Origin: Planctomycetota bacterium | GTDB lineage: Bacteria > Planctomycetota > UBA11346 | Assembly (NCBI GenBank): GCA_013816485.1 | Contig: JACDEI010000006.1 | Span: forward strand, 1,139 to 65,138 | Length of the DNA stretch: 64,000 bases | Reading direction: 5' to 3' | Part shown: one piece after another, positions 1 through 64,000 of the stretch | Position numbering within the stretch: position 1 is the first letter of the stretch | Layout of the letters: every line of letters begins with the position of its first letter | The notes under the pieces: model-generated | Database searches by the model: none | What the model saw: only the letters and a program-made list of their open reading frames with translations | Told to the model about the DNA's origin: nothing | Translations under genes and position numbers: made by a program

Positions 1-21
1 GGAAAGCGAAGACTACTCAGG

Positions 22-975
22 TCAGGCGAGAATCTCAGCCGCCTCACGCGAACGGGCCGCGGCCACCACCACGCGGCGCAACGTCCGACCGGCGGACTTG
101 GCGATCGCGTGGACACGTTGACGGCTGATGCCGGCGCTACTGGCGATCTGGGTGATCGGCAGGCCGGCGTCGTACAGGCGCAGGACCTCGTCGCGATCAA
201 GGCGGCTGCGGCTGGCGGAGCCATCGTGTTGGGCGCGGTCTTGACGGATGCTGCGCGTCGTGCGTGTGGTGGTAGCGGAGTTGGCCGATGAGGTGTGCTC
301 GTAGGCGGTGGCATCACAGCGGGCGATCACCACCCGTGCACCGGAGGGCAGGTGCAGTTCCAGGCGCGCATCGAGCGCAGCGAGCAGACGACGCAGCGGC
401 ATCAACCGGCCATCGGCGGCAAGGATCAGCGCCTTGCCGGTCGCATCACAACCGACGCCGGACGCGAAGGACAGTTCATCAGCGGAGAGGTTCGCCGCAC
501 GCGCCAGCGCTTGCAGCGCCGGGCGCATGCCGACGAGTTCTCCGGCGAGCAGCACCGTGGTCATGCGTCGACGGGCTTCCTCGATACTGGCGACGATGCG
601 GGCTTCCTCGTTGGCGACGTAGGTGCGGGCGCGCTGCTCGCGTTCGCTGCGTTTGAGTTTGTCATTCTGCACGGCGATGGCGTGCAGGTAGTGGACGAAA
701 CGACGGTGCCGCCAGGTCTTCCGTTCACGTTCACGCGCCTGCGATGCGACCGTGGGTACTTGCACCGACCACACGTCCCCTCCACGCACGATCACCACCT
801 GCGCCCGGAACCCAGCGATCAATCGCAGCCAGGTGGTCGCGGCGGAGGTCTGTTCCTTGCACCAACGATCCACCGCCAGCGGACTGATGCCGGCAGCATG
901 CGCGGCAGCAGTGATCGACCAGCCGCGTTGAAAGATGAGACCGCGTAGAAGATCGGGCAGCGCCAGTGTCCGCAT
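22..975 (-). CDS. HTH-containing protein of unknown function
   Basis: 317 aa, start ATG at 975. I do not recognise a named family. The N-terminal 50 residues look like a helix-turn-helix (LIFQRGWSITAAAHAAGIS followed by VDRWCKE), and the last 50 residues hold a second one (DEVLRLYDAGLPITQIAS then GISRQRVHAIAKSAGR), the typical shape of a recombinase or resolvase-type HTH. The middle (about residues 80-150) is rich in Arg and Glu and probably helical. No catalytic motif of a recombinase or nuclease is visible. It is divergent from the tRNA array; the promoter-like TTGACA at 1030 points away from it. A DNA-binding regulator is an inference from the HTH segments only. Confidence 0.7.
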   Translation of the reverse strand: MRTLALPDLLRGLIFQRGWSITAAAHAAGISPLAVDRWCKEQTSAATTWLRLIAGFRAQVVIVRGGDVWSVQVPTVASQARERERKTWRHRRFVHYLHAIAVQNDKLKRSEREQRARTYVANEEARIVASIEEARRRMTTVLLAGELVGMRPALQALARAANLSADELSFASGVGCDATGKALILAADGRLMPLRRLLAALDARLELHLPSGARVVIARCDATAYEHTSSANSATTTRTTRSIRQDRAQHDGSASRSRLDRDEVLRLYDAGLPITQIASSAGISRQRVHAIAKSAGRTLRRVVVAAARSREAAEILA

Positions 976-1029
976 GTGGGCGGGAATGTAGGGCTGGTGG
1001 CCACGACTCCAGGGCGATCACGCAGACTG

Positions 1030-1058
1030 TTGACATGGAAACTTTGTTACTACTCTGC
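1030..1058 (+). promoter_or_regulatory. Promoter-like element, copy 1
   Basis: Perfect -35 hexamer TTGACA at 1030-1035 within TTGACATGGAAACTTTG. A related motif starts at 2992 (consensus TTGACATGRAAACWTTG). The -10 is weak (TACTCT at 1051, 15-bp spacer). Each copy is followed by an intrinsic terminator within 180-305 bp. Confidence 0.4.
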
Positions 1059-1211
1059 GCCATCATGCTCGCGTTCATCGTCGTCATTCCGCAGCCCTAC
1101 CAAGCGAATCACCGGGAATTTCCAGGTGCATCGGGGGCCTCTGCGATGGTCGACAAGAGTGGGATGAACGAGTCAGGCGACTAGCGCCACACCCACCAAT
1201 CGACCTTCACA

Positions 1212-1250
1212 GCGGCCTCCGGGGAAATCCCCGGAGGCCGCTTTCGTTTC
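1212..1250 (+). terminator. Intrinsic terminator before the tRNA array
   Basis: Perfect hairpin with 13-bp arms (GCGGCCTCCGGGG and its complement) around AAAT, followed by CTTTCGTTTCT. It would stop transcription from 1030 before the first tRNA at 1317, so the tRNAs need another promoter or read-through. Confidence 0.8.
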
Positions 1251-1316
1251 TGGCCGCGGTTTCGCGCAAGCTGCCTCGGCCATCTTTCACAACTCCATAC
1301 CTGTCGTTCATCATCT

Positions 1317-1388
1317 CCGTGCCTGGCTCAGTGGCAGAGCATCCGCCTGATAAGTGGAAGATCGCTGGTTCGATTCCAGCGGCACGGA
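1317..1388 (+). tRNA. tRNA-Ile(GAT)
   Basis: Acceptor CCGTGCC/GGCACGG, D-stem GCTC/GAGC, anticodon loop CTGATAA (GAT), T-loop TTCGATT. CCA is not encoded. First tRNA of the array; all arms are canonical. Confidence 0.93.
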
Positions 1389-1641
1389 CTTTTTTCGGCT
1401 AGCTCAGCGCAAAGCATTCGTTGTGTTTTTTTCCGTGTCATCGTGCAGCGATGGCGCGTCTTGCTCCCCGGGAGCGCCGGCTTCTAGCCGGCCAGGGGCA
1501 ATCAGTTTTGCTGTCGTTCATTCACGATTCATGCAATCCGGACCGCAAGACAGGATTGCCCCGTGCCGGCTAGAAGCCGGCGCTCCCAGGGAGCAAGACA
1601 GGATTGCCCCTGGCCGCTGAGAAGGCGAAGCTCTCATACAT
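1389..1641. repeat. Pair of inverted extragenic palindromes
   Basis: Two copies of a palindromic element lie in opposite orientation at 1461-1503 and 1553-1597. Each has a CTGGGAGCGC-like end, a palindromic core CCGGCTTCTAGCCGG, and a GGGGCAATC end. The same family occurs near 4450, 28550, 43330, 58050, 59700 and 62330 with different cores. No gene is seen in this gap. Confidence 0.8.
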
Positions 1642-1738
1642 CTCGACGTAGCTCAGCTTGGCAGAGCGCCTAGTTCGGGTCCAGGAAGCGTCAGTAAGTG
1701 GCCTGTCGTCAGGCCATCAAATCTGGCCGTCGAGACCA
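1642..1738 (+). tRNA. tRNA-Pro(CGG) with a 21-nt T-loop insert
   Basis: Acceptor CTCGACG/CGTCGAG, discriminator A and encoded CCA. Anticodon loop TTCGGGT (CGG) on a stem with one A.C mismatch. The T-stem GTCAG/CTGGC (1690-1694 and 1723-1727) encloses T, then 21 nt (1696-1716: AAG plus palindrome TGGCCTGTCGTCAGGCCA), then TCAAAT. Removing the 21 nt restores the canonical loop TTCAAAT. The identical insert at the same position occurs in tRNA-Gly(TCC) and tRNA-Thr(CGT). Whether it is spliced or retained is unknown. Confidence 0.88.
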
Positions 1739-1741
1739 TTT

Positions 1742-1818
1742 CTAGATGTAGCTCAGTTTGGCAGAGTGCCTGGTTTGGGACCAGGAGGTCGCCGGTTCGA
1801 GTCCGGCCATCCAGACCA
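1742..1818 (+). tRNA. tRNA-Pro(TGG)
   Basis: Acceptor CTAGATG/CATCCAG with an A3.C70 mismatch, anticodon stem CCTGG/CCAGG with loop TTTGGGA (TGG), T-arm GCCGG/CCGGC with TTCGAGT, CCA encoded. Three bases downstream of tRNA-Pro(CGG), so probably cotranscribed. Confidence 0.92.
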
Positions 1819-1835
1819 TTTTTCATCTGCTTATT

Positions 1836-1908
1836 TGGACGTTAGTGGCAGTGGCCAACACGCCGGTCTGTGGCGCCGGAGACACGGGTTCGATTCCCGT
1901 ACGTTCAA
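1836..1908 (+). tRNA. tRNA-His(GTG)
   Basis: Acceptor TGGACGT/ACGTTCA, anticodon stem CCGGT/GCCGG with loop CTGTGGC (GTG), T-arm ACGGG/CCCGT with TTCGATT. The bases at -1 and 73 are T and A, which can pair but are not the G-1:C73 pair expected of bacterial tRNA-His. Confidence 0.8.
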
Positions 1909-2346
1909 TTTTTATGGGGGCTTCGCCCCCACGGCCTCGCGGCCTGCCCCCACGGACTTTGTCGTGGCTCGGGTTCGTCGTTTTTTTCATGGGGGCTTTG
2001 CCCCCACGGCCTACGGCCTGCCCCAACGGACTTTGTCGTGGCTCGACTTCGTCGGCTACGCCTCCTCAGCCGTGGGCGGATGGGCTGCGCCCATTGTATC
2101 CGCCCACCGCCACTCGGCGTCCGCGTGGAGCGGGGCTCCGCGACTTTTGAAATATCACTCACCCGTGGGCGGATGGAGCTTCGCTCCATTTTATCCGCCC
2201 ACCGCCACTCGGCGTCCGCGCGGAGCGGGGCTCCGCGACTTTTGAAATATCACTCACCCGTGGGCGGATGGAGCTTCGCTTCATTTTATCCGCTAGCGCC
2301 ACTCGGCGTACGGGCGGAGCTTTGCGCCGCGACTTTTGAAAAACAC
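1909..2346. repeat. Tandem and mosaic GC-rich repeats between tRNAs
   Basis: 1914-2060 holds two copies of a block with a GGGGGCTTCGCCCCC-type hairpin followed by CACGGACTTTGTCGTGGCTC. It is followed by three tandem units of about 93, 95 and 86 bp (2074-2166, 2167-2261, 2262-2347) starting GGGCGGATGG and ending near ACTTTTGAAA. A single mosaic copy of the same arrangement lies at 43390-43520. Long open frames here are products of GC bias, not genes. Confidence 0.85.
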
Positions 2347-2419
2347 TCAGGGATACTTCAATTGGTAGAAGGCTCGGCTCTGAACCGAGAAGCTGGTGGT
2401 TCGACTCCACCTCCCTGAA
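2347..2419 (+). tRNA. tRNA-Gln(CTG)
   Basis: Perfect acceptor TCAGGGA/TCCCTGA, anticodon stem CTCGG/CCGAG with loop CTCTGAA (CTG), T-arm GGTGG/CCACC with TTCGACT. No CCA encoded. Its 5' end abuts the last tandem repeat unit. Confidence 0.93.
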
Positions 2420-2425
2420 CTTTCG

Positions 2426-2500
2426 GCTCGCGTCGTTCAACGGCCAGGATCCTGGGCTTTCACCTCAGGGACATGGGTTCGATTCCCATCGCGAGTACCA
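2426..2500 (+). tRNA. tRNA-Glu(TTC)
   Basis: Acceptor GCTCGCG/CGCGAGT, anticodon loop CTTTCAC (TTC) on CTGGG/CTCAG, T-arm ATGGG/CCCAT with TTCGATT, CCA encoded. Six bases after tRNA-Gln(CTG). Confidence 0.93.
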
Positions 2501-2503
2501 TCT

Positions 2504-2577
2504 TCTCCTGTCGTCCAACGGTAGGACCTCGGACTTTGAATCCGAGTATCGTGGTTCGAGTCCGCGCGGGAGATCCA
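2504..2577 (+). tRNA. tRNA-Gln(TTG)
   Basis: Acceptor TCTCCTG/CGGGAGA, anticodon stem TCGGA/TCCGA with loop CTTTGAA (TTG), T-arm CGTGG/CCGCG with TTCGAGT, discriminator T, CCA encoded. Confidence 0.9.
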
Positions 2578-2581
2578 TCAC

Positions 2582-2655
2582 GTCTGGCTCGCTCAATGGC
2601 CGAGCACCCGGTTGAAGCCCGGACCATCGTGGTTCGATTCCACGGCCAGACACCA
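2582..2655 (+). tRNA. tRNA-Phe(GAA)
   Basis: Perfect acceptor GTCTGGC/GCCAGAC, D-stem GCTC/GAGC, anticodon loop TTGAAGC (GAA) on a stem with one outer C.A mismatch, T-arm CGTGG/CCACG with TTCGATT, CCA encoded. Confidence 0.9.
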
Positions 2656-2679
2656 GTCGTTCATGTGTCATTTTCACCT

Positions 2680-2764
2680 TGGCAGGTGCCCCGAATGGTA
2701 AGGGACCCGGCTGTTAACCGGGCGGTGCGCGAGCACCATGTAGGTTCGAGTCCTACCCTGCCAG
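2680..2764 (+). tRNA. tRNA with Asn anticodon (GTT) and Tyr-like long variable arm
   Basis: Acceptor TGGCAGG/CCTGCCA, D-stem CCC/GGG, anticodon stem CCCGG/CCGGG with loop CTGTTAA (GTT), T-arm GTAGG/CCTAC. The variable region (2723-2739) is 17 nt with hairpin GGTGC-GCGA-GCACC, whereas tRNA-Asn normally has 5 nt. The CCC/GGG D-stem and extra arm resemble bacterial tRNA-Tyr, whose GTA anticodon differs by one base; the G discriminator fits Asn. A standard tRNA-Asn(GTT) exists at 14133. Aminoacylation identity is uncertain. Confidence 0.8.
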
Positions 2765-2990
2765 ATTTTCTAGTCAGGGGGTCTGACGACCCCCCGACAA
2801 CGCGGCTGCGCCGCTGCGCTTTCTTCGGTCCTGTTCGCCTGCGGCGAACGCTCCGCTGTGCGGAGCATCCGGCGTAGCCGGATGGACCTCCAAGTTTTCA
2901 AGTCAGGGGGTCTCACCGACCCCCCGACAACGCGGCTGCGCCGCTGCCCCTCTTGCTCCACAGATTCAGCAGAGCCGAATAAAACTCGCT
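2765..2990. repeat. Two copies of an inter-tRNA palindromic repeat
   Basis: Two copies (about 2773-2820 and 2905-2955) have a GGGGGTC...GACCCCCC hairpin followed by GACAACGCGGCTGCGCCGCTG. They flank a run of short hairpins such as TTCGCCTGCGGCGAA. Related copies occur at 3372-3437, 3765-3812, 4195-4330 and 5703-5830, only between tRNA genes in this window. Confidence 0.8.
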
Positions 2991-2991
2991 G

Positions 2992-3336
2992 TTGACATGA
3001 AAACATTGTGGCTACATATATCCGCATCGCCGCACACAGCGGTTCACTCCCGCAGCCCCCTCCACCACCCTCACGAGCCATGTCACCCTCCTCCCTCCAT
3101 CACACCAGAACGATGCCCACACGCTCGCTAACGAACGTGGCCGGATCGTGGTGTGTCGGTTGCGAATTGCGTCCGTCGCTGATGGCGATGAGCGCGACGA
3201 ACAGCGCGAAACGAACCGATCAGGGTGATTGCACCAACTTTACTTCCAATCTGCCGGGACCACCTGGATGATCTGACGCTCACGCGTTCGACCTTCCTGA
3301 AGACCCCGGCGGATACCCGCCGGGGTCTTCGCGTTT
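2992..3336 (+). ncRNA. Candidate small-RNA cassette: promoter motif to terminator
   Basis: Begins with TTGACA at 2992-2997 (possible -10 CATATA at 3015, 17-bp spacer) in the motif shared with 1030. It ends with an intrinsic terminator at 3299-3336. Between them is about 280 nt with no convincing protein gene, no RNase P or tmRNA signature, and no tRNA. A transcribed noncoding RNA is inferred from the promoter-terminator pairing only. Confidence 0.35.
3299..3336 (+). terminator. Intrinsic terminator
   Basis: Perfect hairpin with 14-bp arms (GAAGACCCCGGCGG and complement) around ATAC, followed by GCGTTT. Closes the cassette that starts at 2992. Confidence 0.75.
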
Positions 3337-3522
3337 CCGGTGTGGTTTTGAAAACTCTAGAACGTCGTGCTTTCATGTGGGGGTTCTGCATCAGGCCGAA
3401 CCCCCACAAAACGCGCCTCCGGCGCTGCCCCCTCTCACAGAGAGGAGAAGGTTCTGGAGGCGTTTCTTTTTCTTCCGGCTGCTGCATCGCAGCAGAGCGC
3501 TTGCGCTCAATGGCCGGAACAT
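3337..3522. repeat. Palindromic spacer before tRNA-Ala
   Basis: Contains GTGGGGGTTC...GAACCCCCAC (3378-3409), then a copy of the CGCGCCTCCGGCGCTGCCCCC repeat tail shared with other inter-tRNA spacers, and a GCTGCTGCATCGCAGCAG hairpin. No gene seen. Confidence 0.6.
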
Positions 3523-3594
3523 GGGCCTGTAGTGCTAGCGGCAACACACCTGGTTTGCACCCAGGAGTCAGCGGTTCGATTCCGCTCGGGTCCA
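3523..3594 (+). tRNA. tRNA-Ala(TGC)
   Basis: Acceptor GGGCCTG/CGGGTCC with the G3.T70 wobble that marks tRNA-Ala, anticodon stem CCTGG/CCAGG with loop TTTGCAC (TGC), T-arm AGCGG/CCGCT with TTCGATT. CCA not encoded. Confidence 0.93.
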
Positions 3595-3609
3595 AGATTT
3601 TATGTTTCA

Positions 3610-3747
3610 GACTGCTGCAGGAGCGTTCGCGCTCTGACCAGTGATCCGCCTTAAACCCGGTAGTTTCCCAATCTGAGCGCACCCAGGTAATGGACTGGTG
3701 CGTAACTGGCTTGAATCCGGGGCGTCGGTTAAATCCGACCAGCAGTC
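3610..3747 (+). ncRNA. tRNA-like or other structured RNA, unassigned
   Basis: Closed by an 8-bp acceptor-like stem GACTGCTG/CAGCAGTC. Inside are a UUCG-capped hairpin GAGCG-TTCG-CGCTC, a 7-bp stem GCGCACC/GGTGCGT, and a 3' arm GTCGG-TTAAAT-CCGAC placed like a T-arm but with a 6-nt loop lacking the C. No reliable anticodon can be assigned; ACTGG-CTTGAAT-CCGGG could be read as Ser(TGA). It may be a tRNA with inserts, a decayed tRNA, or an unrelated RNA. Confidence 0.4.
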
Positions 3748-3764
3748 GATTTGTTTTCAGTCGG

Positions 3765-3812
3765 GGGGATCTGACGATCCCCCCAACAACGCACCTTCAG
3801 CGCTGCCCCCCT
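3765..3812. repeat. Inter-tRNA palindromic repeat copy
   Basis: GGGGGGATCTGACGATCCCCCC hairpin region followed by AACAACGCACC...GCGCTGCCCCCC, the same element as at 2773 and 4284. Confidence 0.65.
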
Positions 3813-3836
3813 TCTTGATCAATGGGGCGCATTCAC

Positions 3837-3911
3837 GGTTCCATCGTCTAACGGCCAAGACGGCTGCCTGTCGAGCAGCGGATCGGGGTTCGATTCCCCG
3901 TGGAACCGCCA
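3837..3911 (+). tRNA. tRNA-Asp(GTC)
   Basis: Perfect acceptor GGTTCCA/TGGAACC, anticodon stem GCTGC/GCAGC with loop CTGTCGA (GTC), T-arm CGGGG/CCCCG with TTCGATT, discriminator G and CCA encoded. Confidence 0.94.
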
Positions 3912-3923
3912 TCACTTCGGAGC

Positions 3924-3992
3924 CACTCACCGTCCCGCGGACGGGGCAGGCCGCAACCCTGCTGGCAAGTGGTTGAACTCCACTCGGCGTGT
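3924..3992 (+). tRNA. tRNA-Cys(GCA)-like, irregular acceptor and D arms
   Basis: Anticodon stem GCAGG/CCTGC is perfect with loop CCGCAAC (GCA). The T-stem AGTGG/CCACT carries loop TTGAACT, where TTG replaces the usual TTC. The 3' acceptor strand CGGCGTG is followed by T, the discriminator typical of tRNA-Cys. The 5' side is irregular: CAC and CCG (3924-3932) match GTG and CGG but with an internal TCA/C loop, and the D arm is short. Start is uncertain; it may be decayed. Confidence 0.55.
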
Positions 3993-4063
3993 CTTTTCTC
4001 AGCGTCACCAGGGAATGGCCAACGTGCCACGGCAGACCGTTCCCGGATCCGGCGCTCTCTTTC

Positions 4064-4134
4064 GGGCCGCAAGCATTGGGGAGATGCACCTGACTTTTAA
4101 ACAGGGGATCAAGGCTCGACTCCTTGGCGGCCCA
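4064..4134 (+). tRNA. tRNA-Lys(TTT)
   Basis: Perfect acceptor GGGCCGC/GCGGCCC, D-stem GCAT/ATGC, anticodon loop CTTTTAA (TTT) on CCTGA/ACAGG with one A.A mismatch, T-stem CAAGG/CCTTG with an unusual loop CTCGACT. CCA not encoded. Confidence 0.85.
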
Positions 4135-4194
4135 CTGAATTTCCTTCTGGCGCGGAAGCGGCCAACATGCGGCGCGCAGACCCTTCCCGTTCGC

Positions 4195-4330
4195 CCCTCT
4201 TCTTCGGTCCTGCTCGCCTACGGCGAGCACTCCGCTGCGCGGAGCATTCGGCTGCGCCGAATGGACCTTCGGGTTTCCAGTCAGGGGGTCTGACGACCCC
4301 CCGACAACGCGCCTGCGGCGCTGCCCCCTC
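4195..4330. repeat. Inter-tRNA palindromic repeat copy
   Basis: Short hairpins CTCGCCTACGGCGAG, CTCCGCTGCGCGGAG and ATTCGGCTGCGCCGAAT are followed by GGGGGTCTGACGACCCCC and CGCCTGCGGCG. The order of hairpins matches 2820-2955, so this is a composite repeat. Confidence 0.75.
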
Positions 4331-4337
4331 TACTTCC

Positions 4338-4409
4338 GGGATGCAAGCATACGCGGCGATGCAGCCGGCTCTTAACCGGCAGAACCAGGTTCGAGTCCTG
4401 GGCGTCCCA
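4338..4409 (+). tRNA. tRNA-Lys(CTT)
   Basis: Acceptor GGGATGC/GCGTCCC, D-stem GCAT/ATGC, anticodon stem GCCGG/CCGGC with loop CTCTTAA (CTT), T-arm CCAGG/CCTGG with TTCGAGT. CCA not encoded. Confidence 0.93.
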
Positions 4410-4446
4410 CTTTTCAGAATTTACCAACCACCACGAGCAACACGGT

Positions 4447-4531
4447 GCGCCTCCTGGGAGAGGCGAGCCCCAGCTCGCCTTGCCTTTGTCGCTAGGCGAG
4501 CTGGGGCTCGCCCCTCCCAGGGGGCACGCTG
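4447..4531. repeat. Large extragenic palindrome
   Basis: Arms carrying CTGGGAG and AGGCGAGC/GCTCGCCT (one arm 4455-4486, the other 4493-4524) form a long inverted repeat around TTTGTCG. The outer CCTGGGAG/CTCCCAGG ends match the palindrome family at 1461, while the core sequence is different. Confidence 0.75.
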
Positions 4532-4549
4532 TGGCGATCAGGTTTAGTG

Positions 4550-4963
4550 TGTTGCAGCCAGGCTACCGCTGAACTTCGGCAGCCATCATCCCACGATCGC
4601 TTTCCGCTCACATGATTTCCCAGCGCGTTGCCCGCTGGTTCACCACCGTTGCGCGTATCCACGGTGGCGTCGTAAGACGATAGGCAGAAGCCTGAGGTCA
4701 GGGTGCCAGGGTCGACCGGTGCCTCCATCCTCGACAGGCGAGCGATCCAGACCGTTTGGCAGCGGTCGTGATCGCGATCAGTTCCCGGCCGTGAGCCGCT
4801 GTGCCAACAGCGGAGTGCTGGCCGGGGATTCAGCAGGTCCATCAGGACCATTGCTGACGATACGAAGCCAGTGAACGGGAGTAACGTCCCGGTGTGCTGA
4901 CCTCGGATAACACCGAGGAATCACTGGCATGGGCTCAGCAGTGCTGAAGAGCCCTTTCTTTTT
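4550..4963 (+). ncRNA. Candidate structured noncoding RNA with intrinsic terminator
   Basis: About 400 nt without a protein gene but dense in perfect helices on one strand: CCAGCG/CGCTGG, CCACCGT/ACGGTGG, a nested pair CCCGGCC/GGCCGGG enclosing CCGCTGT/ACAGCGG, GGTCC/GGACC, and CCAGTGA/TCACTGG enclosing hairpins CGGGAGTAACGTCCCG and CCTCGG/CCGAGG. It ends in hairpin GGGCTC/GAGCCC plus TTTCTTTTT (4931-4963). It lacks the conserved RNase P, tmRNA and SRP RNA motifs. Function unknown; it may be cotranscribed with tRNA-Lys(CTT). Confidence 0.55.
4931..4963 (+). terminator. Intrinsic terminator
   Basis: GGGCTC/GAGCCC stem with an internal CAGCAGTGCTG hairpin, directly followed by TTTCTTTTT. The U-tract fixes the + strand for the structured RNA upstream. 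Confidence 0.85.
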
Positions 4964-5090
4964 CCGATGGTCGCCATGCGACCGTCACCATTCTCGCCGT
5001 TGCCTCGACGGCCTTCTCAGAGCAGGGGATCCACGCGACCGGCAGACCGGCGCGGCGCAATGTGAGCGCAGATCTCCCAGAGGCATTTCT

Positions 5091-5164
5091 ACAGCGATGG
5101 TCCAGTGGCCGGGCCCCGGTTTCCAAAACCGGTGAGTGGGGTTCGATTCCTCATCGCTGTGCCA
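5091..5164 (+). tRNA. tRNA-Trp(CCA)
   Basis: Perfect acceptor ACAGCGA/TCGCTGT, anticodon stem CCGGT/ACCGG with loop TTCCAAA (CCA), T-arm TGGGG/CCTCA with TTCGATT, discriminator G and CCA encoded. Confidence 0.93.
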
Positions 5165-5165
5165 T

Positions 5166-5324
5166 CCCTGTGTCGTTCAGCGGCAGGACTGCACGCTGCC
5201 AGCGTGCGGACCCCCGGCTCGGCGGAGCTCGCCGCACTGCGCGCGGCACGGACAGCGCGCAGGCGCTGTCCTATCGGCCTGTGGCCGATGCCGTGCTCGG
5301 GTTCGAATCCGGGCACAGGGTCCA
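5166..5324 (+). tRNA. tRNA-Gly(GCC) with an 84-nt structured insert in the T-arm
   Basis: Perfect acceptor CCCTGTG/CACAGGG, D-stem GTTC/GGAC, anticodon stem GCACG/CGTGC with loop CTGCCAG (GCC), discriminator T and CCA. The T-stem CCCGG (5213-5217) and CCGGG (5309-5313) with loop TTCGAAT is interrupted by 5218-5301. The insert folds as a junction: GCAC/GTGC closing GGACAGCGC/GCGCTGTCC and ATCGGCC/GGCCGAT. A copy of about 90% identity sits in tRNA-Thr(GGT) at 6919-7078. The exact insertion boundary is ambiguous by a few bases. Confidence 0.83.
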
Positions 5325-5347
5325 TTTCATTTATTCTCGTTTTCTCT

Positions 5348-5443
5348 CCGTGCTTGGCCGATCGGTCGAGGCACCGGTTTTCCAAACCGGGTAAGTGGGT
5401 AAGTGGCCTGTCGTCAGGCCATCGATTCCCGCAGCACGGTCCA
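5348..5443 (+). tRNA. tRNA-Gly(TCC) with a 21-nt T-loop insert
   Basis: Perfect acceptor CCGTGCT/AGCACGG, anticodon stem CCGGT/ACCGG with loop TTTCCAA (TCC), T-stem GTGGG/CCCGC, CCA encoded. The insert at 5401-5421 is identical to the one in tRNA-Pro(CGG) and again lies after the first T of the T-loop (T, insert, TCGATT). GTAAGTGGG just before it duplicates the start of the insert. No other Gly(TCC) gene is in the window. Confidence 0.87.
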
Positions 5444-5445
5444 AT

Positions 5446-5520
5446 GCCCTCGTCATCTAACGGATAGGATACGAGACTACGAATCTCGTCACGGCGGTTC
5501 GAATCCTCCCGAGGGCGCCA
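5446..5520 (+). tRNA. tRNA-Arg(ACG)
   Basis: Perfect acceptor GCCCTCG/CGAGGGC, anticodon stem CGAGA/TCTCG with loop CTACGAA (ACG), T-stem GGCGG/CCTCC with one C.T mismatch, CCA encoded. Three bases after tRNA-Gly(TCC). Confidence 0.92.
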
Positions 5521-5537
5521 CTTTTCTGCGGTCATCT

Positions 5538-5609
5538 GCTGCGGTCGTTCAATGGACAGGACCCCGCTTTCCGAAAGCGGCAATGATGGTTCGAGTCCAT
5601 CCTGCAGCG
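5538..5609 (+). tRNA. tRNA-Arg(CCG)
   Basis: Acceptor GCTGCGG/CTGCAGC, anticodon stem CCGCT/AGCGG with loop TTCCGAA (CCG), T-arm GATGG/CCATC with TTCGAGT, discriminator G, no CCA. Confidence 0.92.
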
Positions 5610-5622
5610 GCAATATCCATCG

Positions 5623-5696
5623 ATCGGGGTAGCTCAACCGGACAGAGCGGCCGGCTTCTACCCGGCAGGTTGTGGGTTCGAAGCCCACCCCCGTTT
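5623..5696 (+). tRNA. tRNA-Arg(TCT)
   Basis: Acceptor ATCGGGG/CCCCGTT with a T.T mismatch, D-stem GCTC/GAGC, anticodon stem GCCGG/CCGGC with loop CTTCTAC (TCT), T-arm GTGGG/CCCAC with TTCGAAG. The 3' end runs into a T-tract. Confidence 0.87.
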
Positions 5697-5863
5697 TTTC
5701 AGGCCCATTTTCGCCGTTGGCGAAAATCCCCGCTGCGCGGGGTTACCTGGCTTCGCCAGGAGGGCCTGGTTTTCAGTCGGGGGCACCGCCCCCGACAACA
5801 CGCCTCCGGCGCTGCCCCCGCTGGCGCTAAACTGTGCGCTCCGTGCGAGCGGCGACATCACCC
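5697..5863. repeat. Composite palindromic spacer
   Basis: Hairpins ATTTTCGCCGTTGGCGAAAAT, CCCCGCTGCGCGGGG and CCTGGCTTCGCCAGG precede GTCGGGGGCACCGCCCCCGAC and CGCCTCCGGCG, the same composite layout as at 2820-2955 and 4195-4330. No gene seen. Confidence 0.7.
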
Positions 5864-5939
5864 TGCGGGTTCACCGGAGATGGATCCGGACCGGCCTCAT
5901 AAGCCGACCAGGCTGGATCGTTACCAGCACCCGCAACCA
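5864..5939 (+). tRNA. tRNA with CAT anticodon (Met or Ile2), aberrant T-loop
   Basis: Perfect acceptor TGCGGGT/ACCCGCA, discriminator A and CCA encoded. Anticodon loop CTCATAA (CAT) on a stem with one outer mismatch. The T-stem GCTGG/CCAGC is perfect but the loop is ATCGTTA instead of TTCRANT. Base pair T1-A72 and the lack of three G-C pairs in the anticodon stem argue against an initiator tRNA. Elongator Met and lysidine-modified Ile2 cannot be separated here. Confidence 0.8.
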
Positions 5940-5976
5940 CCTCATCGTTTACTCACCCCTCTCCAGGAGATTTCCC

Positions 5977-6192
5977 GTGTTCATTCCCATCCCCCTCCCA
6001 CGCGGCGTGTCGCTACGCGACGCCAAGCGCCTGCGGTCACACGCAGACTGGTATCTGCGCGAAGCCGCGCGCCATGGCCCCGGTTATGGTTCCAAGCGCT
6101 TCGAACGGCAGCGCCAGCGCCGTCTACGCTACATACACACGGTCGCATCCGCGACCGCGCGTATCGGCTCGGCCTTACGAAGTCACCTTTAG
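5977..6192 (+). CDS. Possible 71-aa basic protein
   Basis: Start GTG at 5977 with AGGAGA seven bases upstream. The product is rich in Arg (VSLRDAKRLRSHADWYLRE, then KRFERQRQRRLRYIHT) and looks helical, as a small RNA-binding protein might; no family recognised. Its last 13 codons overlap the 5' strand of the tRNA-Leu(TAG) candidate at 6155, which argues against one or the other being intact. Real but unusual, or spurious; coding potential is moderate only. Confidence 0.35.
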   Translation: MFIPIPLPRGVSLRDAKRLRSHADWYLREAARHGPGYGSKRFERQRQRRLRYIHTVASATARIGSALRSHL

Positions 6193-6251
6193 GTGATAAG
6201 CCGTAGAAACCGTAATGGTCAATGCGGGTCCGAATCCCGTCGCGCGGACCA
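6155..6251 (+). tRNA. tRNA-Leu(TAG), irregular
   Basis: Perfect acceptor CCGCGCG/CGCGCGG, discriminator A, CCA encoded. The variable arm (ACC-GTAAT-GGT) and T-arm GCGGG-TCCGAAT-CCCGT resemble those of tRNA-Leu(CAA) at 7911. Loop TTTAGGT is that of bacterial Leu(TAG), but its stem TCACC/GATAA has two C.A mismatches, and the segment can instead fold as TCACC-TTTA-GGTGA. Probably a Leu tRNA that is decayed or needs an unusual fold. Confidence 0.55.
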
Positions 6252-6252
6252 C

Positions 6253-6369
6253 GCTGTCGTCCCCTTCGGGGAGGCTTCGCACTAGCTCAATCGGCAGAGC
6301 GCCGCTTTCGTAAAGCGGAGGTCGCAGGTAAGTGGCCTGTCGTCAGGCCATCAACTCCTGCCGACAGCA
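6253..6369 (+). tRNA. tRNA-Thr(CGT) with two inserts
   Basis: Perfect acceptor GCTGTCG/CGACAGC, anticodon stem CCGCT/AGCGG with loop TTCGTAA (CGT), T-stem GCAGG/CCTGC. The first insert of about 23 nt (6260-6282), containing CCC-TTCG-GGG, separates the acceptor strand from TA-GCTC of the D arm. The second is the 21-nt T-loop insert (6330-6350), identical to those in Pro(CGG) and Gly(TCC); without it the loop is TTCAACT. CCA is not encoded. All stems remain perfect, which argues against simple decay. Confidence 0.83.
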
Positions 6370-6399
6370 CTCGTCATCACACCAACCCAGGAGGCCGTA

Positions 6400-6724
6400 T
6401 GGCACGCCACGATCACGACGAACCCTGCTTTCGAAACCACCAGCAAACGCCGTAAGGGCTTCCCATCCGAGACCCATGTGAAGCGCGGCCTGCGCATCGT
6501 CCGGGGGTGCAAAAGACCTGCTGGAGAAACTCGGCCGGAATGATCCATGCCCCTGTGGATCGTGGCGCCGCTTCAAGGACTGCTGCCTGCACAGCGGCCG
6601 TTTCGACGGTGCGAACCGTCAGCACTTTTTTCAGAGACTAGACGTCCGCCTCAGGGAAATCCTGAGGAACTCTGAAACCCGGAGGCGATCGCCAACCGAT
6701 CGCCTCCGGGTGGATGCGATTTGA
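6400..6724 (+). pseudogene. Frameshifted SEC-C motif protein
   Basis: ATG 6400 follows AGGAGG and opens [11 protein letters not shown], but this frame stops after 18 codons. A second frame continues with [19 protein letters not shown] and LRIVRG, and a third with [18 protein letters not shown] then [15 protein letters not shown], which is a clear SEC-C zinc motif (CPCGS..RFKDCC). Two shifts are needed to join them, so this looks like a broken small SEC-C protein. An intact SEC-C gene is at 14307. Sequencing error or programmed frameshifting would be alternatives. Confidence 0.6.
6678..6710 (+). terminator. Strong hairpin, terminator-like
   Basis: Arms CCCGGAGGCGATCG and complement (14 bp, perfect) around CCAAC, without a U-tract. 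A smaller hairpin CCTCAGG/CCTGAGG lies at 6651-6667. May end the SEC-C transcript or be a processing structure. Confidence 0.45.
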
Positions 6725-6758
6725 CGTGCAGGCTGAAGCCTGCGGTCCCAGGTTTCCT

Positions 6759-6829
6759 GCCCCTGTAGCTCAAGTGCAGAACACCGGCTCTGTAACCCGG
6801 CGGTGGAGGTGCGACTCCTCCCGGGGGCT
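6759..6829 (+). tRNA. tRNA-Thr(TGT), irregular
   Basis: Acceptor GCCCCTG/CGGGGGC, T-arm GGAGG/CCTCC with loop TGCGACT. Anticodon loop read as TCTGTAA (TGT) on CCGGC/CCCGG with a C.C mismatch next to the loop; base 33 would then be C instead of T. The D-stem has one mismatch. Anticodon assignment is the best of the alternatives tried, but not certain. Confidence 0.65.
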
Positions 6830-6837
6830 CTTTTCAT

Positions 6838-6911
6838 CGGCGTCTTGCTCAATGGTAGAGCCGCTGGCTTACATCCAGCAGACGGTGGTTCGATTCCATC
6901 GACGCCGACCA
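6838..6911 (+). tRNA. tRNA-Val(TAC)
   Basis: Perfect acceptor CGGCGTC/GACGCCG, anticodon stem GCTGG/CCAGC with loop CTTACAT (TAC), T-arm GGTGG/CCATC with TTCGATT, CCA encoded. Confidence 0.93.
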
Positions 6912-6918
6912 ATTTCCC

Positions 6919-7078
6919 GTCCGTGTGGCTCAATGGCAGAGCGCTTCGTTGGTAACGAAGCGGCTGCCCCGGCTCGCTGAGCTCGCCGGACTGCGCTCGG
7001 CACGGACAGCACGCAGGTGCTGTCCTATCGGCCTTCGGCCGATGCCGTGCTCGGGTTCGATTCCACCCATGGGCACCA
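6919..7078 (+). tRNA. tRNA-Thr(GGT) with structured insert, T-stem broken
   Basis: Acceptor GTCCGTG/CATGGGC (two wobbles), D-stem GCTC/GAGC, anticodon stem CTTCG/CGAAG with loop TTGGTAA (GGT), CCA encoded. From about 6967 to 7055 it carries the same type of insert as tRNA-Gly(GCC): GGACAGCAC/GTGCTGTCC and ATCGGCC/GGCCGAT under GCAC/GTGC. The 3' T-stem strand CCACC has no complementary 5' strand beside the insert, so unlike the Gly gene the T-stem cannot form as written. Possibly non-functional. Confidence 0.7.
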
Positions 7079-7133
7079 CGTCTCTCTTCTCTCTGCATTC
7101 CTTCACCCCTCACCCCATCCCAAGGAGGATCTC

Positions 7134-7676
7134 ATGTCACGCTGCCTGGTGCTCAACGCCAGCTATGAATACCTGTCGATCGCCGATCGTTGGATCGACG
7201 CACTTACCCTGGTGCTGAGTAAGAAGGCCACGCCGATCGAGGAGTATCCCGAGGTCGTACGCAGCCAGCGCGAGGATTTTCGTCTGCCGGCCGTGGTGGT
7301 GATGAACCGCTACGTGAAGACCCGGCGCAAAGTCCGCCTGTGGATCGTGCCGACGCGCAAACTGGTATTCAGCCGTGACGGATTTCGCTGCCAGTACTGC
7401 GGCACCGGCGTCAATATGAAGACCGGCACGCGTGACCACGTGCAACCGTTGTCGCGTGGTGGTCCAGACGTGCTGGCCAACGTCGTGACCGCGTGCCGTG
7501 ACTGCAACGGCCGCAAGGACGACCGCACGCCGGATGAGGCCGGCATGAAACTGCTCAGCCAGCCGCGTTCGCTGACTGAGTCGGAGAAGATCCAGTGTCT
7601 GCTGAAAACCTGCCGGACCAAGGAACGAGACACGTGGCTGGAATGTCTGACGCGCATCGGCGTACGACTTGGATGA
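7134..7676 (+). CDS. HNH endonuclease family protein
   Basis: 180 aa. The start is fixed by AAGGAGG seven bases before ATG 7134; an upstream in-frame extension runs through tRNA-Thr and is spurious. The C-terminal half has the HNH fold signature: FSRDGFRCQYCG (first CxxC), RDHVQPLSRGG (catalytic DH) and ACRDCNGRKDDRTP (second CxxC plus N). This family of short HNH proteins is common in bacteria and its cellular role is usually unknown. Its place inside a tRNA array whose members carry inserts at one site suggests it could cut tRNA-gene DNA as a homing-type nuclease, but that is inference; it could equally be an unrelated resident gene. Confidence 0.9.
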   Translation: MSRCLVLNASYEYLSIADRWIDALTLVLSKKATPIEEYPEVVRSQREDFRLPAVVVMNRYVKTRRKVRLWIVPTRKLVFSRDGFRCQYCGTGVNMKTGTRDHVQPLSRGGPDVLANVVTACRDCNGRKDDRTPDEAGMKLLSQPRSLTESEKIQCLLKTCRTKERDTWLECLTRIGVRLG

Positions 7677-7683
7677 TTGGACC

Positions 7684-7718
7684 TGCCTCCGGATCACTCC
7701 GGTGGCGGGGGCTTTTCT
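7684..7718 (+). terminator. Terminator-like hairpin after the HNH gene
   Basis: CCTCCGG/CCGGTGG hairpin followed by CGGGGGCTTTTCT, eight bases past the HNH stop. Moderate strength. Confidence 0.5.
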
Positions 7719-7741
7719 GCTACGTGAACATGACAACTGGA

Positions 7742-7852
7742 ATCGAACAGGAGGCGCGGAGACGCGGAGCTCAGATGAGGTTCGACCTCTCACTGAAACG
7801 CCACACGGCCTCGCCTCTTCCGAACTCCGCGTCTCCGCGCCTCCTGTTCGAT
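7742..7852. repeat. Long inverted repeat with 28-bp perfect arms
   Basis: Arms at 7742-7769 and 7825-7852 are perfect complements; the left arm contains GGAGGCGCGGAGACGCGGAG. The 55-bp centre has no gene. It could form a large cruciform or a transcript hairpin. Confidence 0.85.
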
Positions 7853-7910
7853 CGGATTTACTGGATGGGATTTTCCGCTTCCGATGGCGAGAACGTATTT
7901 TTCATCACGT

Positions 7911-7996
7911 GCGCTGGTGGTGGAACTGGCAGACATGGCGGGCTCAAACCCCGTCGACCGTCAAGGTCATTGCGGGTCTGAATCCCGCCCGGCGCA
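7911..7996 (+). tRNA. tRNA-Leu(CAA)
   Basis: Acceptor GCGCTGG/CCGGCGC, anticodon stem GCGGG/CCCGT with loop CTCAAAC (CAA), long variable arm GACC-GTCAA-GGTC, T-arm GCGGG/CCCGC with loop TCTGAAT (not TTCGAAT). Discriminator A, no CCA. Confidence 0.88.
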
Positions 7997-8142
7997 GCAG
8001 GTGTGGGTAGAGGAACTGGCAGACTCGTCTAGCTCAGTACCAGGAGTGGCGAAAGCTTGATGTGGGTAAGTGGGCAAGTGGGCAAGTGGGCAAGTGGGCA
8101 AGTGGCCTGTCCTCAGGCCAGCGACTCCATCTGCTTCGACCA
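7997..8142 (+). tRNA. tRNA-Leu(CAG) with expanded T-loop insert
   Basis: Starts on the base after tRNA-Leu(CAA). Acceptor GCAGGTG pairs with CATCTGC (8128-8134); alternatively the end is TGCTTCG-A-CCA (8132-8142). Anticodon loop CTCAGTA (CAG), stem with one A.C mismatch. After GTGGG-T (8062-8067) come four tandem AAGTGGGC units (8068-8099), then the 21-nt insert (8100-8120, loop TCCT instead of TCGT), then GCGACT. The T-stem 3' strand fits poorly in either reading, so the gene may be damaged. Confidence 0.6.
8068..8099 (+). repeat. Tandem repeat AAGTGGGC x4
   Basis: Four perfect 8-bp units directly before the 21-nt T-loop insert of tRNA-Leu(CAG), whose own first bases AAGTGG match the unit. 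Suggests slippage or template switching at the insert edge. Confidence 0.95.
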
Positions 8143-8187
8143 GACTCTATCCGACTACATGAACGACCATCGGTTGACGCATGACGC

Positions 8188-8844
8188 ATGATGCCCGAAC
8201 TGCTCCCTGCGAATCGGGCTTGCCGGATCCGCGGCCTATCCATCGTTACTGACATGGGTCTGCTGTGGTGGCGTCAGAAAAAACCGGCCGAGAAGGCGAA
8301 ACTCCCCGGGCCGCGGATCGATCGGGATGCCGTGGTGGGCGCTCTCCGCGCGAACGATTTCATTTTTCATGCCGGTACACCGCGATGCCATGATTCCGGC
8401 TGGCATGGCATCCTGCTCAATGCACCTCGACGCATTATTGTCCGACCACAGCCCAGAGATCCCATGTTTGGTGATGACGCTCCTCGTGCGCTGATCTGGG
8501 GCCATTGCCTGTTCCCCGATCGCCCGGGAGAAGGACACAGCGATTACCGCACGGACATCACCTTGGTCGCGGTGGAGATCACCAAGGGCCAGGTCTACCG
8601 TGGCCGCGTCACCGAACGCCCAACGTTCGGCTCAGTCCACTGTTTCATTAATCCCCAACGACCAGCGCTTCCGGCAGATTCAGCCACGGGTCGCCTCACC
8701 TCCTCGGGAGGACCTTTCAACCCCAACCTCCTGGCCATCTGTGGCCTCCCATGCACCGATGCAGACTATGAGATCTTCGCCTTGTTGGGCACGTGGCGGT
8801 CGAATGTGATCGACGTGTCATTGCGGTTCGAACTCGGCAACTGA
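8188..8844 (+). CDS. Hypothetical protein
   Basis: Up to 218 aa; the start is uncertain. ATG 8188 gives an N-terminus of poor quality, while ATG 8254 (MGLLWWRQKKPAEKA) gives a better one of 196 aa; neither has a clear Shine-Dalgarno site. No signal peptide, membrane segment or known motif seen. The middle contains WGHCLFPDRPGEGHSDYRTD and VAVEITKGQVYRGRV, giving a mixed alpha/beta look. First protein gene downstream of the tRNA array and on its strand. I do not recognise the family. Confidence 0.6.
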   Translation: MMPELLPANRACRIRGLSIVTDMGLLWWRQKKPAEKAKLPGPRIDRDAVVGALRANDFIFHAGTPRCHDSGWHGILLNAPRRIIVRPQPRDPMFGDDAPRALIWGHCLFPDRPGEGHSDYRTDITLVAVEITKGQVYRGRVTERPTFGSVHCFINPQRPALPADSATGRLTSSGGPFNPNLLAICGLPCTDADYEIFALLGTWRSNVIDVSLRFELGN

Positions 8845-8908
8845 GGTCTTGCCGGCTGTGAACATCGCTCGATAGCTGGTCCCCACATAATCAGTCCAGG
8901 AACATTGC

Positions 8909-10441
8909 ATGACCCGTCGCCTGTTTGTCATTGCCCTCATTTTTCTGACCAGTGGCTACTCGATCGCCAGCGATGCTCCTGCGCTCCTGCGTAGCACCCC
9001 GGAAAAACAGGGCATCGCCTCATCCGCGATCCTCTCCTTCGTCCAGACGGTGGATCAGGACATCGACGGCATGCACAGCTTCATGCTGCTGCGCCATGGC
9101 CACGTGGTCGCAGAGTGTTGGTGGAAACCGTACGACAGCGAGACGCCGCATATTTTCTTTTCGCTGAGCAAGAGTTTCACCTCCACGGCGGTCGGTATCG
9201 CCATCGCCGAGGGCAAGCTCAGCCTGGACGACGAAGTGCTCAAGGCGTTCCCTGGTGAAGCACCGGCAGAGCCGTCGGCGAATCTGAAAGCGATGCGTCT
9301 GCGCGATCTGCTGCGCATGCAGGCGGGACATGAAAAAGAGCTTTCGTTCTGGAAGGAAGTCGGCGGCGAGAATGGCGACTCCTGGACCAAGCGCTTCCTG
9401 GCGCATCCGGTGACCTTCAAGCCGGGCACGCGATTTCTCTACAACACGCCGGCGACCTTCATGGCCGGCGCGATGGTGAAGCAGGCGACCGGCGAGGACA
9501 TCCTCGACTACCTCACGCCGCGCCTGTTCGCCCCCATCGGCTTCAAGAGCCCGACGTGGGTGAAGAATCCCCAGGGTCTGTCGGTCGGCGGTTATGGCTT
9601 GATGGGCCGCACCGAGGACATCGCGCGCTTCGGGCAACTGTTGTTGCAGCGGGGCATGTGGAACGGCAAACAGCTCGTGCCGGCGGCGTGGGTCGATGAG
9701 GCGACCGCGCTGCAGACCAGCAACGGCAGCAATCCGGCGAGCGATTGGGACCAAGGCTACGGTTACCAATTCTGGCGTTGCCAGCACGGTGCCTACCGCG
9801 GCGACGGCGCCTTCGGCCAGTACTGCATCGTCATGCCCAAGCAGGACGTGGTGATCGCCATCACCGGCGGCCTGTCGAACATGCAGGCGGTGCTGAATCA
9901 GGTGTGGGACAAGCTGCTGCCGGCGATGCAGCAGGACGCGTTGGCAGAGGACGCCGCCGGTGCCAAGGCGCTGACAACCAAGCTCGCCGCGCTCACCATG
10001 CGTATGCCGATGGGCCAGGCGACTTCGCCCATCGCCGCGAGCATCTCCGGCATGCGTTTCCCGTTCACTGAGAACGAACGCGGCATCACCGCCCTCGGCC
10101 TCGATACGTCGACCCAGCCACCGGCTCTGCTGGTGCGTACCGCCGCGGGCGAGACGCGCATGCCAGTGCCCTTCGGTTCATGGAGCGCTCCTGCGCCCGG
10201 CTTCACCAACCACCTCGAACGCTCGCTGAGCGTGCCAGCGAATCCGACGGTGTCGGCCAGCGGCGCGTGGACCGCGGACGACACCTTCACCATCAAGCTG
10301 GTGCTGAACCAGACGACCTTCTCTTCGACGCTGAATCTGAAGTTCGCTGCTCAGAAGCTGACGTTCAGTTCGAAGCACAACGTCAACTTCGGACCGACGG
10401 CGATGCCGGAGTTGGTCGGGCAGATTCCGCCGACGCGGTGA
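8909..10441 (+). CDS. Serine hydrolase, beta-lactamase/class C penicillin-binding fold
   Basis: 510 aa with a signal peptide (residues 1-20, MTRRLFVIALIFLTSGYSIA), so probably exported. The N-terminal 340 residues match the beta-lactamase-like serine hydrolase family: SLSK at 85-88 gives the SxxK nucleophile and general base, and FLYNT at 176-180 sits where the YxN motif is expected. The remaining 170 residues form a separate beta-rich tail typical of secreted esterase or peptidase members. Substrate unknown. Convergent with the isomerase gene, 13 bp from its stop. Confidence 0.85.
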   Translation: MTRRLFVIALIFLTSGYSIASDAPALLRSTPEKQGIASSAILSFVQTVDQDIDGMHSFMLLRHGHVVAECWWKPYDSETPHIFFSLSKSFTSTAVGIAIAEGKLSLDDEVLKAFPGEAPAEPSANLKAMRLRDLLRMQAGHEKELSFWKEVGGENGDSWTKRFLAHPVTFKPGTRFLYNTPATFMAGAMVKQATGEDILDYLTPRLFAPIGFKSPTWVKNPQGLSVGGYGLMGRTEDIARFGQLLLQRGMWNGKQLVPAAWVDEATALQTSNGSNPASDWDQGYGYQFWRCQHGAYRGDGAFGQYCIVMPKQDVVIAITGGLSNMQAVLNQVWDKLLPAMQQDALAEDAAGAKALTTKLAALTMRMPMGQATSPIAASISGMRFPFTENERGITALGLDTSTQPPALLVRTAAGETRMPVPFGSWSAPAPGFTNHLERSLSVPANPTVSASGAWTADDTFTIKLVLNQTTFSSTLNLKFAAQKLTFSSKHNVNFGPTAMPELVGQIPPTR

Positions 10442-10454
10442 AAGCGCGCCGGCA

Positions 10455-11381
10455 TTATCCGGCGATCGCCGTCTTCAGCTTCGCCAGTTCACGCGGGATC
10501 GCCGTCCATGGATCCTCGTCCTCCTCGTATTCAAGGGTGACGAAGCCCTGGTAGTTGGCCTGTCGCAGGATCGCAGTCAACCGCGCGTAATCCGCGGGTT
10601 CGCTGGCGGCTGCACCGGCACGTTTGATCGTCGCCTTCACTTGGACATTTACCGCGTACGGCGCACAGCGCGCGAAGTCGGCGTAGGGATCAGCGGTGTG
10701 GAAGTTACCGCCGTCGAGGTTGATGCCGAGCCACGGGCTGTCGACCGCGTGCACGATGGCGAGCAGGCCATCGGCGTCGGCGGTCGGGCCACCGTGATTC
10801 TCCAGGCCGAGCATGATGCCGTTCAGGCCCGCGTAGCCGGCGCACTCGACCAAGCCCTCGACCGCCAACGAACGGGCGGTGGCGGCGTCCATGTCCTTGG
10901 GTGGTTTGCCGGCGAAGACACGGATGTGCGGCGCGCCCAGACGCACCGCGTGATCGATCCACTGCTTGGTTGTGCTGATTTCAGCGGCACGGTCCTCCTT
11001 GGTGCCGCTGATGAAGTCGTTGCCGATGGCGGTGCCGCAGATGGCAACACCACGCAGGAAGGCATGCCGGCGCAGGCGCGGCAGCACATCACCAGTCAGG
11101 TCCTTGGGCAGGAAGTAGCTGGTCAGTTCCGCACCAGCGACACCGATCTCCGCACACCAATCGATGAAACCGGCGAGGTCGATGCCTTTTTCGGCCGGCA
11201 CCGGCGCGCTGCGCTTCTGGATGTCGCCGAGGAAGAATTTGCGCAGCGAGTACGCGGCCAGACCGAGCTGAAACCGTGGTGGTCCGGTGCGCGTGAACGG
11301 TTCGATCGCACCAGCGATGCCGGACAATAGGAGCGGCGACAGCGCAGCAGTGGCGAGTAGACGACGGCGAGACCAGGACAT
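10455..11381 (-). CDS. Secreted sugar phosphate isomerase/epimerase (xylose isomerase-like TIM barrel)
   Basis: 308 aa from ATG 11381, chosen because GGAGGA precedes it at the right spacing and because the protein then opens with a twin-arginine signal (MSWSRRRLLATAALSPLLL). The mature part follows the AP endonuclease family 2/xylose isomerase-like barrel: FIDWCAEIGVAGAEL, GLENHGG (metal-ligand Glu-Asn-His), LGINLDGGNFH, VQVKA and VTLEYEEDEDP. Such exported isomerases are common in Planctomycetota sugar catabolism. Exact substrate cannot be stated. Confidence 0.87.
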   Translation of the reverse strand: MSWSRRRLLATAALSPLLLSGIAGAIEPFTRTGPPRFQLGLAAYSLRKFFLGDIQKRSAPVPAEKGIDLAGFIDWCAEIGVAGAELTSYFLPKDLTGDVLPRLRRHAFLRGVAICGTAIGNDFISGTKEDRAAEISTTKQWIDHAVRLGAPHIRVFAGKPPKDMDAATARSLAVEGLVECAGYAGLNGIMLGLENHGGPTADADGLLAIVHAVDSPWLGINLDGGNFHTADPYADFARCAPYAVNVQVKATIKRAGAAASEPADYARLTAILRQANYQGFVTLEYEEDEDPWTAIPRELAKLKTAIAG

Positions 11382-11492
11382 GGCGGATTCCTCCGGAATG
11401 GCCAGCACATGCTGGCCGTGACAACTGTACCGCCAACGACGCAACTACGTTGGCAGGATCGGCGAGTCACGGCGTCGCGCGCTCACCACCAT

Positions 11493-12584
11493 TCACGGTT
11501 CCGTCATGCGCCCGATGCGATGGTGCCGGTAACTGCCGAGGTAGAGCATCCCCTCGTGTGGGACCACATTGGTGATCGGCGCAAAACCACCGGCGGGATC
11601 ATGGAGCGACTCGACGGGCAGACCGTCGCGATCAAGGCGCAGGATCAGGCCATAACGTTGTGGTGCCGGCTGCATCCAGGTGGGCAGACGCAAGAGCATC
11701 CGTTTGAGCCAGGGATGCGGATGGACGGCGTCGAGTAACCAATCACGTGGCGCCGGCATCGCCAGCCAGTAACCACCGCGACCATCACGATTGATGCCGT
11801 CGGGAAATCCCGGCAGGTTGTTGGCGACGACCTCGTCTTGACCGCTGCGTGGACCACTGAGCCACAGCCGACGCACGCGGTAGGCCGAGGTCTCCACCAC
11901 CAACACTGACGCGCCGTCGTCGGCGACGACCACACCGTTGGCCCAGGCAAGACCACCGAGCAACAAGCGCGTGTGCTTGGTCACCGGATCCCAGGCGAAC
12001 AGCCGCCCGTCGTCACGGTGTTCGATCACCGCCGCCACATGCTGGCTGACCGGCAGATGGGACGAAACGGTGAAATACACCGTCCCGTCAGCAGCGATGT
12101 CAACCTCGTTGGTACAGGCGAAAGGAACGCCGTCGTAGCTGCTGACCAGTGACGTGAGGGCGCCATCCGCAGCGATGCTGAGCAGTCCACGCTCCGCGTC
12201 TGCGACCAGCAGATTGCCGTGGTGATCGAAGATCAGTCCGAGTGGACGTCCGCCAGTAGACGCGAACTGCCCCAACGCCGTTCCGTCGGAAGCGAACCGT
12301 AGAATACGTCCATCCGCGTAGCCGGTGCAGAAACTGCCGTCCGCAGAAAAGGCGATATCCTCCGGACCTTCGCCGATGGCAGCGGTCAGCGGCGCGATCA
12401 CGGTCAGTCGCTGGTTGGCAGCGAACGCTCCGGTGAATCCTGGCGCGGGATCCGGGCTCCACGCCTGCGGCTCATACGGTATCGGCCAGAACAACAGCCA
12501 GCCACTCAATGCCAGCACCAGCATCACGCCGACCAGACCTATCCGCCGCCAATGCCAAAATCGTTGTTGCGGTGTGCTCGACAT
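11493..12584 (-). CDS. SMP-30/strictosidine synthase-like beta-propeller protein
   Basis: 363 aa from ATG 12584 (MSSTPQQRFWHWRRIG), preferred over a longer frame with a low-quality N-terminus. One N-terminal membrane segment (GLVGVMLVLALSGWLLFW) anchors it. The rest shows six-bladed propeller repeats: GEGPEDIAFSADGSF, GGRPLGLIFDHHGNLLVAD, FACTNEVDIAADGTVYFT, ANGVVVADDGASVLVVE, GFPDGINRDGRGGYW. These match the SMP-30/gluconolactonase and strictosidine synthase-like superfamily, usually hydrolases of lactones or organophosphates. Substrate unknown; same strand as the isomerase gene, 111 bp upstream. Confidence 0.83.
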   Translation of the reverse strand: MSSTPQQRFWHWRRIGLVGVMLVLALSGWLLFWPIPYEPQAWSPDPAPGFTGAFAANQRLTVIAPLTAAIGEGPEDIAFSADGSFCTGYADGRILRFASDGTALGQFASTGGRPLGLIFDHHGNLLVADAERGLLSIAADGALTSLVSSYDGVPFACTNEVDIAADGTVYFTVSSHLPVSQHVAAVIEHRDDGRLFAWDPVTKHTRLLLGGLAWANGVVVADDGASVLVVETSAYRVRRLWLSGPRSGQDEVVANNLPGFPDGINRDGRGGYWLAMPAPRDWLLDAVHPHPWLKRMLLRLPTWMQPAPQRYGLILRLDRDGLPVESLHDPAGGFAPITNVVPHEGMLYLGSYRHHRIGRMTEP

Positions 12585-12780
12585 CGACGCGCAGCACACG
12601 CGGCGCACGCCTCTTTGCAATCCGAGGTCAGCAGCGCTGCGTGACCTCCGCGCCGGCGCTGGTAAATTTTTCGGCCGGGCTATCTGCCTGTTCATGAACA
12701 TGGATCGCATGCTCGGCGGACAGTTTGTTCAGGGACTGACTAATCTCACAGGCGTGGTCGAGGCTGCAGCGAAACCCTGA

Positions 12781-13926
12781 TCAGGATGCGAACGCGCGTT
12801 CCATGCGCGCGAGGATCTCGCGCAGACGCGCACGCGGACAACCGAAGTTGAGGCGGAACCAGCCGCGTCCGGCGAATAACCGACCATCGGAGACCCCAAG
12901 ACCGGCGGCTTCCAGGCGTGCGCTTGGATCATCAGGTCCAGCACCACGCGCGTCGATCCACGCCAGGTAGGTCGCCTGTGGCGGATGCCAACGTAGCGTC
13001 GGGATGCGTGCGATGGACTGCGCGATCAGCTCGCGATTGCCGCGCAGGTAGGCGCACAAGCGATCGAGCCACGGGCCACCATCGCGGTACGCCGCCACCG
13101 CCGCAGTCAGGCCGAGCGCATTGACGTGCGGCACCAGTCCACGACCCGCGTCCTTGAACCGGCGACGCAACGCCGGATCGGGAATGATCGCCAACGCACA
13201 ACCAAGCCCAGGCAGGTTCCAGGTCTTCGACGGTGCCAGCAGCGTGATGGTGCGCTCTGCCACCGATTCGCCGAGTACGGCGGTGGGCACATGCGGCGTC
13301 GCCGGATCGAGCACCAGGTCACCATGCGCCTCGTCGCTGACCAACACCAGATCATGACGTGCGCAGTGATCGGCAAGCAACCGCAGTTCATCGCGGGTGA
13401 AAACACGCCCAGCGGGATTGTGCGGTGAACACAACCACAACGCCCGTGTGCGCGGCGTGGTCGCGCGCTCCAGCGCGGCGGCGTCGATGCGCCAACCGTT
13501 TGGCGTGTCGGCCAAAGGCACCGCGACCATGCGCCGACCCTGATCCCCGGGCGAGGTCAGGAACGGCGGATAGATCGGTGTCAGCACCAGCACCTCATCG
13601 CCGGATTCGCCGACCGCCCGCGCGGCGAGATTCAGCCCGACCACCATCCCAGGGATAGCCACCACCCACGAGGGTTCGATGCGCCAGCCCTGACGTGCGG
13701 CCAAGTGGGCGGCGAGCACCTCGGGTAATTCCGGCGGGACCAGGGTGTAGCCGAACACGCCATGCGCGGTGTGCGCCGCGAGCGCATCGATCACCGGCTG
13801 CGGCGAACGGAAATCCATGTCCGCTACCCACGCCGGAATGACGTCCTGGCCGGCCCAGCGTTCCCACTTCTCACTGCTGGTTCCCCGACGATCGGGAGCG
13901 TCATCGAACCAAAGATCATCGGGCAT
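12781..13926 (-). CDS. MalY/PatB-type aminotransferase (cystathionine beta-lyase-like)
   Basis: 381 aa from ATG 13926 (MPDDLWFDDAPDRRGTSSEKW); the frame stays open upstream but that part is low-complexity. Fold type I PLP enzyme: TIYPPFL near the cofactor site, HNPAGRVFTRDELRLL, SDEAHGDLV, and the PLP-lysine motif SKTWNLPGLGCA, which is diagnostic of the MalY/PatB subfamily that cleaves cystathionine or related C-S bonds. The usual length is about 390 residues. No operon partner is evident. The assignment to subfamily is good; the physiological substrate is not known. Confidence 0.9.
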   Translation of the reverse strand: MPDDLWFDDAPDRRGTSSEKWERWAGQDVIPAWVADMDFRSPQPVIDALAAHTAHGVFGYTLVPPELPEVLAAHLAARQGWRIEPSWVVAIPGMVVGLNLAARAVGESGDEVLVLTPIYPPFLTSPGDQGRRMVAVPLADTPNGWRIDAAALERATTPRTRALWLCSPHNPAGRVFTRDELRLLADHCARHDLVLVSDEAHGDLVLDPATPHVPTAVLGESVAERTITLLAPSKTWNLPGLGCALAIIPDPALRRRFKDAGRGLVPHVNALGLTAAVAAYRDGGPWLDRLCAYLRGNRELIAQSIARIPTLRWHPPQATYLAWIDARGAGPDDPSARLEAAGLGVSDGRLFAGRGWFRLNFGCPRARLREILARMERAFAS

Positions 13927-14132
13927 GTGGGCATGCTGACCGACATCAGGCCCCCGGCCACCGGTCGGAAGCGCCGCGGCTGCAGCCCACACCCAGCGAC
14001 AGCATCCGTCCGACCTAACGCCAACATCCCTCAGACAAGCGCATCGGCGTGCATCGGCGTGCATCGGCGTGCATCGGCGTGTGGTCGCCTTGACAACAAG
14101 ACTCCAGCCCAATGATCCCGCCCCTCCTACAT

Positions 14133-14207
14133 TCCTCGGTAGCTCAGTGGTAGAGCAGGTGACTGTTAATCATCTGGTCGGAGGTTCGAATCCTCCCCGG
14201 GGAGCCA
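14133..14207 (+). tRNA. tRNA-Asn(GTT)
   Basis: Acceptor TCCTCGG/CCGGGGA, D-stem GCTC/GAGC, anticodon stem GGTGA/TCATC with loop CTGTTAA (GTT), T-arm GGAGG/CCTCC with TTCGAAT, discriminator G and CCA. Fully canonical, unlike the GTT tRNA at 2680. Confidence 0.96.
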
Positions 14208-14211
14208 AATA

Positions 14212-14253
14212 AACCCTGTCACCTTAGTCGGTTACAGGGTTTTCTTTTTTCAC
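14212..14253 (+). terminator. Intrinsic terminator of tRNA-Asn
   Basis: AACCCTGT/ACAGGGTT hairpin followed by TTCTTTTTTC, five bases after the tRNA end. Confidence 0.9.
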
Positions 14254-14306
14254 TTCTTCACCTCAAGGCCGACCACAGGCCACACCGCACGGACGTAAAC
14301 TAGATC

Positions 14307-14825
14307 ATGAGCTTCATCGCAGCCGGCGAAGTCCTCGGCGCAACCACACCCACCCGCACGGTGCGGCTGCATGGTCATCCGCACCTGCCTGATGGTGCCT
14401 ATACCCTGGTCGACTCGTACTGCATCGATCCCGGCTGCGACTGCCGCAAGACCATGGTGCTGGTCTATTATGAGCGCCGACACGTCTCGACCATCGCCTA
14501 CGGCTGGGAAACCACCGCCTTCTATCAGGCCTGGTATGGCCGCCCGCTGGATTCCCAGACGCGGGCCGAGATGCAGGGACCGAGCATCGTCCTCGGCAGC
14601 CCGGACTTAGTGGCGCCGGAATCCATGCTGGAGCTCTTCGACACGCTGCTCGACGACGCATACCAAGCACATTTCCGTCACCAGTACGCCCGCTTCCGCG
14701 CCGCCATCGCCACCCAGGCGGGCAAGGACCGCGTGGTGACCTTTGTCGACCGCTTCAAGCCGAAGCCCAATGCGCCCTGCCCGTGCGGCAGTGGTCGCAA
14801 ATTCAAACGCTGCTGCGGCCGCTGA
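14307..14825 (+). CDS. SEC-C motif protein
   Basis: 172 aa. The C-terminus PNAPCPCGSGRKFKRCCGR is a textbook SEC-C zinc motif, as found at the end of SecA and in YecA-like proteins. The N-terminal 130 residues contain SYCIDPGCDCRKTMVLVYYE, a further Cys-rich patch that may bind metal, and are otherwise unassigned. Start ATG 14307; no strong Shine-Dalgarno site. Role unknown; SEC-C proteins often bind ribosomes or SecB-like partners. The broken SEC-C gene at 6400 is a much shorter relative. Confidence 0.85.
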   Translation: MSFIAAGEVLGATTPTRTVRLHGHPHLPDGAYTLVDSYCIDPGCDCRKTMVLVYYERRHVSTIAYGWETTAFYQAWYGRPLDSQTRAEMQGPSIVLGSPDLVAPESMLELFDTLLDDAYQAHFRHQYARFRAAIATQAGKDRVVTFVDRFKPKPNAPCPCGSGRKFKRCCGR

Positions 14826-14855
14826 GCGCGCAGCGGTCAGCAGACACATCGTCCA

Positions 14856-17768
14856 TCAATTCACGTAGACGAACTCGTTCGCGCAGATCAGCGCCTGGGC
14901 ATACAGCTCCCACGGTTTCAGCGGAGTGCGTTCGACCATGGTGCCAAGGTTGGTCAGCTTGGCGTACTTGTCCTTGTCAGCGGTGTCCTTCGGCGCGCCG
15001 GGTTTGCCTGCGGCCTTGGCGCGGGCGTGTTCCGGTTTGGCGGCTTCAGCGATGAAGCCGAGGGCGAGTTTCACTTCCGCCTCGCTGGCGGCGCGTTGGT
15101 AGAGGATGCGGTAGAGCGCCTGCACGCGCGCCGTGTCATCGGCGGCAGAGGTCACCTCGACTCGGGTCATCAGCGCACGCGCGGCGTCGGCGGCCATCGG
15201 GCTGTTGAGGAAGAACAGCGCCTGCTGTGGCACGGTGGTGTTGGTGCGGCGGCTGTTGGGCATCTCCGGGTCGGCAAAGTCGAACTGGATCATCAGGTCC
15301 GACAGGCCAAGGCGGTCGACGTAGCCGTAGATGGTGCGGCGGTAGGAGTACGGTTCGTCGCTGATGTTCACCGGCCGTCCGCCGACGGTGCGATCGAGGC
15401 GGCCACCCAACAGCACCAGCGAGTCGCGGATGGCCTCCAGGTCGAGGCGGCGCAGGTTGGCGCGCCACAGCAGGCGGTTGTCCGGGTCCTTGGCTTCAAA
15501 GGCGGCGACGCTGGCGGCGGACTGCTGGTAGGTCGACGACAGCAGGATCAGGCGGTGGAGTTTTTTCATCGACCAGCCGTCGGCGACGAAACGCGCGGTC
15601 AGCCAGTCGAACAGTTCGCGTTGCACCGGCTTTTCGCTCATCACACCCAGATCGTCCGGGGTGGTGACGAAACCATCGCCGACGTGATGCATCCACACGC
15701 GGTTGACCGCGACGCGCGCGGTCAGCGGATTCGTGGGATCACTGATGGCGCGCGCCAGTTCCAGACGGCCGCTGCCCTGGGTGAACGGCTTGCGCGTCCC
15801 ACCAGTGAGCACCTCAAGGAAGCTGCGCGCGACCGTCGGGCCTTTTTTGTTCCGCTCACCGCGGATGTAGACGTAGCTGTCGGCGACCTTGGCCTTGTCG
15901 GCGATGGCCATCGCCCAGCCGGGCGAACCGGGATGGGTCAGCCGCAGGTGGTTGATGGCGGTGAACTTCAAGGTCCCGATCGATTTGTTTTCGAGCTGCA
16001 CCTTCTGCATGAAAGCGAGCTGCTGCTCGGCGGTGGTGAGGTCGTCCGCGTCCCCGATGGGATACGGGTAGGCGATCAGTTCGGCGAGCGCGGGAGCGGT
16101 CGCCGGCGCAGGTTGCCCAGGCGTGGTCAGCGCATCGATGTGCGTGGACGTCGCCGCCGCGACCTTGGCGAAGAGGATGCCGTAGACCCGCGCCACTTCG
16201 GCAAGTGTGCGTGGTTTCAGCCCGTGCAGGGCCTCGGCGACCAGCGGATTGACCGGGTTCTTCTGGTCGTTCAGCGCTGCGACGAGGGCGGCGGGAGCTT
16301 TGTCGGCGAACTGTTCCTCAGGGATGCGCATCAACCGGGCGTACGGACCAACTACCGGATGTTCAGGGCGCAGTTGCAGCGCAGCGAGCACTTCACGAAT
16401 CTCGTCGCGGTTCTCAGGCGACAGGCCATAGGCGTCGGCGATCTGGATGCGCTCGGGCGAACGGCCGTTGATCGGCGCGAGGCGCAGGTAGCCCTCGGCG
16501 CGTTCCTGAAAGTCGGCAAGTCGTGCACGCGTAATGGTGTGGTAAGCGGCGAAGTTCTCAGCGGTGAGCGCCGTGAGTTTGGCCTGGTAGTCCGCCACCT
16601 GCGCGGCATCCGGCGCGCGCGCGACCTCGGGCAGGTCGTAGGATTCCTCGACGTTGTTGAACACCCCGTGCAGCGCGTAGTAGTCCGCGGTGGGGATGGG
16701 ATCGAACTTGTGGTCGTGGCAGCGCGAGCACGACACGGTGACACCGATCATCGCCTTGGTCACGGTGTCGATGCGCTCGTCGATGATGTCGTCGGGATTG
16801 TCGAAGCGTTTGCCCACGGTGATGAAGCCGAGCGCAGCCAGGCGCGAATCGCCGGGTTTCACGTCGGGCAACTGATCCGCGGCAAGCTGTTCGACCAGGA
16901 AGTCATTCCACGGCTTGTCGTCGTTGAACGCCTGCACCACGTAGTCGCGGTAGGTCCACGCCGAGCGGTAGCGGTAGTCCTCGTAGCGGTATTTCGCGCC
17001 GTTGCTCTTGAGCCCGATGGTGTCGCTGTAGCGCGCGCTATCGAGCCAGTGACGGCCCCAACGTTCGCCGTAGTGCGGTGACGCGAGCAACCGCTCGACC
17101 ACGGTGGCGAAGGCATTCGGCGAGGTCTCAGCGACAAACGCCGCGATCTCGTCCGTGGTCGGCGGCATGCCGATCAGATCGTAGGTCACGCGCCGCAGCA
17201 GTACCTCTTTCGCCGCCGGTGGATTCGGCTGCATGCCGTTGGCCTGTAGTTTCGTCAGCACGAAAGCGTCGACCTCGGTACGCACCCACGGATCCTTCGT
17301 GCCCGGCACCGCCGGTTCCTGCACCGGCTGGTAGGCCCAGTGTGCGCGCGCTTCATCGGTCAAACCCGTGAGCTTGGTATGTTTGCCATCACGCGGGTCC
17401 GGCGCACCCATGGCGATCCACGCCTTCACGGCGGCGAGCTTCTCGTCCGACAGTTTGCCGCCCTCCTTCTTGGGCGGCATCTGGATCTCGGCGTGGGTGA
17501 AGGCGAGGACTTGGTAGAGCAGACTCTTGTCCGGTTGCCCAGGAACGATCGCCGTGCCGCTGTCGCCGCCTTTCTCCCAGCCGGAGCGTGTATCGAGCGT
17601 CAGGCCGCCCTTGGTTTTCCCCTGGGTGCCGTCGTGACACTTCAGGCAGTGGTCGATGAAAAGCGGGCGGATGTTCTTCTCGAAGAACGCGGTGCCGTCG
17701 CTGTCGGCGGCGACGAGGGCACCGGCGGTCATCAGCAACGCCAGCGTGGCCGAGCGCAACCGGTTCAC
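14856..17768 (-). CDS. PSD1/planctomycete cytochrome c domain protein (DUF1549/DUF1553)
   Basis: 970 aa. Start GTG 17768 overlaps the TGA of the upstream DUF1501 gene (GTGA), so the two are translationally coupled; a longer frame reading back through that gene is spurious. Signal peptide VNRLRSATLALLMTAGALVAA, then FIDHCLKCHDG with C41, C44 and H45 as a c-type heme site. Next come the DUF1549 region (RRVTYDLIGMPPTTDEIAAF, HYGERWGRHWLDSARYSD, DIIDERIDTVTKAMIGVTVS with CSRCHDHKFDPI) and the DUF1553 region (LTARVAVNRVWMHHVGDGFV, ETS-type ends, FDFADPEMPNSRRTNT). The family is characteristic of Planctomycetota and neighbours; it always pairs with DUF1501. The role is thought to be in extracytoplasmic degradation, not proven. 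Confidence 0.95.
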   Translation of the reverse strand: MNRLRSATLALLMTAGALVAADSDGTAFFEKNIRPLFIDHCLKCHDGTQGKTKGGLTLDTRSGWEKGGDSGTAIVPGQPDKSLLYQVLAFTHAEIQMPPKKEGGKLSDEKLAAVKAWIAMGAPDPRDGKHTKLTGLTDEARAHWAYQPVQEPAVPGTKDPWVRTEVDAFVLTKLQANGMQPNPPAAKEVLLRRVTYDLIGMPPTTDEIAAFVAETSPNAFATVVERLLASPHYGERWGRHWLDSARYSDTIGLKSNGAKYRYEDYRYRSAWTYRDYVVQAFNDDKPWNDFLVEQLAADQLPDVKPGDSRLAALGFITVGKRFDNPDDIIDERIDTVTKAMIGVTVSCSRCHDHKFDPIPTADYYALHGVFNNVEESYDLPEVARAPDAAQVADYQAKLTALTAENFAAYHTITRARLADFQERAEGYLRLAPINGRSPERIQIADAYGLSPENRDEIREVLAALQLRPEHPVVGPYARLMRIPEEQFADKAPAALVAALNDQKNPVNPLVAEALHGLKPRTLAEVARVYGILFAKVAAATSTHIDALTTPGQPAPATAPALAELIAYPYPIGDADDLTTAEQQLAFMQKVQLENKSIGTLKFTAINHLRLTHPGSPGWAMAIADKAKVADSYVYIRGERNKKGPTVARSFLEVLTGGTRKPFTQGSGRLELARAISDPTNPLTARVAVNRVWMHHVGDGFVTTPDDLGVMSEKPVQRELFDWLTARFVADGWSMKKLHRLILLSSTYQQSAASVAAFEAKDPDNRLLWRANLRRLDLEAIRDSLVLLGGRLDRTVGGRPVNISDEPYSYRRTIYGYVDRLGLSDLMIQFDFADPEMPNSRRTNTTVPQQALFFLNSPMAADAARALMTRVEVTSAADDTARVQALYRILYQRAASEAEVKLALGFIAEAAKPEHARAKAAGKPGAPKDTADKDKYAKLTNLGTMVERTPLKPWELYAQALICANEFVYVN

Positions 17769-19153
17769 GCGATGATGTCCTGCACCACCTGGCCGAAGTT
17801 GTCGGTTAGTCGGAAGTCGCGCCCATTGTAGCGATACGTCAGCTTGGTGTGGTCGTAGCCGATCAGGCGCATCAGCGTGGCGTGCAGGTCGTGAATGGTG
17901 ACGGGCTTTTCGACCACCTCGTAGCCGAGTTCGTCGGTCGCGCCATGCGCGATGCCGCCCTTCACCCCACCGCCAGCAAGCCACGCGCAGAAAGCTTTGC
18001 CGTGGTGATCGCGGCCGGAGTTGGCGTCGACACGTCCAGGCGTGGTGACCGTGCGGCCGAACTCGCCACCCCACCAAACCACGGTGGAATCCAGCATGCC
18101 GAGACGTTTGAGATCTGCGATCAGCGCCGCCGCCGGCTGGTCGATGGCACCGGCAGTGCGCGTCATCGCGCTGAAGATGCCGGAGTGGTGATCCCAGCCG
18201 CCGGCTTCGATCTGCACGAAACGCACACCGCGTTCGACCAGACGACGGGCGACCAGCAGCTTGGCACCCATGTCGCTCTTGCCGTACAGCTCGCGCGTCT
18301 CCTTCGACTCTTTATTGATGTCGAAGGCCTCCATCGCCTCGGTCTGCATGCGGTAGGCCAGCTCGAATGATTCGCTACGCGCTTCGAGTTGTTCATCACC
18401 TTTGAAGCGGGCGAGGTGATCCTGGTTGAGCTGCGACACCAGATCGAGCTGGTGGCGTTGCGCGGTCGGAGCGGTGAAATCATTACGCAGGTTCGACAAC
18501 ACGCGATCCACCGGCTTGTTGGCAGCGAAGTCGGCGCGCGTGCCCTGGTACATGCTCGGCAGGAACGCCGCCTGACGCCACTCGGCGCTGCCACCGAGCG
18601 TGATGAAACCCGGCAGGCTGCGGTTGTTGCTGCCCAGCCCGAAAAGCGTCCACGAACCGACGCTCGGCTTGGCCAGGATGAGCGAACCGGTGTGCATCAT
18701 CTTCGCCGCTGGTCCGTGCGCCGGCACGTCGACGGTCATCGAGCGGATGACGCACAAATCGTCAGCGACCTCAGCGAGTTTCGGAAACGCGGACGACATC
18801 AGCAGGCCGGACTTGCCACTCGGCGTGAAGGTGAATGGCGAGGGAAAGCCGACACCGCCACCGTGGTTGGGCAGGTTCTTGTCCGCCCATTTTTCCATCG
18901 CCGGTTTGGGGTCGAAGGTGTCGAGGTGGCTCGGCGCGCCGGCGGCGAAGATGTGGATGATCGCCTTGGCCTTGGACGGCAGCGGCGGCGTGCGCGGCGT
19001 CAGGCCACCGCCATCGGCGAAGAGGTTACCCGGCAGTGCGAACGGCCCGAGCAGCGAGGCCGCCGCCACGCTCCCGAGCGTTACGGCGCTACGGCGGAGG
19101 AATTCACGACGGGCGTAGATCGCATGGCCGGGCTGATCGGGCTGATGTGGCAT
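17765..19153 (-). CDS. DUF1501 (sulfatase-like) exported protein
   Basis: 462 aa from ATG 19153 (MPHQPDQPGHAIYARREFLR). A twin-arginine-like signal RREFLRRSAVTLGSVAAAS directs export. The body has AKAIIHIFAAGAPSHLDTFDPKP, then SVGSWTLFGLGSNN, and WWGGEFGRTVTTPGRVDANS with GRDHHGKAFCAWLAGGGVKGG, the standard DUF1501 landmarks, related to alkaline phosphatase/sulfatase folds. It overlaps the PSD1 gene by 4 bp, the usual two-gene unit in Planctomycetota. Enzymatic activity of the family is not established. Confidence 0.94.
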   Translation of the reverse strand: MPHQPDQPGHAIYARREFLRRSAVTLGSVAAASLLGPFALPGNLFADGGGLTPRTPPLPSKAKAIIHIFAAGAPSHLDTFDPKPAMEKWADKNLPNHGGGVGFPSPFTFTPSGKSGLLMSSAFPKLAEVADDLCVIRSMTVDVPAHGPAAKMMHTGSLILAKPSVGSWTLFGLGSNNRSLPGFITLGGSAEWRQAAFLPSMYQGTRADFAANKPVDRVLSNLRNDFTAPTAQRHQLDLVSQLNQDHLARFKGDEQLEARSESFELAYRMQTEAMEAFDINKESKETRELYGKSDMGAKLLVARRLVERGVRFVQIEAGGWDHHSGIFSAMTRTAGAIDQPAAALIADLKRLGMLDSTVVWWGGEFGRTVTTPGRVDANSGRDHHGKAFCAWLAGGGVKGGIAHGATDELGYEVVEKPVTIHDLHATLMRLIGYDHTKLTYRYNGRDFRLTDNFGQVVQDIIA

Positions 19154-19403
19154 CGGACACCTCGCCTTGATGCTACTGCCGCACCCACCCAGGCATTGTG
19201 GGGAATCCCCACGAGCTTGAGTGGAGGCCACACGGACCCCTGCAAGGTCCGTATTTTCACGCGGATGCAGCGACCGCCCCTACTTGCAAACCGTTGCCTG
19301 GATGGCCCCGCTCGCGAGGCTGCCCGCCAGTGCCGGTCCACCATGCATCCATACTACCGCTGACCATGACCAAACGCCGCCGGTCCGTGACGTGCCCTCG
19401 CCC

Positions 19404-22400
19404 ATGAACGTCGCCGCCGCCTTCAATCCGCGTCCGCCCCTCGCTGGGCGTTACCGCCTGGGTCCGGTGATCGGCATCGGCGGTTTCGGCACGGTGTTCG
19501 ATGCCTTCGATGAGGTCACCAAGTCGCGCGTGGCGGTGAAGAGTCTGCGCCAGATCGACCCGCAGCGGTTGTTCTGCTTCAAGCAGGAGTTCCGCCTGCT
19601 TGCTGATTGCCGTCACGTCAATCTGGTGCGCTACTACGAATTGTTCCAGGAACGTGAACGCTGGTACCTGGCGATGGAACACGTCGACGGCATGGACGTG
19701 ATGAGTCACGTGCGCGGTGCCGAGACGCCAGCGATCGACAGCACCACCATGACCCACTCGGTGTCGGTGGAGATGCCGTGGGAAGGTCAACAAGGCCGTT
19801 CGCCCTCGGACCGCTCGGGCGAGGTCGCGGTCGCGTCGCAGCGTGAGGTGCAACGCATCCGTGCGCTGCTGTCGCAACTCGCCGACGGCCTGGAGCACCT
19901 GCACGCCAACAACCTGGTGCACCGCGACCTGACGCCGCGCAACATCATGCTCGGTCGCGATGGGCGGTTGGTGATCCTCGATTTTGGTCTGGCCCTGCGT
20001 GGCACTGGCACGTCGATGATGCGCAACCTGCGCGTCGGCACACCGAAATACATGGCGCCGGAACAGATCAGTTCAGAACCATCGACGCCGGCAGCGGACT
20101 GGTATGCGATCGGGTCGATCCTCTACGAGATGATGACCGGCATCGCGCCGTTCGTCGGTTCGTCGCATCAAGTGCTGGCGGACAAACGCCTGCGCATGCC
20201 GCTCGATCCGCGGCAACTCCATCCGCACCTGCCGGACGACCTCTGCCAATTTGCGATGGAATGCTTGGCGACCGATCCACAGCAGCGGCCGACCAACGGC
20301 GTCGAGCGTCTGCGCGCCTGTGCGGTCGCCACCATACCGGCACGCGCCCCCGCGCGGATGAACACCAGCGTGCCGTTCGTCGGCCGCCAGGAACAGCTCG
20401 ACCAACTCGATCACGCTTGGCGCGCGCTGGTGAAGGACCACACCGGCGGTGTGGTGCTGGTGCGTGGTCCGTCGGGCATGGGCAAGAGCGCATTACTTGA
20501 CCGTTTCGTCCAACGCCTGCCGGCGAGCGACCGCCTGCTGCTGCGCAGCCGCTGCTACCAGCACGAATCGGTGCCGTTCAAAGCGCTCGACGGCTTGGCG
20601 GATGCGATCGGCGAGTATCTGCAGGACACACCTGAGGACGAGCTGGCGCGCATCTTGCCGGACGGCATGCAATACCTCGCGCGTTTGTTCCCGGCGCTGC
20701 GCATGATCCCGCGCATCGAGTTGAAGTTCGAGGCTGACGCTGGCACCCAGCTCGATCCCTACGAACAACGCCGCCGTGGTTTCCAGGCGCTGCGCGCGTT
20801 GTTCCACCGCTTGGCCGATGGCCGACAGGTGGTGATCACGCTCGACGACCTCCAGTGGGGCGACGAAGACAGTCTCGCCGCGTTGACCGAGGTGCTCGCT
20901 CCGCCCGGAGCGCCACCCGTACTGGTGATCGCCTGCGGACGCACCGAGGACGGTGGCGCACAGGTGCTCGACCGCATGGCGCACGTACTTGGTGCCGCCG
21001 GCATCCGCATCGCATCGTTGGAGATCGGTCCGCTGTCTTCCGCTGAGATCGCCGAGTTGGCCGGTAGTCTCCTAACCGGCGACTCGACGCCCACCGCTGC
21101 ACTCGATGCCGCACACCGCGACAGCGGCGGCCATCCGCTGTTCCTGCGCGAGCTGGTGTTGGCGCATGCGCAGGGCACAGCGAATAACCGACCGTCGCTG
21201 CGCGACCTGCTCGCCCGCCGCTTGATGGCACTCGACGAACCGGCCCGCCGCCTGGTCGAGGCTGCCGCGGTCGCCGGACGCCCGCGCACGCTCGCGCTGC
21301 TGCACCATGCGGTGGGCGATGTCGGCAACCTCGCCGCCGCCGTACACCAACTGGGTGCCGATCGTCTGGTGCGCCTGCGCACCTCGTTCGGCCGTGATGA
21401 ACTCGGCGTCTACCACGACAAGGTGGCGGAGACCGTCATTGCGCTGTTGTCACCAGACAAACTGGTCCAGCACCACGCCGCGCTGGCCAAGGCACTCGGT
21501 GCAACCGACGACCCCGAGCAGGAAGCTGAAGCGCTCAGCATGCACCTGTTGGCGGCGGGCGACCACACCGGCGGTTGGCGTTACGGCATTATCGCTGCCG
21601 ACCGCGCGGCCGCCGCCCTCGCCTTTGACCGCGCCGCCGCGCTCTACCGTAACCTGCTCGACATCATGCCAGCGGACGTCGACCGCTCGGCCTTCCTGAT
21701 GAAGATGGCGGACGCGCTGGCTAATGCCGGCCACGGCATCGACGCAGCGAAGGCCTATGGCGAGGCCGCCGCCAATCCCGCGTTCGCTGACCGTCTGCAC
21801 GCGCTGCAACGCGCCGCCGGGCAATACCTGCGCAGCGGCTACATGGACGATGGCCTGACCATCGCCAAGCAGGTGCTGGGCGAGGTCGGACTCAAGTGGC
21901 ACGACAGTTCGCTGTCGGCGTTGTTCTCGCTGCTGATACGCCGCACCTGGCTGCGCATCCGTGGTTTGAAGTTCAAGGAACAGGATCCCGAAGCCATTCC
22001 GCGTTCACAGCGTATCAAGATGGACGCGCTGTGGTCACTGGGCCATGGCCTCGGCGGCGTCGACACCGTGCGCGGCGCGGAGTTCCACATCCGCCATCTG
22101 CATCTCGCGCTGCAAGCTGGCGATCCCTACCGCGTCGGCCGAGGCTTGGCGTGGGAATCGATCCTCAATGCTGCCGAAGGTGGTGGCGGCGGACGCCGCC
22201 GTGGACGCGCGCAGGTGGCACTCGGCCACGACTTGGCGAAGAAGCTCGCCAACGAACACGCCGCTGCATGGAGTTGCGCCGCCGAGGGCTATAACAACTG
22301 GTGCGACGGCAAGTGGGACGATGCGCTCGCCTGTAGCGAGAAGGCGGCGACGGGCTACCGCGAGGAGTGCCTCGACATCACCTGGGAACTCGGCTCGGTC

Positions 22401-23159
22401 TACGCGTGGTGCTGGGGGCCGGTGTTGTGTTACAGCGGCCGGTTGACGGAACTACGTGCGCTCATCAGCCAGGTCGAACGCGAGTTCGGCCAGCTGAATG
22501 ACCTCTACACCCTGGTGACGCTGCGCACGGTGGTGTCGCCGTGGCTGACGCTGGCCGACGGCGATCCCGAACGCGCGCGCCGCGAATCCGCCGAGGCGGT
22601 GGCCAAGTGGTCGAAGAAACACTGGCACCTCCAGCATCTTTTCGACCGCATGGCGGATGCACGGGTATCGCTCTACCAGGGCGATGGCGCACGTGCAGCG
22701 GATCTCATCGACGAGGGTTTCCCGCGCTACAAGTCGACGATGCAGAATCTACTCCAGGTCAAACGCATGTTCATGCACGGCCTGCGCGCACAGTCGGTGA
22801 TCATGGCGGTGATGCAGGGCAAGCGTGATGTGCGTGCATTGAAGGTCGCCGACTCCGATACGAAACGCCTGAGCAAGGAAGGTACCGCCTGGGCCACGTC
22901 GTACGCCACGCACCTGCGCGCGGCGCTGCATCTGGCGCGCGGCAACACCAGCGCCGCCGCTGATGGCTATCGCGCCAGCATCGTCGCCTTCGATCAGCTC
23001 AAGATGCCGCTCCACGCCGCCGCCGCGCGCATCCGCTTGGGACGGACAGCAAACGACGAACGCTCATTGAACGACGGCATCGCCGCGCTCACCGCGCTCG
23101 GCGTGAAAGAACCAGAACGCTACGCTGCGACCCTGGTCGCCGGACCCGCAGTCGGGTGA
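19404..23159 (+). CDS. Ser/Thr protein kinase fused to AAA-type ATPase and TPR-like region
   Basis: 1251 aa from ATG 19404 (MNVAAAFNPRPPLAGRYRLG); the upstream in-frame codons have no kinase homology. Kinase domain about 17-310: glycine loop GIGGFGTV 24-31, K46, HRDLTPRN 173-180, DFG 193-195, APE 218-220. An insert of about 40 residues (107-147) sits between the N and C lobes. An AAA/PknK-type ATPase follows with P-loop GPSGMGKS 355-362 and ITLDDLQWGDEDSL as Walker B. From about 650 to the end is helical and repeat-like, as in TPR regions of PknK or MalT-like signal proteins. No DNA-binding domain or membrane segment seen. Probably cytoplasmic signalling. Confidence 0.92.
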   Translation: MNVAAAFNPRPPLAGRYRLGPVIGIGGFGTVFDAFDEVTKSRVAVKSLRQIDPQRLFCFKQEFRLLADCRHVNLVRYYELFQERERWYLAMEHVDGMDVMSHVRGAETPAIDSTTMTHSVSVEMPWEGQQGRSPSDRSGEVAVASQREVQRIRALLSQLADGLEHLHANNLVHRDLTPRNIMLGRDGRLVILDFGLALRGTGTSMMRNLRVGTPKYMAPEQISSEPSTPAADWYAIGSILYEMMTGIAPFVGSSHQVLADKRLRMPLDPRQLHPHLPDDLCQFAMECLATDPQQRPTNGVERLRACAVATIPARAPARMNTSVPFVGRQEQLDQLDHAWRALVKDHTGGVVLVRGPSGMGKSALLDRFVQRLPASDRLLLRSRCYQHESVPFKALDGLADAIGEYLQDTPEDELARILPDGMQYLARLFPALRMIPRIELKFEADAGTQLDPYEQRRRGFQALRALFHRLADGRQVVITLDDLQWGDEDSLAALTEVLAPPGAPPVLVIACGRTEDGGAQVLDRMAHVLGAAGIRIASLEIGPLSSAEIAELAGSLLTGDSTPTAALDAAHRDSGGHPLFLRELVLAHAQGTANNRPSLRDLLARRLMALDEPARRLVEAAAVAGRPRTLALLHHAVGDVGNLAAAVHQLGADRLVRLRTSFGRDELGVYHDKVAETVIALLSPDKLVQHHAALAKALGATDDPEQEAEALSMHLLAAGDHTGGWRYGIIAADRAAAALAFDRAAALYRNLLDIMPADVDRSAFLMKMADALANAGHGIDAAKAYGEAAANPAFADRLHALQRAAGQYLRSGYMDDGLTIAKQVLGEVGLKWHDSSLSALFSLLIRRTWLRIRGLKFKEQDPEAIPRSQRIKMDALWSLGHGLGGVDTVRGAEFHIRHLHLALQAGDPYRVGRGLAWESILNAAEGGGGGRRRGRAQVALGHDLAKKLANEHAAAWSCAAEGYNNWCDGKWDDALACSEKAATGYREECLDITWELGSVYAWCWGPVLCYSGRLTELRALISQVEREFGQLNDLYTLVTLRTVVSPWLTLADGDPERARRESAEAVAKWSKKHWHLQHLFDRMADARVSLYQGDGARAADLIDEGFPRYKSTMQNLLQVKRMFMHGLRAQSVIMAVMQGKRDVRALKVADSDTKRLSKEGTAWATSYATHLRAALHLARGNTSAAADGYRASIVAFDQLKMPLHAAAARIRLGRTANDERSLNDGIAALTALGVKEPERYAATLVAGPAVG

Positions 23160-23187
23160 TCCTGTAAGCCTCACGCACCAACCATGC

Positions 23188-24813
23188 TCACGTCGGCTTC
23201 AGCTCTGGATTCCCCGGCTCCTTCGGCCCTGGTCGTTTGGCGACCACACGTTTCACCCGCCAGGTCAGGATGCTGAAGGCGCTCATCCAGCAGATCAGCA
23301 CCGAACACGGCAGCAGTGCCCACACCCACGCTGGCAGATCGAAGACGAAGGGGATGGCAAGTAACATTGCGAGCGTCAACAGCGCGGCCAACACCACGCA
23401 GGTCACGCCCAGGATCACCGTGCTGAACAACGTGCGACGCCAAGTGCGTAGCTTTTCCTGCATCGCCTCATCCATGCTAGTTTCACGCTGCCAACCACCG
23501 TTGACGCTGCCGGGAATCCAGAATGGCCGACGCTGGTAGCCGTCGCGCCAGGAATTGATCAGCGCTTCGCCGGCGATGGCGAAGGAACGACCCAGCGCGA
23601 ACTTCAGCGGAGGGAAATGACGCACCAGCAGGGTCTTGGCAAAATAGTAGAGACACAAGCCCTTGAAGCCGGTCCACACCAGCAGGCGCATCCACCACGG
23701 TGGCGTGCGGGTGTCCTCTGGGCGGATCATCGCCGTTTCGTCCGGTGTCAGTTGCGTCGCGATCAACTGCATCGGTAGATCCCGCTTCATCCAGCCCGGC
23801 AGGTAATCCTGCAAAAATCCACCGAGCGAACGTGTGAGTTTGCGGCCCTGCTCGCTGGCACCCGCCTGCCTTTTTTTTACCTGGGCGTAGAACGCGCCAG
23901 CGTCAGTGAAATTCTGCGGGATGAGGTCCGCCTGCACGCCCATGATGTGTCCGACCAGTCGCCACGCGTGCAGGAACGCTTCGCAGTCCGCATCGCTCAA
24001 ACGACAACCCCATGCACGTAGACCGACCGGGATGGTGTAACCGAAAGTCAGCAGGGTGTAGGCCAGATCCTCCTGATTCACCGGCTTACCGAGTTTTTCT
24101 GCATCGTAGGGCTTCTGCAGGATACCGGCGGTCAACGCCCCGATGGAACTGCGGGCGAAGGCTTCCGACGTATGCGCGTCCTTCGGCAACGCGTGCTCAG
24201 GATGCAGCAGCATACAACGCATCGACGCATGCAGCAGGCGCACCTTGCGCGCGGCGATAAAGCCACGGCCCCAGACAAAACGTCGTCCAGCAGTGCCATC
24301 CGGCCCAGGGATGTCCTCGAACAATTTGAGTCCGTCTTCCTGCATCACCGCGTCGAGCATCAAGCCGGTTTCATAGATGCGCTGGTAGATGAAGCGGTGT
24401 TCGCCGAGTTTACCGGTGTCGTACAACGTCGGGATGCCGTGTTTGATCAGGTAACAGGATGGCAGGCTGCCGGCGTAAAGCACGCCGATGATCGCCAGCA
24501 TGTTCTCGTCCCAGATTTCACTCGCGCGCGCCAGCAGCTTGCCGTCGACCCAATCCGGCACCGGCAGTGGATCGAAGTAGTCGGTGAAGTGTTTCGGCAT
24601 CGCCTGAAGCGCCTGCCCAATACGCGCGTCGTCGAGCAGCAGCAATTCCGGCGCCTGCAACAGCAGATCAGCAAGGCCGAGCAGTTTCTGATAGCCGAGC
24701 CGACCGGTGGTGTGGTCGAATTTTTCTCCGGCGATAATCTCCTCCGCCATCGGGTCGACCGTCACATCGCCGATCTGACGCATGCGGTCGAGTTCCTGAT
24801 CCGTCCATGGCAT
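23188..24813 (-). CDS. Oxygenase MpaB family protein (DUF2236) with C-terminal membrane anchor
   Basis: 541 aa from ATG 24813 with GGAG upstream. Residues about 100-420 resemble the MpaB/rubber-oxygenase family: YAGSLPSCYLIKHGIP, TGLMLDAVM, KVRLLHASMRCMLLH (His that could ligand heme), VNQEDLAYTLLTFGYTIPVG. The last 90 residues contain two hydrophobic helices (LFSTVILGVTCVVLAALLTL and AWVWALLPCSVLICWMSAFS) and a basic tail, giving a membrane anchor. Family members are heme-dependent oxygenases or uncharacterised; the substrate here is unknown. Divergent from the ClC gene across 136 bp. Confidence 0.8.
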   Translation of the reverse strand: MPWTDQELDRMRQIGDVTVDPMAEEIIAGEKFDHTTGRLGYQKLLGLADLLLQAPELLLLDDARIGQALQAMPKHFTDYFDPLPVPDWVDGKLLARASEIWDENMLAIIGVLYAGSLPSCYLIKHGIPTLYDTGKLGEHRFIYQRIYETGLMLDAVMQEDGLKLFEDIPGPDGTAGRRFVWGRGFIAARKVRLLHASMRCMLLHPEHALPKDAHTSEAFARSSIGALTAGILQKPYDAEKLGKPVNQEDLAYTLLTFGYTIPVGLRAWGCRLSDADCEAFLHAWRLVGHIMGVQADLIPQNFTDAGAFYAQVKKRQAGASEQGRKLTRSLGGFLQDYLPGWMKRDLPMQLIATQLTPDETAMIRPEDTRTPPWWMRLLVWTGFKGLCLYYFAKTLLVRHFPPLKFALGRSFAIAGEALINSWRDGYQRRPFWIPGSVNGGWQRETSMDEAMQEKLRTWRRTLFSTVILGVTCVVLAALLTLAMLLAIPFVFDLPAWVWALLPCSVLICWMSAFSILTWRVKRVVAKRPGPKEPGNPELKPT

Positions 24814-24949
24814 GGTGGGCTCCTGCAATCCGGTGCACGCCACGCTAGGCGGACATCCCCATGTGCGCAAGGCATGCCACACGTACTGCGGAGCCACGCG
24901 ACAAGTCCAACGGGTGGATCCTGCCGGGTTGTGCCATAGACCTGTGACC

Positions 24950-26917
24950 GTGAAGTCGCCCATTCCACTGTTGCGTGATTGGTTGCTCAGCCACCCGACC
25001 GGTCGCTGGGTGGTGCTGGGCAGCTGTGTAGGCGTCTTGTGTGGCATCGCGGCGGCGGTGTTCGAGATCGGTGCTGATGTGTTGTCGCAGTACCTGCTGG
25101 TGGGTCTCGCCGGGGTGCCAGCACAGGTCGCAAGCACGCACTCAACCGGGACGAACGTCAGCGAATCCGCGTTCAATCCGCTCATCCTGCTCGCGGTGAT
25201 GGCTGGCGGCGGTCTGCTGGTCGGCCTGATCATCGCCCGTTGGTCACGCCAAGCGAGTGGCGGCGGCATCGGCGTGGCGGTGCATTCCTTTCATCACGAA
25301 CGTGGCCACATCCCCCTCGCGCTGCCGTGGACCAAGTTGGTGGCGACCATTATCAGCCTGGGGTCGGGCGGCAGCGGTGGGCGCGAAGGTCCGATCGCGC
25401 TGGTCGGTGCGGGGTTTGCCTCGTGGTTCTCTAGTCGACTGCACCTGACCGCGCGTGATCGCCGCATCTTGTTGGTGGCTGGCATCGCTGGCGGCATCGC
25501 CGCAGCGTTCCGAGCGCCGTTGGCCGCGGCGATTTTCGCCGCCGAGGTGCTCTATCGTGGTCCAGAACTTGAAAGCGATGTGATCATCCCGTGTTTCATC
25601 AGTGCGGTGGTGGCCTACCTGATCGGCAGCATCGGCCTGGATGTGCTCGGACCGCTGGTCGGTCACCCTGGGGTGGTGGCATCGACCTTGTTCCAACCGG
25701 GGCCAACCGCGTTCCGCGCCGGGGATTGGCAGCACCTGGGTGGTTATTCACTGGTCGCCATCGCCACCGCGCTGACGGCACGCTGGTTCATCGCCGTCAA
25801 CGACTACGCCGCGCGTCGCTTCGATACCCTCCGCCTGCCGTTCTGGTTCAAACCCGCCATTGGCGCGGTGAGCACCGGCTTCGTTGCGTTGCTGCTCTAC
25901 GCCGGTGCGCTGTTGATCCTGCAGTCCGAAGGCGAAGCCGAACTGGCGCTCGCCACCATCGGCTCTGGTTATGGCGTGTTGCATTGGTTGTTCGCCGGCT
26001 TGCAGGTCGATCACCACCACCTGGTCATCGCTGGGCTGCTCGCGGTCCTGGCGGTGGGCAAGGCCATCACCACCGCGCTGACGGTTGGTTCGGGCGGCAG
26101 TGCCGGATTGTTCGGTCCCTCTATCGTCATCGGTGGGTGCGTCGGTGGTGCGGTTGGTCTGGTGCTGACCGGGACCCCAATCGCGCCGCCGGTACCAGCG
26201 TGCGTGCTGATGGGCATGGCGGGCATGCTCGCTGCCAGCCATCGTACACCGGTCGCGGCGTTGCTGATGGTCAGTGAAGTCGCCGGCACGTATTTGCTGC
26301 TGGTGCCAACCATGTGGGTGGTCGGACTGGCCTTTTTAGTTACCGGTCGTCGCAGTCTGATCCCAGGACAGGTTGACGGCATTCAAGACAGCCCAGCGCA
26401 TCGCAGTCATCTGTTCGCCGATGTGTTGGCGACTGCCAAAGTCGCCGATCTGCTGAGCGTCCCGCGCACCTGGACCACCATTCCCGCGGGTGCTGACCTA
26501 GACACCTGCCGCAAACTCATCGCGGTATCAACCCAGGATCAATTCCCGGTGCTGGGCGCTGAGCAACGCCTGCTCGGTGTCATCGATCGTCTGGAGATCA
26601 CCAAACTGGCTCCAGATGCGTTGTTGTCCGGCATGGTGTTGGCCGACGACCTCGCCGGCGGCGCAGGCGCGGCGTTGTCACCACAGGATTCGCTCGCCGC
26701 CGTGCTGCGCCGCCTGCATCACCAGCATGTTGATGAGTTGCCAGTAACCGACGCCAAGGGCACGTTCCTCGGCATGGTCACCAGCGGCATGTTGATGGAC
26801 CACTACCGCCAGCAGGTCGAACGTGCACAGGCGGAACGTACGGCGGAAGGTTTTACCACACCAGGCGAGCCGACTGGGAAATACCAACAGGGTGATTATT
26901 TCGGATTGGGGAAGTGA
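24950..26917 (+). CDS. ClC-type chloride channel/transporter with CBS domains
   Basis: 655 aa. GTG 24950 (VKSPIPLLRDWLL) is the likeliest start; GTG 24944 is an alternative. About ten membrane segments. ClC signatures: GSGGSGGREGPIALVG (GREGP anion-binding loop), AFRAPLAAAIFAAEVLYR, and GSGGSAGLFGPSIVIGG. Two CBS domains follow in the C-terminal 200 residues (VADLLSVPRTWTTIP and LPVTDAKGTFLGMV). Moves chloride or another halide across the inner membrane, either as channel or as proton antiporter; the sequence does not separate the two. Divergent promoter with the MpaB-like gene. Confidence 0.93.
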   Translation: MKSPIPLLRDWLLSHPTGRWVVLGSCVGVLCGIAAAVFEIGADVLSQYLLVGLAGVPAQVASTHSTGTNVSESAFNPLILLAVMAGGGLLVGLIIARWSRQASGGGIGVAVHSFHHERGHIPLALPWTKLVATIISLGSGGSGGREGPIALVGAGFASWFSSRLHLTARDRRILLVAGIAGGIAAAFRAPLAAAIFAAEVLYRGPELESDVIIPCFISAVVAYLIGSIGLDVLGPLVGHPGVVASTLFQPGPTAFRAGDWQHLGGYSLVAIATALTARWFIAVNDYAARRFDTLRLPFWFKPAIGAVSTGFVALLLYAGALLILQSEGEAELALATIGSGYGVLHWLFAGLQVDHHHLVIAGLLAVLAVGKAITTALTVGSGGSAGLFGPSIVIGGCVGGAVGLVLTGTPIAPPVPACVLMGMAGMLAASHRTPVAALLMVSEVAGTYLLLVPTMWVVGLAFLVTGRRSLIPGQVDGIQDSPAHRSHLFADVLATAKVADLLSVPRTWTTIPAGADLDTCRKLIAVSTQDQFPVLGAEQRLLGVIDRLEITKLAPDALLSGMVLADDLAGGAGAALSPQDSLAAVLRRLHHQHVDELPVTDAKGTFLGMVTSGMLMDHYRQQVERAQAERTAEGFTTPGEPTGKYQQGDYFGLGK

Positions 26918-26926
26918 TCCCTCATA

Positions 26927-28282
26927 TCACCCAGCGGGATGTTGCCACGGCGCGCGGTACGGCCGCTTGAGCAACTTGGTCGCCTCGACGTCGCCGGTGA
27001 CCTCGTTTTTCGCTGGATCAAAACGCAGCGTGCGACCGGCTTGAAGCGCGAGATTGGCGAGGATGCACGACGCCGAGGAGATGTGCCCCTGCTCGATGTC
27101 GGCCACTGGGCGTTTCTTCTCGGCAATGGCCTTGATGAGATCCTGCATGTGCCCGCGGATCGCTGGCGCGACGTGTTTTTCCAGGTCTTTTTCATCTTTG
27201 TCGATGGGGTACTGGTCGAGTTCCATCACCACGTCTTTGTGCACCGCGTCGCCTTTGCCCTGCGGGATGAAGTCGTAGCCGTTCACGCTCGCCTTGAGCG
27301 TGCCCTTGTCGCCGTAGAGGAACGCGGCCCACGGATACTTGGGATCCGGTGCGGTGCCCCAGGCGCGGTGCGTCCACACCACTTTGAGATTGCCGAAGTC
27401 GAAGGTTGCGCTCTGGGTATCAGTGATGTTCGCGCGGCTGGCCTTATCGACCAGGATGCCGCCGACCGACGACACGCTGAGCGGCCAGCCGAGATCGAGC
27501 ATCCAGCGCACCATGTCGAGCATGTGCACGCACATGTCACCGACGATGCCGTTGCCGTACTCCATGAACGCACGCCAACCACGCGGATGCACGATCGGAT
27601 TGTACGGGCGCAGCGGTGCCGGGCCGGTCCACATCTCCCAGTCGAGGTTCTCCGGCGGCAGGATGTCGGCGTCCTGTTTGCGTGAGCGCATGTGGTAGTA
27701 ACAGCAGATTTCGACGTAGGCGACGTTGCCGAGTTTTCCGCTCTTGATGATCTGGTCGCGTGCTTCGATCAGGTGCGGCGTGCTGCGCCGCTGGGTGCCG
27801 ACTTGCACCACGCGGTCGTGTTTGCGCGCGGCGGCAACCATTGCGACACCTTCCATCACATCGACGCCAGTGGGTTTCTGCACGTAGACGTGCGCACCGG
27901 CCTCGACCGCGGCGATCATCGGCAACGCGTGCCAGTGGTCGGGCGTGTCGATCAACACGATGTCGAGGTCCTTCTCCTTGAGCAGCGCGCGGTAATCCTT
28001 GTAGGTGCGCGGCGTCTTCTTCGATGCCTGTCGCTGCGAGACCAATTCAGCACACTCTGCCAGCATCTTGCTGTCGACGTCACAGAGCGAGACGACTTCG
28101 ACCGGCGCCACTTGGATCAGGCGGAAAAGGTCGCATTTGCCATACCAGCCGCAGCCGATGAGCGCGACGCGCAGCGGTTTGCCATGACCGGCAGCATCCG
28201 CTTCGGCGGCAGCGGCGTAACGACCGAGCACGCTCAGGGCGACACCGGCAGCTCCGGCGATCAGGACATCACGACGACGCAT
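26927..28282 (-). CDS. Gfo/Idh/MocA family oxidoreductase, exported
   Basis: 451 aa from ATG 28282, set by GGAGGT eight bases upstream; longer upstream frames run through repeats. N-terminus MRRRDVLIAGAAGVALSVLG is a twin-arginine-like signal. Rossmann motif LRVALIGCGWYGKCDL, then DHWHALPMIAAVEAGAHVYV and QKPTG (catalytic Lys of EKP/QKP type), VQVGTQRRSTPH, and WRAFMEYGNGIVGDMCVHML with GDMCVH near the active site. The family oxidises sugars or related polyols with NAD(P). Secreted members are very abundant in Planctomycetota. Substrate unknown. Confidence 0.92.
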   Translation of the reverse strand: MRRRDVLIAGAAGVALSVLGRYAAAAEADAAGHGKPLRVALIGCGWYGKCDLFRLIQVAPVEVVSLCDVDSKMLAECAELVSQRQASKKTPRTYKDYRALLKEKDLDIVLIDTPDHWHALPMIAAVEAGAHVYVQKPTGVDVMEGVAMVAAARKHDRVVQVGTQRRSTPHLIEARDQIIKSGKLGNVAYVEICCYYHMRSRKQDADILPPENLDWEMWTGPAPLRPYNPIVHPRGWRAFMEYGNGIVGDMCVHMLDMVRWMLDLGWPLSVSSVGGILVDKASRANITDTQSATFDFGNLKVVWTHRAWGTAPDPKYPWAAFLYGDKGTLKASVNGYDFIPQGKGDAVHKDVVMELDQYPIDKDEKDLEKHVAPAIRGHMQDLIKAIAEKKRPVADIEQGHISSASCILANLALQAGRTLRFDPAKNEVTGDVEATKLLKRPYRAPWQHPAG

Positions 28283-28822
28283 AGAGACCTCCGTTGGCAG
28301 AGGTAAGTGCTGTAGCAGGTCGGATCGCTGCTGGCCACCATGCGAACGACGGTTGGGTGTGCAGGCGCGGATGGTGTGCTGCCCACCTGACATGGGGCGG
28401 GACAACAGGACAGCCGATTGAACAAGAAAAACAAAGGAACGGAGGATGACCCAAGAGCGGGATGGCGATCCCAACACGGTTTCGTGTCTTCCTCCGTTCC
28501 TCCGTTCCTCCTGCCGCTGGGATTCTTCACGCTCACACGGTGAGCGACGATTCTTGCTCCCTGGGAGCGCCGGCTTCCAGCCGGCCAGGGGCAATCCGTA
28601 ACACGCACTCCTACCACGGGCGTCCCTGATGATCCCACTCTGCCGGCTGGAAGCCGGCGCTCCCAGGGAGCAAGACCTCGTGAACGACGGTTCGCTTCAC
28701 CTAGACGGCACATGAATGAGTGGGCTGTTTCCACCGTTGCTTCCGCGACCAGCGCACGATTGGCGCGTCAAGTGGCTGTGGTCGCTCCTTGATCCCTGCG
28801 TGCTGATGACTGGAATGGTCGA
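28283..28822. repeat. Divergent intergenic region with palindromes
   Basis: 540 bp between two divergent genes. A palindrome pair in opposite orientation lies at 28551-28597 and 28632-28675 (GGGAGCGCCGGCTTCCAGCC and inverse). An inverted GGAACGGAGGA/TCCTCCGTTCC pair lies at 28435-28510. No gene seen; promoters for both flanking genes must lie here but no clear consensus stands out. Confidence 0.75.
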
Positions 28823-29704
28823 ATGGACCATGCGATCCGACGCGTAGCAGTGACTGGTGCCAGCGGCAACGTTGGTGGGGCGGTGGCGCGTGAACTGATC
28901 GCCCGTGGACTGACGGTCATCAATCTGGATCGCCGTCCCTGCGCGGATGCGAATCTGCCCTCACTGCTGATGGACCTGCGTGATCGTGAAGCGGTGCACC
29001 GGGCATTGAGCCAGGTCGATGCGGTCTGCCACCTCGGCGAGATCCCGAACCTCTGCGGCCTGCCGCCGGCGCAGGTGTTCGCCGAGAACACCGCCGCCGG
29101 TGCCAACGTGTTCCAGGCTGCCGCTGATCTGAAGCTGAAACGCGTGGTCTACGCCAGCAGCATCCAGTACTACGGATTCTGCGGCAGCGCGTCGGCGGTC
29201 CCGCGTTACCTGCCGATCGACGAAGCACATCCGCCACAACCGCAGCAGGCCTATGCGCTGAGCAAGGTCGCCAACGAATCGTATGCCCGGCTTGTCGCCG
29301 AACGGCAGGGCCTGTCGATCGCCGCACTCCGCCTGCCGTGGATGAGTTTGTGGAAAATCGACGGCAGCGAAGACCTGTCCTGGCTCGACCAGCCAACCAC
29401 GACCGCGTGGGAGCTCGGCACCTACCTGCACGTGCGTGATGGTGCGACGGCGTTCGCGGCTGCGCTGCTGTCGCCGCGTCCTGGGTTTGAGGCCTACAAT
29501 GTGGTGGCACCAAACGCGCTGACCAATCGACCGCTTGCCGATGTCTTACGTGCGGCGCATGCGAATTATCCGCCATTGCCCGCGAATTGGCCCGCACTGC
29601 GGTGTCCATACTTGGATACGAAGTTCCAGGCGCACTTCGATTGGGAACCAACGGTAGACATTGTGGCCCTACACCAGAACCACGCGTTGCATCCAGCGCG
29701 CTGA
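28823..29704 (+). CDS. NAD-dependent epimerase/dehydratase family protein
   Basis: 293 aa. Extended short-chain dehydrogenase: VAVTGASGNVGGAVAREL (GxxGxxG), LDRRP after beta-2, DAVCHLGEIPN, VYASSIQYYGFCGS (catalytic Ser) and YALSKVANESYARL (YxxxK). Length fits the family. It probably acts on a nucleotide sugar or related compound; the exact reaction cannot be read from sequence. Convergent with dxs. Confidence 0.9.
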   Translation: MDHAIRRVAVTGASGNVGGAVARELIARGLTVINLDRRPCADANLPSLLMDLRDREAVHRALSQVDAVCHLGEIPNLCGLPPAQVFAENTAAGANVFQAAADLKLKRVVYASSIQYYGFCGSASAVPRYLPIDEAHPPQPQQAYALSKVANESYARLVAERQGLSIAALRLPWMSLWKIDGSEDLSWLDQPTTTAWELGTYLHVRDGATAFAAALLSPRPGFEAYNVVAPNALTNRPLADVLRAAHANYPPLPANWPALRCPYLDTKFQAHFDWEPTVDIVALHQNHALHPAR

Positions 29705-29711
29705 TCAACCC

Positions 29712-29840
29712 ACGTGACACGGGCGTCTCGCCCGTGATCGCTGCTTGTCAGTCCGCGCGACCGACATTCTAAACACCCATGATGTTGCCTAGTGAACCGT
29801 AGTTTCTACCTCACGGGCGGGACGCCCGTGCCACGTCAGA
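29712..29840. terminator. Inverted repeat between convergent genes
   Basis: CACGGGCGTCTCGCCCGTGA (29717-29736) and its near-complement around 29812-29835 form both local hairpins and one long stem. Suited to stop transcription from either side (28823 gene and dxs). Confidence 0.6.
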
Positions 29841-29842
29841 AA

Positions 29843-31795
29843 TCAACCCGTACGGATGAACTGGATCGGCTCGGCGCCGTCGGCCAAGCAGCGACGGATG
29901 CGCGCCAGGATGCTGGGCTTGTCCAGGCCGTGGTCGGCGAGCTGACGATCGCGACCAGCATGCGGCACCAGTTCATCGCGCACACCGACGCGGCGGATGG
30001 TGAGCGTCAGATCGAGATCTGCCGCGGTTTCCGCGACAACAGAGCCGAAGCCACCCGGAAGCGCGTGATCTTCGAGCGTCAGCACATGGCCGTGGGTCGC
30101 CGCCAGTTCGCTGAGCAACGTGCCGTCCATCGGCTTGGCGAAACGCGCATTCACCAGGGTGACGCGCGCGGCTTCCTCCGGCGTCAATTCGGCGTAGGCC
30201 TCGAAGGCGGTTTTCACCGGCGTGCCGTAGGCCCACACCATCAAGCGGCGTGAACGATCGGCATCGGCGATGGTGGCGTGATGCAGGACCTCGGCTTTGC
30301 CGAAGACGATTGGTTCGTGACCCCAGGCGACATCGGGGATCTCGTCCTTGGGATAGCGGATGAGGTAACCCGCCAGACGTTCATCGGTCTGGCGGTGCGC
30401 ATGCGACCAGCGCAGCATCGCCACCAGTTCCTCGCCGTCCTTGGGCGCCAGCAGCGTCAGCCCAGGGAAACAGCGGCTCCACGAGATGTCGTAAAGGCCC
30501 TGATGGGTCTCGCCGTCTTCGCCGACCAGACCAGCGCGGTCGAGCGTGACCACGATGCCGAGGTTGCGTTGGACCACGAGCTCTTGGAAGAGCTGATCGA
30601 AACCGCGTTGGGCGAAGGTCGAGTAGTGCGCCACCACTGGCAGCATGCCGGAGATCGCCAGACCCTCAGCAAATCCGAAGCTGTGCTGTTCGCAGATGCC
30701 GACGTCGTACATGCGGTCCGGGAACTTCTGCGCGAACGCGCGCAAGCCGGTGCCTGAGGGCATCGCCGCGGTGATGGTCACCAGGCGCGGATCCTCCGCC
30801 GCCATGGTCATCATCGCGTCGGCGAAAACCTGCGAATACGTGCGGCGAGTCTTGGCCTTGGGATGGAAATAACCGGTATCGACGTCGAAGCCCTTGGGGC
30901 CGTGGAACAGCAGCGGATCGCTCTGCGCCGGTTCCCAGCCGCCGCCTTTCTTGGTCAACACGTGCAGCAGCACCGGGCCGCGCAGATCGGCGACGCGCGC
31001 GAGCGCCGCTTCCGTCGCAGCAAGATCGTGGCCGTCGACCGGACCATAATAGCTGAAGCCGAGGTCTTCGAAGATGTAGCCCGGCGTGACCAGCTTGTGC
31101 GCCGCGAGTTCGAGGGTCTTGGCGAAACGCTCCAGGCCCTTGGCGCGCGGGATGCGCTTGAGCGCCTTGACGAAACGCTCGCGCAGACCCTGGAACATCT
31201 GGCCGCTGCGGATGCGGTCGAGGTAGGTGTGGAGCGAGCCGACCGGCGCGTCGATGAAGTTGCCGTTATCGTTGAGCACCACCAGCAGATCGCTTTTCAG
31301 CTGACCCGCGTTGATCAGGCCCTCGAAGGCCATGCCACCGGTGAGCGAGCCGTCACCGATCACCGCCACCGTGCGGCGGCGCTGCTTCTGCTGACGGTAG
31401 CCCTCGGCCACACCTACGCCGGTGGAGATCGAGGTCGACGAGTGGCCGACCTTGGCGAGATCGTACGGGCTTTCTTTGGGATCGGGGAAGCCGCTGATGC
31501 CGCCCGCTTGGCGGTTGGTATGGAAGGTTTTGGCCCGGCCAGTGACCAGCTTGTGCGGGTAAGCCTGATGGCCGACATCCCACAGAATGCGGTCGCTGCT
31601 GAAATCGAAGACGCGGTGCAGCGCCAGGGTCAGCTCGATGGTGCCCAGGTTGGACGACAGGTGCCCACCATGTTGCGAGGTGGTCTCCTTGATGCGGTGG
31701 CGCATCTCATCTGCGAGTTGAGCCAGTTCCGCCGGCGTGAACCGGCGCAGGTCGGCAGGCGAGATCAGACCATCAAGCAGAGGCAGCGGCTTCAT
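29843..31795 (-). CDS. dxs: 1-deoxy-D-xylulose-5-phosphate synthase
   Basis: 650 aa, usual length about 620-640. Condenses pyruvate and glyceraldehyde 3-phosphate to DXP, first step of the MEP isoprenoid pathway, with thiamine diphosphate. Landmarks: HGGHLSSNLGTIELTLALH, WDVGHQAYPHK, VIGDGSLTGGMAFEGLINAG with LNDNGNFIDAPVGS (TPP/Mg site), YYGPVDGHDL, KGGGWEPAQSDP, GICEQHSFGFAEGLA (catalytic Glu), DRAGLVGEDGETHQGLYDIS and LEDHALPGGFGSVV. Start ATG 31795 (MKPLPLLDGLISPADLR). Stands alone, terminated by the inverted repeat downstream. Confidence 0.97.
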   Translation of the reverse strand: MKPLPLLDGLISPADLRRFTPAELAQLADEMRHRIKETTSQHGGHLSSNLGTIELTLALHRVFDFSSDRILWDVGHQAYPHKLVTGRAKTFHTNRQAGGISGFPDPKESPYDLAKVGHSSTSISTGVGVAEGYRQQKQRRRTVAVIGDGSLTGGMAFEGLINAGQLKSDLLVVLNDNGNFIDAPVGSLHTYLDRIRSGQMFQGLRERFVKALKRIPRAKGLERFAKTLELAAHKLVTPGYIFEDLGFSYYGPVDGHDLAATEAALARVADLRGPVLLHVLTKKGGGWEPAQSDPLLFHGPKGFDVDTGYFHPKAKTRRTYSQVFADAMMTMAAEDPRLVTITAAMPSGTGLRAFAQKFPDRMYDVGICEQHSFGFAEGLAISGMLPVVAHYSTFAQRGFDQLFQELVVQRNLGIVVTLDRAGLVGEDGETHQGLYDISWSRCFPGLTLLAPKDGEELVAMLRWSHAHRQTDERLAGYLIRYPKDEIPDVAWGHEPIVFGKAEVLHHATIADADRSRRLMVWAYGTPVKTAFEAYAELTPEEAARVTLVNARFAKPMDGTLLSELAATHGHVLTLEDHALPGGFGSVVAETAADLDLTLTIRRVGVRDELVPHAGRDRQLADHGLDKPSILARIRRCLADGAEPIQFIRTG

Positions 31796-31810
31796 GGGGG
31801 CTCAGCATAA

Positions 31811-31843
31811 AACAGGCCGGCGCTGGGGAAGCGCCGGCCTGTC
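31811..31843 (-). terminator. Intrinsic terminator of the Ig-like protein gene
   Basis: AGGCCGGCGCT/AGCGCCGGCCT hairpin; on the minus strand it is followed by GTTTTATGC. Separates the 31878-34867 gene group from dxs. Confidence 0.8.
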
Positions 31844-31877
31844 AGGGTAGCACGCGTGCGACAGGCACGCGCAGAGG

Positions 31878-33239
31878 TCATTTGATGTCGATGACGTCGG
31901 CTTCGATGGTGGTCTGGATCTCGAAACCTTCCACCGAGACCACTTCGCCGAGGTTGCCGGCGTTGTCGACCGCGGTGACCTTGATCTTGGCGGTCTTGGT
32001 CGCGATGGACGGAATCTCGAAGCGGAACGCGCTGTCAGTGGGTAGGCCCTTGCCGAGTTCCTTCCACGCCTTGCCGTCGGTCTGCAGCAACACAGTTACC
32101 GAGTTCGGTGTCAGATTGGCATCTTTGATCGCGAAGGGCACTGCCACGCGATCACCCGGCTTGAAGGCGCGACGACCGGCGACGGCCTTGTCGGCCTCGA
32201 CGATGCCTTGTGCCGACGACAGCGTGATCGCCGGCGCGGTGGTATCGACGATGAAGAGAAACTGGTCCTCGGCCTTGCCCTTGGGCGTGACCGAGATGTT
32301 GCCCGACTGGTCGGTGGCAACGATGGCCAAGCGGTACTTACCGTCGGTGGTGGCCTTCCACGAGACGCTCTTGAACGGCTCGGTCAGGAACGGGCCCTCG
32401 GCCCAACTCGCACCATCGTCCTGGCTGATCCAAAGACGCGCGGCGCTGAGTCCGGCCGGGCCGACATCACGCACCTCGGTGTCGAGCGTGGTGTCGAGTT
32501 TGGCGCTGATCGCCGGACCAGTGACCATGCCGCCCGGATTCACCGAGTCGACCAGCACCGAGAGGCTCTCGACCGTGCCGACGTTGCCGGCCTTGTCGGC
32601 GATCAGCACCTGGAGCTGACCGGCGGTGGTCATGTCCTTGGGCACCATCCACTCATACGAGCCCGTGTTGGGGATGTCCTGCGCGACCACGTCCCAGGTG
32701 CCCTTGCCGTCACGCGAGTAGCGGATGGTGATCGGCGAGGCCTTGAGGTATTTGTCCGCCGCCTGCCACTTGATGGTGTACTTCGAACCGCCGCGCAGCT
32801 TGGCCTTGCTGGTGGGGAACTCGATAGCGCCGGTCGGCGCGGTGCGGTCGATGATGAATTCGGCGTGGCCCTTGGTGCCGGCTTCGGGCACCGGCGCGGC
32901 GAGGCCGGCGATCAGCGTCTTGCGGAAGTAGAGCTTCCAGTGGCCTTCGTTGGGCGCCCAGGAGATCGGCTGCTCCTTCTGGAAGACGATGCCGTGTTTC
33001 TGCCACTCGCCCCACGCCTTGCCGTCGAACGAGGCATACCACAACTCGCGCGAAGCGACATCGGCCTCATCGGAGCCGCGCGCGTTGATCGAGATCTCTT
33101 TGCGCGCCCATACGTTCACCTGCCGTTCCTCGATCTGCTGCTTCTCCTCCGCCACCGGTGCCGGCGCATCCGCGGCGGGCGCGATGACGATCGCGGCGAA
33201 GAGGACGGGAACGAGGCCGAGGGTGTGGCGGATGGACAT
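31878..33239 (-). CDS. Exported protein with Ig-like repeats
   Basis: 453 aa with a signal peptide (MSIRHTLGLVPVLFAAIVIAPAADA). The body has repeated segments ending in ADKAGN, TDQSGN and VDNAGN with aromatic-rich starts, as in bacterial Ig-like/fibronectin-like domains (roughly four of about 100 residues). No catalytic motif. Start ATG 33239 is 3 bp past the purQ stop, so it is probably cotranscribed with purQ. Likely a periplasmic or surface structural protein; function unknown. Confidence 0.75.
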   Translation of the reverse strand: MSIRHTLGLVPVLFAAIVIAPAADAPAPVAEEKQQIEERQVNVWARKEISINARGSDEADVASRELWYASFDGKAWGEWQKHGIVFQKEQPISWAPNEGHWKLYFRKTLIAGLAAPVPEAGTKGHAEFIIDRTAPTGAIEFPTSKAKLRGGSKYTIKWQAADKYLKASPITIRYSRDGKGTWDVVAQDIPNTGSYEWMVPKDMTTAGQLQVLIADKAGNVGTVESLSVLVDSVNPGGMVTGPAISAKLDTTLDTEVRDVGPAGLSAARLWISQDDGASWAEGPFLTEPFKSVSWKATTDGKYRLAIVATDQSGNISVTPKGKAEDQFLFIVDTTAPAITLSSAQGIVEADKAVAGRRAFKPGDRVAVPFAIKDANLTPNSVTVLLQTDGKAWKELGKGLPTDSAFRFEIPSIATKTAKIKVTAVDNAGNLGEVVSVEGFEIQTTIEADVIDIK

Positions 33240-33242
33240 GAT

Positions 33243-33992
33243 TCAGTTCTCCGTGAGGCGGTTGATGGCGGAGCGGAAGAAACGGACGCCGTCGCCTTCG
33301 GGGCGGCGGGCTTCACGCGTCCAACGCGGATGGTTTTCCCAACGCAGGAAACGTTCGGGATGTGGCATCAGGCCGAACACGCGGCCGGTGGGATCGCACA
33401 CGCCGGCAATGTCGTCGGTCGAACCGTTGGGATTGGTGCCGCTGCTGTAACGCAGGGCGATCTGGTTGCCCTTGGCGAGTTTGCCTAGCAACGCCTTGTC
33501 GGCGACGAAGCGGCCTTCGCCGTGCGCGACCGGCAGTTCGATCTCGCCGTCGTCGGGGATCCACGCGCAGCGTTTGGGATCGCCGGTCAGACGCACCCAA
33601 CGATCGGTATAGACGCCGGAGGTGTTGTCGGTCAGCGTCGCCTGTTGCGTGGTGTCGCCACCGACGCGCGGCAGTAGGCCGGACTTCACCAGCACCTGGA
33701 AGCCGTTGCAGATGCCGATGACGAAACCACCACGCTCGACGAAGGCGAGCAATTCATCACGCAGCGCCGACATCAGTTCGTTGGCGAAGATGCGGCCAGA
33801 GGCGACGTCATCGCCGTAGCTGAAGCCGCCCGGGATGGCGAGCACCTGATGGTCACGCAGCAACGCGGGTTTCTCGCGCAGGCGGTTCACATGCAGAATG
33901 GTCGAAGTCGCGCCGACCAGGTCGAAGGCGTACGCGGTCTCGATTTCACAGTTCGTGCCCGCCGCACGCAGTACCAACACCTTCGGCTTCAT
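33243..33992 (-). CDS. purQ: Phosphoribosylformylglycinamidine synthase, glutaminase subunit
   Basis: 249 aa from ATG 33992 with GGAG upstream. Class I glutamine amidotransferase that supplies ammonia to PurL in purine synthesis. Seen: PKVLVLRAAGTNCEIETAYA, PGGFSYGDDVASGRIFANEL, nucleophile in GICNGFQ (C95), and GLMPHPERF (H211, E213). The length suits small bacterial PurQ rather than the C-terminal domain of large PurL. No purL or purS in the window. It shares a transcription unit with the Ig-like protein gene. Confidence 0.95.
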   Translation of the reverse strand: MKPKVLVLRAAGTNCEIETAYAFDLVGATSTILHVNRLREKPALLRDHQVLAIPGGFSYGDDVASGRIFANELMSALRDELLAFVERGGFVIGICNGFQVLVKSGLLPRVGGDTTQQATLTDNTSGVYTDRWVRLTGDPKRCAWIPDDGEIELPVAHGEGRFVADKALLGKLAKGNQIALRYSSGTNPNGSTDDIAGVCDPTGRVFGLMPHPERFLRWENHPRWTREARRPEGDGVRFFRSAINRLTEN

Positions 33993-34057
33993 CCCGGCTC
34001 CTCGCTCCTTGCGCGCCAATTGCGCGAGGCGGCATTGAAGCGGGCTGCGAGGGATGG

Positions 34058-34867
34058 TCAACGTGGGGCAAAGCCCGGCGGCGGCGGCAGGAAGCCTGGG
34101 TCGATCACCTGCTGGCCAGCGTCCTTCGCCACCAGGGTGTTGAACTCCAAGGTGAAGGTCGGCTTGTCCTTGTGGTTGGTGCGCACCACCACCTTCTCTA
34201 GGTATTCACCGTTGGTCAGGGTCGCCTCGTCACCGCCCTGGGCACTGGCGGTGATCAGCCAACTGCCATCCGCCTGGGCGGTCGGGGTGAAACGCCAGAG
34301 TTTGCCCGGATAATCGATGCCAAGGATCTGCAGACCACCCTCGGGGACCTCGCCCGCTGGAGCGGACACCCGCACACGTTTACGCAGACGATTCGGCTCG
34401 TCCGGGCGGACCTTGGTGATGTAGCGGTAGATGTCGTTCCAGGCGCGGTCGGCCGGACGCACCAGCGGATCCATCGTCGGGCCGATGGCGTCGACCTGGA
34501 TGCAGGCGCGCACCTGCCACCAGGCCTCGACCTCGATCGTCTCCAGGTCGGGATCGGTGAGGTAGATGCTCACCCCGACGCGCACCGGACCGGAGCGGTT
34601 GGCGTTGTCGACCGCGATGGTCAGGGTGGTGGTGGCCTTGGGCAGGATGAAGCGGTCGGCGATCTCCAGCGTTGCACATTTGCAGGTGGGATCGAGCTGC
34701 TTGACCTTCACCGCGCGATCGTGCGGGTTGCGCACGGTGATGCGGGTGAGGAACGGTTCGACTTCGCGCAGCACCGGTGCCTGATCCACACCCGCGACGT
34801 TACGGTTCTCCAGGGCGCTAACGACAGCGGAGCACATGAGCAGGCACAACAACCACAGGTGACGCAT
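34058..34867 (-). CDS. DUF1573-like exported protein
   Basis: 269 aa from ATG 34867 (MRHLWLLCLLMCSAVVSALE, a signal peptide). Residues 25-110 match the DUF1573 pattern: LREVEPFLTRITVRNPHDRA, VKQLDPTCKCATLEIADRF and LPKATTTLTIAV, where the PTCKCA cysteine pair is typical. The rest is beta-rich and ends in a proline-rich tail (FLPPPPGFAPR). Such proteins are exported Ig-like folds of unknown role. Upstream of purQ by 65 bp on the same strand. Confidence 0.75.
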   Translation of the reverse strand: MRHLWLLCLLMCSAVVSALENRNVAGVDQAPVLREVEPFLTRITVRNPHDRAVKVKQLDPTCKCATLEIADRFILPKATTTLTIAVDNANRSGPVRVGVSIYLTDPDLETIEVEAWWQVRACIQVDAIGPTMDPLVRPADRAWNDIYRYITKVRPDEPNRLRKRVRVSAPAGEVPEGGLQILGIDYPGKLWRFTPTAQADGSWLITASAQGGDEATLTNGEYLEKVVVRTNHKDKPTFTLEFNTLVAKDAGQQVIDPGFLPPPPGFAPR

Positions 34868-34969
34868 GCGGACGGCTCCGATCGGGAAACAGGGCGGCAA
34901 GTGGACAGCGCGTGTGTGAACGGAGCAGGTGGTGCGGCGGTTCAGCCGTTTCACCCGCAGGCGAACACC

Positions 34970-35725
34970 TCAGACGGACGCGACCGTCCGCTCCAGCAGC
35001 GCAGCGGCAAGATCGACCGCGCCCTGGGCATCAGGAGTGTGTGGGGCGAAGGGCAAGGTCGCCAACAGCGGCACACCGGTCAGCGCCACCAGTTCCGCAG
35101 CGGCGCTGCGCACCGCCAGCGAGTCGTCGACCGCGGTGTGGTGGTTGAGCACCAGGCCGAGCACGCGGATGCCACGCCGGGTGGCGGCTTCGACCGTCAG
35201 CGCGGTATGGTTGAGTGTCCCCAGGTGCGGGCGGGTGACGATCACCACCGGCAGCCGCGCGGCGACGATCAGGTCGGCCACTGTCTGCCGCTCAGGGGTC
35301 AGCGGCACCAGCAGGCCGCCGATGCCTTCGACCACCAGATCGTGTGGCGCGGCGGCGCCCGGACGGCAGCGCTCGAGGTTGGCCAACAGCGTGGCAAAGG
35401 TCACCGCGACACCCGCTGCGCGAGCCGCCACGTGAGGCGAGGCCGGCTCTGGAAACTGCAACGGACACAGGTCTTGGGCCGACTGACCTGGACCGCGCCA
35501 GGGCTCCAGGGCGCGCGCGTCCTCGGCCGACTCGCCATCCCAACCGCCACAGGCGACCGGTTTGTGCACCCACACCTGACGACCCAGGCGGCGCAGACCC
35601 CCGACCAGCAGGCCGACCACCCTGGTCTTGCCCACGCCGGTGTCCGTACCGACCACCGCCAGCTGGAGCGGGGCGCTACGTGACGGCTGGTTGGTTGGCG
35701 GCAAAATCACGGTGTTTCCCGGCAC
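34970..35725 (-). CDS. bioD: Dethiobiotin synthetase
   Basis: About 251 aa; the start is either GTG 35725 or GTG 35710, since a longer frame has a non-conserved N-terminus. Closes the ureido ring of dethiobiotin from DAPA, CO2 and ATP in biotin synthesis. P-loop VVGTDTGVGKTRVVGLLVGG is diagnostic, followed by VHKPVACGGW, QFPEPASPHVAA (the PxxPHxA substrate loop), VVEGIGGLLVPL and LGTLNHTALTVEA. No other bio gene is in the window. The promoter region overlaps the leader of the zinc-ribbon gene at 35895, which runs the other way. Confidence 0.92.
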   Translation of the reverse strand: MPGNTVILPPTNQPSRSAPLQLAVVGTDTGVGKTRVVGLLVGGLRRLGRQVWVHKPVACGGWDGESAEDARALEPWRGPGQSAQDLCPLQFPEPASPHVAARAAGVAVTFATLLANLERCRPGAAAPHDLVVEGIGGLLVPLTPERQTVADLIVAARLPVVIVTRPHLGTLNHTALTVEAATRRGIRVLGLVLNHHTAVDDSLAVRSAAAELVALTGVPLLATLPFAPHTPDAQGAVDLAAALLERTVASV

Positions 35726-35894
35726 TTTCCGCCTACGGATGATTGAATCCGCGGTGCCCTTACTATGGTGGACGGCCCCCAGCGGCAATGCGGTCGTGTC
35801 GCGGCAGTCGTTCTGCTTCGGCATCCGCCTTGCTCAAGGGATCCCGCCTGCGTCTTTTTGCGCTGCCAGCTGCACGCACCCGAAGGAACCAGCC

Positions 35895-36275
35895 ATGCCG
35901 ACCTACGAATACGCCTGCCCGACCTGTGGCATCGTCGAAGCCTTCCAGTCGATCAAAGAGCCGGCGCTGACCAAGTGTCCAACCTGCAAGAAGGCCAAGG
36001 TCCAGCGCATGATCTCCAGCGGCGCCGGCATCATCTTCAAGGGCTCCGGCTTCTGGGAGACCGACTACAACCGCGGCAGCGACTACGCCAAGAAGCAGAA
36101 GGCCGACGTCGCTCCGGCGGCCGCCAAACCAACCGACAAACCCACTGACAAGCCGACCAAACCGCTCACCACCTCGCCTGCGGGCGGTGCCGGCGCAGCG
36201 GCAGGCGATGTCGCGCCGAAGGCCAAGGCGCAAGCCAAACCGCTGGCGATCGCCAAGGCCGGCGGCGCGTCCTGA
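35895..36275 (+). CDS. FmdB-type zinc ribbon protein
   Basis: 126 aa, start ATG 35895 with GAAGGA upstream. MPTYEYACPTCGIVEAFQS and LTKCPTCKKAKVQRMIS give a CxxC...CxxC zinc ribbon of the FmdB/putative regulatory protein family; GIIFKGSGFWETDY is the usual next motif. The tail of 60 residues is a low-complexity Ala/Lys/Pro/Thr stretch with KPTDKP repeats. These proteins are common and of unclear role; DNA or nucleotide-binding regulation has been suggested. Confidence 0.9.
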   Translation: MPTYEYACPTCGIVEAFQSIKEPALTKCPTCKKAKVQRMISSGAGIIFKGSGFWETDYNRGSDYAKKQKADVAPAAAKPTDKPTDKPTKPLTTSPAGGAGAAAGDVAPKAKAQAKPLAIAKAGGAS

Positions 36276-36308
36276 GCGTTGCCTTCCTCACTTCGCCTCA
36301 GATCCACG

Positions 36309-36345
36309 CACCCCACGGCCATGCCGTGGGGTGTTGTGTTTGAGC
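36309..36345 (+). terminator. Intrinsic terminator
   Basis: CACCCCACGGC/GCCGTGGGGTG hairpin (36309-36333) followed by TTGTGTTTG, 33 bp after the zinc-ribbon gene. Confidence 0.8.
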
Positions 36346-36379
36346 TCGTTTGTCAGGACTGACCAGCGATCCGAACCAT

Positions 36380-36772
36380 TCACGCCCAGTCGACCAACCG
36401 CAGCCCAGGAATATGGGCGAAATCCTTGGTATTATTGCTCACCAACGTCAGGTCGAGTGTCAGTGCATGTGCGGCGATCAACAGATCGGGCAGGCCGGAC
36501 GGTTGGCCTTTTTTTTCCAACGCGACCTTGAGCGCACCGGCACGGGCAGCGACCTCACCATCGAACGGCAGCGTGGTGACGAACGTCAGAAAGCCCTCGA
36601 CCGCAGCCGTCAGTTTGGCCGACTGACGTTTCATCGCCCCATAACGCAATTCAAAGGCAGTGATCGCACTCACCGCCAGATCGGCAGGTTTTTCCCCCTG
36701 CACTCGTTGCACGACCGTGGGGATACCGCGCAGGTAGAAACTGACGGTGTTGGTGTCGAGCAACCAAGTCAC
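36380..36772 (-). CDS. vapC: VapC-type PIN-domain toxin
   Basis: 130 aa. PIN-domain ribonuclease, expected to cut RNA (for many VapCs, tRNA or rRNA) when freed from VapB. Acidic residues D6 (WLLDTNTVSFYL), E41 (AFELRYG), D96 (GLPDLLIAAHAL) and the N114/D117 region (VSNNTKDF) are all present. The start overlaps the vapB stop (ATGA), showing translational coupling. Its RNA target cannot be predicted, but the tRNA array upstream offers obvious candidates. Confidence 0.93.
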   Translation of the reverse strand: MTWLLDTNTVSFYLRGIPTVVQRVQGEKPADLAVSAITAFELRYGAMKRQSAKLTAAVEGFLTFVTTLPFDGEVAARAGALKVALEKKGQPSGLPDLLIAAHALTLDLTLVSNNTKDFAHIPGLRLVDWA

Positions 36773-37008
36773 GCGAACGGATCCCGCGGTTCACTCCACT
36801 CAGTGCCCCAATCAGGCCGCGGGATGTCCTCGGTCCACGACCCGGCCAGGGCGAGGAACTCCGGCGACCATTCATCGACCAGTTCCAAAATGATCCGATT
36901 GCCTTCGCGGTGTTCGCGAACCCGCGCACCACGGGGCAGCCGACAGTCGCCCAGCAGTCGTACGGCCAAGCTGTTGCCGGTTTGAAAGACAGTGGTCTCG
37001 GTGCTCAT
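36769..37008 (-). CDS. vapB: VapB-type antitoxin (AbrB/SpoVT fold)
   Basis: 79 aa from ATG 37008. TTVFQTGNSLAVRLLGDCRL and LPRGARVREHREGNRIILEL match the swapped-hairpin AbrB/MazE DNA-binding domain; the C-terminal EWSPEFLALAGSW and following residues are the expected VapC-binding tail. Overlaps vapC by 4 bp. Likely autoregulated at an operator in the 37009-37060 region, which contains a TATACGGCCGTATA palindrome (37018-37031). Confidence 0.9.
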   Translation of the reverse strand: MSTETTVFQTGNSLAVRLLGDCRLPRGARVREHREGNRIILELVDEWSPEFLALAGSWTEDIPRPDWGTEWSEPRDPFA

Positions 37009-37017
37009 GATGATGCG

Positions 37018-37031
37018 TATATACGGCCGTA
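37018..37031. promoter_or_regulatory. Likely VapB operator
   Basis: Perfect 14-bp palindrome TATACGGCCGTATA ten bases upstream of the vapB start, well placed for autorepression by VapB/VapBC. Confidence 0.6.
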
Positions 37032-37362
37032 TATCCCCCGGCAAGTCGGCAGCTACCAAACCTCAACCAATCGCCCAAGCACAACCAAACAGGCTCTTCG
37101 AAACCCTCGCCTGGAGCCCGTAAACCCGATGCAACCCATGATCTTGCAGATGCTTGACCTCAATTACCAACGATCGAGTCAAGATGACCAAGGACCACGG
37201 GCGTAAAGGGCTGCCAACCACTCAACCTGGGCAAATTGTCCCACAAACGCCCACCAGACCGCTGGCACGGGGCGTGCATAGGCGAAGCTTCCGCGCCCAC
37301 GGTTGGGCGCCCAACTCTCATCGATTTCACCTCAGACCAAACTGACCTCAGGAGATTCCCCC

Positions 37363-39036
37363 ATGGCAGCCAAACAGATCGTCTTCAACGAAACAGTGCG
37401 CGACAAGATCCGCAGCGGCGTTGAGAAGCTCGCCCGTACCGTCAAGACCACCCTCGGCCCCTCAGGCCGCAACGTGGTCATCAACAAAAGCTGGGGCACC
37501 CCGCAGGTGACCAAGGACGGCGTGACGGTCGCTGAGCAGATCGAATTCCGCTGCCCGTTTGAAAACATGGGCGCGCGCATGGTGCGCGAAGTCGCGTCGA
37601 AGACCGGCACCCAGGCTGGCGACGGCACCACCACCGCCACCGTGCTCGCCGAAGCGATCTACTCGCAGGGCCTCAAGGCGGTCACCGCCGGCGCCAATCC
37701 GCTCGACCTCAAGAAGGGCATCGATGCCGCGGTCGCCGCGGTCATCGCCAACCTCGAAAAGCAGGCCACCAAGGTGAAGGGTGATTTCAAGATCATCGCC
37801 CAGGTCGGCTCGATCAGCGCCAACAATGAAATGGCCATCGGCAAACAAATCGCCGACGCCATGCAGAAGGTTGGCGAAGACGGCGTCATCACCATCGAAG
37901 AAGGCAAGGGCCTGCAGGATGAAGTCGATGTCGTCGAAGGCATGCAGTTCGACCGCGGCTACGTCAGCCCCAACTTCATCACCAACGCTGACAACCTCTC
38001 GGCTGAACTTGAGAACCCCTACATCCTGATCCACGAGAAGAAGATCAGCTCGGTGCAGGAACTGGTTCCGCTGTTGGAAAAGGTGGCAAAAGCCAACCGT
38101 TCGCTGCTGATCATCGCCGAAGAAGTCGAAGGCGAAGCGCTCGCGACGATGGTCGTCAACAACATGCGCAAAGTGCTGAAGTGCTGCGCGGTCAAGGCGC
38201 CGGGTTACGGCGATCGCCGCAAGGCCATGCTCGAAGACATCGCCACCCTCACCGGCGGCAAAGCGATCTTCGAAGACCTCGGCATCGAACTGAAGAACAT
38301 CGAACTGAGCGACCTTGGCACCGCCAAGTCGGTCAAGGTCGAGAAGGAAGCGACCACCCTGATCGAAGGCGCCGGCAAACGCGCCAATGTCCAGGGCCGC
38401 ATCAAAGAGATCCGCAAGGAGATCGACGGCACCAAGAGCGACTACGATCGTGAGAAGCTCCAGGAACGCCTGGCCAAACTCGCTGGCGGCGTCGCCGTCA
38501 TCAAGGTCGGCGCGGCCACCGAAGCGGAGATGAAGGAGCGCAAGGATCGCGTCGACGACGCGCTCCACGCCACCCGCGCCGCGGTCGAGGAAGGCATCGT
38601 CGCCGGCGGCGGCACCGCCTACCTGCGTGCGATCGAAGCGATCACCAAGCTGAACCTGGAAGGCGACGTCAAACACGGCGCCGACATCATCAAGGCGGCG
38701 CTGCGTCTGCCGACCGTCACCATCGCCGAAAATGCTGGCCAACAGGGCGAAGTGATCGCCAACGCGGTGCAGAAGCTCAAGGGCAACTTCGGCTACAACG
38801 CCAAGTCCGGTGAGTACGAGGACCTGGTCAAGTCAGGCGTCATCGATCCCGTCAAGGTGTCGAAGAGCGCGCTGATCAACGCCACCTCGGTCGCCACGCT
38901 GCTGCTCAACACCGAAGCCATGATCGCCGAGATCAAGGAGCCCAAGAAGGACAAGGGCGGCGGCGGACACCACGACGAAGGTGGTGGCATGGGCGGCATG
39001 GGTGGCATGGGCGGAATGGGCGGAGGGGACTTTTAG
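37363..39036 (+). CDS. groEL: Chaperonin GroEL (copy 1, with GGM tail)
   Basis: 557 aa, start ATG 37363 with AGGAGA upstream. 60-kDa chaperonin that folds proteins with GroES in an ATP cycle. Seen: [34 protein letters not shown] (ATP site), [49 protein letters not shown], and a C-terminal [17 protein letters not shown]-type tail. First gene of groEL1-groES-groEL2. No CIRCE element (TTAGCACTC/GAGTGCTAA) is present upstream; an imperfect CTTGAC/GTCAAG inverted repeat near 37151-37181 could be an operator, uncertain. Confidence 0.97.
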
Positions 39037-39182
39037 CACGCCGCCGAGTCCGGCGGCTACGGGGGGGCTACGGCCCCCCGTGAACGGCCTCCGGCCTGCC
39101 CCCTACGCAGCCAAGAGCTAGGGCTTCACCTCTCCCTTCCTTCCACCAACACCAATCAACACACTCTTCAAGGAACAATCCC

Positions 39183-39500
39183 ATGGCCAGCGCAGCCAAG
39201 TCAGCCTCCAAGACCACCATCAAGCCGCTTGACGATCGTATCGTCGTCACCCGCACGGAAGCTCAGGAAAAGAGCTCCGGCGGCATCTTCCTGCCCGAGG
39301 CAGCGAAGGAAAAGCCGCAGGAAGGCAAAGTCCTGGCGGTCGGTCCGGGCAAGCTGCTCGATGACGGCAGCCGTTCGAAGCCCGATGTCGCCGTCGGCGA
39401 CCTCATCCTGTTCGGCAAGTACAGCGGCACCGAGCTGACCGTCGACGGCCTTGAGGTGATCATCCTCAAGGAAAGCGACATCCTCGCGAAATTGGGCTAA
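39183..39500 (+). CDS. groES: Co-chaperonin GroES
   Basis: 105 aa, start ATG 39183 with AAGGAA upstream. Caps the GroEL ring. IKPLDDRIVVTRTEAQEKSS then GGIFLPEAAKEKPQEGKVLA, mobile-loop sequence SSGGIFLPE, and KYSGTELTVDGLEVIILKES are typical. N-terminal ten residues (MASAAKSASK) are an extra extension beyond most GroES (usual length about 95-97). Placed between the two groEL genes and 146 bp after groEL1. Confidence 0.97.
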   Translation: MASAAKSASKTTIKPLDDRIVVTRTEAQEKSSGGIFLPEAAKEKPQEGKVLAVGPGKLLDDGSRSKPDVAVGDLILFGKYSGTELTVDGLEVIILKESDILAKLG

Positions 39501-39509
39501 TAGCCCAAT

Positions 39510-39600
39510 TTCAGTACGAAAAGTACGAAAGGCACGAAAAGTACGAAAAGTACGAGGGGTCCGAAGGGTCCCCGCTTTCTCCGGACCCCTCGTACCGTTC
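39510..39600. repeat. AAAGTACGA tandem repeats and hairpin
   Basis: Four to five imperfect 9-bp units (AAAGTACGA, AAAGGCACGA) at 39515-39560, then GTACGAGGGGTCCG/CGGACCCCTCGTAC forming a strong hairpin (39554-39598). Lies between groES and groEL2; may attenuate transcription or protect the groES mRNA 3' end. Confidence 0.75.
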
Positions 39601-39668
39601 GCACCCTTCGGACCTGCCTCTCCCCCCTCTCTCAAACACCACACACTCTCTCCTCAAGGAAAACTCCA

Positions 39669-41282
39669 ATGGCCAAGCAATTGATGTTCGGCGAAGATGC
39701 CCGCCGCAAGATTCTCATCGGCATCCAGACCCTCAACGACGCGGTCAAGGTCACCATGGGACCGACCGGCAAGGTCGTCATCATCGAGAAGTCCTTCGGC
39801 GCTCCCAACGTCACCAAAGACGGCGTGACCGTCGCCAAGGAAATCGAATTCAAGGACCCGTTCGAAAACATGGGCGCGCAGATGGTGAAGGAGGTCGCTG
39901 ATAAGTCCTCCAAGGTCGCCGGCGACGGCACCACCACCGCTACCGTGCTCACCGAAGCCATCTTCCGTGAAGGCCTGAAGGTCACCGCCAGCGGCGCGAA
40001 CCCGACGGAAGTGAAGAAGGGCATCGACAAGGCCGTTGCGGCCGCCGTCGAGCAGATCGCCAAGCTCGCGACCAAGATCAAGAGCAGCAGCGAGATCGCC
40101 CAGGTCGGCACCATCAGCGCGAACTCTGACGAAGAGATCGGCAAGCTGTTGGCCGAAGCGATGGACAAGGTCGGCAAGGACGGCGTCATCACCGTCGAAG
40201 AAGCCAAGAGCACCGAGACCAAGCTCGACCTCGTCGAAGGCATGCAGTTCGACAAGGGCTACATCAGCCCGTACTTCGCCGCTGGTGCCGAGAACCAGGA
40301 AGTGAACCTGGAGAAGCCCGCGATCCTGGTTTACGAGAAGAAGATCTCGAACCTGCGCGAGTTCCTGCCGCTGCTCGAAAAAGTCGCCCAGGGCGGCAAG
40401 AGCCTGCTGGTCATCGCCGAAGAGGTCGAGGGTGAAGCCCTCGCCGCCTTGGTGGTGAACAAGCTGCGTGGCATCCTCAACGTCTGCGCCGTCAAAGCCC
40501 CTGGCTTCGGCGACCGTCGTAAGGAAATGCTCAAGGACATCGCCGTCCTGACCGGCTCCAAGTTCATCGCCGAAGATCTCGGCGAGAAACTCGAAAGCGT
40601 CGAGCTGGCCGACCTCGGCAGCGCGAAGATCGTCACGGTGGACAAAGAGAACACCACGATCATCGAAGGTGCCGGCAAGAAGGCCGACATCACCGCGCGC
40701 ATCGCGCAGATCAAACAGCAGATCGACGGCACCACCTCGGACTACGACCGCGAGAAGCTCCAGGAGCGTCTCGCCAAGTTGTCCGGCGGCGTCGCTGTGA
40801 TCAACGTTGGTGCGGCCACCGAGCCCGAGATGAAGGAAAAGAAGGCGCGCATCGAAGACGCCCTGCACGCGACCCGTGCAGCCGTCGAGGAAGGCATCGT
40901 CGCCGGCGGCGGCGTGGCCCTCCTGCGCACCAAGAAGGTCATCGAAGATCTGGCCAAGACCCTCGACCACGACCAGCGCCTCGGCGCTGAAATCGTGCTG
41001 CGCGCGGTCGAAGCCCCGGCCCAGCAGATCGCTGTCAACGCCGGCCAGAACGGCGCCGTGATTGTCGCTGAGATCCTCAGCAACAAGAGCGCGTCCTACG
41101 GCTACAACGCTCGCACCGGCGAATACGAAGACCTGGTCAAAGCCGGCGTCGTCGACCCCGCCAAAGTCACCCGCGTCGCGCTGCAGAACGCCGCGTCGAT
41201 CGCCGGGCTGATGCTGACGGTCGAAGCGATGATCACCGACCTGAAAGATGACGAAGCCCCGATCGCCGGCGCCGTCTACTAA
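39669..41282 (+). CDS. groEL2: Chaperonin GroEL (copy 2, no GGM tail)
   Basis: 537 aa, start ATG 39669 with CAAGGA upstream. Conserved: [114 protein letters not shown]. It ends [10 protein letters not shown] without the Gly-Met tail of copy 1. Divergent paralogues of this kind usually serve distinct client sets or stress roles. Sharing one groES within one locus suggests both rings use the same cap; this is inference. Confidence 0.97.
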
Positions 41283-41310
41283 GCACTGAGCGTCTTCTGG
41301 CTTTTCAGAA

Positions 41311-41351
41311 ACGCACAACGCCCGGCCGCAAGGCCGGGCGTTGTTGTTGTT
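41311..41351 (+). terminator. Terminator of the groE operon
   Basis: AACGCCCGGCC/GGCCGGGCGTT hairpin around GCAA followed by GTTGTTGTTGTT; ends groEL2. Confidence 0.8.
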
Positions 41352-41549
41352 GTTGGACATGTCCAATGCCGATAGATCGGATCGCGGTGGTGGTCGTGAT
41401 CGCGGGTGGGAATTCATATGCCGCCATCCCGAACCCGAAGTCGTGATCGGCAATCCGATCCGAAATCCTAACACTCAGATTCATTATAGTGCATATATGT
41501 AACCAATCACCGATTGCATGTCCGCTTAGGGCGCGTAATATTCACCATA

Positions 41550-41780
41550 ATGAATGCAGCGAACCTTGGTCAACGTCTACGCGCTCGGCGGCAGGCCCTG
41601 GGCATCGACCAGCGGACCCTGGCAGAAATTGCTGGGGTGTCGGTCCATGCTCTGAGCAATCTCGAAGGCGGAACCGGCAATCCGACATGGGCACTGATCA
41701 GCCAGGTGAGTGCCGTCCTCGGGCTTGAGTTGACCCTGCAGATCCGCACTGCAACGGTCGACCAGTCGGTGGCCCCATGA
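41550..41780 (+). CDS. hipB: HipB-type HTH antitoxin/regulator of a hipBST system
   Basis: 76 aa from ATG 41550. XRE/Cro-type HTH: LGQRLRARRQALGIDQRTLA then EIAGVSVHALSNLEGGTGNP. The stop overlaps the next start (ATGA). Position and order match hipB of the three-gene hipBST modules, where HipB binds DNA and strengthens neutralisation by HipS. An operator likely lies in the AT-rich stretch at 41480-41545 (TTATAGTGCATATATG). Confidence 0.88.
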   Translation: MNAANLGQRLRARRQALGIDQRTLAEIAGVSVHALSNLEGGTGNPTWALISQVSAVLGLELTLQIRTATVDQSVAP

Positions 41781-42109
41781 CCACATTTCCACGTCGCGGC
41801 AAGGTCCTGCGGCGCGATCGGCTTGCAGGCATGTTGGAGGAGACCGCCACCGGTTTTCGCTTCACCTATGATCCTGCCTACCTGAGCGATCCGGGATCGC
41901 CCCCCATCAGTCTGACCCTGCCCCGACGAGCCGCGCCGTACGAGACCGCCACGCTGTTCCCCTGTTTCATCGCGTTGTTGGCCGAAGGAGCGTTGGCCGA
42001 CGTTCAGTGCCGGACTCTGCGTCTGGACGAGGACGACTACCTGGGGCGGGTCCTGGCGACCTGTGGCGGGGATGTGATCGGCAGCCTGCGGGTGGAGCCA
42101 GCGTCATGA
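41777..42109 (+). CDS. hipS: HipS-like small antitoxin (HipA N-terminal subdomain)
   Basis: 110 aa. Corresponds to the N-subdomain 1 of HipA: RRDRLAGMLEETATGFRFTY, YLSDPGSPPISLTLPRRAAP and PCFIALLAEGALADVQ. In canonical HipA this region is fused to the kinase; here it is a separate gene overlapping both neighbours by 4 bp. In the described hipBST system of E. coli O127 the equivalent HipS protein is the antitoxin of the HipT kinase. Functional assignment rests on gene order and this split. Confidence 0.87.
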   Translation: MTTFPRRGKVLRRDRLAGMLEETATGFRFTYDPAYLSDPGSPPISLTLPRRAAPYETATLFPCFIALLAEGALADVQCRTLRLDEDDYLGRVLATCGGDVIGSLRVEPAS

Positions 42110-43092
42110 CCCAGCGCTGTCGATCCACTTTGGCCGCGCTGCCGGCGGATGGGTACACGGTGGCTGCACTGCGTCGCCTGACCGGCAGCCGGCGTCGCCT
42201 GCCGACCCGGCTGCGCTTCACCCGGTCCGAGGTCATCCGCTACCGCGCGGAGGTGGCCGATCGGATGTCGATCTCCGGGGTCCAAGACAAAGTATCGTTG
42301 CGGCTGATCGGTGGGGACTTGGTGCCCACCGAACGCAACGGTGAGTTCATCCTCAAGCCGATTCCTGGGACGCCCCTGCCCGCCTTCACCGACGAGGTCC
42401 CAGCGAACGAACATCTGACCATGCAGATTGCCGAGCAGGTGTTCGGAATCACGACCGCCGCCAATGCGTTGGTGACCCTGGCCGATGGCGAGCCGGCCTA
42501 CCTGACGGCCCGCTTCGACCGCCGTGCTGGCCAGCGCCTCGACATGGAGGACTTCTGCGCCCTGACCGGACAATCCCCGGCCAACCACGGTCGGCAGTAC
42601 AAGTACCAGGGCAGCTACGAGGGTTTGGCCACCGTCTTGCACCGGCATTGTCCGGCCTATGCGATCGAAGCCGAACGTCTGTTCGTGCGCATCGTGGCCA
42701 ACTATGCCCTAGGCAATGGCGATGCCCACCTCAAGAACTTCAGTCTGTTCACCAGTCCGGACGGCGACCCGGTGCTGACCCCGGCCTACGATCTGGTGAA
42801 CACCGCGCTGCATCTGCCGCATGAGACCCCCTTGGCTCTCGACCTGTTCGCTGATGACTACATGACCCCGGCCTTCAAAACGTTGGGCTTTCATCGTGCT
42901 GGCGATTTCCAGGTGTTGGCTCAGCGCATGGGGCTGGTGCCCAGGCGTGCGCAGTCGCTCATCGAGCGCTTTCAGGATCCGGCCCGGTGGCGGACCGTCG
43001 ATGACCTAGTGGAGCGGTCGTTCCTCAGTCCCCAGGCGCAGGCGGCCTATCGGACTGTCCTGGCGGATCGCAGGCGGGCACTGGCCGGTTGA
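42106..43092 (+). CDS. hipT: HipT-like Ser/Thr kinase toxin (split HipA)
   Basis: 328 aa from ATG 42106, overlapping hipS by 4 bp. HipA-type kinase: SISGVQDKVSL with S55-I56-S57, the paired-serine gate of HipT proteins; GEFILKPIPG with K84; NEHLTMQIAEQVFGI; ARFDRRAGQRLDMEDFCAL; GNGDAHLKNFSLF with catalytic D206 and N211; and PAYDLVNT with D229. In E. coli O127 HipT phosphorylates tryptophanyl-tRNA synthetase, whereas HipA targets glutamyl-tRNA synthetase. The same target here is a guess from homology. All catalytic residues are present, so it is probably active. Confidence 0.9.
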   Translation: MTQRCRSTLAALPADGYTVAALRRLTGSRRRLPTRLRFTRSEVIRYRAEVADRMSISGVQDKVSLRLIGGDLVPTERNGEFILKPIPGTPLPAFTDEVPANEHLTMQIAEQVFGITTAANALVTLADGEPAYLTARFDRRAGQRLDMEDFCALTGQSPANHGRQYKYQGSYEGLATVLHRHCPAYAIEAERLFVRIVANYALGNGDAHLKNFSLFTSPDGDPVLTPAYDLVNTALHLPHETPLALDLFADDYMTPAFKTLGFHRAGDFQVLAQRMGLVPRRAQSLIERFQDPARWRTVDDLVERSFLSPQAQAAYRTVLADRRRALAG

Positions 43093-43679
43093 TCCTCTCC
43101 CCGCCCCTGGGAGCGCGGGCCCAATGCTGTTACGTTAAGGCGAATGAATTGAACCGCCAAGACGCCACGGGAAGGCAAACACCGAGTTATTGTCCAGCCC
43201 TGGCCGCGGTTTCGCTCCGTGGCGTCGTAGCGTCGTGGCGGTTCAATCGAATTTGATGTGGGCGGGGCCATAGCTTAACAGCATTGAGTGCGCGCCAGCG
43301 CCGGCCGCTGACCCGCCCGGGGCAATCCCTCTCCCCCTGGGATCGCCGAGTTGCACTCGGCCAGGGGCAATCCCGCTAGTATCTGCTCAGGGGCATCGCC
43401 CCCGCGGCCCTGCGGGCCTGCCCCCACGGGCTTGGTCGTGGTTCGGGTTCGTCGGCTTCGCCTCCTCACCCGTGGGCGGATGGGCTTCGCCCATTTTATC
43501 CGCCCACCACCACTCGGGCGCCCGCCCCATCGCACCGCGATGGGGCCCCAGGCCTGAGCAGTTACTCCCGCTAAAGGAATTCCCCCCTCGCCGCGCCCCC
43601 GTCCCGAACAGCACCACTCGCACGGTGCGCAGCAGGATCACCAGGTCGAGCACCAGCGAATGGCGCCATCATCTCTTCA
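43093..43679. repeat. Repeat-rich gap with a copied sugar-transferase tail
   Basis: 587 bp. 43118-43290: inverted repeat with CAATGCTGTTA/TAACAGCATTG outer arms and GAACCGCCAAGACGCCACGG/CCGTGGCGTC-type inner arms. 43331-43373: a CTGGGATCGC...GGGGCAATC palindrome. 43390-43520: a mosaic repeat also found at 1914-2120. 43584-43663: about 80 bp nearly identical to the 3' end of the sugar transferase gene at 45142-45221. No gene seen. Confidence 0.8.
43584..43663 (-). repeat. Direct repeat, left of ATPase 1 (copy of sugar-transferase 3' end)
   Basis: 80 bp with about six mismatches to 45142-45221. On the minus strand it encodes LDLVILLRTVRVVLFGTGAR, the last residues of the sugar transferase, but without the stop codon. 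With the second copy it brackets the ATPase gene 43680-44924. Confidence 0.88.
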
Positions 43680-44924
43680 TCACGACCACAAGTTGCTCAT
43701 CGGTACCGCAGCGATCTGCCCATCGATCGGCACGACGGTTTCTCCGCCATACAGCACGACGCCGCGACGAAAGCGTGGACCTGCGGCATCCCGCAGCGTC
43801 TTCAACCCCTTTACGTCGGCGGCAGTGATGGTGGCTGATAGTTTCACCTCGACACCCGCGATCGTGCCATCGGCCATCTCAAGGACGAGATCGACCTCCT
43901 CACCGACATGCGTTCTGAAGTGGTGCAACGACAGCACCTGGTCGTGCCAGCCGATCTGCTTCAGGATCTCGTTGGCGACAAAGGTCTCGACCAGCGCCCC
44001 GGTCGCCTGATGCCCCTGACCAGACGCAGGATCACCGACCGTGACTCCCAACAGATGAGCGGCCAGTCCGGTGTCGGTGATCAATGCCTTGGGCGCCTTC
44101 ACCAGACGCTTCGGCATGTTGATCGACCACGCGGGCAGTTCATGGATCAGGAACGTCGCACTCAGCAGACCGACATGCCGTCGCACGGTGGTCACTGGCA
44201 CGCCAAGATCTCTCGCGATATCGGCATAGTTCAGCAGATTCGCCGTCCGCGTCGCCAGGGCCTTGAGCACCCGCGGCAACTCGGTCAGTGCATCAATGCC
44301 GCTCAGGTCGCGCATGTCCCGACTCAGGATGGTGGCCAGGTATGATGCGAACCACGCCTCGCGCCGCTTGCCGGCCGGACGTGACTGCACTTCGGGATAG
44401 CCGCCACTCGCAACGCGACGCAGCAGCCCCGCCCGGTCGGTCGGCAGATGATTCCAGTGCGCGTCCCCCACAACGAACAGTCGGCTCAAAAATGTCTCGG
44501 CCTTGCCGGACAACTCGCCCTGGGACAGCGGCCGCAGCGTGATCACCTGCATGCGGCCGGCGAGCGTATCCGCGAGTCGCGGCAGCAGCAGGACGTTCGC
44601 CGATCCGGTCAGCAGAAAGCGGCCCGCACGGCGATCCCGGTCCACCGCGGCCTTGATCGGCAACAGCACGTCGGGCACGCGCTGGATCTCATCAATGACC
44701 ACCGGGCCCGTGAGTCCGGCGATGAAACCCTGTGGATCAGAGCGGGCCGCGTTGAGCGTGGTCAGATCATCGAAGGTCAGTTGCTGGGCGGACTCCCGCT
44801 GCGGGGCCTGAAACAGTTCCCCAACCAGCGTGCTTTTGCCGGTCTGTCGCGCACCGATCAGCAGCACCACTGGGGTATCGCGCAGGGCAGCAGCGACCTC
44901 AGCGCTCAGGAAGCGTTGGTACAT
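43680..44924 (-). CDS. DUF4143-type AAA ATPase 1
   Basis: 414 aa, start ATG 44924. AAA_14/DUF4143 family: P-loop VVLLIGARQTGKSTLVGELF, Walker B with sensor VIDEIQRVPDVLLPIKAAVD, LTGSANVLLLPRLADTLAGR with arginine finger region, then SQGELSG, and the DUF4143 domain from about 200 (YLATILSRDMRDLSGIDAL, PVTTVRRHVGLLSATFLI, KRLVKAPKALITDTGLAAHL, FVANEILKQIGW, EVDLVLEMADGTIAGVEVKL). The C-terminal E/D...E.K pattern resembles a PD-(D/E)xK nuclease fold. Function unknown; often called ATP-binding protein. A paralogue lies at 58259. Confidence 0.93.
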   Translation of the reverse strand: MYQRFLSAEVAAALRDTPVVLLIGARQTGKSTLVGELFQAPQRESAQQLTFDDLTTLNAARSDPQGFIAGLTGPVVIDEIQRVPDVLLPIKAAVDRDRRAGRFLLTGSANVLLLPRLADTLAGRMQVITLRPLSQGELSGKAETFLSRLFVVGDAHWNHLPTDRAGLLRRVASGGYPEVQSRPAGKRREAWFASYLATILSRDMRDLSGIDALTELPRVLKALATRTANLLNYADIARDLGVPVTTVRRHVGLLSATFLIHELPAWSINMPKRLVKAPKALITDTGLAAHLLGVTVGDPASGQGHQATGALVETFVANEILKQIGWHDQVLSLHHFRTHVGEEVDLVLEMADGTIAGVEVKLSATITAADVKGLKTLRDAAGPRFRRGVVLYGGETVVPIDGQIAAVPMSNLWS

Positions 44925-45141
44925 GGTCGAAATTCAACCATGTAGTGGACGATTTTCAACCAAAGAATGGCTGAGTGCCAGCCACATTACCGCAGGATAT
45001 CCATGGCCCCCGCCGTGCGGCTCCTTCGTTGCTCCGTTCCAATTGTTCAACTCTCTGGGCCTTGGCTTTCAACCATGGGCGAGCCGCCCATGCCACGACA
45101 GACAAACAAACAAACAAACAGACCATACAGGTGGAGCAGAC

Positions 45142-45221
45142 CCCCTCACCGCGCCCCCGTCCCGAACAGCACCACTCGCACCGTGCGCACCAGGATCACC
45201 AGATCGAGCGCGAGCGAATGG
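45142..45221 (-). repeat. Direct repeat, right of ATPase 1 (end of the sugar transferase gene)
   Basis: Counterpart of 43584-43663; here it forms the genuine 3' end and stop of the sugar transferase gene. Confidence 0.88.
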
Positions 45222-46672
45222 TTCTTGAGGTAATAGAGATCGTATTCCAGTTTCTCGCGCGCGTCGTCGACCGAGGCGCCGTAGGGATAGTTCACCTGCG
45301 CCCAGCCGGTCAGGCCTGGGCGGACGAGGTGGCGCAGGTGGTAGTACGGGACCACGTGTTCGTATTCGGCAACGCACTTGGTCCATTCCGCGCGTGGGCC
45401 GATGAAACTCATGTCGCCGATCAGCACGTTCCACAATTGCGGCAGTTCATCGAGGCGGGTTTTGCGCATGATGCGACCCAGCGTGGTCACGCGCGCATCC
45501 TTGGTGCCGGTATAGATGTCGCCGGTGTCGGCACCGACGACCATCGAACGGAACTTGTAGCAGGTGAAGATCCGGCCATTCAATCCTACGCGACTCTGGG
45601 CGAACAATCCCGGCCCCGTGGAGGACAGCCGGATCACCGCCCACAACACCAGCATGAACGGCAGGGCGCACAGCAGCATCGTCCCCGCGATCAGCACATC
45701 GCCCAGGCGTTTGAGGTGCGCGCTCGCCGGCTCATGCAGCAAAGTGAATCCCGAGGCCAACGCCAACCACCCGGAGCTGAGGTGGTGTACCGGGATCTTC
45801 TGCCACAACTGCTCGCTGAACTCCGCCAGATCGTAGATGCGCAGACCGGCCAGACGTGCCTGCATCAAACGTTCGACCAGCGCCGGTGACAGCTCGCCGC
45901 CAGCGATGATGACCCCCGACCAGCGTTCCTGCAGATGCCGTTCGAGGTCGTCCAACGAGGTCCGCGCAGCAGCGCCGGAAACCGCGGAGCCGGAATCCGC
46001 AGCGCCGGACACCGCAGCGCCGGAATCCGCAGCGCCGGACACCACGGAGGAGCCCACCGCGTCCTGCGTCGCCGCACGTTCACCCAGCACCACCAGTTCC
46101 CCAGGCGACCGCTGCCGGGCGAAGGCGGCACGGAACGCACCCAGCGCTCCGCTGTCGTCCGTCCCCAGCACCAGCCAACGGATGCGCCCCGCCAACCGCT
46201 CGACCGAACGCCGCGCCAGTCCACGCACCGCGATGGCGCAGACGGCGAACGCCCCCAGCGCCGGGATCAGCACCGTGCGACCGATGACGTTGTAATCGCC
46301 TCCCAGCAGTTCCGGCCCGACCAGGTAAACCAGCAGTCCGATCAGCACACCGGCGGAGCCGACCGCCAGCACCACGCGCGAGGCCGAGCGCCAGCGCGCT
46401 TCGTGACGGACGATGCGGTAGGTATCAAACAGGTAGAGCGTGCCCATCAGCACCGCCGCCACTACCAGCCAACGTTGTGAGTTGAGCAGATTGGTCGACA
46501 CCTCGCCGGTGCGCAGCCAGAACACCACATGGTAGAGCAGGGTGATCAGCGCCAGATCGACCATCCGCAGTGTCCACGCCAGCGCCCGGCGCGAGCGCAA
46601 GGCCGGCGGCAGACGCTCGACCAGGGCCGGCGTGATATGCGTCGTCGCGCCACGATCAGCGACCGACGTCAT
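45146..46672 (-). CDS. Exopolysaccharide polyprenyl glycosylphosphotransferase
   Basis: 508 aa. Initiating sugar transferase that loads a sugar-1-phosphate onto undecaprenyl phosphate. Four or five N-terminal membrane segments (LALITLLYHVVFWL, WLVVAAVLMGTLYLF, VVLAVGSAGVLIGLLVYL, VLIPALGAFAVCAIAV), a soluble region with a low-complexity stretch of GAADSG/SGAA repeats at about 225-255, then the bacterial sugar transferase domain: KRLGDVLIAGTMLLCALPFM, TGPGLFAQSRVGLNGRIFTC, RKTRLDELPQLWNVLIGDMSFIGPRAEW and GLTGWAQVNYPYGASVDDAR. Overlaps the next GT gene by 4 bp (stop/start). Last gene of the locus. Confidence 0.95.
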   Translation of the reverse strand: MTSVADRGATTHITPALVERLPPALRSRRALAWTLRMVDLALITLLYHVVFWLRTGEVSTNLLNSQRWLVVAAVLMGTLYLFDTYRIVRHEARWRSASRVVLAVGSAGVLIGLLVYLVGPELLGGDYNVIGRTVLIPALGAFAVCAIAVRGLARRSVERLAGRIRWLVLGTDDSGALGAFRAAFARQRSPGELVVLGERAATQDAVGSSVVSGAADSGAAVSGAADSGSAVSGAAARTSLDDLERHLQERWSGVIIAGGELSPALVERLMQARLAGLRIYDLAEFSEQLWQKIPVHHLSSGWLALASGFTLLHEPASAHLKRLGDVLIAGTMLLCALPFMLVLWAVIRLSSTGPGLFAQSRVGLNGRIFTCYKFRSMVVGADTGDIYTGTKDARVTTLGRIMRKTRLDELPQLWNVLIGDMSFIGPRAEWTKCVAEYEHVVPYYHLRHLVRPGLTGWAQVNYPYGASVDDAREKLEYDLYYLKNHSLALDLVILVRTVRVVLFGTGAR

Positions 46673-47802
46673 CGTCCCGCCTCCGCCAGCACGTCGCGAT
46701 ACACCGCCAAGGTCTCAGCCACCACCTGCTCCTCGCTGAATCCGGCCAGGATGCGTTCCCGCCCCAGTATGCCCATCCTGCGGCAACGGTCCGGATCGGC
46801 CAGCAACGATCCCAGCGCGTGCGCCAACTCGTCCACCGAACGTGGTTCCACCACCAACCCGGTGCGCCCGTGCTCGACCGCATCACGGCAACCGGGGGTG
46901 TCGACGGTCACCACGGCACGGGCACAGGCGGCAGCTTCGAGGAGGGATTTGGGTAGGCCTTCGTGATACGATGGCAGGCAGACGATCCGCGCCTGGGCAT
47001 AGACCTCGGGCATATCGCTGCGATGGCCCCACCATTCGATAACGCCTTCGCGCACCCACGATTCGACTTCACCAGCGGTGACGCTGGCGCGGTTGCCAAG
47101 ATCGACATCACCCACCAACACGAACCGCGCAGTACATCCGTCACGCCGCAACCGGCGTGCTGCCTGGACGAATTCCGCCAGTCCCTTGTCCCACAACAGT
47201 CGCGCGGGGAAGACCACCACCGGATGACCTTCTGGTTCTGGACGCGGAACGAATCGTCGGACATCGACGCCCGACCCGCGTACCAGCACCGTGCGCCGCC
47301 GACTAATCACGCCCATCTTGGTGAAACGCATGCGATCATCTTGGTTCTGGAACACCACCCGCACGTGCGGGTGGGCCAAGGCCAACCGGTACAGCGGCGA
47401 CAACACAGAACGCAGCGCTGCCGCCCGCGGACCACGAGCGAGGAATGCATAACCCAGGCCGGTGATGTGTGCGACTACGGCAGGCACGCCCGCCATGCCG
47501 GCAGCGATGCCGCCCCAGATCACCGGCTTGATGGTACGCAGGTGGACCAGATCTGGGCGCTGCTCGGTAAACAGTCGACGCAATGCCAACATGCTCGCGA
47601 GTTCGGCATGTGGAGCGAGCCCACGCCGGTCGATGGCGATGGGATGATGCTCCAGTCCCGCCTCGCGGATCTGTGCCACTGCTGAGGATAGCGGAGTAGC
47701 CACCTGGACCGTCCAGCCAGCCGTCTTCGCGGCGAGCGCCAAGGGCAGGCGATGCGAACAGAAATGTTCGGCCAGGTTGTCGACGAAGAGCAGGCGCGGC
47801 AT
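46669..47802 (-). CDS. Glycosyltransferase family 4-type
   Basis: 377 aa from ATG 47802 (MPRLLFVDNLAEHFCSHRLP); longer frames have no homology. GT-B fold: VAHITGLGYAFLARG, RTVLVRGSGVDVRRFVPRPE, VVVFPARLLWDKGLAEFVQA, ARIVCLPSYHEGLPKSLLEAAACA with the E...E donor-binding motif, and VTVDTPGCRDAVEHGRTGLVVEP. Adds a sugar to a lipid-linked or polysaccharide acceptor. Sits between AsnB and the sugar transferase in the leftward locus. Confidence 0.93.
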   Translation of the reverse strand: MPRLLFVDNLAEHFCSHRLPLALAAKTAGWTVQVATPLSSAVAQIREAGLEHHPIAIDRRGLAPHAELASMLALRRLFTEQRPDLVHLRTIKPVIWGGIAAGMAGVPAVVAHITGLGYAFLARGPRAAALRSVLSPLYRLALAHPHVRVVFQNQDDRMRFTKMGVISRRRTVLVRGSGVDVRRFVPRPEPEGHPVVVFPARLLWDKGLAEFVQAARRLRRDGCTARFVLVGDVDLGNRASVTAGEVESWVREGVIEWWGHRSDMPEVYAQARIVCLPSYHEGLPKSLLEAAACARAVVTVDTPGCRDAVEHGRTGLVVEPRSVDELAHALGSLLADPDRCRRMGILGRERILAGFSEEQVVAETLAVYRDVLAEAGR

Positions 47803-47810
47803 GACAGGGG

Positions 47811-49715
47811 TCAGGTATCTGCTGTGATGAGGCTTTGCTGTTCCTGCCACCACGCCTGGAACATGAGGACGCCCCACAGCCGGTAACCCCACGAACGACG
47901 CCCGCTCTGGTGTTCTTCCCAGGATTTCCGGATCGCTTCTGGATGCAGCAAGCCATCACGGCGCAGACGCTCTTCGCTCAACAGGTCTTCGGCCCAGGGT
48001 CGTAATGGTCCACGTAACCACTCATGGACAGGAATTCCGAATCCCATCTTTGGTCGATCGAACAACCGTGGTGGCACATACCGGGCCAGCACTTGGCGCA
48101 GCACCTGCTTGCCGACTCCTTTTTTTACCAGCATTGACTGTGGCAACGACCATGCGAACTCGACCACTCGATGATCGAGGAAAGGTGCACGAGTCTCCAG
48201 ACTGACCGCCATCGCAGCGCGATCGACCTTCACCAGGATGTCGTCGGGCAGATAGGTTCGCAGGTCGCATGACTGGAATCGTCGGATCGCCGGCCATGTC
48301 GGTGACATCGTACCCAGGTGCTGGGCTGGCTCATATCCATCGACGACCAGCGCTGCGGGATCCTGCCAGTATCGATTGAGTCGGCGGTAGAGATCATCCG
48401 GTCCCTGCGCCTCCAGCACGTCGGCAACGCGATGCAGCTTATCACCCACCTGACGCATGAACGGCATGACACGACCGAGTAGGGCATAACCGCGTGGTGG
48501 AATAGCAGTGAGTACTCGACGCGCAGCACGACGCACCAGCATCGGCCATGCTTGGCTGCGCAGCAGACGATCAGCGTACAGATACCGGGGATAGCCGGCC
48601 AACAACTCATCAGCTCCGTCACCGCTCAGGCTGACCGTGACGTGTTTCCTAGTGAGACGTGAGAGCAGCAGGGTCGGTATTTGCGACGAATCAGCGAACG
48701 GTTCATCCCAGATGCGCGGCAAGTCAGGCACCACGGCCAGGGCATCCGCACCCGTGACATGCATGGTGGTGTGGTCGGTGCCCAAATGGCGTGCCACTGC
48801 TTCGGCATGCGGCGACTCGTCGTAGGCGCGTTCGTGGAACCCAATGGTGAAAGTGCGCACCGGGCGAGACGACTGCGCCTGCATCAGCGCCACCACCGTC
48901 GATGAATCGATGCCGCCGGACAGGAAGGCGCCGAGCGGGACGTCCGCGACCATCTGGCCTCGCACCGCGGTGCGCAGCAGGTGGTCCAAGCGTTCGACGG
49001 CTTCCGCCTCGCTGCCAGCGAACGGTTCCCCCTCACGCTCCGACAACGACCAGTATGGACGGCTCTGCGTCGGCTCCGGAACTTCGCCGGCCCGCAGCAC
49101 CAGCCGGTGTCCGGGCTCCAGCTTCCAGATGTTCTGCCAGATGGTCCACGGCGCTGGTACGTAGTTGTGGCGCAGGAACAGAGCGAGGGCCGGACGCGAC
49201 AACTCCGGACGCGCCGCACCCGCTAGCAAACCTTTGAGTTCCGATGCCACCCGCACCTGGCCTGCCACCTGACCGTAGTACAGCGGTTTCTCGCCCATGC
49301 GGTCGCGGGCGATCCACAGTTCCTGCGCCTGACGATCCCACGCCGCCAGCGCGAACATGCCAACTGCGCGTCGCAACGCCTCATCCACGCCCCAGGCCGT
49401 GATCGCAGCCAACAGCACCTCAGTGTCGCTGCGCCCACGCCAGGGGCCGGGCAAGGTCGCCCGCAGCTCAGCGTGATTGTAGATCTCACCGTTGAAGCTC
49501 AGCACCCAACGCCCTTCGCTGCTGGTCATCGGCTGGGCGCCGGCTGGCGAAAGATCGACGATGCTCAGGCGTGCATGACCGAGGGCGACCGGGCCTTCGC
49601 TCCAGACACCGTGAGCGTCAGGGCCACGATGATGCAGACGCTGAACCATCGCCTGGGCCAAATCAGCGAGCGGCGCGGATGAGGACGACGTCAGGATGGA
49701 AACGATACCGCACAT
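47811..49715 (-). CDS. asnB: Asparagine synthase (glutamine-hydrolysing)
   Basis: 634 aa from ATG 49715, giving the N-terminal MCGIVSILTSS with nucleophile C2. Glutaminase domain: MVQRLHHRGPDAHGVW, GHARLSIVDLSPAGAQPM, FNGEIYNHAELR, GRSDTEVLLAAITAWG. Synthetase domain: VPLGAFLSGGIDSSTVVALM (SGGxDSS PP-loop), DEPFADSSQIPTLLLS, LSGDGADELLAGYPRY, PDDILVKVDRAAMAVSLETR. Such enzymes in polysaccharide loci amidate or transfer amide nitrogen to sugars as well as making asparagine; which applies here is not known. Confidence 0.95.
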   Translation of the reverse strand: MCGIVSILTSSSSAPLADLAQAMVQRLHHRGPDAHGVWSEGPVALGHARLSIVDLSPAGAQPMTSSEGRWVLSFNGEIYNHAELRATLPGPWRGRSDTEVLLAAITAWGVDEALRRAVGMFALAAWDRQAQELWIARDRMGEKPLYYGQVAGQVRVASELKGLLAGAARPELSRPALALFLRHNYVPAPWTIWQNIWKLEPGHRLVLRAGEVPEPTQSRPYWSLSEREGEPFAGSEAEAVERLDHLLRTAVRGQMVADVPLGAFLSGGIDSSTVVALMQAQSSRPVRTFTIGFHERAYDESPHAEAVARHLGTDHTTMHVTGADALAVVPDLPRIWDEPFADSSQIPTLLLSRLTRKHVTVSLSGDGADELLAGYPRYLYADRLLRSQAWPMLVRRAARRVLTAIPPRGYALLGRVMPFMRQVGDKLHRVADVLEAQGPDDLYRRLNRYWQDPAALVVDGYEPAQHLGTMSPTWPAIRRFQSCDLRTYLPDDILVKVDRAAMAVSLETRAPFLDHRVVEFAWSLPQSMLVKKGVGKQVLRQVLARYVPPRLFDRPKMGFGIPVHEWLRGPLRPWAEDLLSEERLRRDGLLHPEAIRKSWEEHQSGRRSWGYRLWGVLMFQAWWQEQQSLITADT

Positions 49716-49717
49716 GG

Positions 49718-50968
49718 TCAGTCGACCATCCCACGCTGGTGACGCGAGGCTTGCGTTCGAGCGATCATTCCAGGTCGCATCTCTTTGCCACACCCGAACA
49801 TGGTGGCATAGAACTTCTCATACCGTGCAACGATACCATGCAACTCAAAAAGATTGAGGATCCGCTGACGACAGTTCACGCCGCGAGCTGCTCGATCATG
49901 CTGGGCCTCAGTCAATAATTTGACGATCCCGTCGGCAAGCGCTGACGAATCTTTGGGGGGAACCACCACCCCGGTATCCCCAACTATCCAGAGCGAATCC
50001 CCAACATCAGTCACGACACATGGCGTCCCACAGGCCATCGCCTCTCCAATGACATTGGGGAAACCCTCTGCGACGGATGACAAAGCAACCACCGACGAGG
50101 CCGCCATGATGGATGGGATATCTTCCCGTTCCCCCAACAGTGAAACAGCGCTCTCCAAACCGTGCTGGGTGACTTTAGTCATCAACGTTTGGTTCTTATT
50201 GGTGATTCCACTCCCAACCATGACCACATGAATGCGAGGACACTTCACTCGCGACCGGGCTATGGCCGACAGGAAGGTATCGTGGTCTTTCAGCGGATCG
50301 AACCGTGCGACCAGAGTGACGATCTCAATTTCACCAGGGATATTGAGTTCGCGGCACAATCCCGCCTTGGCCGATGAATCCGGACGAAACTTGACGCAAT
50401 CGAATCCGTTCGGCAGAGGGATCCATCTCCGTGGATGATATCCTATTCTGCCGTGGTGGACGATGCCGGCTCGCGAGTTGGCGAACACGGCATCTGGGCG
50501 ATCACTGATCTGTGCCAGAATCGTGGTTAGCAGCCGCAGGAACGACCATCCGGAGCCCACCTCCGCCTGGGAACAGCGGATATTCCAGGTCCATCTCGCT
50601 TCCCGGGCAACCGGTTCCAGAAGCCGGACCAAAGACACCACAAGATCAGCATGGTAGAGCCAACTCTGCACCAAGTGAGGGCGGAAATGCCGGATCTTTT
50701 TCGCCAAAGACATGAGTGCCGTTGGTGTCAGCAACCCACGGCGCATGTTCAGGCACCAGACGGGAATACCCGCAGCCTTGATGGCGATGCCGTGCACTCC
50801 CAGATCACCGCACGATATGATAGCCGGGCTCACTCGCTTCCGATCGTGCCCCAACACCAATTTCCGCAGCATCATCTCTGCGCCACCTGGTCCTAAGCCG
50901 GTAATCACATACAGGACACGGATGGGCTCCGATCCCAACAACGATTTCACCGCACGCATCAAGGTCAC
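49718..50968 (-). CDS. Glycosyltransferase family 4-type
   Basis: 416 aa; start ATG 50968 or 50959. GT-B motifs: VLYVITGLGPGGAEMMLRKL, ARWTWNIRCSQAEVGSGWSF, RRWIPLPNGFDCVKFRPDS, VARFDPLKDHDTFLSAIARS, SSVVALSSVAEGFPNVIGEA with EGFPN, and CGTPCVVTDVGDSLWIVGDT. Stop lies 3 bp before the asnB start. Closely related in its first 60 residues to the truncated glycosyltransferase at 52330 (VLHLISGLQQGGAETVLHRL). Confidence 0.93.
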   Translation of the reverse strand: MTLMRAVKSLLGSEPIRVLYVITGLGPGGAEMMLRKLVLGHDRKRVSPAIISCGDLGVHGIAIKAAGIPVWCLNMRRGLLTPTALMSLAKKIRHFRPHLVQSWLYHADLVVSLVRLLEPVAREARWTWNIRCSQAEVGSGWSFLRLLTTILAQISDRPDAVFANSRAGIVHHGRIGYHPRRWIPLPNGFDCVKFRPDSSAKAGLCRELNIPGEIEIVTLVARFDPLKDHDTFLSAIARSRVKCPRIHVVMVGSGITNKNQTLMTKVTQHGLESAVSLLGEREDIPSIMAASSVVALSSVAEGFPNVIGEAMACGTPCVVTDVGDSLWIVGDTGVVVPPKDSSALADGIVKLLTEAQHDRAARGVNCRQRILNLFELHGIVARYEKFYATMFGCGKEMRPGMIARTQASRHQRGMVD

Positions 50969-50972
50969 ATGC

Positions 50973-51833
50973 TCATGGCTGAGGACGATAACAGACGACG
51001 GTATGGAAAGGGGCGCGATCGGAGAAGGTCAGGCGCTCAAAGCCTGCGCGCTGCAACATGTCCGTGATCTGAATGCGGGTGAAGCGCTGTTCCAGTCGGG
51101 TGCCAAAACGATCGAGGGCATCGGTACGCAGCACGTAGAACGGTTTGTCCCGATAGTACGACAGCGGGAAGCTCCTCGGCAGACAACCGCAACGATCAAG
51201 CAACCAAGCCGACCGCGCGAACGGAAGGTAGACCAGAACAGCAATCATTTGACTAATGGTCCAACGCAGTCTGAACGGCAGGGCCGAGACTGCACGACGC
51301 ACCACATCACTCAAACGCCACAACTGACGATAGTACCAAGGGCGGTTGTCGAATGCGTAATAAAGGTAGACCAGGAATGGTGCCCCAGGCCGCAGTTTGG
51401 AGAAGATGGTGCACAGCGCCGCCTGGGTGTCGGGAACATGATGCAGGACGCCGAGGGAATAGGCGCAATCGAAGGATTGATCTGCCAACGGCGCCGCATC
51501 GATCGGCGCATGGGTGTAGTCAACATTGGTGACTCCTGCCGCTTTCAGATTGCGCTGCGCTACCGCCAATGCTTCGTCAGATGCATCCAGCAACATCAGG
51601 CGTGCGACCCGCGATGCGAAGAGCTTGGCCCAACGTCCTGACCCACAGCCGACATCCAGGGCCATCGACGACGTCGGATTGACCGTCGTCCACGGGAAGA
51701 TGTGGAAATAATCGTCGAATATCTTGTGCGCAGCCACATCGTCGAGATCGCGCTGGTCAAAAGCTGCCCATTCCTTGCCAAACCCCTCCACAGTGGCCTG
51801 ATCATAATTATGTGGCTCTCCCATCTCCATCAC
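50973..51833 (-). CDS. Class I SAM-dependent methyltransferase
   Basis: 286 aa. SAM-binding motif I MALDVGCGSGRWAKLFASRV, motif II LMLLDASDEALAVAQRNL, then FDCAYSLGVLHHVPDTQAAL and KLRPGAPFLVYLYYAFDNRP. The C-terminal half contains a hydrophobic stretch (WTISQMIAVLVYLPFARSAW). Resembles the methyltransferase at 56993 (same order of motifs, both with SxGVLHH) and presumably methylates a sugar or lipid-linked intermediate. Four bp from the GT gene downstream. Confidence 0.9.
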   Translation of the reverse strand: MMEMGEPHNYDQATVEGFGKEWAAFDQRDLDDVAAHKIFDDYFHIFPWTTVNPTSSMALDVGCGSGRWAKLFASRVARLMLLDASDEALAVAQRNLKAAGVTNVDYTHAPIDAAPLADQSFDCAYSLGVLHHVPDTQAALCTIFSKLRPGAPFLVYLYYAFDNRPWYYRQLWRLSDVVRRAVSALPFRLRWTISQMIAVLVYLPFARSAWLLDRCGCLPRSFPLSYYRDKPFYVLRTDALDRFGTRLEQRFTRIQITDMLQRAGFERLTFSDRAPFHTVVCYRPQP

Positions 51834-51835
51834 CT

Positions 51836-52330
51836 TCGCACTGATTGAGATGCTGTATGCGCAGACAATTCCGCGAATTTCAGACGGGACTCCAAATAAT
51901 CATGTTGCTGGCGACGAATCAACATCGCGTAAGTTACCAACGCCGCCAGAAAGGGGGTCGTCGGCAGGCGTTAACGAACTGCAGTGCCAAGGTTCTGGCA
52001 ACCGGCAATGGAGAAGAGAGCGGCGTAACCAAAAACCAACAAAACAGCCCATCGGACCAGTGGCAAACGCCAATCCCGAGCGCGAAAGCGAAACATCGCC
52101 CAGACGAACGCTAGCAAGAGAAGCAGGCCTCCTAATGTGAAGCGATCACGGCCTATCGCCAAATGTTCGACCGTGATGCCCGCAGCCTGCAACGTGGGGC
52201 CAAGCACTCCTAGATCGGTGAAGGAGATGACTACGTGTTCCATATCGGCTCGACTGGCCAAGCAGAGTCGATGGAGCACCGTTTCCGCCCCACCTTGCTG
52301 CAAACCACTGATGAGATGCAGAACGCGCAT
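51836..52330 (-). pseudogene. Chimeric remnant: glycosyltransferase start joined to membrane-protein end
   Basis: From ATG 52330 the first 65 residues (MRVLHLISGLQQGGAETVLH, ISFTDLGVLGPTLQAAGITV) are the beginning of a family 4 glycosyltransferase. The frame then continues into hydrophobic segments GGLLLLLAFVWAMFRFRARD and VRWAVLLVFGYAALFSIAGC, followed by an in-frame stop (about 51971) and a further segment LPTTPFLAALVTYAMLIRRQ and tail to 51836. The second part looks like the end of an O-antigen polymerase-type protein. Deletion between two genes plus a nonsense mutation explains it best. A small fused membrane protein is less likely. Confidence 0.65.
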
Positions 52331-52334
52331 CGGG

Positions 52335-53402
52335 TTAGACGTCCTCAAGCCATCTGGGGGCGATCTGATCAATGGCCCATTCTTCGGCACGCAGACGAGC
52401 TCTGTATCCAAACGTCTCTGCGCACTTGGCATCCAGTAGCGCTTCGGTCATCGCATTGGCCAATGCCGCGGCATCACCCACAGGCACTAGCCAGCCCGAA
52501 CGACCATGTTCGATCATTTCGCCAGGGCCTGTCGGGCAGTCGGTGCTAATGACCGGACAGCCACGCGCCATGGCCTCGGCCAAAGCATTCGGGAAGCCTT
52601 CGTTGCGGGAGGTCATAACAAAGACCCGGGCACGATCCAACCACGCCCTGACATCCGTGACTCGGCCGGGAAACACAACCCTGTCTGCAATTCCGAGGGA
52701 CTGCGCCTGAGCCATGAGTACAGAACGCATGGGGCCCTCACCTAGAATAACCAAGCTTGGCAGCCTTTCGGTCTTGAGACGAGCAAATGCGGTCAAGAGA
52801 AGGTTAAATTCCTTCACCGGATCCAGACGGCCAACGGCGAGGATGAGGCCATTCTCGCGCTCGGCAAACATCGGAACGCTTTGCAGCCAATCCGTCGGCA
52901 AAGGATTGGGGACGACGGTACAGCGATTGGCTGGGATACCCAATTTACTTATCTGAGCCACGCTCGCTGATGTTTGCATCACAACGCGATCGACCAAGGG
53001 ATACCATCGGCGGATCTGCATCCGCGCGATGCGTCCCAATGCTAACGGCGAACTGCGGACCGACACCGTAGTCCTCAATTCCGGAAGTGCGCGGCTCTTC
53101 GCCATCGCCAAAATGACTCCCGCCGATTCCATGAAGGCGATCGCCTGCTTTACCTGATGGGCGGCAAGAACATTGACCAGTGCCTTGTAGCGTTGTCGTT
53201 GCCGCCAAGGCTTTCCGATGAGCGCGTTTAACGCCGGCAATCCCAAATCGACGATTTCGCCGCCGAAGGTGTAGGCCGGATCACGTCCATCCCATGTGAT
53301 AACCAGCACCCTATGCGACCTTGAATGATAAAGAGAAAGATGACTGACCACTCGTTCAGCACCACCACCGCCCAGAGTAGGAATGATAAAGGCAATAGAC
53401 AC
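52335..53402 (-). CDS. Glycosyltransferase family 4-type
   Basis: 355 aa, start ATG 53402. GT-B: IAFIIPTLGGGGAERVVSHL, NRCTVVPNPLPTDWLQSVPM, GLILAVGRLDPVKEFNLLLT, FVMTSRNEGFPNALAEAMAR and GCPVISTDCPTGPGEMIEHG. The GPGE(I/M) ending is typical of glycosyltransferases acting in O-antigen or exopolysaccharide repeat assembly (GalNAc-transferase-like). Acceptor and donor unknown. Confidence 0.93.
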   Translation of the reverse strand: MSIAFIIPTLGGGGAERVVSHLSLYHSRSHRVLVITWDGRDPAYTFGGEIVDLGLPALNALIGKPWRQRQRYKALVNVLAAHQVKQAIAFMESAGVILAMAKSRALPELRTTVSVRSSPLALGRIARMQIRRWYPLVDRVVMQTSASVAQISKLGIPANRCTVVPNPLPTDWLQSVPMFAERENGLILAVGRLDPVKEFNLLLTAFARLKTERLPSLVILGEGPMRSVLMAQAQSLGIADRVVFPGRVTDVRAWLDRARVFVMTSRNEGFPNALAEAMARGCPVISTDCPTGPGEMIEHGRSGWLVPVGDAAALANAMTEALLDAKCAETFGYRARLRAEEWAIDQIAPRWLEDV

Positions 53403-53406
53403 TGGA

Positions 53407-54525
53407 TCAGATTAGCGCGTAGTTGGATCGTAGATAAAGGAACGATGTCAAGAATACCCAAGTCAATGCCATCGTTTTCTCAACACCACGGAAACACAGG
53501 ATCGCTCCCAAAAAAAACGGCATGGATACGATGAAAACCCGCGAGGCAGGAACTCCAAAATGGGCCGTGAAAAGAAAAACGGACAAGCAAATGACCGCGA
53601 AGACAGATTCCGGCCTGTGAATATAGGGCTTCGGCATGACGGCGAACAGAACAAGCAACGGACCCCAGATTATCAGCTCTGATAACGCCATAGGGACCAC
53701 CTCATATTCGGCTCGTCTGTCGGCAATTGATCCGAGAATTTCCTGACGCCCTGCAGACAAAGCGAACGTCACAAGCGCAACGAAACCCCACATGAAAGCA
53801 ATTGCCACCCACGTTTTATTTTGGCTTATCTTATGAACCACATACCCTGCTAAGATGCAGGAAATCATGAGCGTCATTGCCGTGTGAATGTAACAAGCCG
53901 CTATTAGCAATATGGTTCGCGGGATCCATAACCAAGACGGACTGCCAATGACTTCTGTTCCGGATTCATTGCTAGGCAACTTTAGCAGCCCCTCCCCCTT
54001 TGGATCTATGACCAAAAGATCATGCCACCGCCAAGCCGCATAGACCAACGAAATTGCTAACGCCGAGCGTATCTGGGACATCAGGAGCCCGGCCATCCAT
54101 GGATGGGCCAACATCATCAAGGCAATTGGCCAACCTGTCGACCTGATCATCACCGCGAGGATGACTACACACGAAAAAAAACTTACTGCCGTAAACATGG
54201 CATCATAACTCCCGAGCACTTCCCGGCCCAACACAACAGCTGCAATCCATAGGTGCTCCTCGGCCAGAGAAGCGACATGGTCGAATTGGTCATTCAACAG
54301 GTAGAGCCGTTGCTCGGGATATCCGCTTTCGAAGTTTGCTTGGTAAACTGAAAGGTCCCAGAACGGCTGCCGAAGGAATGTCTCAAATGGGAGAGATACA
54401 TAGATTGCCGAAATCGACAGGATGGAAAAGGCCCAGAAAAGTCTCCCCCAAGAATCTGCTGTGAAGCCCTTGTCCCAGCCAGGAAACTTCACGTCAGCTA
54501 CCCTGCCTTTCTGCAAGAATCTCAC
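53407..54525 (-). CDS. EpsG-like polysaccharide polymerase, membrane protein
   Basis: 372 aa with about nine membrane segments (for example LFWAFSILSISAIYVSLPF, AVSFFSCVVILAVMIRSTG, ILLIACYIHTAMTLMISCIL, WVAIAFMWGFVALVTFALS). The N-terminal loop with LSVYQANFESGYPEQRLYLL and the following SQIRSALAISLVYAAWRWHD, including the conserved R, match the EpsG/Wzy-like family. Polymerises or exports repeat units of the polysaccharide. Overlaps the downstream-encoded GT at 54494 by 32 bp. It is less GC-rich than its neighbours, as usual for polymerase genes. Confidence 0.8.
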   Translation of the reverse strand: MRFLQKGRVADVKFPGWDKGFTADSWGRLFWAFSILSISAIYVSLPFETFLRQPFWDLSVYQANFESGYPEQRLYLLNDQFDHVASLAEEHLWIAAVVLGREVLGSYDAMFTAVSFFSCVVILAVMIRSTGWPIALMMLAHPWMAGLLMSQIRSALAISLVYAAWRWHDLLVIDPKGEGLLKLPSNESGTEVIGSPSWLWIPRTILLIAACYIHTAMTLMISCILAGYVVHKISQNKTWVAIAFMWGFVALVTFALSAGRQEILGSIADRRAEYEVVPMALSELIIWGPLLVLFAVMPKPYIHRPESVFAVICLSVFLFTAHFGVPASRVFIVSMPFFLGAILCFRGVEKTMALTWVFLTSFLYLRSNYALI

Positions 54526-55606
54526 GAAATAGAGACTCCCACTTACTTGAAATCAAACCGATTGAAAATCTCTCCCGCGCTTCTTCAGCCCTGGCAGCCA
54601 ACCTGGAACGCAAATCACTATTTGACATTACGGCTACAAGCGCAGCTACGAGTCCAGTTCGGCAACCCGAGGGGACGAGCATCCCATCAACATCTGGTCG
54701 AATGATGTCCCTCGGGCCTGTATCACAGTCAAAGCAGATGGCCGGGATGCCATGCGCCAATGCCTCAATCACAGCATTAGGAAATCCCTCATATTTTGAA
54801 GTCATGACGTAGAGGTCAGCAGAACCATACCAATCACCCAGATTGCCAATTTGACCCGGCAGGTGAATCCGATCAGCGCACGAGGTTGCCGCCACGATTG
54901 CTCTCAGACGTCCCATTTCCGGACCGTCTCCAATGATCTGCAATTCCCATTGGGGACATCCTGAAGCAATCTGTGAGAAGACTTCGATGAGGAGATCGAA
55001 TTGTTTAAGTGGGACTAACCGGCCAACTGCCAGAAGACGCAACTTCTTTTTGACTGGTGGCTCAATCACTGGCGCGTGGATGGGCATTGGCCAGACAACC
55101 GGGTTTGGAATGACTAGCACTCGACGAGCATTCGTGTGTTCGCGTAGCCAAGAAGCACTCATTTCGGTGAGGGAAACCACGGCATCCAGACGACTGTAGA
55201 GCCGCCTTCTCAGCTTGTCCCAAATCCAGTGCCGTGGCTCCTGTGGCGGATGACTTCGTTCGGATCCGATACTGACACAAAATTCAGCAGCCAATGCCAG
55301 CAGCACGTTGCTTCTGTCCATGAAGGATAATGCGATATCAGGTCGCACGTCCCTGAGGACCCGAATCAAGGCTCTTAGTCGCATCCAGGAATTTCCAAAG
55401 GCCTTCAACAAATTCCCACTCTCGTGACCAAGATCGAACGCAACGCGTCGGATTGACGGGTGCAACGCATATGAATCACGATCAGTTCCAAATAAGGTCA
55501 CTACGGTAATGTCCCACCCGCGTTCCGCCCAGTGATTGACCAAATGTGAACAAACCCGTTCCGCGCCGCCCGTAGACATAGATGAAATGAAAACGAGAAG
55601 TTTCAT
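54494..55606 (-). CDS. Glycosyltransferase family 4-type
   Basis: 370 aa from ATG 55606 (MKLLVFISSMSTGGAERVCS). GT-B: SFMDRSNVLLALAAEFCVSI, VLVIPNPVVWPMPIHAPVIE, LRLLAVGRLVPLKQFDLLIE, LYVMTSKYEGFPNAVIEALA and GIPAICFDCDTGPRDIIRPD. Related to the 52335 enzyme (same TGP motif near the C-terminus), so the two may add similar sugars. Lower G+C than the flanks; together with the polymerase gene this is the most likely horizontally variable part of the locus. Confidence 0.93.
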   Translation of the reverse strand: MKLLVFISSMSTGGAERVCSHLVNHWAERGWDITVVTLFGTDRDSYALHPSIRRVAFDLGHESGNLLKAFGNSWMRLRALIRVLRDVRPDIALSFMDRSNVLLALAAEFCVSIGSERSHPPQEPRHWIWDKLRRRLYSRLDAVVSLTEMSASWLREHTNARRVLVIPNPVVWPMPIHAPVIEPPVKKKLRLLAVGRLVPLKQFDLLIEVFSQIASGCPQWELQIIGDGPEMGRLRAIVAATSCADRIHLPGQIGNLGDWYGSADLYVMTSKYEGFPNAVIEALAHGIPAICFDCDTGPRDIIRPDVDGMLVPSGCRTGLVAALVAVMSNSDLRSRLAARAEEARERFSIGLISSKWESLFREILAERQGS

Positions 55607-55614
55607 AGAGTAGA

Positions 55615-56982
55615 CTAAAGAGTCCTGCCCACGTCTTGGCCTGAACTGATAGCACGCCGTAAATTTCGCACATACCACTCCTTATGCAGGAGTGAAACTA
55701 GGTAGACCAAGGAACCAGCCAATGCGATCCCGAGCACACCCATGTGCGGCGCGAGCGCCAAGTTCGCTCCGATACTGACGATCAGATTGACCGTCGCGAT
55801 ACGCGGCAGGTAGCGGTTACCCCCCATCAGATTGAGCATTCGCACACTGACCGTGCCGACTATATACCATGGCGCCATGGTCGCGAGGGCGGCAACCACC
55901 AGCGCCACCTCGGCGGTATCCGTCGCGGTGAAGTTCCCGCGTTCGAACACCACAGCAGTCAACCATGGGGCGAAAAGCATCACCATCACCGAGCCAGCCA
56001 TCGCCGTCCACAACAACCGACGGCGCCACCAGTCAGCGATGCGGGTGACCTCTGCGGGCGAGGCGGTCGTCTGCGTACGCGACAACACCGCGAGGAAGGC
56101 CGGGCCGATCATGACGATGACTAACGCCATCGGGATCGTCACCAATCGTTGACCATAACCGATAGCGGCGACGCTGCCGGCGACCAGATGTGCCGCCATC
56201 ACCTGGTCGACCACGGCGGTACCCGCGTGAATCACTGCGGCTGCCATCGCCGGCCACCACTGACGCAGCACCACCGCGAACTCACCAACAAAACGCGGCC
56301 ATACCGGCCAGGGTCGATGGCCAGTCAGGTGAAGCACGATCACCAAGACGACGACCTCCACCACCTGACCAAGCAACGTCGCCGCGACCAAGCACTGCAC
56401 ATCGGCACCAATGAGCAGAATGCCACCAAGCACCACAGCCGGAGTGATGGCCGGGGTCAGCGCCGACACGGCAAAACGTTCGCGACCGTGGAAGGGCGCG
56501 GTGAGCATGAGTGTCAACGCGCTCAACACCGTTAGCGGCGCAGCGACCACCAGCAGGTCACGGGTGAGCGCGAGCTTGTCCGGTGGAAATCCGCCGGCCA
56601 TCCACGGCATCAGCGCGCCACCGGCCAACCCGACAGCGACCGCCAGGATCATCAGCAGAGGCAGCGCGATGGTGAGTAATCCGCCGAACAGACGGTCGGC
56701 AGCAGCACGGCCACCACGCTGCTCCGCACGCGCCAGAGCCGGCACTACCGCGCCGGAAAAACTGCCGCCGATGACCCCGCCCACCAGCAGCGGCAACAGC
56801 ACCGCGAGGAGGTAGGCCTCCAACTGATCGCTGCGACCGAACCACGCCGCGATCGCGAGTTCCTTGGCCAGAGCGAGCGCTTTGGCCAGAACGGTCACGA
56901 CGCCGATCGTCACCGCGCCGGAGAAGATCCGCCGGTTGGGTGATGCCGCAGACCAAGTCCGCCAGAATTTCCACCACTGCAT
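55615..56982 (-). CDS. MurJ/MviN-like lipid flippase
   Basis: 455 aa, about 13 membrane segments. MATE-like flippase: SGAVTIGVVTVLAKALALAK, AAWFGRSDQLEAYLLAVLLP, GGSFSGAVVPALARAEQRGG, HAGTAVVDQVMAAHLVAGSV, AAIGYGQRLVTIPMALVIVM, FERGNFTATDTAEVALVVAA. The motifs are those of MurJ (lipid II flippase), but shorter than housekeeping MurJ (about 510 residues), and its location inside a polysaccharide locus suggests it flips the lipid-linked repeat unit, a role usually filled by Wzx. Stop lies 8 bp before the GT gene start. Confidence 0.87.
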   Translation of the reverse strand: MQWWKFWRTWSAASPNRRIFSGAVTIGVVTVLAKALALAKELAIAAWFGRSDQLEAYLLAVLLPLLVGGVIGGSFSGAVVPALARAEQRGGRAAADRLFGGLLTIALPLLMILAVAVGLAGGALMPWMAGGFPPDKLALTRDLLVVAAPLTVLSALTLMLTAPFHGRERFAVSALTPAITPAVVLGGILLIGADVQCLVAATLLGQVVEVVVLVIVLHLTGHRPWPVWPRFVGEFAVVLRQWWPAMAAAVIHAGTAVVDQVMAAHLVAGSVAAIGYGQRLVTIPMALVIVMIGPAFLAVLSRTQTTASPAEVTRIADWWRRRLLWTAMAGSVMVMLFAPWLTAVVFERGNFTATDTAEVALVVAALATMAPWYIVGTVSVRMLNLMGGNRYLPRIATVNLIVSIGANLALAPHMGVLGIALAGSLVYLVSLLHKEWYVRNLRRAISSGQDVGRTL

Positions 56983-56992
56983 TGCGTAACGC

Positions 56993-57889
56993 CTAGTCAG
57001 AAATGCCAGGTGTGCCCAAGGCGCTAGTTATCGATCGGTCGGTGTACGTCCAAACGAATTGATTACAGCCCAATCCGCCACCGGCCGTGACCTGGACGTC
57101 CAGATCGAAACTCCGTTCTCGCGCCCAACGCACCAGTTCCTTAGGGCTGGCGACCTCGAAGGGATAACCGCCCACCCAATCCACCACGTCGTGCCATGCG
57201 GACATGCCGCGATTGCGACCATAACCCCGCCACGTGCGCAACGGATTCCCGGTCAGCGTGTCGATGATCAAACGCGGACCCCACAGACGGACGAAACACG
57301 GCACGATGACCAACCAACGCAGGAATCGCGGACAGGCGCAGTAGGTCCGCTTGATCCGATGCCAGATCCGGCTGCGGATCCCCTGATCATTGTAGAGCGC
57401 CAAGAACAACCGCCCGCCCGGTTTGACCACCGCAGCCGTGTGGTCCATCGCCTGCCACATTGATCCAGTATGATGCAACACACCCCAGGAATAGACCACA
57501 TCGAAGATGCCGAGTCCGGTCAGCCATGCACGATCGAGCACGGATCCTTGCAGCACCTGCCACGTCGGATCCTCCGGAAAATAACGACGACGTAGTTCTT
57601 CGGTGCAGGCAACGGATTGCGGATCGTAGTCAAAGCTCACCACCGATGCGCCCAATCGACGAGCGGCCAGACTCGACAAGCCGCTGCCGGAACCGACATC
57701 CAGAAAGGTGCGTCCGATCAGATCACGGACACCGAGCATGTCCCGCAGCGCTTGTTCGGCGACCGCGATCCGCTCGTCGTTCAGCCGAGAGAGAAACGCC
57801 GTCCAGTTGGCGCCAAACGCAAAACGTTCGCCCGCGACGATCTCGCGGGCGTGGGCATTGGTTGACGTTGATGGGGATTCCGTGGTCAT
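56993..57889 (-). CDS. Class I SAM-dependent methyltransferase
   Basis: 298 aa, start ATG 57889. GRTFLDVGSGSGLSSLAARR (motif I), VVSFDYDPQSVACTEELRRR, FDVVYSWGVLHHTGSMWQAM and VVKPGGRLFLALYNDQGIRS. Length and motif order agree with the methyltransferase at 50973. The start lies 30 bp from a 147-bp direct repeat (57920-58066) that also flanks the far side of ATPase 2. Confidence 0.9.
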   Translation of the reverse strand: MTTESPSTSTNAHAREIVAGERFAFGANWTAFLSRLNDERIAVAEQALRDMLGVRDLIGRTFLDVGSGSGLSSLAARRLGASVVSFDYDPQSVACTEELRRRYFPEDPTWQVLQGSVLDRAWLTGLGIFDVVYSWGVLHHTGSMWQAMDHTAAVVKPGGRLFLALYNDQGIRSRIWHRIKRTYCACPRFLRWLVIVPCFVRLWGPRLIIDTLTGNPLRTWRGYGRNRGMSAWHDVVDWVGGYPFEVASPKELVRWARERSFDLDVQVTAGGGLGCNQFVWTYTDRSITSALGTPGISD

Positions 57890-58258
57890 GGTTGAGGTTT
57901 TCAGCGGACGCGTGCTGGGGATTCAATAAACGACATACGCATTTCTAAGATTGGCGGATTGTCAGCATTGGCGGGGAGTACGAAGTCAGAGCACGGTGGG
58001 ATGGTTGTGGGCGGGGGAATTGGTTACTGGCTCGGGAGGCGGATGACTGGCATCAGATTGCCACGGGCGGGCCAGTGGCCCGCGGTCCCAGGGGCGGACA
58101 ACCGGATTGCCACGGGCGGGCCAGTGGCCCGCGGTCCCAGGGGCGGATGACTGGCATCAGATTGCCACGACGACCGCGCGGGCGAGCCGCCCACGCCCCC
58201 AGGGGGAAGGCTGGATTGCCACGGGCGGGCCAGTGGCCCGCGGTCCCATCGGGGGTGG
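57890..58258. repeat. Direct repeat copy and palindrome array, left of ATPase 2
   Basis: 57920-58066 is the first copy of a 147-bp direct repeat (second at 59568-59714, about six differences). 58050-58255 holds four palindromic units beginning ATTGCCACG, with cores GCGGGCCAGTGGCCCGC or GCGGGCGAGCCGCCCACGC and CCCAGGGG ends. No gene seen. Confidence 0.88.
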
Positions 58259-59455
58259 TCACCCGTTGGGTTCCCACGCCGCCGCCACGGCATCGACCGT
58301 GTGCCAGGGTGCAAAATGCACCTGCTGCACGTGATGATCATCAGGCCCCAGGTGAAATACGGTGCTGCCCACCACGCGATCGCCGGCCAATTCGGCGAAA
58401 CGCCGCTGCGCCTGGGCATCATCGGGACGTGGCGAGGTGGTGGCCTTGATCTCGGCAGTGATCAGGGAACGACCACGTTCGAGCACTAGGTCGACTTCCA
58501 GGCCATCGTGGCTGCGCCACCAATAGAGGGTGTCGGTGCGCAGTCCGCGGTGCCGCCGGGCCTTGATCACTTCGGCCACTATCCAGTTTTCGCTCAGCGG
58601 GCCCCACGACGGATGTCCTGCCAGATCCTGGGGGGTTGCGATGCCCAGCAGTCGGCAGGCCAATCCGGTATCGAGCAGGTAGAGCTTGGGATGTTTCACT
58701 ACCCGCTTGCCCAGGTTGGCGTGATGCGGTGGCAACAGGTGGACAATGTAGCCGGCGACCAATACCGACAGCCAACCGCGCGCGGTCTTGGCGTCGATGC
58801 CCAGTTCGCCCGCCATCGCTGCGACATTCAATGATTGTCCGACGCGCGTCGCGCACAGGCGCAAAAAGGCGCTGAAACGCACCAGATCACGGACCGCAGT
58901 CAGCGCGCGCACATCCCGTTCCAGGTAGGTCGCCAGGTAATCACCCAACCAGCGGGCCGGCTCGACCGCGCGGTCGTACAGGGGCGGATACCCACCAGTC
59001 CAGATCGCGTGCGCCGCATCGATGGCCTGGAAGTTGTGGGCGCGTCCCACCGCCGCCAGTTCCGCATGGCTGAAGGGCATCAGCTCCAGCAACGCGGCGC
59101 GACCGGCGAGGCTTTGCGTCACCTGATCAAGCACCATGTACTGCTGCGAGCCGGTCAGCACCCAACGTCCCATCTGGCGATCGGCATCGACGATGCCCTG
59201 CAACCACGAGGGCAGTTCTGGCGCACGCTGCGCTTCGTCGATCACCGCGCCATGCGGAAATCGCGCCAGCCAGGCACGAGGATCCGCCGCGAACGCCGCA
59301 CGCTCCAGCGGATCCTCTAGGCTGACGTAGGGCCGGTCCGGGAACGCCTGCCGAGCCAAGGTGGTCTTGCCCGCTTGGCGCGGGCCAGTGATCACCAGGA
59401 CCGGGTATCCGGCCGCCAAACGCGGTAGAAGCGGAGCTATAAACCTTGGTATCAT
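58259..59455 (-). CDS. DUF4143-type AAA ATPase 2
   Basis: 398 aa, start ATG 59455. P-loop VL VITGPRQAGKTTLARQAF, Walker B GAVIDEAQRAPELPSWLQGI, LTGSQQYMVLDQVTQSLAGR, then LELMPFSHAEL. DUF4143 region: YLATYLERDVRALTAVRDLV, IDAKTARGWLSVLVAGYIVH, RVVKHPKLYLLDTGLACRLL, ENWIVAEVIKARRHRGL, LEVDLVLERGRSLITAEIKA (PD-(D/E)xK-like). Same architecture as the 43680 ATPase, but only modestly similar. It interrupts the polysaccharide locus between fcl and the methyltransferase and is bracketed by 147-bp direct repeats. Role unknown. Confidence 0.92.
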   Translation of the reverse strand: MIPRFIAPLLPRLAAGYPVLVITGPRQAGKTTLARQAFPDRPYVSLEDPLERAAFAADPRAWLARFPHGAVIDEAQRAPELPSWLQGIVDADRQMGRWVLTGSQQYMVLDQVTQSLAGRAALLELMPFSHAELAAVGRAHNFQAIDAAHAIWTGGYPPLYDRAVEPARWLGDYLATYLERDVRALTAVRDLVRFSAFLRLCATRVGQSLNVAAMAGELGIDAKTARGWLSVLVAGYIVHLLPPHHANLGKRVVKHPKLYLLDTGLACRLLGIATPQDLAGHPSWGPLSENWIVAEVIKARRHRGLRTDTLYWWRSHDGLEVDLVLERGRSLITAEIKATTSPRPDDAQAQRRFAELAGDRVVGSTVFHLGPDDHHVQQVHFAPWHTVDAVAAAWEPNG

Positions 59456-60124
59456 CTGTTGATATGTCTAACTTTGAAATTTAGGATTACAATTCCTGAA
59501 TTTCTGCATGAGCGCTGGTTGAGCGCGGCAAGAGAGCGCGGCAAGAGAGCGCCGACCGAAAACTAGAGGATTCAATAAAGGGCACACGCTTTTCTAAGAT
59601 TGGCGGATTGTCGGCATTGGCGGGGAGTACGAAGTCAGAGGACGGTGGGATGGTTGTGGGCGGGGGAATTGGTTACTGGCTCGGGAGGCGGATGACTGGC
59701 ATCAGATTGCCACGACGACCGCGCGGGCGAGCCGCCCACGCCCCAGGGGGAAGACTGGATTGCCACGGGCGGGCCAGTGGCCCGCGGTCCCAGGGGCGGA
59801 TGACTGACAACTGGATTGCCACGACGACCGCGCGGGCGAGCCGCCCACGCCCCCAGGGGGGAGACTGGATTGCCACGGGCGGGCCAGTGGCCCGCGGTCC
59901 CAGGGAGGCGGACTGACAACTGGATTGCCACGACGACCGCGCGGGCGAGCCGCCCACGCCCCCAGGGGGAAGACTGGATTGCCACGGGCGGGCCAGTGGC
60001 CCGCGGTCCCAGGGGCGGGACTACCGGATTGCCACGGGCGGGCCAGTGGCCCGCGGTCCCAGGGGCGGGACTACTGGATTGCCACGGGCGGGCGGGACGC
60101 CGGCGATCCCAGAGGGATGCGTCG
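59456..60124. repeat. Direct repeat copy and palindrome array, right of ATPase 2
   Basis: 59568-59714 is the second copy of the 147-bp direct repeat. 59705-60119 contains about eight palindromic units alternating between two cores (GCGGGCCAGTGGCCCGC and GCGGGCGAGCCGCCCACGC), each introduced by ATTGCCACG and closed by CCCAGGGG. Spacing is irregular, about 45-60 bp. The 59456-59567 part is AT-richer and should hold the ATPase promoter. Confidence 0.88.
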
Positions 60125-61102
60125 TCAGGGTTCGGAGTGGATGGGATGGGCGGTGGGCTGAGAGATCTGCTGCGACAGAAACCAACGATAGGTCGCGGCC
60201 ATCCCTTCTTTCAACGGGATGCGGGCGGTCCAGCCCGCGGTGCGCAAGCGCGTCACATCCTGGAGTTTCCGCGGCGTGCCATCCGGCTTGCTTTGATCCC
60301 ATGCGATCTGGCCCTGATGGCCCACCACCTCCTGCACCAGCGTCGCCAACGCTGCGACCGAAAGATCCTCACCACATCCGACGTTGACCAGATCTCCGGG
60401 AAACATGCCGGCCTTCACCTGACGCAGGATGAACACGCAGGCCTCCGCCATATCGTCGACGTGCAGGAACTCCCGCCGCGGCGTCCCGCTGCCCCACAGC
60501 ATCACCGGCGCGTTTCCGGCGAGCTTGGCCTCATGGAATTTGCGGATCATCGCCGGCAGCACGTGGGAACTGGTCAGATCGAAGTTGTCCCCTGGGCCAT
60601 ACAGATTGGTCGGCATGGCACTGATGAACTCGGTGCCGTACTGACGATTGCAGTTTTCAACCAGCTTCACGCCGGCGATCTTGGCGATGGCATACGGTTC
60701 GTTGGTCGGTTCCAACACCCCGGTCAGCAGGCAGTCCTCCGGCATCGGCTGGGGTGCGAATTTCGGATAGATGCAGCTCGACCCCAGGAACAGCAGCTTC
60801 TTCACGCCCTGGACCCGTGACGTTTCGATGACGTTGGCGGCCATCAGCAGGTTCTGATGGATGAAGTCATAGCGCCAGGTGTTGTTGGCGACGATGCCAC
60901 CGACCTTGGCGGCGGCGAACAGCACGACGTCGGGTTTTTCCGCGGCAAAGAATGTTTCGACCGCCGCCTGACGACAGAGGTCGAGTTCGGCATGGGAGCG
61001 CGTGACCAGGTTGGTGAAGCCGCGCGCACGCAGCGCCCGTATTAGGGCGGAGCCGACCAAGCCGTGGTGGCCAGCGATATAGATCTTGTCGGAGGGGTTC
61101 AT
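60125..61102 (-). CDS. fcl: GDP-L-fucose synthase
   Basis: 325 aa. Converts GDP-4-keto-6-deoxymannose to GDP-L-fucose (epimerase and NADPH reductase). Seen: YIAGHHGLVGSALIRALRAR (GxxGxxG), VVLFAAAKVGGIVANNTW, LLFLGSSCIYPKFAPQPMPE (catalytic Ser and Cys), EPTNEPYAIAKIAGVKLVEN (YxxxK), PTNLYGPGDNFDLTSSHVLP. Stop near the palindrome array; start 15 bp after the gmd stop, so transcribed with gmd. Confidence 0.97.
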   Translation of the reverse strand: MNPSDKIYIAGHHGLVGSALIRALRARGFTNLVTRSHAELDLCRQAAVETFFAAEKPDVVLFAAAKVGGIVANNTWRYDFIHQNLLMAANVIETSRVQGVKKLLFLGSSCIYPKFAPQPMPEDCLLTGVLEPTNEPYAIAKIAGVKLVENCNRQYGTEFISAMPTNLYGPGDNFDLTSSHVLPAMIRKFHEAKLAGNAPVMLWGSGTPRREFLHVDDMAEACVFILRQVKAGMFPGDLVNVGCGEDLSVAALATLVQEVVGHQGQIAWDQSKPDGTPRKLQDVTRLRTAGWTARIPLKEGMAATYRWFLSQQISQPTAHPIHSEP

Positions 61103-61117
61103 CGCGAAGGTCCCTGA

Positions 61118-62242
61118 TCAATCCTGGGGCGAGTTGACGGTAAAGCCGTGGTCGCGCGCCAAGGCATCACGACGGGCCTCGATCAGATCGGCGGCGACCA
61201 TCTCGTGGGCCAGTTGCTTGACGGTGGTGCGCGACTTCCAGCCGAGTTTCTTGTGCGCCTTGCTCGGATCGCCCAGCAGCGTCTCGACCTCGGTCGGGCG
61301 GAAGTACCTGGGATCGACGGCAACGATGGTGGCACCGGTCTGGGGATTGATGCCCTTCATCTTGACGCCCGTGCCGCTCCAGCGGATCGGCAGCTTGGCC
61401 GCTTGGCAGGCGAGTTCGACAAACGCCTGCACCGAGATTTGTTTGCCGGTGGCGATGACAAAGTCCTCAGCTTTTTTCTGCTGTAACATCAACCACTGCA
61501 TTTCGACGTAGTCCTTGGCATGACCCCAGTCGCGCAGCGCGTCCAGGTTGCCCAGGTACAGGCATTCTTGCAGACCGAGCGCAATGCGCGCGATCGCACG
61601 GGTGATCTTGCGCGTGACGAAGGTTTCACCGCGACGCGGCGATTCATGATTGAAGAGGATGCCGTTGCAGGCGTAGATGCCGTAGGCTTCCCGGTAGTTC
61701 ACCGTGATCCAATAGGCGTAAAGCTTGGCACAGGCATAGGGCGAACGCGGGTAGAACGGCGTGGTTTCGCGCTGGGGGGTTTCCTGCACCAGGCCGTACA
61801 GCTCGCTGGTGGACGCCTGATAGAACCGGGTTTTTTTAGTCAGGCCAAGGATGCGGATGGCTTCGAGCAGCCGCAGGGTGCCGATCCCGTCGATGTCGGC
61901 GGTATATTCCGGTTGAGCGAACGACACCGCCACATGGCTCATCGCCCCCAGGTTGTAGATCTCGTCGGGTTGCACTTCCTGCACGATGCGCACCAGATTC
62001 CCGGAATCGGACAAGTCACCGTAGTGCAGGTGCAGGCGGCGGCCTTTGTCCTGCGGACCCTGGTAGATGTGATCGATGCGGTCGGTATTGAACGACGATG
62101 CCCGGCGTTTTATGCCATGGACTTCGTACCCTTTTTCGAGCAACAGCTCAGCGAGGTACGAACCGTCCTGACCGGTGATGCCGGTGATGAGGGCCGTGCG
62201 CCGGTTACTTTTGGCGGATTTTTTTTTCGCAGAGGTGGTCAT
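61118..62242 (-). CDS. gmd: GDP-mannose 4,6-dehydratase
   Basis: 374 aa. First step to GDP-L-fucose. [20 protein letters not shown] (NADP-binding), [77 protein letters not shown] (catalytic Thr/Ser-Glu), [20 protein letters not shown] (YxxxK) and [21 protein letters not shown]-terminus has a short Lys-rich lead ([15 protein letters not shown]). Directly upstream of fcl. Confidence 0.97.
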
Positions 62243-62602
62243 GAGTGGTCAAAGCTCCAGGCCGGATGGTCGCACGTGCGCGGGATATCGTTTGAGGGAG
62301 GGCTGCGGGCAGCTGGGGAAAACCGCAGCAGGATTGCCACGGGCGGGACAGCGGCTAACGGCCTTAGGGGCGGACTACTGGGATGGCCACGGGCAGGCTG
62401 AAGTCCAATGCTGTTCAGCGAAACCGGACGAACACTGCATTTTTCACCATTATGGCACGACTAAGACCCGACGGGGAGCGCGGGAAATCTATTCCGACAG
62501 GGCTTTTTCCTGGTTCTTCTCGCTTCGAGCCTTCGTGGTGAACAATCTGATTCGTTAGCCTAACAGCATTGGCTTGAAGCCTGCGGTCCCAGGGGAGCGG
62601 GA
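62243..62602. repeat. Gap with palindromic remnants
   Basis: 360 bp. Contains GGATTGCCACGGGCGGG-type palindrome pieces at 62328-62400, a TTAGCCTAACAGCATTGG segment (62557-62574) matching the inverted-repeat element at 43118-43290, and a CCTGCGGTCCCAGGGG end. No gene seen; the gmd promoter lies here. Confidence 0.7.
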
Positions 62603-63910
62603 CTACAGGCGCCAGGTGGTCAGGCCGCTGTGGCTGAGGGTTTCGCGGTCGAACACGCCTTTGAGATCCAGGCACGGCGCGCCGGTGCCTACCGCGGTCG
62701 CGAGCATCGCCGGGGTCAGTGCGCGGATCTGGCGGTGCGCGACGGCGATGATGACGGCGTCGGCGCGCGGCAGCGGTGCGAGTGGGATCAGATCGATGCC
62801 GTACTCGTGTTTCGCCTCGGCCGCGTCGGCGACCGGATCGCACACCACCGGCTCGGCACCGAAGCGGCGCAGTTCATTGATGACATCGACCACACGCGTG
62901 TTGCGTACGTCGGGCACGTCTTCTTTGAAGGTCAGGCCCAGCACCAGCACCCGTGCGCCCTTCACCGGACGATCGGCAGCGATCAGCAGGCGCACACATT
63001 CCTGCGCGACCCACAGTCCCATGCTGTCGTTGATGCGGCGACCGGCGAGGATGACTTCTGGATGGTATCCGACCTCGGCCGCTTTGTGCGTTAGGTAATA
63101 CGGATCGACGCCGATGCAGTGGCCGCCGACCAGGCCGGGACGGAAGGGCAGGAAGTTCCACTTGGTGCCGGCGGCCTCCAGCACGTCGAGCGTGTCGATG
63201 CCCAGGCGGTGGAAGATCAGCGCCAGTTCGTTAATCAGTGCGATGTTGAGATCGCGCTGGGTGTTTTCGATGATCTTCGCTGCTTCGGCCACGCGCACGC
63301 TGGCGGCGCGGAAGACGCCAGCGGCGATCGCCGCGCCATAAAGGCCGGCGACCAGATCGAGTGTCGCGGCGTCGCTGCCACTGACGACCTTGCGGATTTT
63401 TTCGACCGTGCGTTCCTTGTCGCCGGGGTTGATGCGTTCGGGACTGTAGCCGTAGGTGAAACCGCTGCCGGCGGTGAGGCCGCTTTCGCGTTCGATCAGT
63501 GGGATGCAGACCTCTTCCGTCGCGCCGGGATACACCGTGCTTTCGAACACCACTACCGCACCCGGGCGGAGGTTGCGTCCGACCGTGGTACTGGCACCGA
63601 TCAGCGGGGTGAAGTCCGGACGTTTCACCGCATCAATCGGTGTCGGTACCGCGACGATGACGACCGCGGCGTCACGCAGACGCGCGGCGTCTGCGGTCAG
63701 CTCGATGCCGCTGGCCAGCAGCACGGCGGCCTCGACCTCGCGGGTGTCGTCCTGGCCTGCACGCAACCGGGCGACCTTCGCCTGGTTGATGTCAAAACCG
63801 ATGACACGGAATTTTTTCGCCAGACACACAGCGAGCGGCAGCCCGACGTAGCCCAGGCCGATGACCGCAATGGGCACCCGGCGTTCGAGGAGATCAGTGA
63901 GTGGGGTCAT
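62603..63910 (-). CDS. UDP-N-acetylhexosamine dehydrogenase (WbpA/TviB type)
   Basis: 435 aa. Nucleotide-sugar dehydrogenase oxidising a 6-OH to carboxylate with two NAD. IAVIGLGYVGLPLAVCLAKK (Rossmann), VVIVAVPTPIDAVKRPDFTP, FESTVYPGATEEVCIPLIER, YSPERINPGDKERTVEKIRK (ERINPGD is typical of UDP-GlcNAc/GalNAc 6-dehydrogenases such as WbpA/TviB), ENTQRDLNIALINELALIFH, PGLVGGHCIGVDPYYL with the catalytic Cys near residue 270, LGLTFKEDVPDVRNTRVVDV. Probably supplies a UDP-HexNAc-uronic acid to the polymer. First gene of the leftward locus. Confidence 0.93.
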   Translation of the reverse strand: MTPLTDLLERRVPIAVIGLGYVGLPLAVCLAKKFRVIGFDINQAKVARLRAGQDDTREVEAAVLLASGIELTADAARLRDAAVVIVAVPTPIDAVKRPDFTPLIGASTTVGRNLRPGAVVVFESTVYPGATEEVCIPLIERESGLTAGSGFTYGYSPERINPGDKERTVEKIRKVVSGSDAATLDLVAGLYGAAIAAGVFRAASVRVAEAAKIIENTQRDLNIALINELALIFHRLGIDTLDVLEAAGTKWNFLPFRPGLVGGHCIGVDPYYLTHKAAEVGYHPEVILAGRRINDSMGLWVAQECVRLLIAADRPVKGARVLVLGLTFKEDVPDVRNTRVVDVINELRRFGAEPVVCDPVADAAEAKHEYGIDLIPLAPLPRADAVIIAVAHRQIRALTPAMLATAVGTGAPCLDLKGVFDRETLSHSGLTTWRL

Positions 63911-64000
63911 GGGGTGGGAATGATTGGCCGAGAAGACCTAGGGATAAGTAGGAAAGCGCAGAAGCCGCTGGTCAGCGGGTTGGCGGTGTCTGTTTGCCAA

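Follow-up and report, generated by a model that had tools for sequence, protein, structure and literature searches.

Short palindromic inserts in tRNA genes of the redundant tRNA arrays of a planctomycete family

Small palindromes inside bacterial genes are represented by the Rickettsia palindromic elements, which are located mainly in protein genes, are dispersed genome-wide and are larger than the inserts described here; going by this general description, they are an apt analogy. Bacterial tRNA genes were reviewed as structurally uniform, and the sole interruptions listed were group I and group II introns, which are self-splicing and are inserted at position 37/38 (PMC4033280). The planctomycete inserts also interrupt tRNA genes, whereas their length was found to be about 12-105 nt. 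The copies of the mitochondrial RHE/DHE elements (PMC2800124) and of the Volvox palindromic repeats (PMC2670323) that lie inside genes reportedly stay in the transcripts and avoid the structurally important parts. These elements resemble the planctomycete inserts in being short, mobile-looking, single or double hairpins, but they occur in organelles, mostly at intergenic, rRNA or intron sites, whereas the planctomycete elements were found mainly in bacterial tRNA loops. In Mycobacterium avium, plasmid-borne tRNA array units with an embedded HNH gene are described as putative antidefence units (PMC12803027).

The window, the 64,000-nucleotide stretch of DNA analysed here, was from a freshwater planctomycete, and several genera of its family were found to carry redundant tRNA arrays. 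The array of the window (1317..8142, + strand) contained 19 tRNA genes called by ARAGORN together with insert-bearing and degenerate tRNA genes and a single HNH endonuclease gene (7134..7676, + strand; Pfam HNH_5 1.6e-13; PHROG 16726 1.8e-27). A second tRNA set was found dispersed elsewhere in the same genome, and the array is redundant with it. The arrays of M. avium, as far as the available text describes them, share the clustered tRNA genes redundant with a chromosomal set and the one HNH gene inside, whereas that text makes no mention of hairpin interruptions (PMC12803027), which are present in many tRNA genes of the planctomycete arrays. DNA homologous to the HNH gene was also present in the arrays of relatives, and the array DNA common to different genera was mostly 65-88% identical. 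Among phages and plasmids no homologous array was found, and the array DNA matched there only isolated genes, for tRNAs or HNH, over short stretches.

Four tRNA genes of the array were found to contain a 21-nt hairpin, at 1696..1716 in tRNA-Pro(CGG), 5401..5421 in tRNA-Gly(TCC), 6330..6350 in tRNA-Thr(CGT) and 8100..8120 in tRNA-Leu(CAG), all on the + strand. The insert consisted of AAG followed by the 18-mer TGGCCTGTCGTCAGGCCA and, on reading the sequence, was seen to separate T54 from T55 in Pro-CGG, Gly-TCC and Thr-CGT, each of which had a T-stem paired at 5/5 positions. A pattern search of the window allowing up to 3 mismatches located the 18-mer at 1699, 5404 and 6333 (exact) and at 8103 (one mismatch) and nowhere else, against an expectation of 0.07 near-matches in shuffled sequence, and GTAAGTGG was present on the + strand solely at the four hairpin loci. 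The description given by the initial annotation, of a shared palindromic insert, identical in three genes and changed by one base in Leu-CAG, with no other copy in the window, was thus borne out, and all four copies were in T-arms, in agreement with the site specificity proposed there. The whole genome (5.2 Mb, 101 contigs) contained no further copy of the palindrome at up to 2 mismatches. The exact 23-mer pattern gave zero matches in 85k genomes and in IMG/VR, and in 200 relatives the hairpin gave at up to 3 mismatches only scattered matches with 2-3 mismatches, about as frequent as those of a reversed-pattern control. A 12-nt match between the left arm of the hairpin and the start of a tRNA-Gln gene (L135) is at most suggestive.

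The tRNA-Pro(CGG) gene (1642..1738, + strand) contained an acceptor stem paired at 7/7, an anticodon stem at 4/5 and a T-stem at 5/5 positions, and the CCA was present. The tRNA-Gly(TCC) gene (5348..5443, + strand) was paired at 7/7, 5/5 and 5/5 positions, respectively, also with the CCA, and contained a native GTAAGTGGGT just before the insert, which repeats the AAGTGG start of the latter. The tRNA-Thr(CGT) gene (6276..6373, + strand) had decayed, with 2/7 acceptor pairs and no CCA. The tRNA-Leu(CAG) gene (7993..8142, + strand) was degenerate and took its 5′ acceptor strand from the Leu-CAA gene before it, whose 3′ end overlaps it at 7993-7998. Although its hairpin was present as the initial annotation had stated, the surroundings were messier than described there: the hairpin was preceded by five tandem 8-mers of the form GGGYAAGT (8066..8105, + strand; GGGTAAGT, then four times GGGCAAGT), which resemble the variable loop and T-stem of Gly-TCC, and was followed by GCGACT instead of TC. 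Two of the four host genes were thus damaged, and the Thr and Leu carriers are likely dead. ARAGORN skipped all four carriers. Pro-CGG, Gly-TCC and most insert-bearing genes of relatives were found to contain near-intact stems and the CCA, as if still selected or very recent.

In the predicted folds of the Pro and Gly RNAs the acceptor stem and the T-stem were kept and the hairpin was stacked on the T-arm, so it is possible that these RNAs fold around the insert. Such folds would suit unspliced enlarged tRNAs, or tRNA-like decoys or substitutes, directed against tRNA-cleaving defence or toxin enzymes, with the inserts altering recognition. The mostly intact stems and the putative antidefence role given to the HNH-bearing M. 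avium arrays (PMC12803027) are in agreement with this, but two of the four 21-nt carriers of the window were broken and the position and sequence of the inserts varied between genomes, and we regard a role as enlarged tRNAs or decoys as unlikely.

Further and different inserts, missed by the initial annotation, were found in the same array. The tRNA-Gly(GCC) gene (5166..5324, + strand) contained a double-hairpin element of about 84-85 nt in the T-arm (about 5217-5301), and the same element (91% identical over 89 nt) was present in tRNA-Thr(GGT) (6919..7078, + strand; element about 6966-7052), where it had overwritten the T-stem and left 2/5 pairs. A tRNA-like gene (about 6157-6251), compared with homologues in L070 and L073, contained a hairpin of about 20 nt in the anticodon loop (6178..6197, + strand). 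The tRNA-Asn(GTT) gene (2680..2767, + strand) contained a hairpin variable arm (GGTGCGCGAGCACC), where some relatives had a short variable loop. Treating all inserts as one family was given up, as the 21-nt hairpin does not visibly resemble the double-hairpin types in sequence.

In arrays of the same family, about 20 further tRNA genes were found to contain other structured inserts, located in the T-, variable or anticodon loops or at D/anticodon junctions. As the carrier genes were located largely through alignment to tRNAs, insertions in spacers were possibly under-counted. Filled and empty sites of double-hairpin types were found between sister arrays in Gly-TCC, Ser-CGA, Leu-TAA, Thr-GGT, Val-GAC and Gln-TTG, the hosts being otherwise almost identical. 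Near-identical copies also occupied unrelated sites: a 68-nt core was 97-98% identical between the Arg-CCT and Lys genes of G007 and G012, respectively, which belong to two genera, and 94% identical to that of a Val gene of G023, above the 65-88% usual for array DNA common to different genera. The T-type inserts were 87-88% alike within a genome, against 78% in the same gene across genomes. The 21-nt hairpin was present in its array alone and the strong matches of the V-type were in arrays alone; the T-type was mostly in arrays, and its restriction to tRNA genes was dropped owing to one full-length intergenic copy in the genome of the window itself (G000:C21). For R1 and R2, the planctomycetes sampled from beyond the family yielded no match at E <= 1e-6. 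Between G007 and G012, two compensated pairs of Gly-GCC (in the anticodon stem and the T-stem) were read as different, hinting at constraint after insertion, although the G007 gene has also lost U33.

Ordinary local mutation in decaying genes, by replication slippage and fold-back hairpins with no mobility, would account for the tandem 8-mers in Leu and Gly and for the fold-back CGTTTGC...GCAAACG found in the Ala-TGC gene of G007, and the array is redundant. That four unrelated genes contain the identical 21-mer, and different tRNAs of two genera the 97-98% core, needs copying, which weakens this account and leaves it quite improbable.

The initial annotation had also named splicing, folding around the insert or dead tRNAs as the possible outcomes, and a new class of T-loop insert as a possibility. 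Its reading that removal restores TTCAAAT, TTCGATT and TTCAACT on paired T-stems was correct, and a clean 31-nt insert in the Phe-GAA gene of G003 likewise gave TTCGATT on removal; the acceptor stems and CCA were mostly retained. True introns, removed from the RNA by a bacterial splicing activity so that functional tRNAs are restored, would produce these patterns. Most of the larger inserts, however, replaced tRNA bases, the T-type inserts replacing A58-N59-T60 and those of Gln-TTG and Thr-GGT replacing anticodon-stem bases, and clean excision could therefore not give a normal tRNA. The tRNA-splicing endonuclease PF01974 was found in none of 24 family genomes, which are incomplete MAGs, while 4/4 archaeal controls were positive. 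Rfam scans, at gathering thresholds for the window, found tRNAs only, both in the window, with no group I or group II core, and in ten loci of relatives, and a catalytic core would not fit into inserts of this length. Splicing would also be unnecessary, as insert-free genes of Pro-CGG, Gly-TCC, Thr-CGT and Leu-CAG were all found elsewhere in the same genome. Together with the decay of two of the four carriers, these results leave a new class of removable T-loop insert without support; the inserts are probably not spliced out, and the intron account is very improbable.

We consider it the probable explanation that small hairpin elements are copied between conserved tRNA arms in redundant arrays and are tolerated there without splicing, several types of short palindromic element, the 21-nt hairpin among them, having colonised tRNA-gene loops in the arrays of this family. 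The near-intact stems and CCA of most carriers and the hint of constraint in Gly-GCC tell against this reading. The 21-nt element was most likely born in Gly-TCC through a local tandem or fold-back duplication, because its AAGTGG start repeats the variable-loop and T-stem bases of that gene, and would then have been copied into Pro-CGG, Thr-CGT and Leu-CAG. For the 21-nt copies of the window, no sister array with the site empty was found, so this direction is argued from sequence logic. We infer copying through template switching or gene conversion guided by the tRNA-shared GGTTCRANTCC stretch, which would account for the identical insert position with no intron-like target; no transposase or copying enzyme was tied to the elements. 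The larger double-hairpin elements would have spread similarly within and between genomes. The inserts would be tolerated because of the second tRNA set, and some carriers are pseudogenes. A broader proposal, about as doubtful as the decoy role, is that a family of tiny structured elements has the loops (T-, variable and anticodon) of tRNA genes in bacterial arrays as its specific targets and moves, as DNA or RNA, from one tRNA gene or genus to another, with the carriers still serving as enlarged tRNAs or as decoys, or being relieved by an excision activity.

The presence of roughly 27 interrupted tRNA genes in one bacterial family, with recent gain and loss, contrasts with the uniform picture of bacterial tRNA genes (PMC4033280). 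tRNA finders miss or mis-call insert-bearing genes, as ARAGORN did with the 21-nt carriers. The gain and loss of inserts in this family allows tests of how the palindromes spread, of why tRNA loops receive inserts and of the purpose of the redundant arrays.

The 18-nt palindrome was found in the window exactly at 1699, 5404 and 6333 and with one change at 8103, four copies against 0.07 expected, which bears out the initial annotation's description of a palindromic insert shared by four tRNA genes. Its statement that the window holds no other copy also stood, and no further copy was found in the rest of the 5.2-Mb genome when up to two mismatches were permitted. Preceded by AAG, the palindrome forms a 21-nt insert at the T54/T55 boundary of tRNA-Pro(CGG), tRNA-Gly(TCC) and tRNA-Thr(CGT), as had been described; the copy of tRNA-Leu(CAG) was found to be less tidy, with tandem GGGYAAGT 8-mers before the hairpin.

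Cytochrome domains of planctomycete type mark the host genome as that of a planctomycete MAG. The array (1317-8142) was found to contain 19 tRNAs called by ARAGORN, further tRNA genes skipped by it, and an HNH endonuclease gene. It resembles the arrays of redundant tRNA genes with HNH known from M. avium, which are termed putative antidefence units (PMC12803027). The proposed check for insert-free isoacceptors found them for all four carriers elsewhere in the same genome, tRNA-Gly(TCC) in one stretch (L007), tRNA-Thr(CGT) and tRNA-Pro(CGG) in a second (L012) and tRNA-Leu(CAG) in a third (L034). The carrier tRNA-Pro(CGG) retained 7/7 acceptor, 4/5 anticodon and 5/5 T-stem pairs, tRNA-Gly(TCC) retained 7/7, 5/5 and 5/5, and both kept CCA; their predicted folds leave the acceptor and T-stem paired, with the hairpin atop the T-arm. 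The tRNA-Thr(CGT) contained 2/7 acceptor pairs and no CCA, and tRNA-Leu(CAG) was degenerate, its 5′ acceptor strand lying within the upstream tRNA-Leu(CAA) gene.

The tRNA-Asn(GTT) of the array (2680-2767) contained a long hairpin variable arm of 17 nt, which was also long in the relatives G007, G012 and G023 and short in G021, G001 and G003. The spacers contained GC-rich tandem or palindromic repeats (2087-2341 and 2767-4331; units of 95 nt and 58 nt), and other repeats near 1985-2125 were dispersed across genomes of the family. A small ORF (MFIPIPLPRGV..., 5977-6192), with counterparts in relatives' arrays and no match in PHROG or NCBIfam, overlaps a tRNA-like gene over the latter's 5′ half; the anticodon loop of that gene supplies the ORF's stop codon, which in the window version lies within the inserted hairpin. 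In several genomes a SEC-C-type small ORF of the array (6399-6630) is apparently broken by stop codons or shifts of frame, and DNA resembling it was found phylum-wide, including sites outside tRNA arrays.

The same array type, often with HNH, was present in relatives, where inserts were detected by long-gap alignment and by a cloverleaf search permitting one insertion (13 insert-bearing genes at a score of at least 22, against none in shuffled sequence); some others were identified by eye, without a score. The same-genus G003 contained a clean 31-nt hairpin at the C56/G57 boundary of tRNA-Phe(GAA). Inserts were found in Gly-GCC, Trp-CCA, Val-TAC, Arg-CCT, Ala-TGC and a TAU-like gene of G007, in Gly-GCC, Ser-GCT, Glu-CTC, Pro-TGG, Lys-TTT and Lys-CTT of G012, in Gly-TCC, Thr-GGT and Leu-TAA of G021, and in Ser-CGA, Val-GAC and Gln-TTG of G023, and an element of ~85 nt was common to the window's Gly-GCC and Thr-GGT. 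The majority of sites were T-loops, and the remaining ones were variable loops, anticodon loops and the D/anticodon junction. Applied to the arrays of another five families (L135, L136, L140, L142, L146), the same search found no insert. The Ala-TGC of G007 (L127 minus strand, 1233-1319 of reversed 4600-7600) contained a fold-back CGTTTGC...GCAAACG in the anticodon arm. A tRNA-like gene of G021 (L070 minus strand, 408-635 of reversed 3000-9000) contained a structured interruption of ~200 nt, which was missing from the sister G023 and had no intron match in Rfam.

The larger inserts were of two double-hairpin kinds, T-type and V-type, sharing the terminus GCGAGCAC/GTGCTCGC, and both sides of some stem pairs were changed. 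The T-type model (R1, trained on five copies) retrieved four extra copies in array tRNA genes, namely Ser-GCT, Glu-CTC and reversed Pro-TGG of G012 and, weakly, reversed Trp-CCA of G007, as well as weaker relatives in intergenic DNA; the V-type model (R2) scored strongly on its seven training copies only. One full-length T-type copy was intergenic in the window's own genome; the elements thus reside mainly, though not exclusively, in tRNA loops. Neither model matched sampled planctomycetes outside the family at E <= 1e-6. Across 85k genomes the T-type core pattern matched this family and three other contigs, on which no match lay near a tRNA.

Bacterial tRNA interruptions have been described as group I/II introns at position 37/38 (PMC4033280), and hairpin elements are known from organelle genomes, the fungal ones reportedly staying in transcripts (PMC2800124). 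A literature search found no palindromic elements in bacterial tRNA loops, which is no proof of absence. At T-type sites A58-N59-T60 was replaced by the insert (TTCG-ACT-CC to TTCG-CCC...CTCGC-CC), in Gln-TTG and Thr-GGT 5′ anticodon-stem bases were replaced, and in the window's Thr-GGT a copied tract overwrote the T-stem, leaving 2/5 pairs. In these genes clean excision would give no normal tRNA, and on this sequence evidence the inserts are not simple introns where tRNA bases are replaced. For the 21-nt and 31-nt inserts, which are clean, the sequence is compatible with excision. A search of 24 family genomes detected no tRNA-splicing endonuclease domain, the archaeal controls being positive.

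Only tRNA-Gly(TCC) among the four carriers provides, from its native variable loop/T-stem (GGTAAGTGGGT), the AAGTGG opening all copies, and GTAAGTGG was confined on the window's plus strand to the four insert loci. The 21-nt hairpin would have been born in tRNA-Gly(TCC) and then copied to the other carriers via T-arm sequence common to tRNA genes, for which the HNH enzyme may be a putative source of breaks. The good state of the stems in most carrier genes is counter-evidence, compatible with either recent insertion or continued use. For the elements at large, the sister arrays of G021 and G023 contained filled and empty sites in six tRNA genes, the remainder of each being near-identical. The V-type core was 97-98% identical between different tRNAs of G007 and G012, well above the 65-88% of most array DNA common to different genera, and T-type identity was 87-88% within a genome against 78% for the same gene across genomes. 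To judge from these comparisons, the elements are copied both within and between genomes.

Follow-up and report, generated by a model that had tools for sequence, protein, structure and literature searches.

In Mycobacterium, genes for an XRE regulator and HNH genes occur in about 87% of the arrays of one tRNA array group, and a structured RNA of ∼430 nt occurs in about 81% of the arrays (PMC5966550). Large tRNA clusters of this genus are accompanied by GOLLD RNA and HNH genes (PMC9569102). GOLLD forms RNA nanocages, and the structure of ROOL is highly complex, with multiple pseudoknots (PMC12286853). A further structured RNA that may be found in tRNA arrays is tmRNA (PMC5966550).

The DNA analysed here, a stretch of 64 000 nt referred to as the window, is part of contig C30 in the 5.2 Mb genome of an uncultured bacterium and carries a candidate structured RNA (4550–4963) inside a long tRNA gene cluster. 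The setting of GOLLD and of the ∼430-nt mycobacterial RNA, namely a tRNA array with an HNH gene and an XRE/HTH regulator, was found in the window. The candidate differs from GOLLD in its core of ∼180 nt, its bacterial group and its layout; with ROOL it shares a position near tRNA islands and the lack of a protein gene, whereas the complexity of multiple pseudoknots belongs to ROOL. An earlier sequence-only reading of this DNA had pointed to both RNAs; the likeness held for the setting, but neither the GOLLD nor the ROOL covariance model from Rfam matched the candidate even at E ≤ 10. Unlike a tmRNA, the candidate site was matched neither by ARAGORN nor by RF00023, and the tmRNA of this genome is located elsewhere, on contig C72. 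Like the HNH-bearing arrays of mycobacteria and of Synechococcus phage S-CBWM1, the array in the window combines numerous tRNAs with interspersed HNH genes; it differs from these in being found on contigs of an uncultured bacterial family, in its conserved tRNA order and in its other embedded RNAs. Our verdict is that the candidate is a real structured element, probably a noncoding RNA, that is smaller than claimed, new as a family and placed in a setting known in kind.

Nineteen + strand tRNAs were detected between 1317 and 7998 using ARAGORN, and a few interrupted ones were added by Rfam; the number and density of tRNA genes are as high as in a tRNA array unit. All of the array tRNAs share the + strand. 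The array was taken to be an additional tRNA set because ∼40 further tRNA matches were found elsewhere in the same genome. Its order is near-identical in relatives (Ile, Val, Pro, His, Gln, Phe, Asn, Glu, Ala, Asp, Lys, in some cases Ser, Trp, Gly, Arg, Thr, Val, the HNH gene and Leu). The candidate does lie within this array, as had been stated, and is flanked by tRNA-Lys(ctt) (4338–4410) and tRNA-Trp (5091–5164). A 43-bp inverted repeat just upstream of it (4441–4533) is a dispersed genomic repeat of REP/MITE-like type, with 64 matching stretches genome-wide, and lies outside the RNA; the microRNA matches returned by the Rfam search corresponded to this palindrome, scored below their gathering scores and were rejected.

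The HNH endonuclease gene of the array (7134–7676, + strand; Pfam HNH_5, E = 1.6e-13) is also array-linked in genomes G001, G020 and G022. When it was used as an array marker in a phylum-wide search, high-identity matches were restricted to the family of the candidate's host. Many mycobacteriophages are among its phage relatives, and the HNH match of Synechococcus phage S-CBWM1 stands amid tRNA genes; according to their annotation, the relatives from a Gordonia phage and from a Rhodococcus plasmid do not. A divergently transcribed helix-turn-helix protein is encoded at the array's 5′ end (22–975, − strand; Pfam HTH_28 and HTH_3 above cut-off). It flanks the first promoter of the array, seemingly also in G001 and G007 (L102 about 7540–8500; L204 about 10400–11000), and is possibly a dedicated array regulator.

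Several further features of the array were recorded. A putative internal promoter (TTGACA), a leader of a few hundred nucleotides and a strong terminator hairpin precede tRNA-Ala (2992–3340), and this unit is repeated in relatives [L119 about 9575–9260 (−), L129 about 12960–12690 (−)]; it looks like an attenuation device of the array. Near-identical copies of a 21-nt hairpin (AAGTGGCCTGTCGTCAGGCCA) were seen at 1696–1716, 5401–5421, 6330–6350 and 8100–8120, where they sit in the would-be T-loop of several array tRNA genes and split GT^TCGA. A structured insert of ∼87 nt, present in two copies about 91% identical to each other (5216–5303 and 6967–7053), interrupts two tRNA genes just 5′ of the T-arm GGTTCGA. 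A small conserved SEC-C-like protein [6400–6640; L119 about 7050–6770 (−); L125 about 800–1060] shows an apparent within-gene frame shift in the copies seen. A conserved small open reading frame (5977–6192, MFIPIPLPRG...), which ends near a tRNA-like gene, is common to G020, G022 and G003 and gave no match to Pfam.

The interval 4550–4963 had been described as a single structured RNA of ∼400 nt. Taken as a whole, its 414 nt fold with z = −4.7; only ten of the 152 same-size windows in the 64 kb reached z ≤ −4.2, and eight of these ten lie in the array region. The signal is unevenly distributed. Segment 4781–4928 gave z = −7.3, with none of 1000 dinucleotide shuffles as stable, and 4550–4777 gave z = −0.6, with 120-nt windows on the + strand at background level, so that the multibranch fold computed for the 5′ part is not evidence of structure. 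The folded object is therefore the 3′ ∼180 nt (4781–4964), not the full ∼400 nt; it is made up of hairpins A and B, a linker and a three-way junction, and ends in a terminator hairpin followed by a U-tract. As expected for stems so close to perfect, the reverse complement of 4781–4928 is only slightly less well folded (z = −6.0); the + strand was assigned because the neighbouring tRNAs and the terminator are on that strand.

Hairpin A (4781–4829, + strand) has stem CCCGGCC/GGCCGGG, an internal loop and stem CCGCUG/CAGCGG (z = −5.3, 0/1000 shuffles). Hairpin B (4830–4857, + strand) is formed by UCAGCA/UGCUGA and GGUCC/GGACC with a 2-nt bulge (z = −4.8). In three-way junction C (4867–4928, + strand; z = −4.6, 0/1000), helix P1 (GCCAGUGA/UCACUGGC) closes hairpins CGGGA/UCCCG and CCUCGG/CCGAGG, and the conserved sequence GUGAACGGGnGUnAnGnCCCGGUG is found at 4871–4894. 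As judged by sequence and fold, a terminator-like hairpin (4931–4964, + strand) is formed by GGGCUC/GAGCCC, followed by UUUCUUUUUC. Perfect helices, a three-way junction and a terminal intrinsic terminator, all named in the sequence-only reading, were thus recovered. Its statements that a protein gene and a known RNA motif are lacking also held: two overlapping open reading frames were examined and neither contained a Pfam domain, and the Rfam search of the candidate gave no family match.

The full interval gave nothing convincing by blastn against 59 genomes (58 besides its own) or in a search of phage and plasmid sequences, and exact-pattern scans of viral contigs with the conserved core gave no match. 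The candidate is present as a single copy in its own genome. No such segment occurs in the corresponding gap of G003, of either G007 array, of G020 or of G022; in G003, which is of the same genus, RNA 2 (described below) stands directly after Lys(ctt). Proposed occurrences in the Lys–Trp gaps of G020 and G007 were rejected, as these gaps contain RNA 2. Given its absence from the same gap in the other array copies, the candidate is a lineage-specific insert and dispensable; the insertion adjoins the palindromic repeat at 4441–4533.

One relative was found, not by blastn but by reading the arrays of related genomes. It lies in a tRNA array on contig C80 of G001, a genome of the same genus (L103 763–913), immediately 5′ of tRNA-Thr and the HNH gene. 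This stretch is colinear with window 4798–4955 with a score of 26, compared with a maximum of 21 in 500 shuffles of the candidate (0/500), and within it the 33-nt block ACGAAnnCnGUGAACGGGnGUnAnGnCCCGGUG shows 79% identity between the candidate and G001. When the helices were placed on G001 in a hand alignment of the two sequences, 42 of 44 pairs were standard, 16 of them with double changes, and two were broken; MAFFT alignments A2, A6 and A7, which put helices in the wrong place, were excluded from the covariation counts. Hairpin A retains its two-stem shape, with five double changes in the outer stem, the counterpart of hairpin B has three, and for junction C covariance-model matches in the G001 loci gave E = 0.003 to 0.006. 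G001 keeps the terminator stem and lacks the U-tract. In pairwise alifold, hardly any column shuffle reached the energy of the real alignment (z of about −2.9 to −3.7), and the layout was reproduced by six of 20 000 shuffles downstream of the core and by eight of 3000 upstream, with descriptor thresholds that had been set after seeing G001. On its own, the stretch in G001 does not clearly exceed its shuffles in stability (z = −1.3). A covariance model built from the window alone finds G001 genome-wide at E = 2.8, which is not significant; its other weak matches are without nearby tRNAs and were rejected. For the 5′ part (4550–4780, + strand), which is structured no more than expected by chance (z = −0.6), a relative was not found, and alignments never rose above shuffles. 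The covariation that had been proposed as a check was thus seen for the 3′ core against a single relative. On this comparison of two sequences the candidate and the G001 stretch are likely to be homologous, and fold and core appear to be conserved between the window and this one relative.

Two other RNAs of the array, both previously undescribed, are better conserved and better supported than the candidate; neither matched a family in Rfam. RNA 1 (3610–3747, + strand) is a four-helix cloverleaf between tRNA-Ala and tRNA-Asp, with 27 pairs, of which seven show double changes. In its five sequences [window 3610–3747; L171 126–262; L129 12356–12498 (−); L119 9014–9105 (−); L172 8671–8768] 96% of cells are paired, compared with 21–44% in slid controls, and its model matched five of 392 genomes, all of them array genomes of the candidate's family. 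RNA 2 (5001–5085, + strand) is Y-shaped, one of its arms having a bulged A, and lies just outside the interval originally described; the sequence-only reading had missed it. Its helices are formed by different letters in G003, G020, G022 and the two arrays of G007 (G007a and G007b), and it stands just 5′ of tRNA-Trp wherever that gene is kept [window 5001–5085; L171 915–999; L119 7883–7965 (−); L129 11523–11604 (−); L204 about 8410–8490 (−)]. In the window copy the second helix is the 7-pair helix of the computed fold. The second array of G007, on contig C20 (L204, 7000–10400), is decayed: many of its tRNAs are lost or ruined, and RNA 1 and RNA 2 still fold.

The fold of the candidate, its position and its absence from other arrays are shown by the sequence analysis; we infer how it might be transcribed, processed and released, which partner it might have and what biological role, if any, it might play. 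The reading that we favour, at slightly better than an even chance, is that the 3′ ∼180 nt (4781–4964) are a noncoding RNA embedded in the + strand array transcript, released by tRNA processing and acting via its fold. The transcript would probably start at an internal promoter near 2992 (TTGACA, then TACATATA). Nucleases of tRNA processing would trim tRNA-Lys upstream and tRNA-Trp downstream and so free the candidate, the 3′ end of which may be set or protected by the terminator hairpin. With tRNAs on one strand, a plausible promoter at 2992 and nuclease cuts on both sides, a small stable RNA would result from the segment. Once freed, it would act through hairpins A and B and the junction; the junction arm GUGAACGGG...CCCGGUG, which is the best conserved sequence of the candidate, is a likely binding site for a partner (a protein, the ribosome or another copy of itself).

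The same hairpins could instead serve as a transcription-control module of the array, in which a run of hairpins and an intrinsic terminator limits or ends read-through from the Lys segment and no stable RNA is made; blocks of leader and terminator elsewhere in these arrays seem to have such an effect. A terminator with a U-tract is indeed present, and the arrays of relatives repeat a TTGACA promoter, a leader and a GC-rich terminator before tRNA-Ile and tRNA-Ala; in the window the promoter is at 2992. However, a promoter-like site was not found inside or just after the candidate, so that termination here would silence the downstream Trp and Arg genes; moreover, G001 lacks the U-tract, and a terminator has no need of hairpins A and B and the junction. 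We regard this account as unlikely. We give rather little credence to a palindromic insert left behind by a mobile or REP-like element, with hairpins that count at the DNA level or not at all, in spite of the good fold on both strands, the dispersed inverted repeat directly upstream, the frequency of hairpin inserts in the array and the absence of the candidate at the same place in other arrays. Such an insert is hard to reconcile with the single copy in the genome, and G001 keeps the layout with different stems through paired changes, a pattern that drift would not produce in a dead insert.

A decayed tRNA gene is suggested by the tRNA-Ser that G020 and G022 have between Lys and Trp, and arrays of this type do decay, as seen in G007 C20. 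This origin is very improbable: a tRNA model match was not found in 4550–4963 at E ≤ 10, the fold is stronger and longer than that of a tRNA and decayed DNA is not expected to reach z = −7. Equally slight is the chance of a divergent member of GOLLD or ROOL. The published mycobacterial setting of tRNA array, HNH gene, XRE/HTH regulator and structured RNA (PMC5966550, PMC9569102) is the same, but the candidate is far shorter, and the covariance searches, which gave no match at E ≤ 10 with 901 or 261 bases, largely refute this assignment.

Tentatively, and with the odds against it, the arrays may be viewed as carrying a kit in which an HTH regulator and an HNH gene accompany no fewer than three RNA families, unrelated to each other and undescribed (the candidate core, RNA 1 and RNA 2), and in which selection keeps the RNAs and not only spare tRNAs; this view draws on the decayed G007 array, where RNA 1 and RNA 2 fold and many tRNAs are ruined. 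That tRNA arrays can combine HNH genes with an HTH regulator and a large structured RNA was already known from mycobacteria and phages. The recurrence of this layout in a different bacterial group, where the RNAs match neither GOLLD nor ROOL, points to an embedded structured RNA as a functional part that recurs in such arrays, not as a peculiarity of GOLLD. The RNAs of these arrays are small and well bounded (about 85 to 180 nt), which makes them easier to test than GOLLD.
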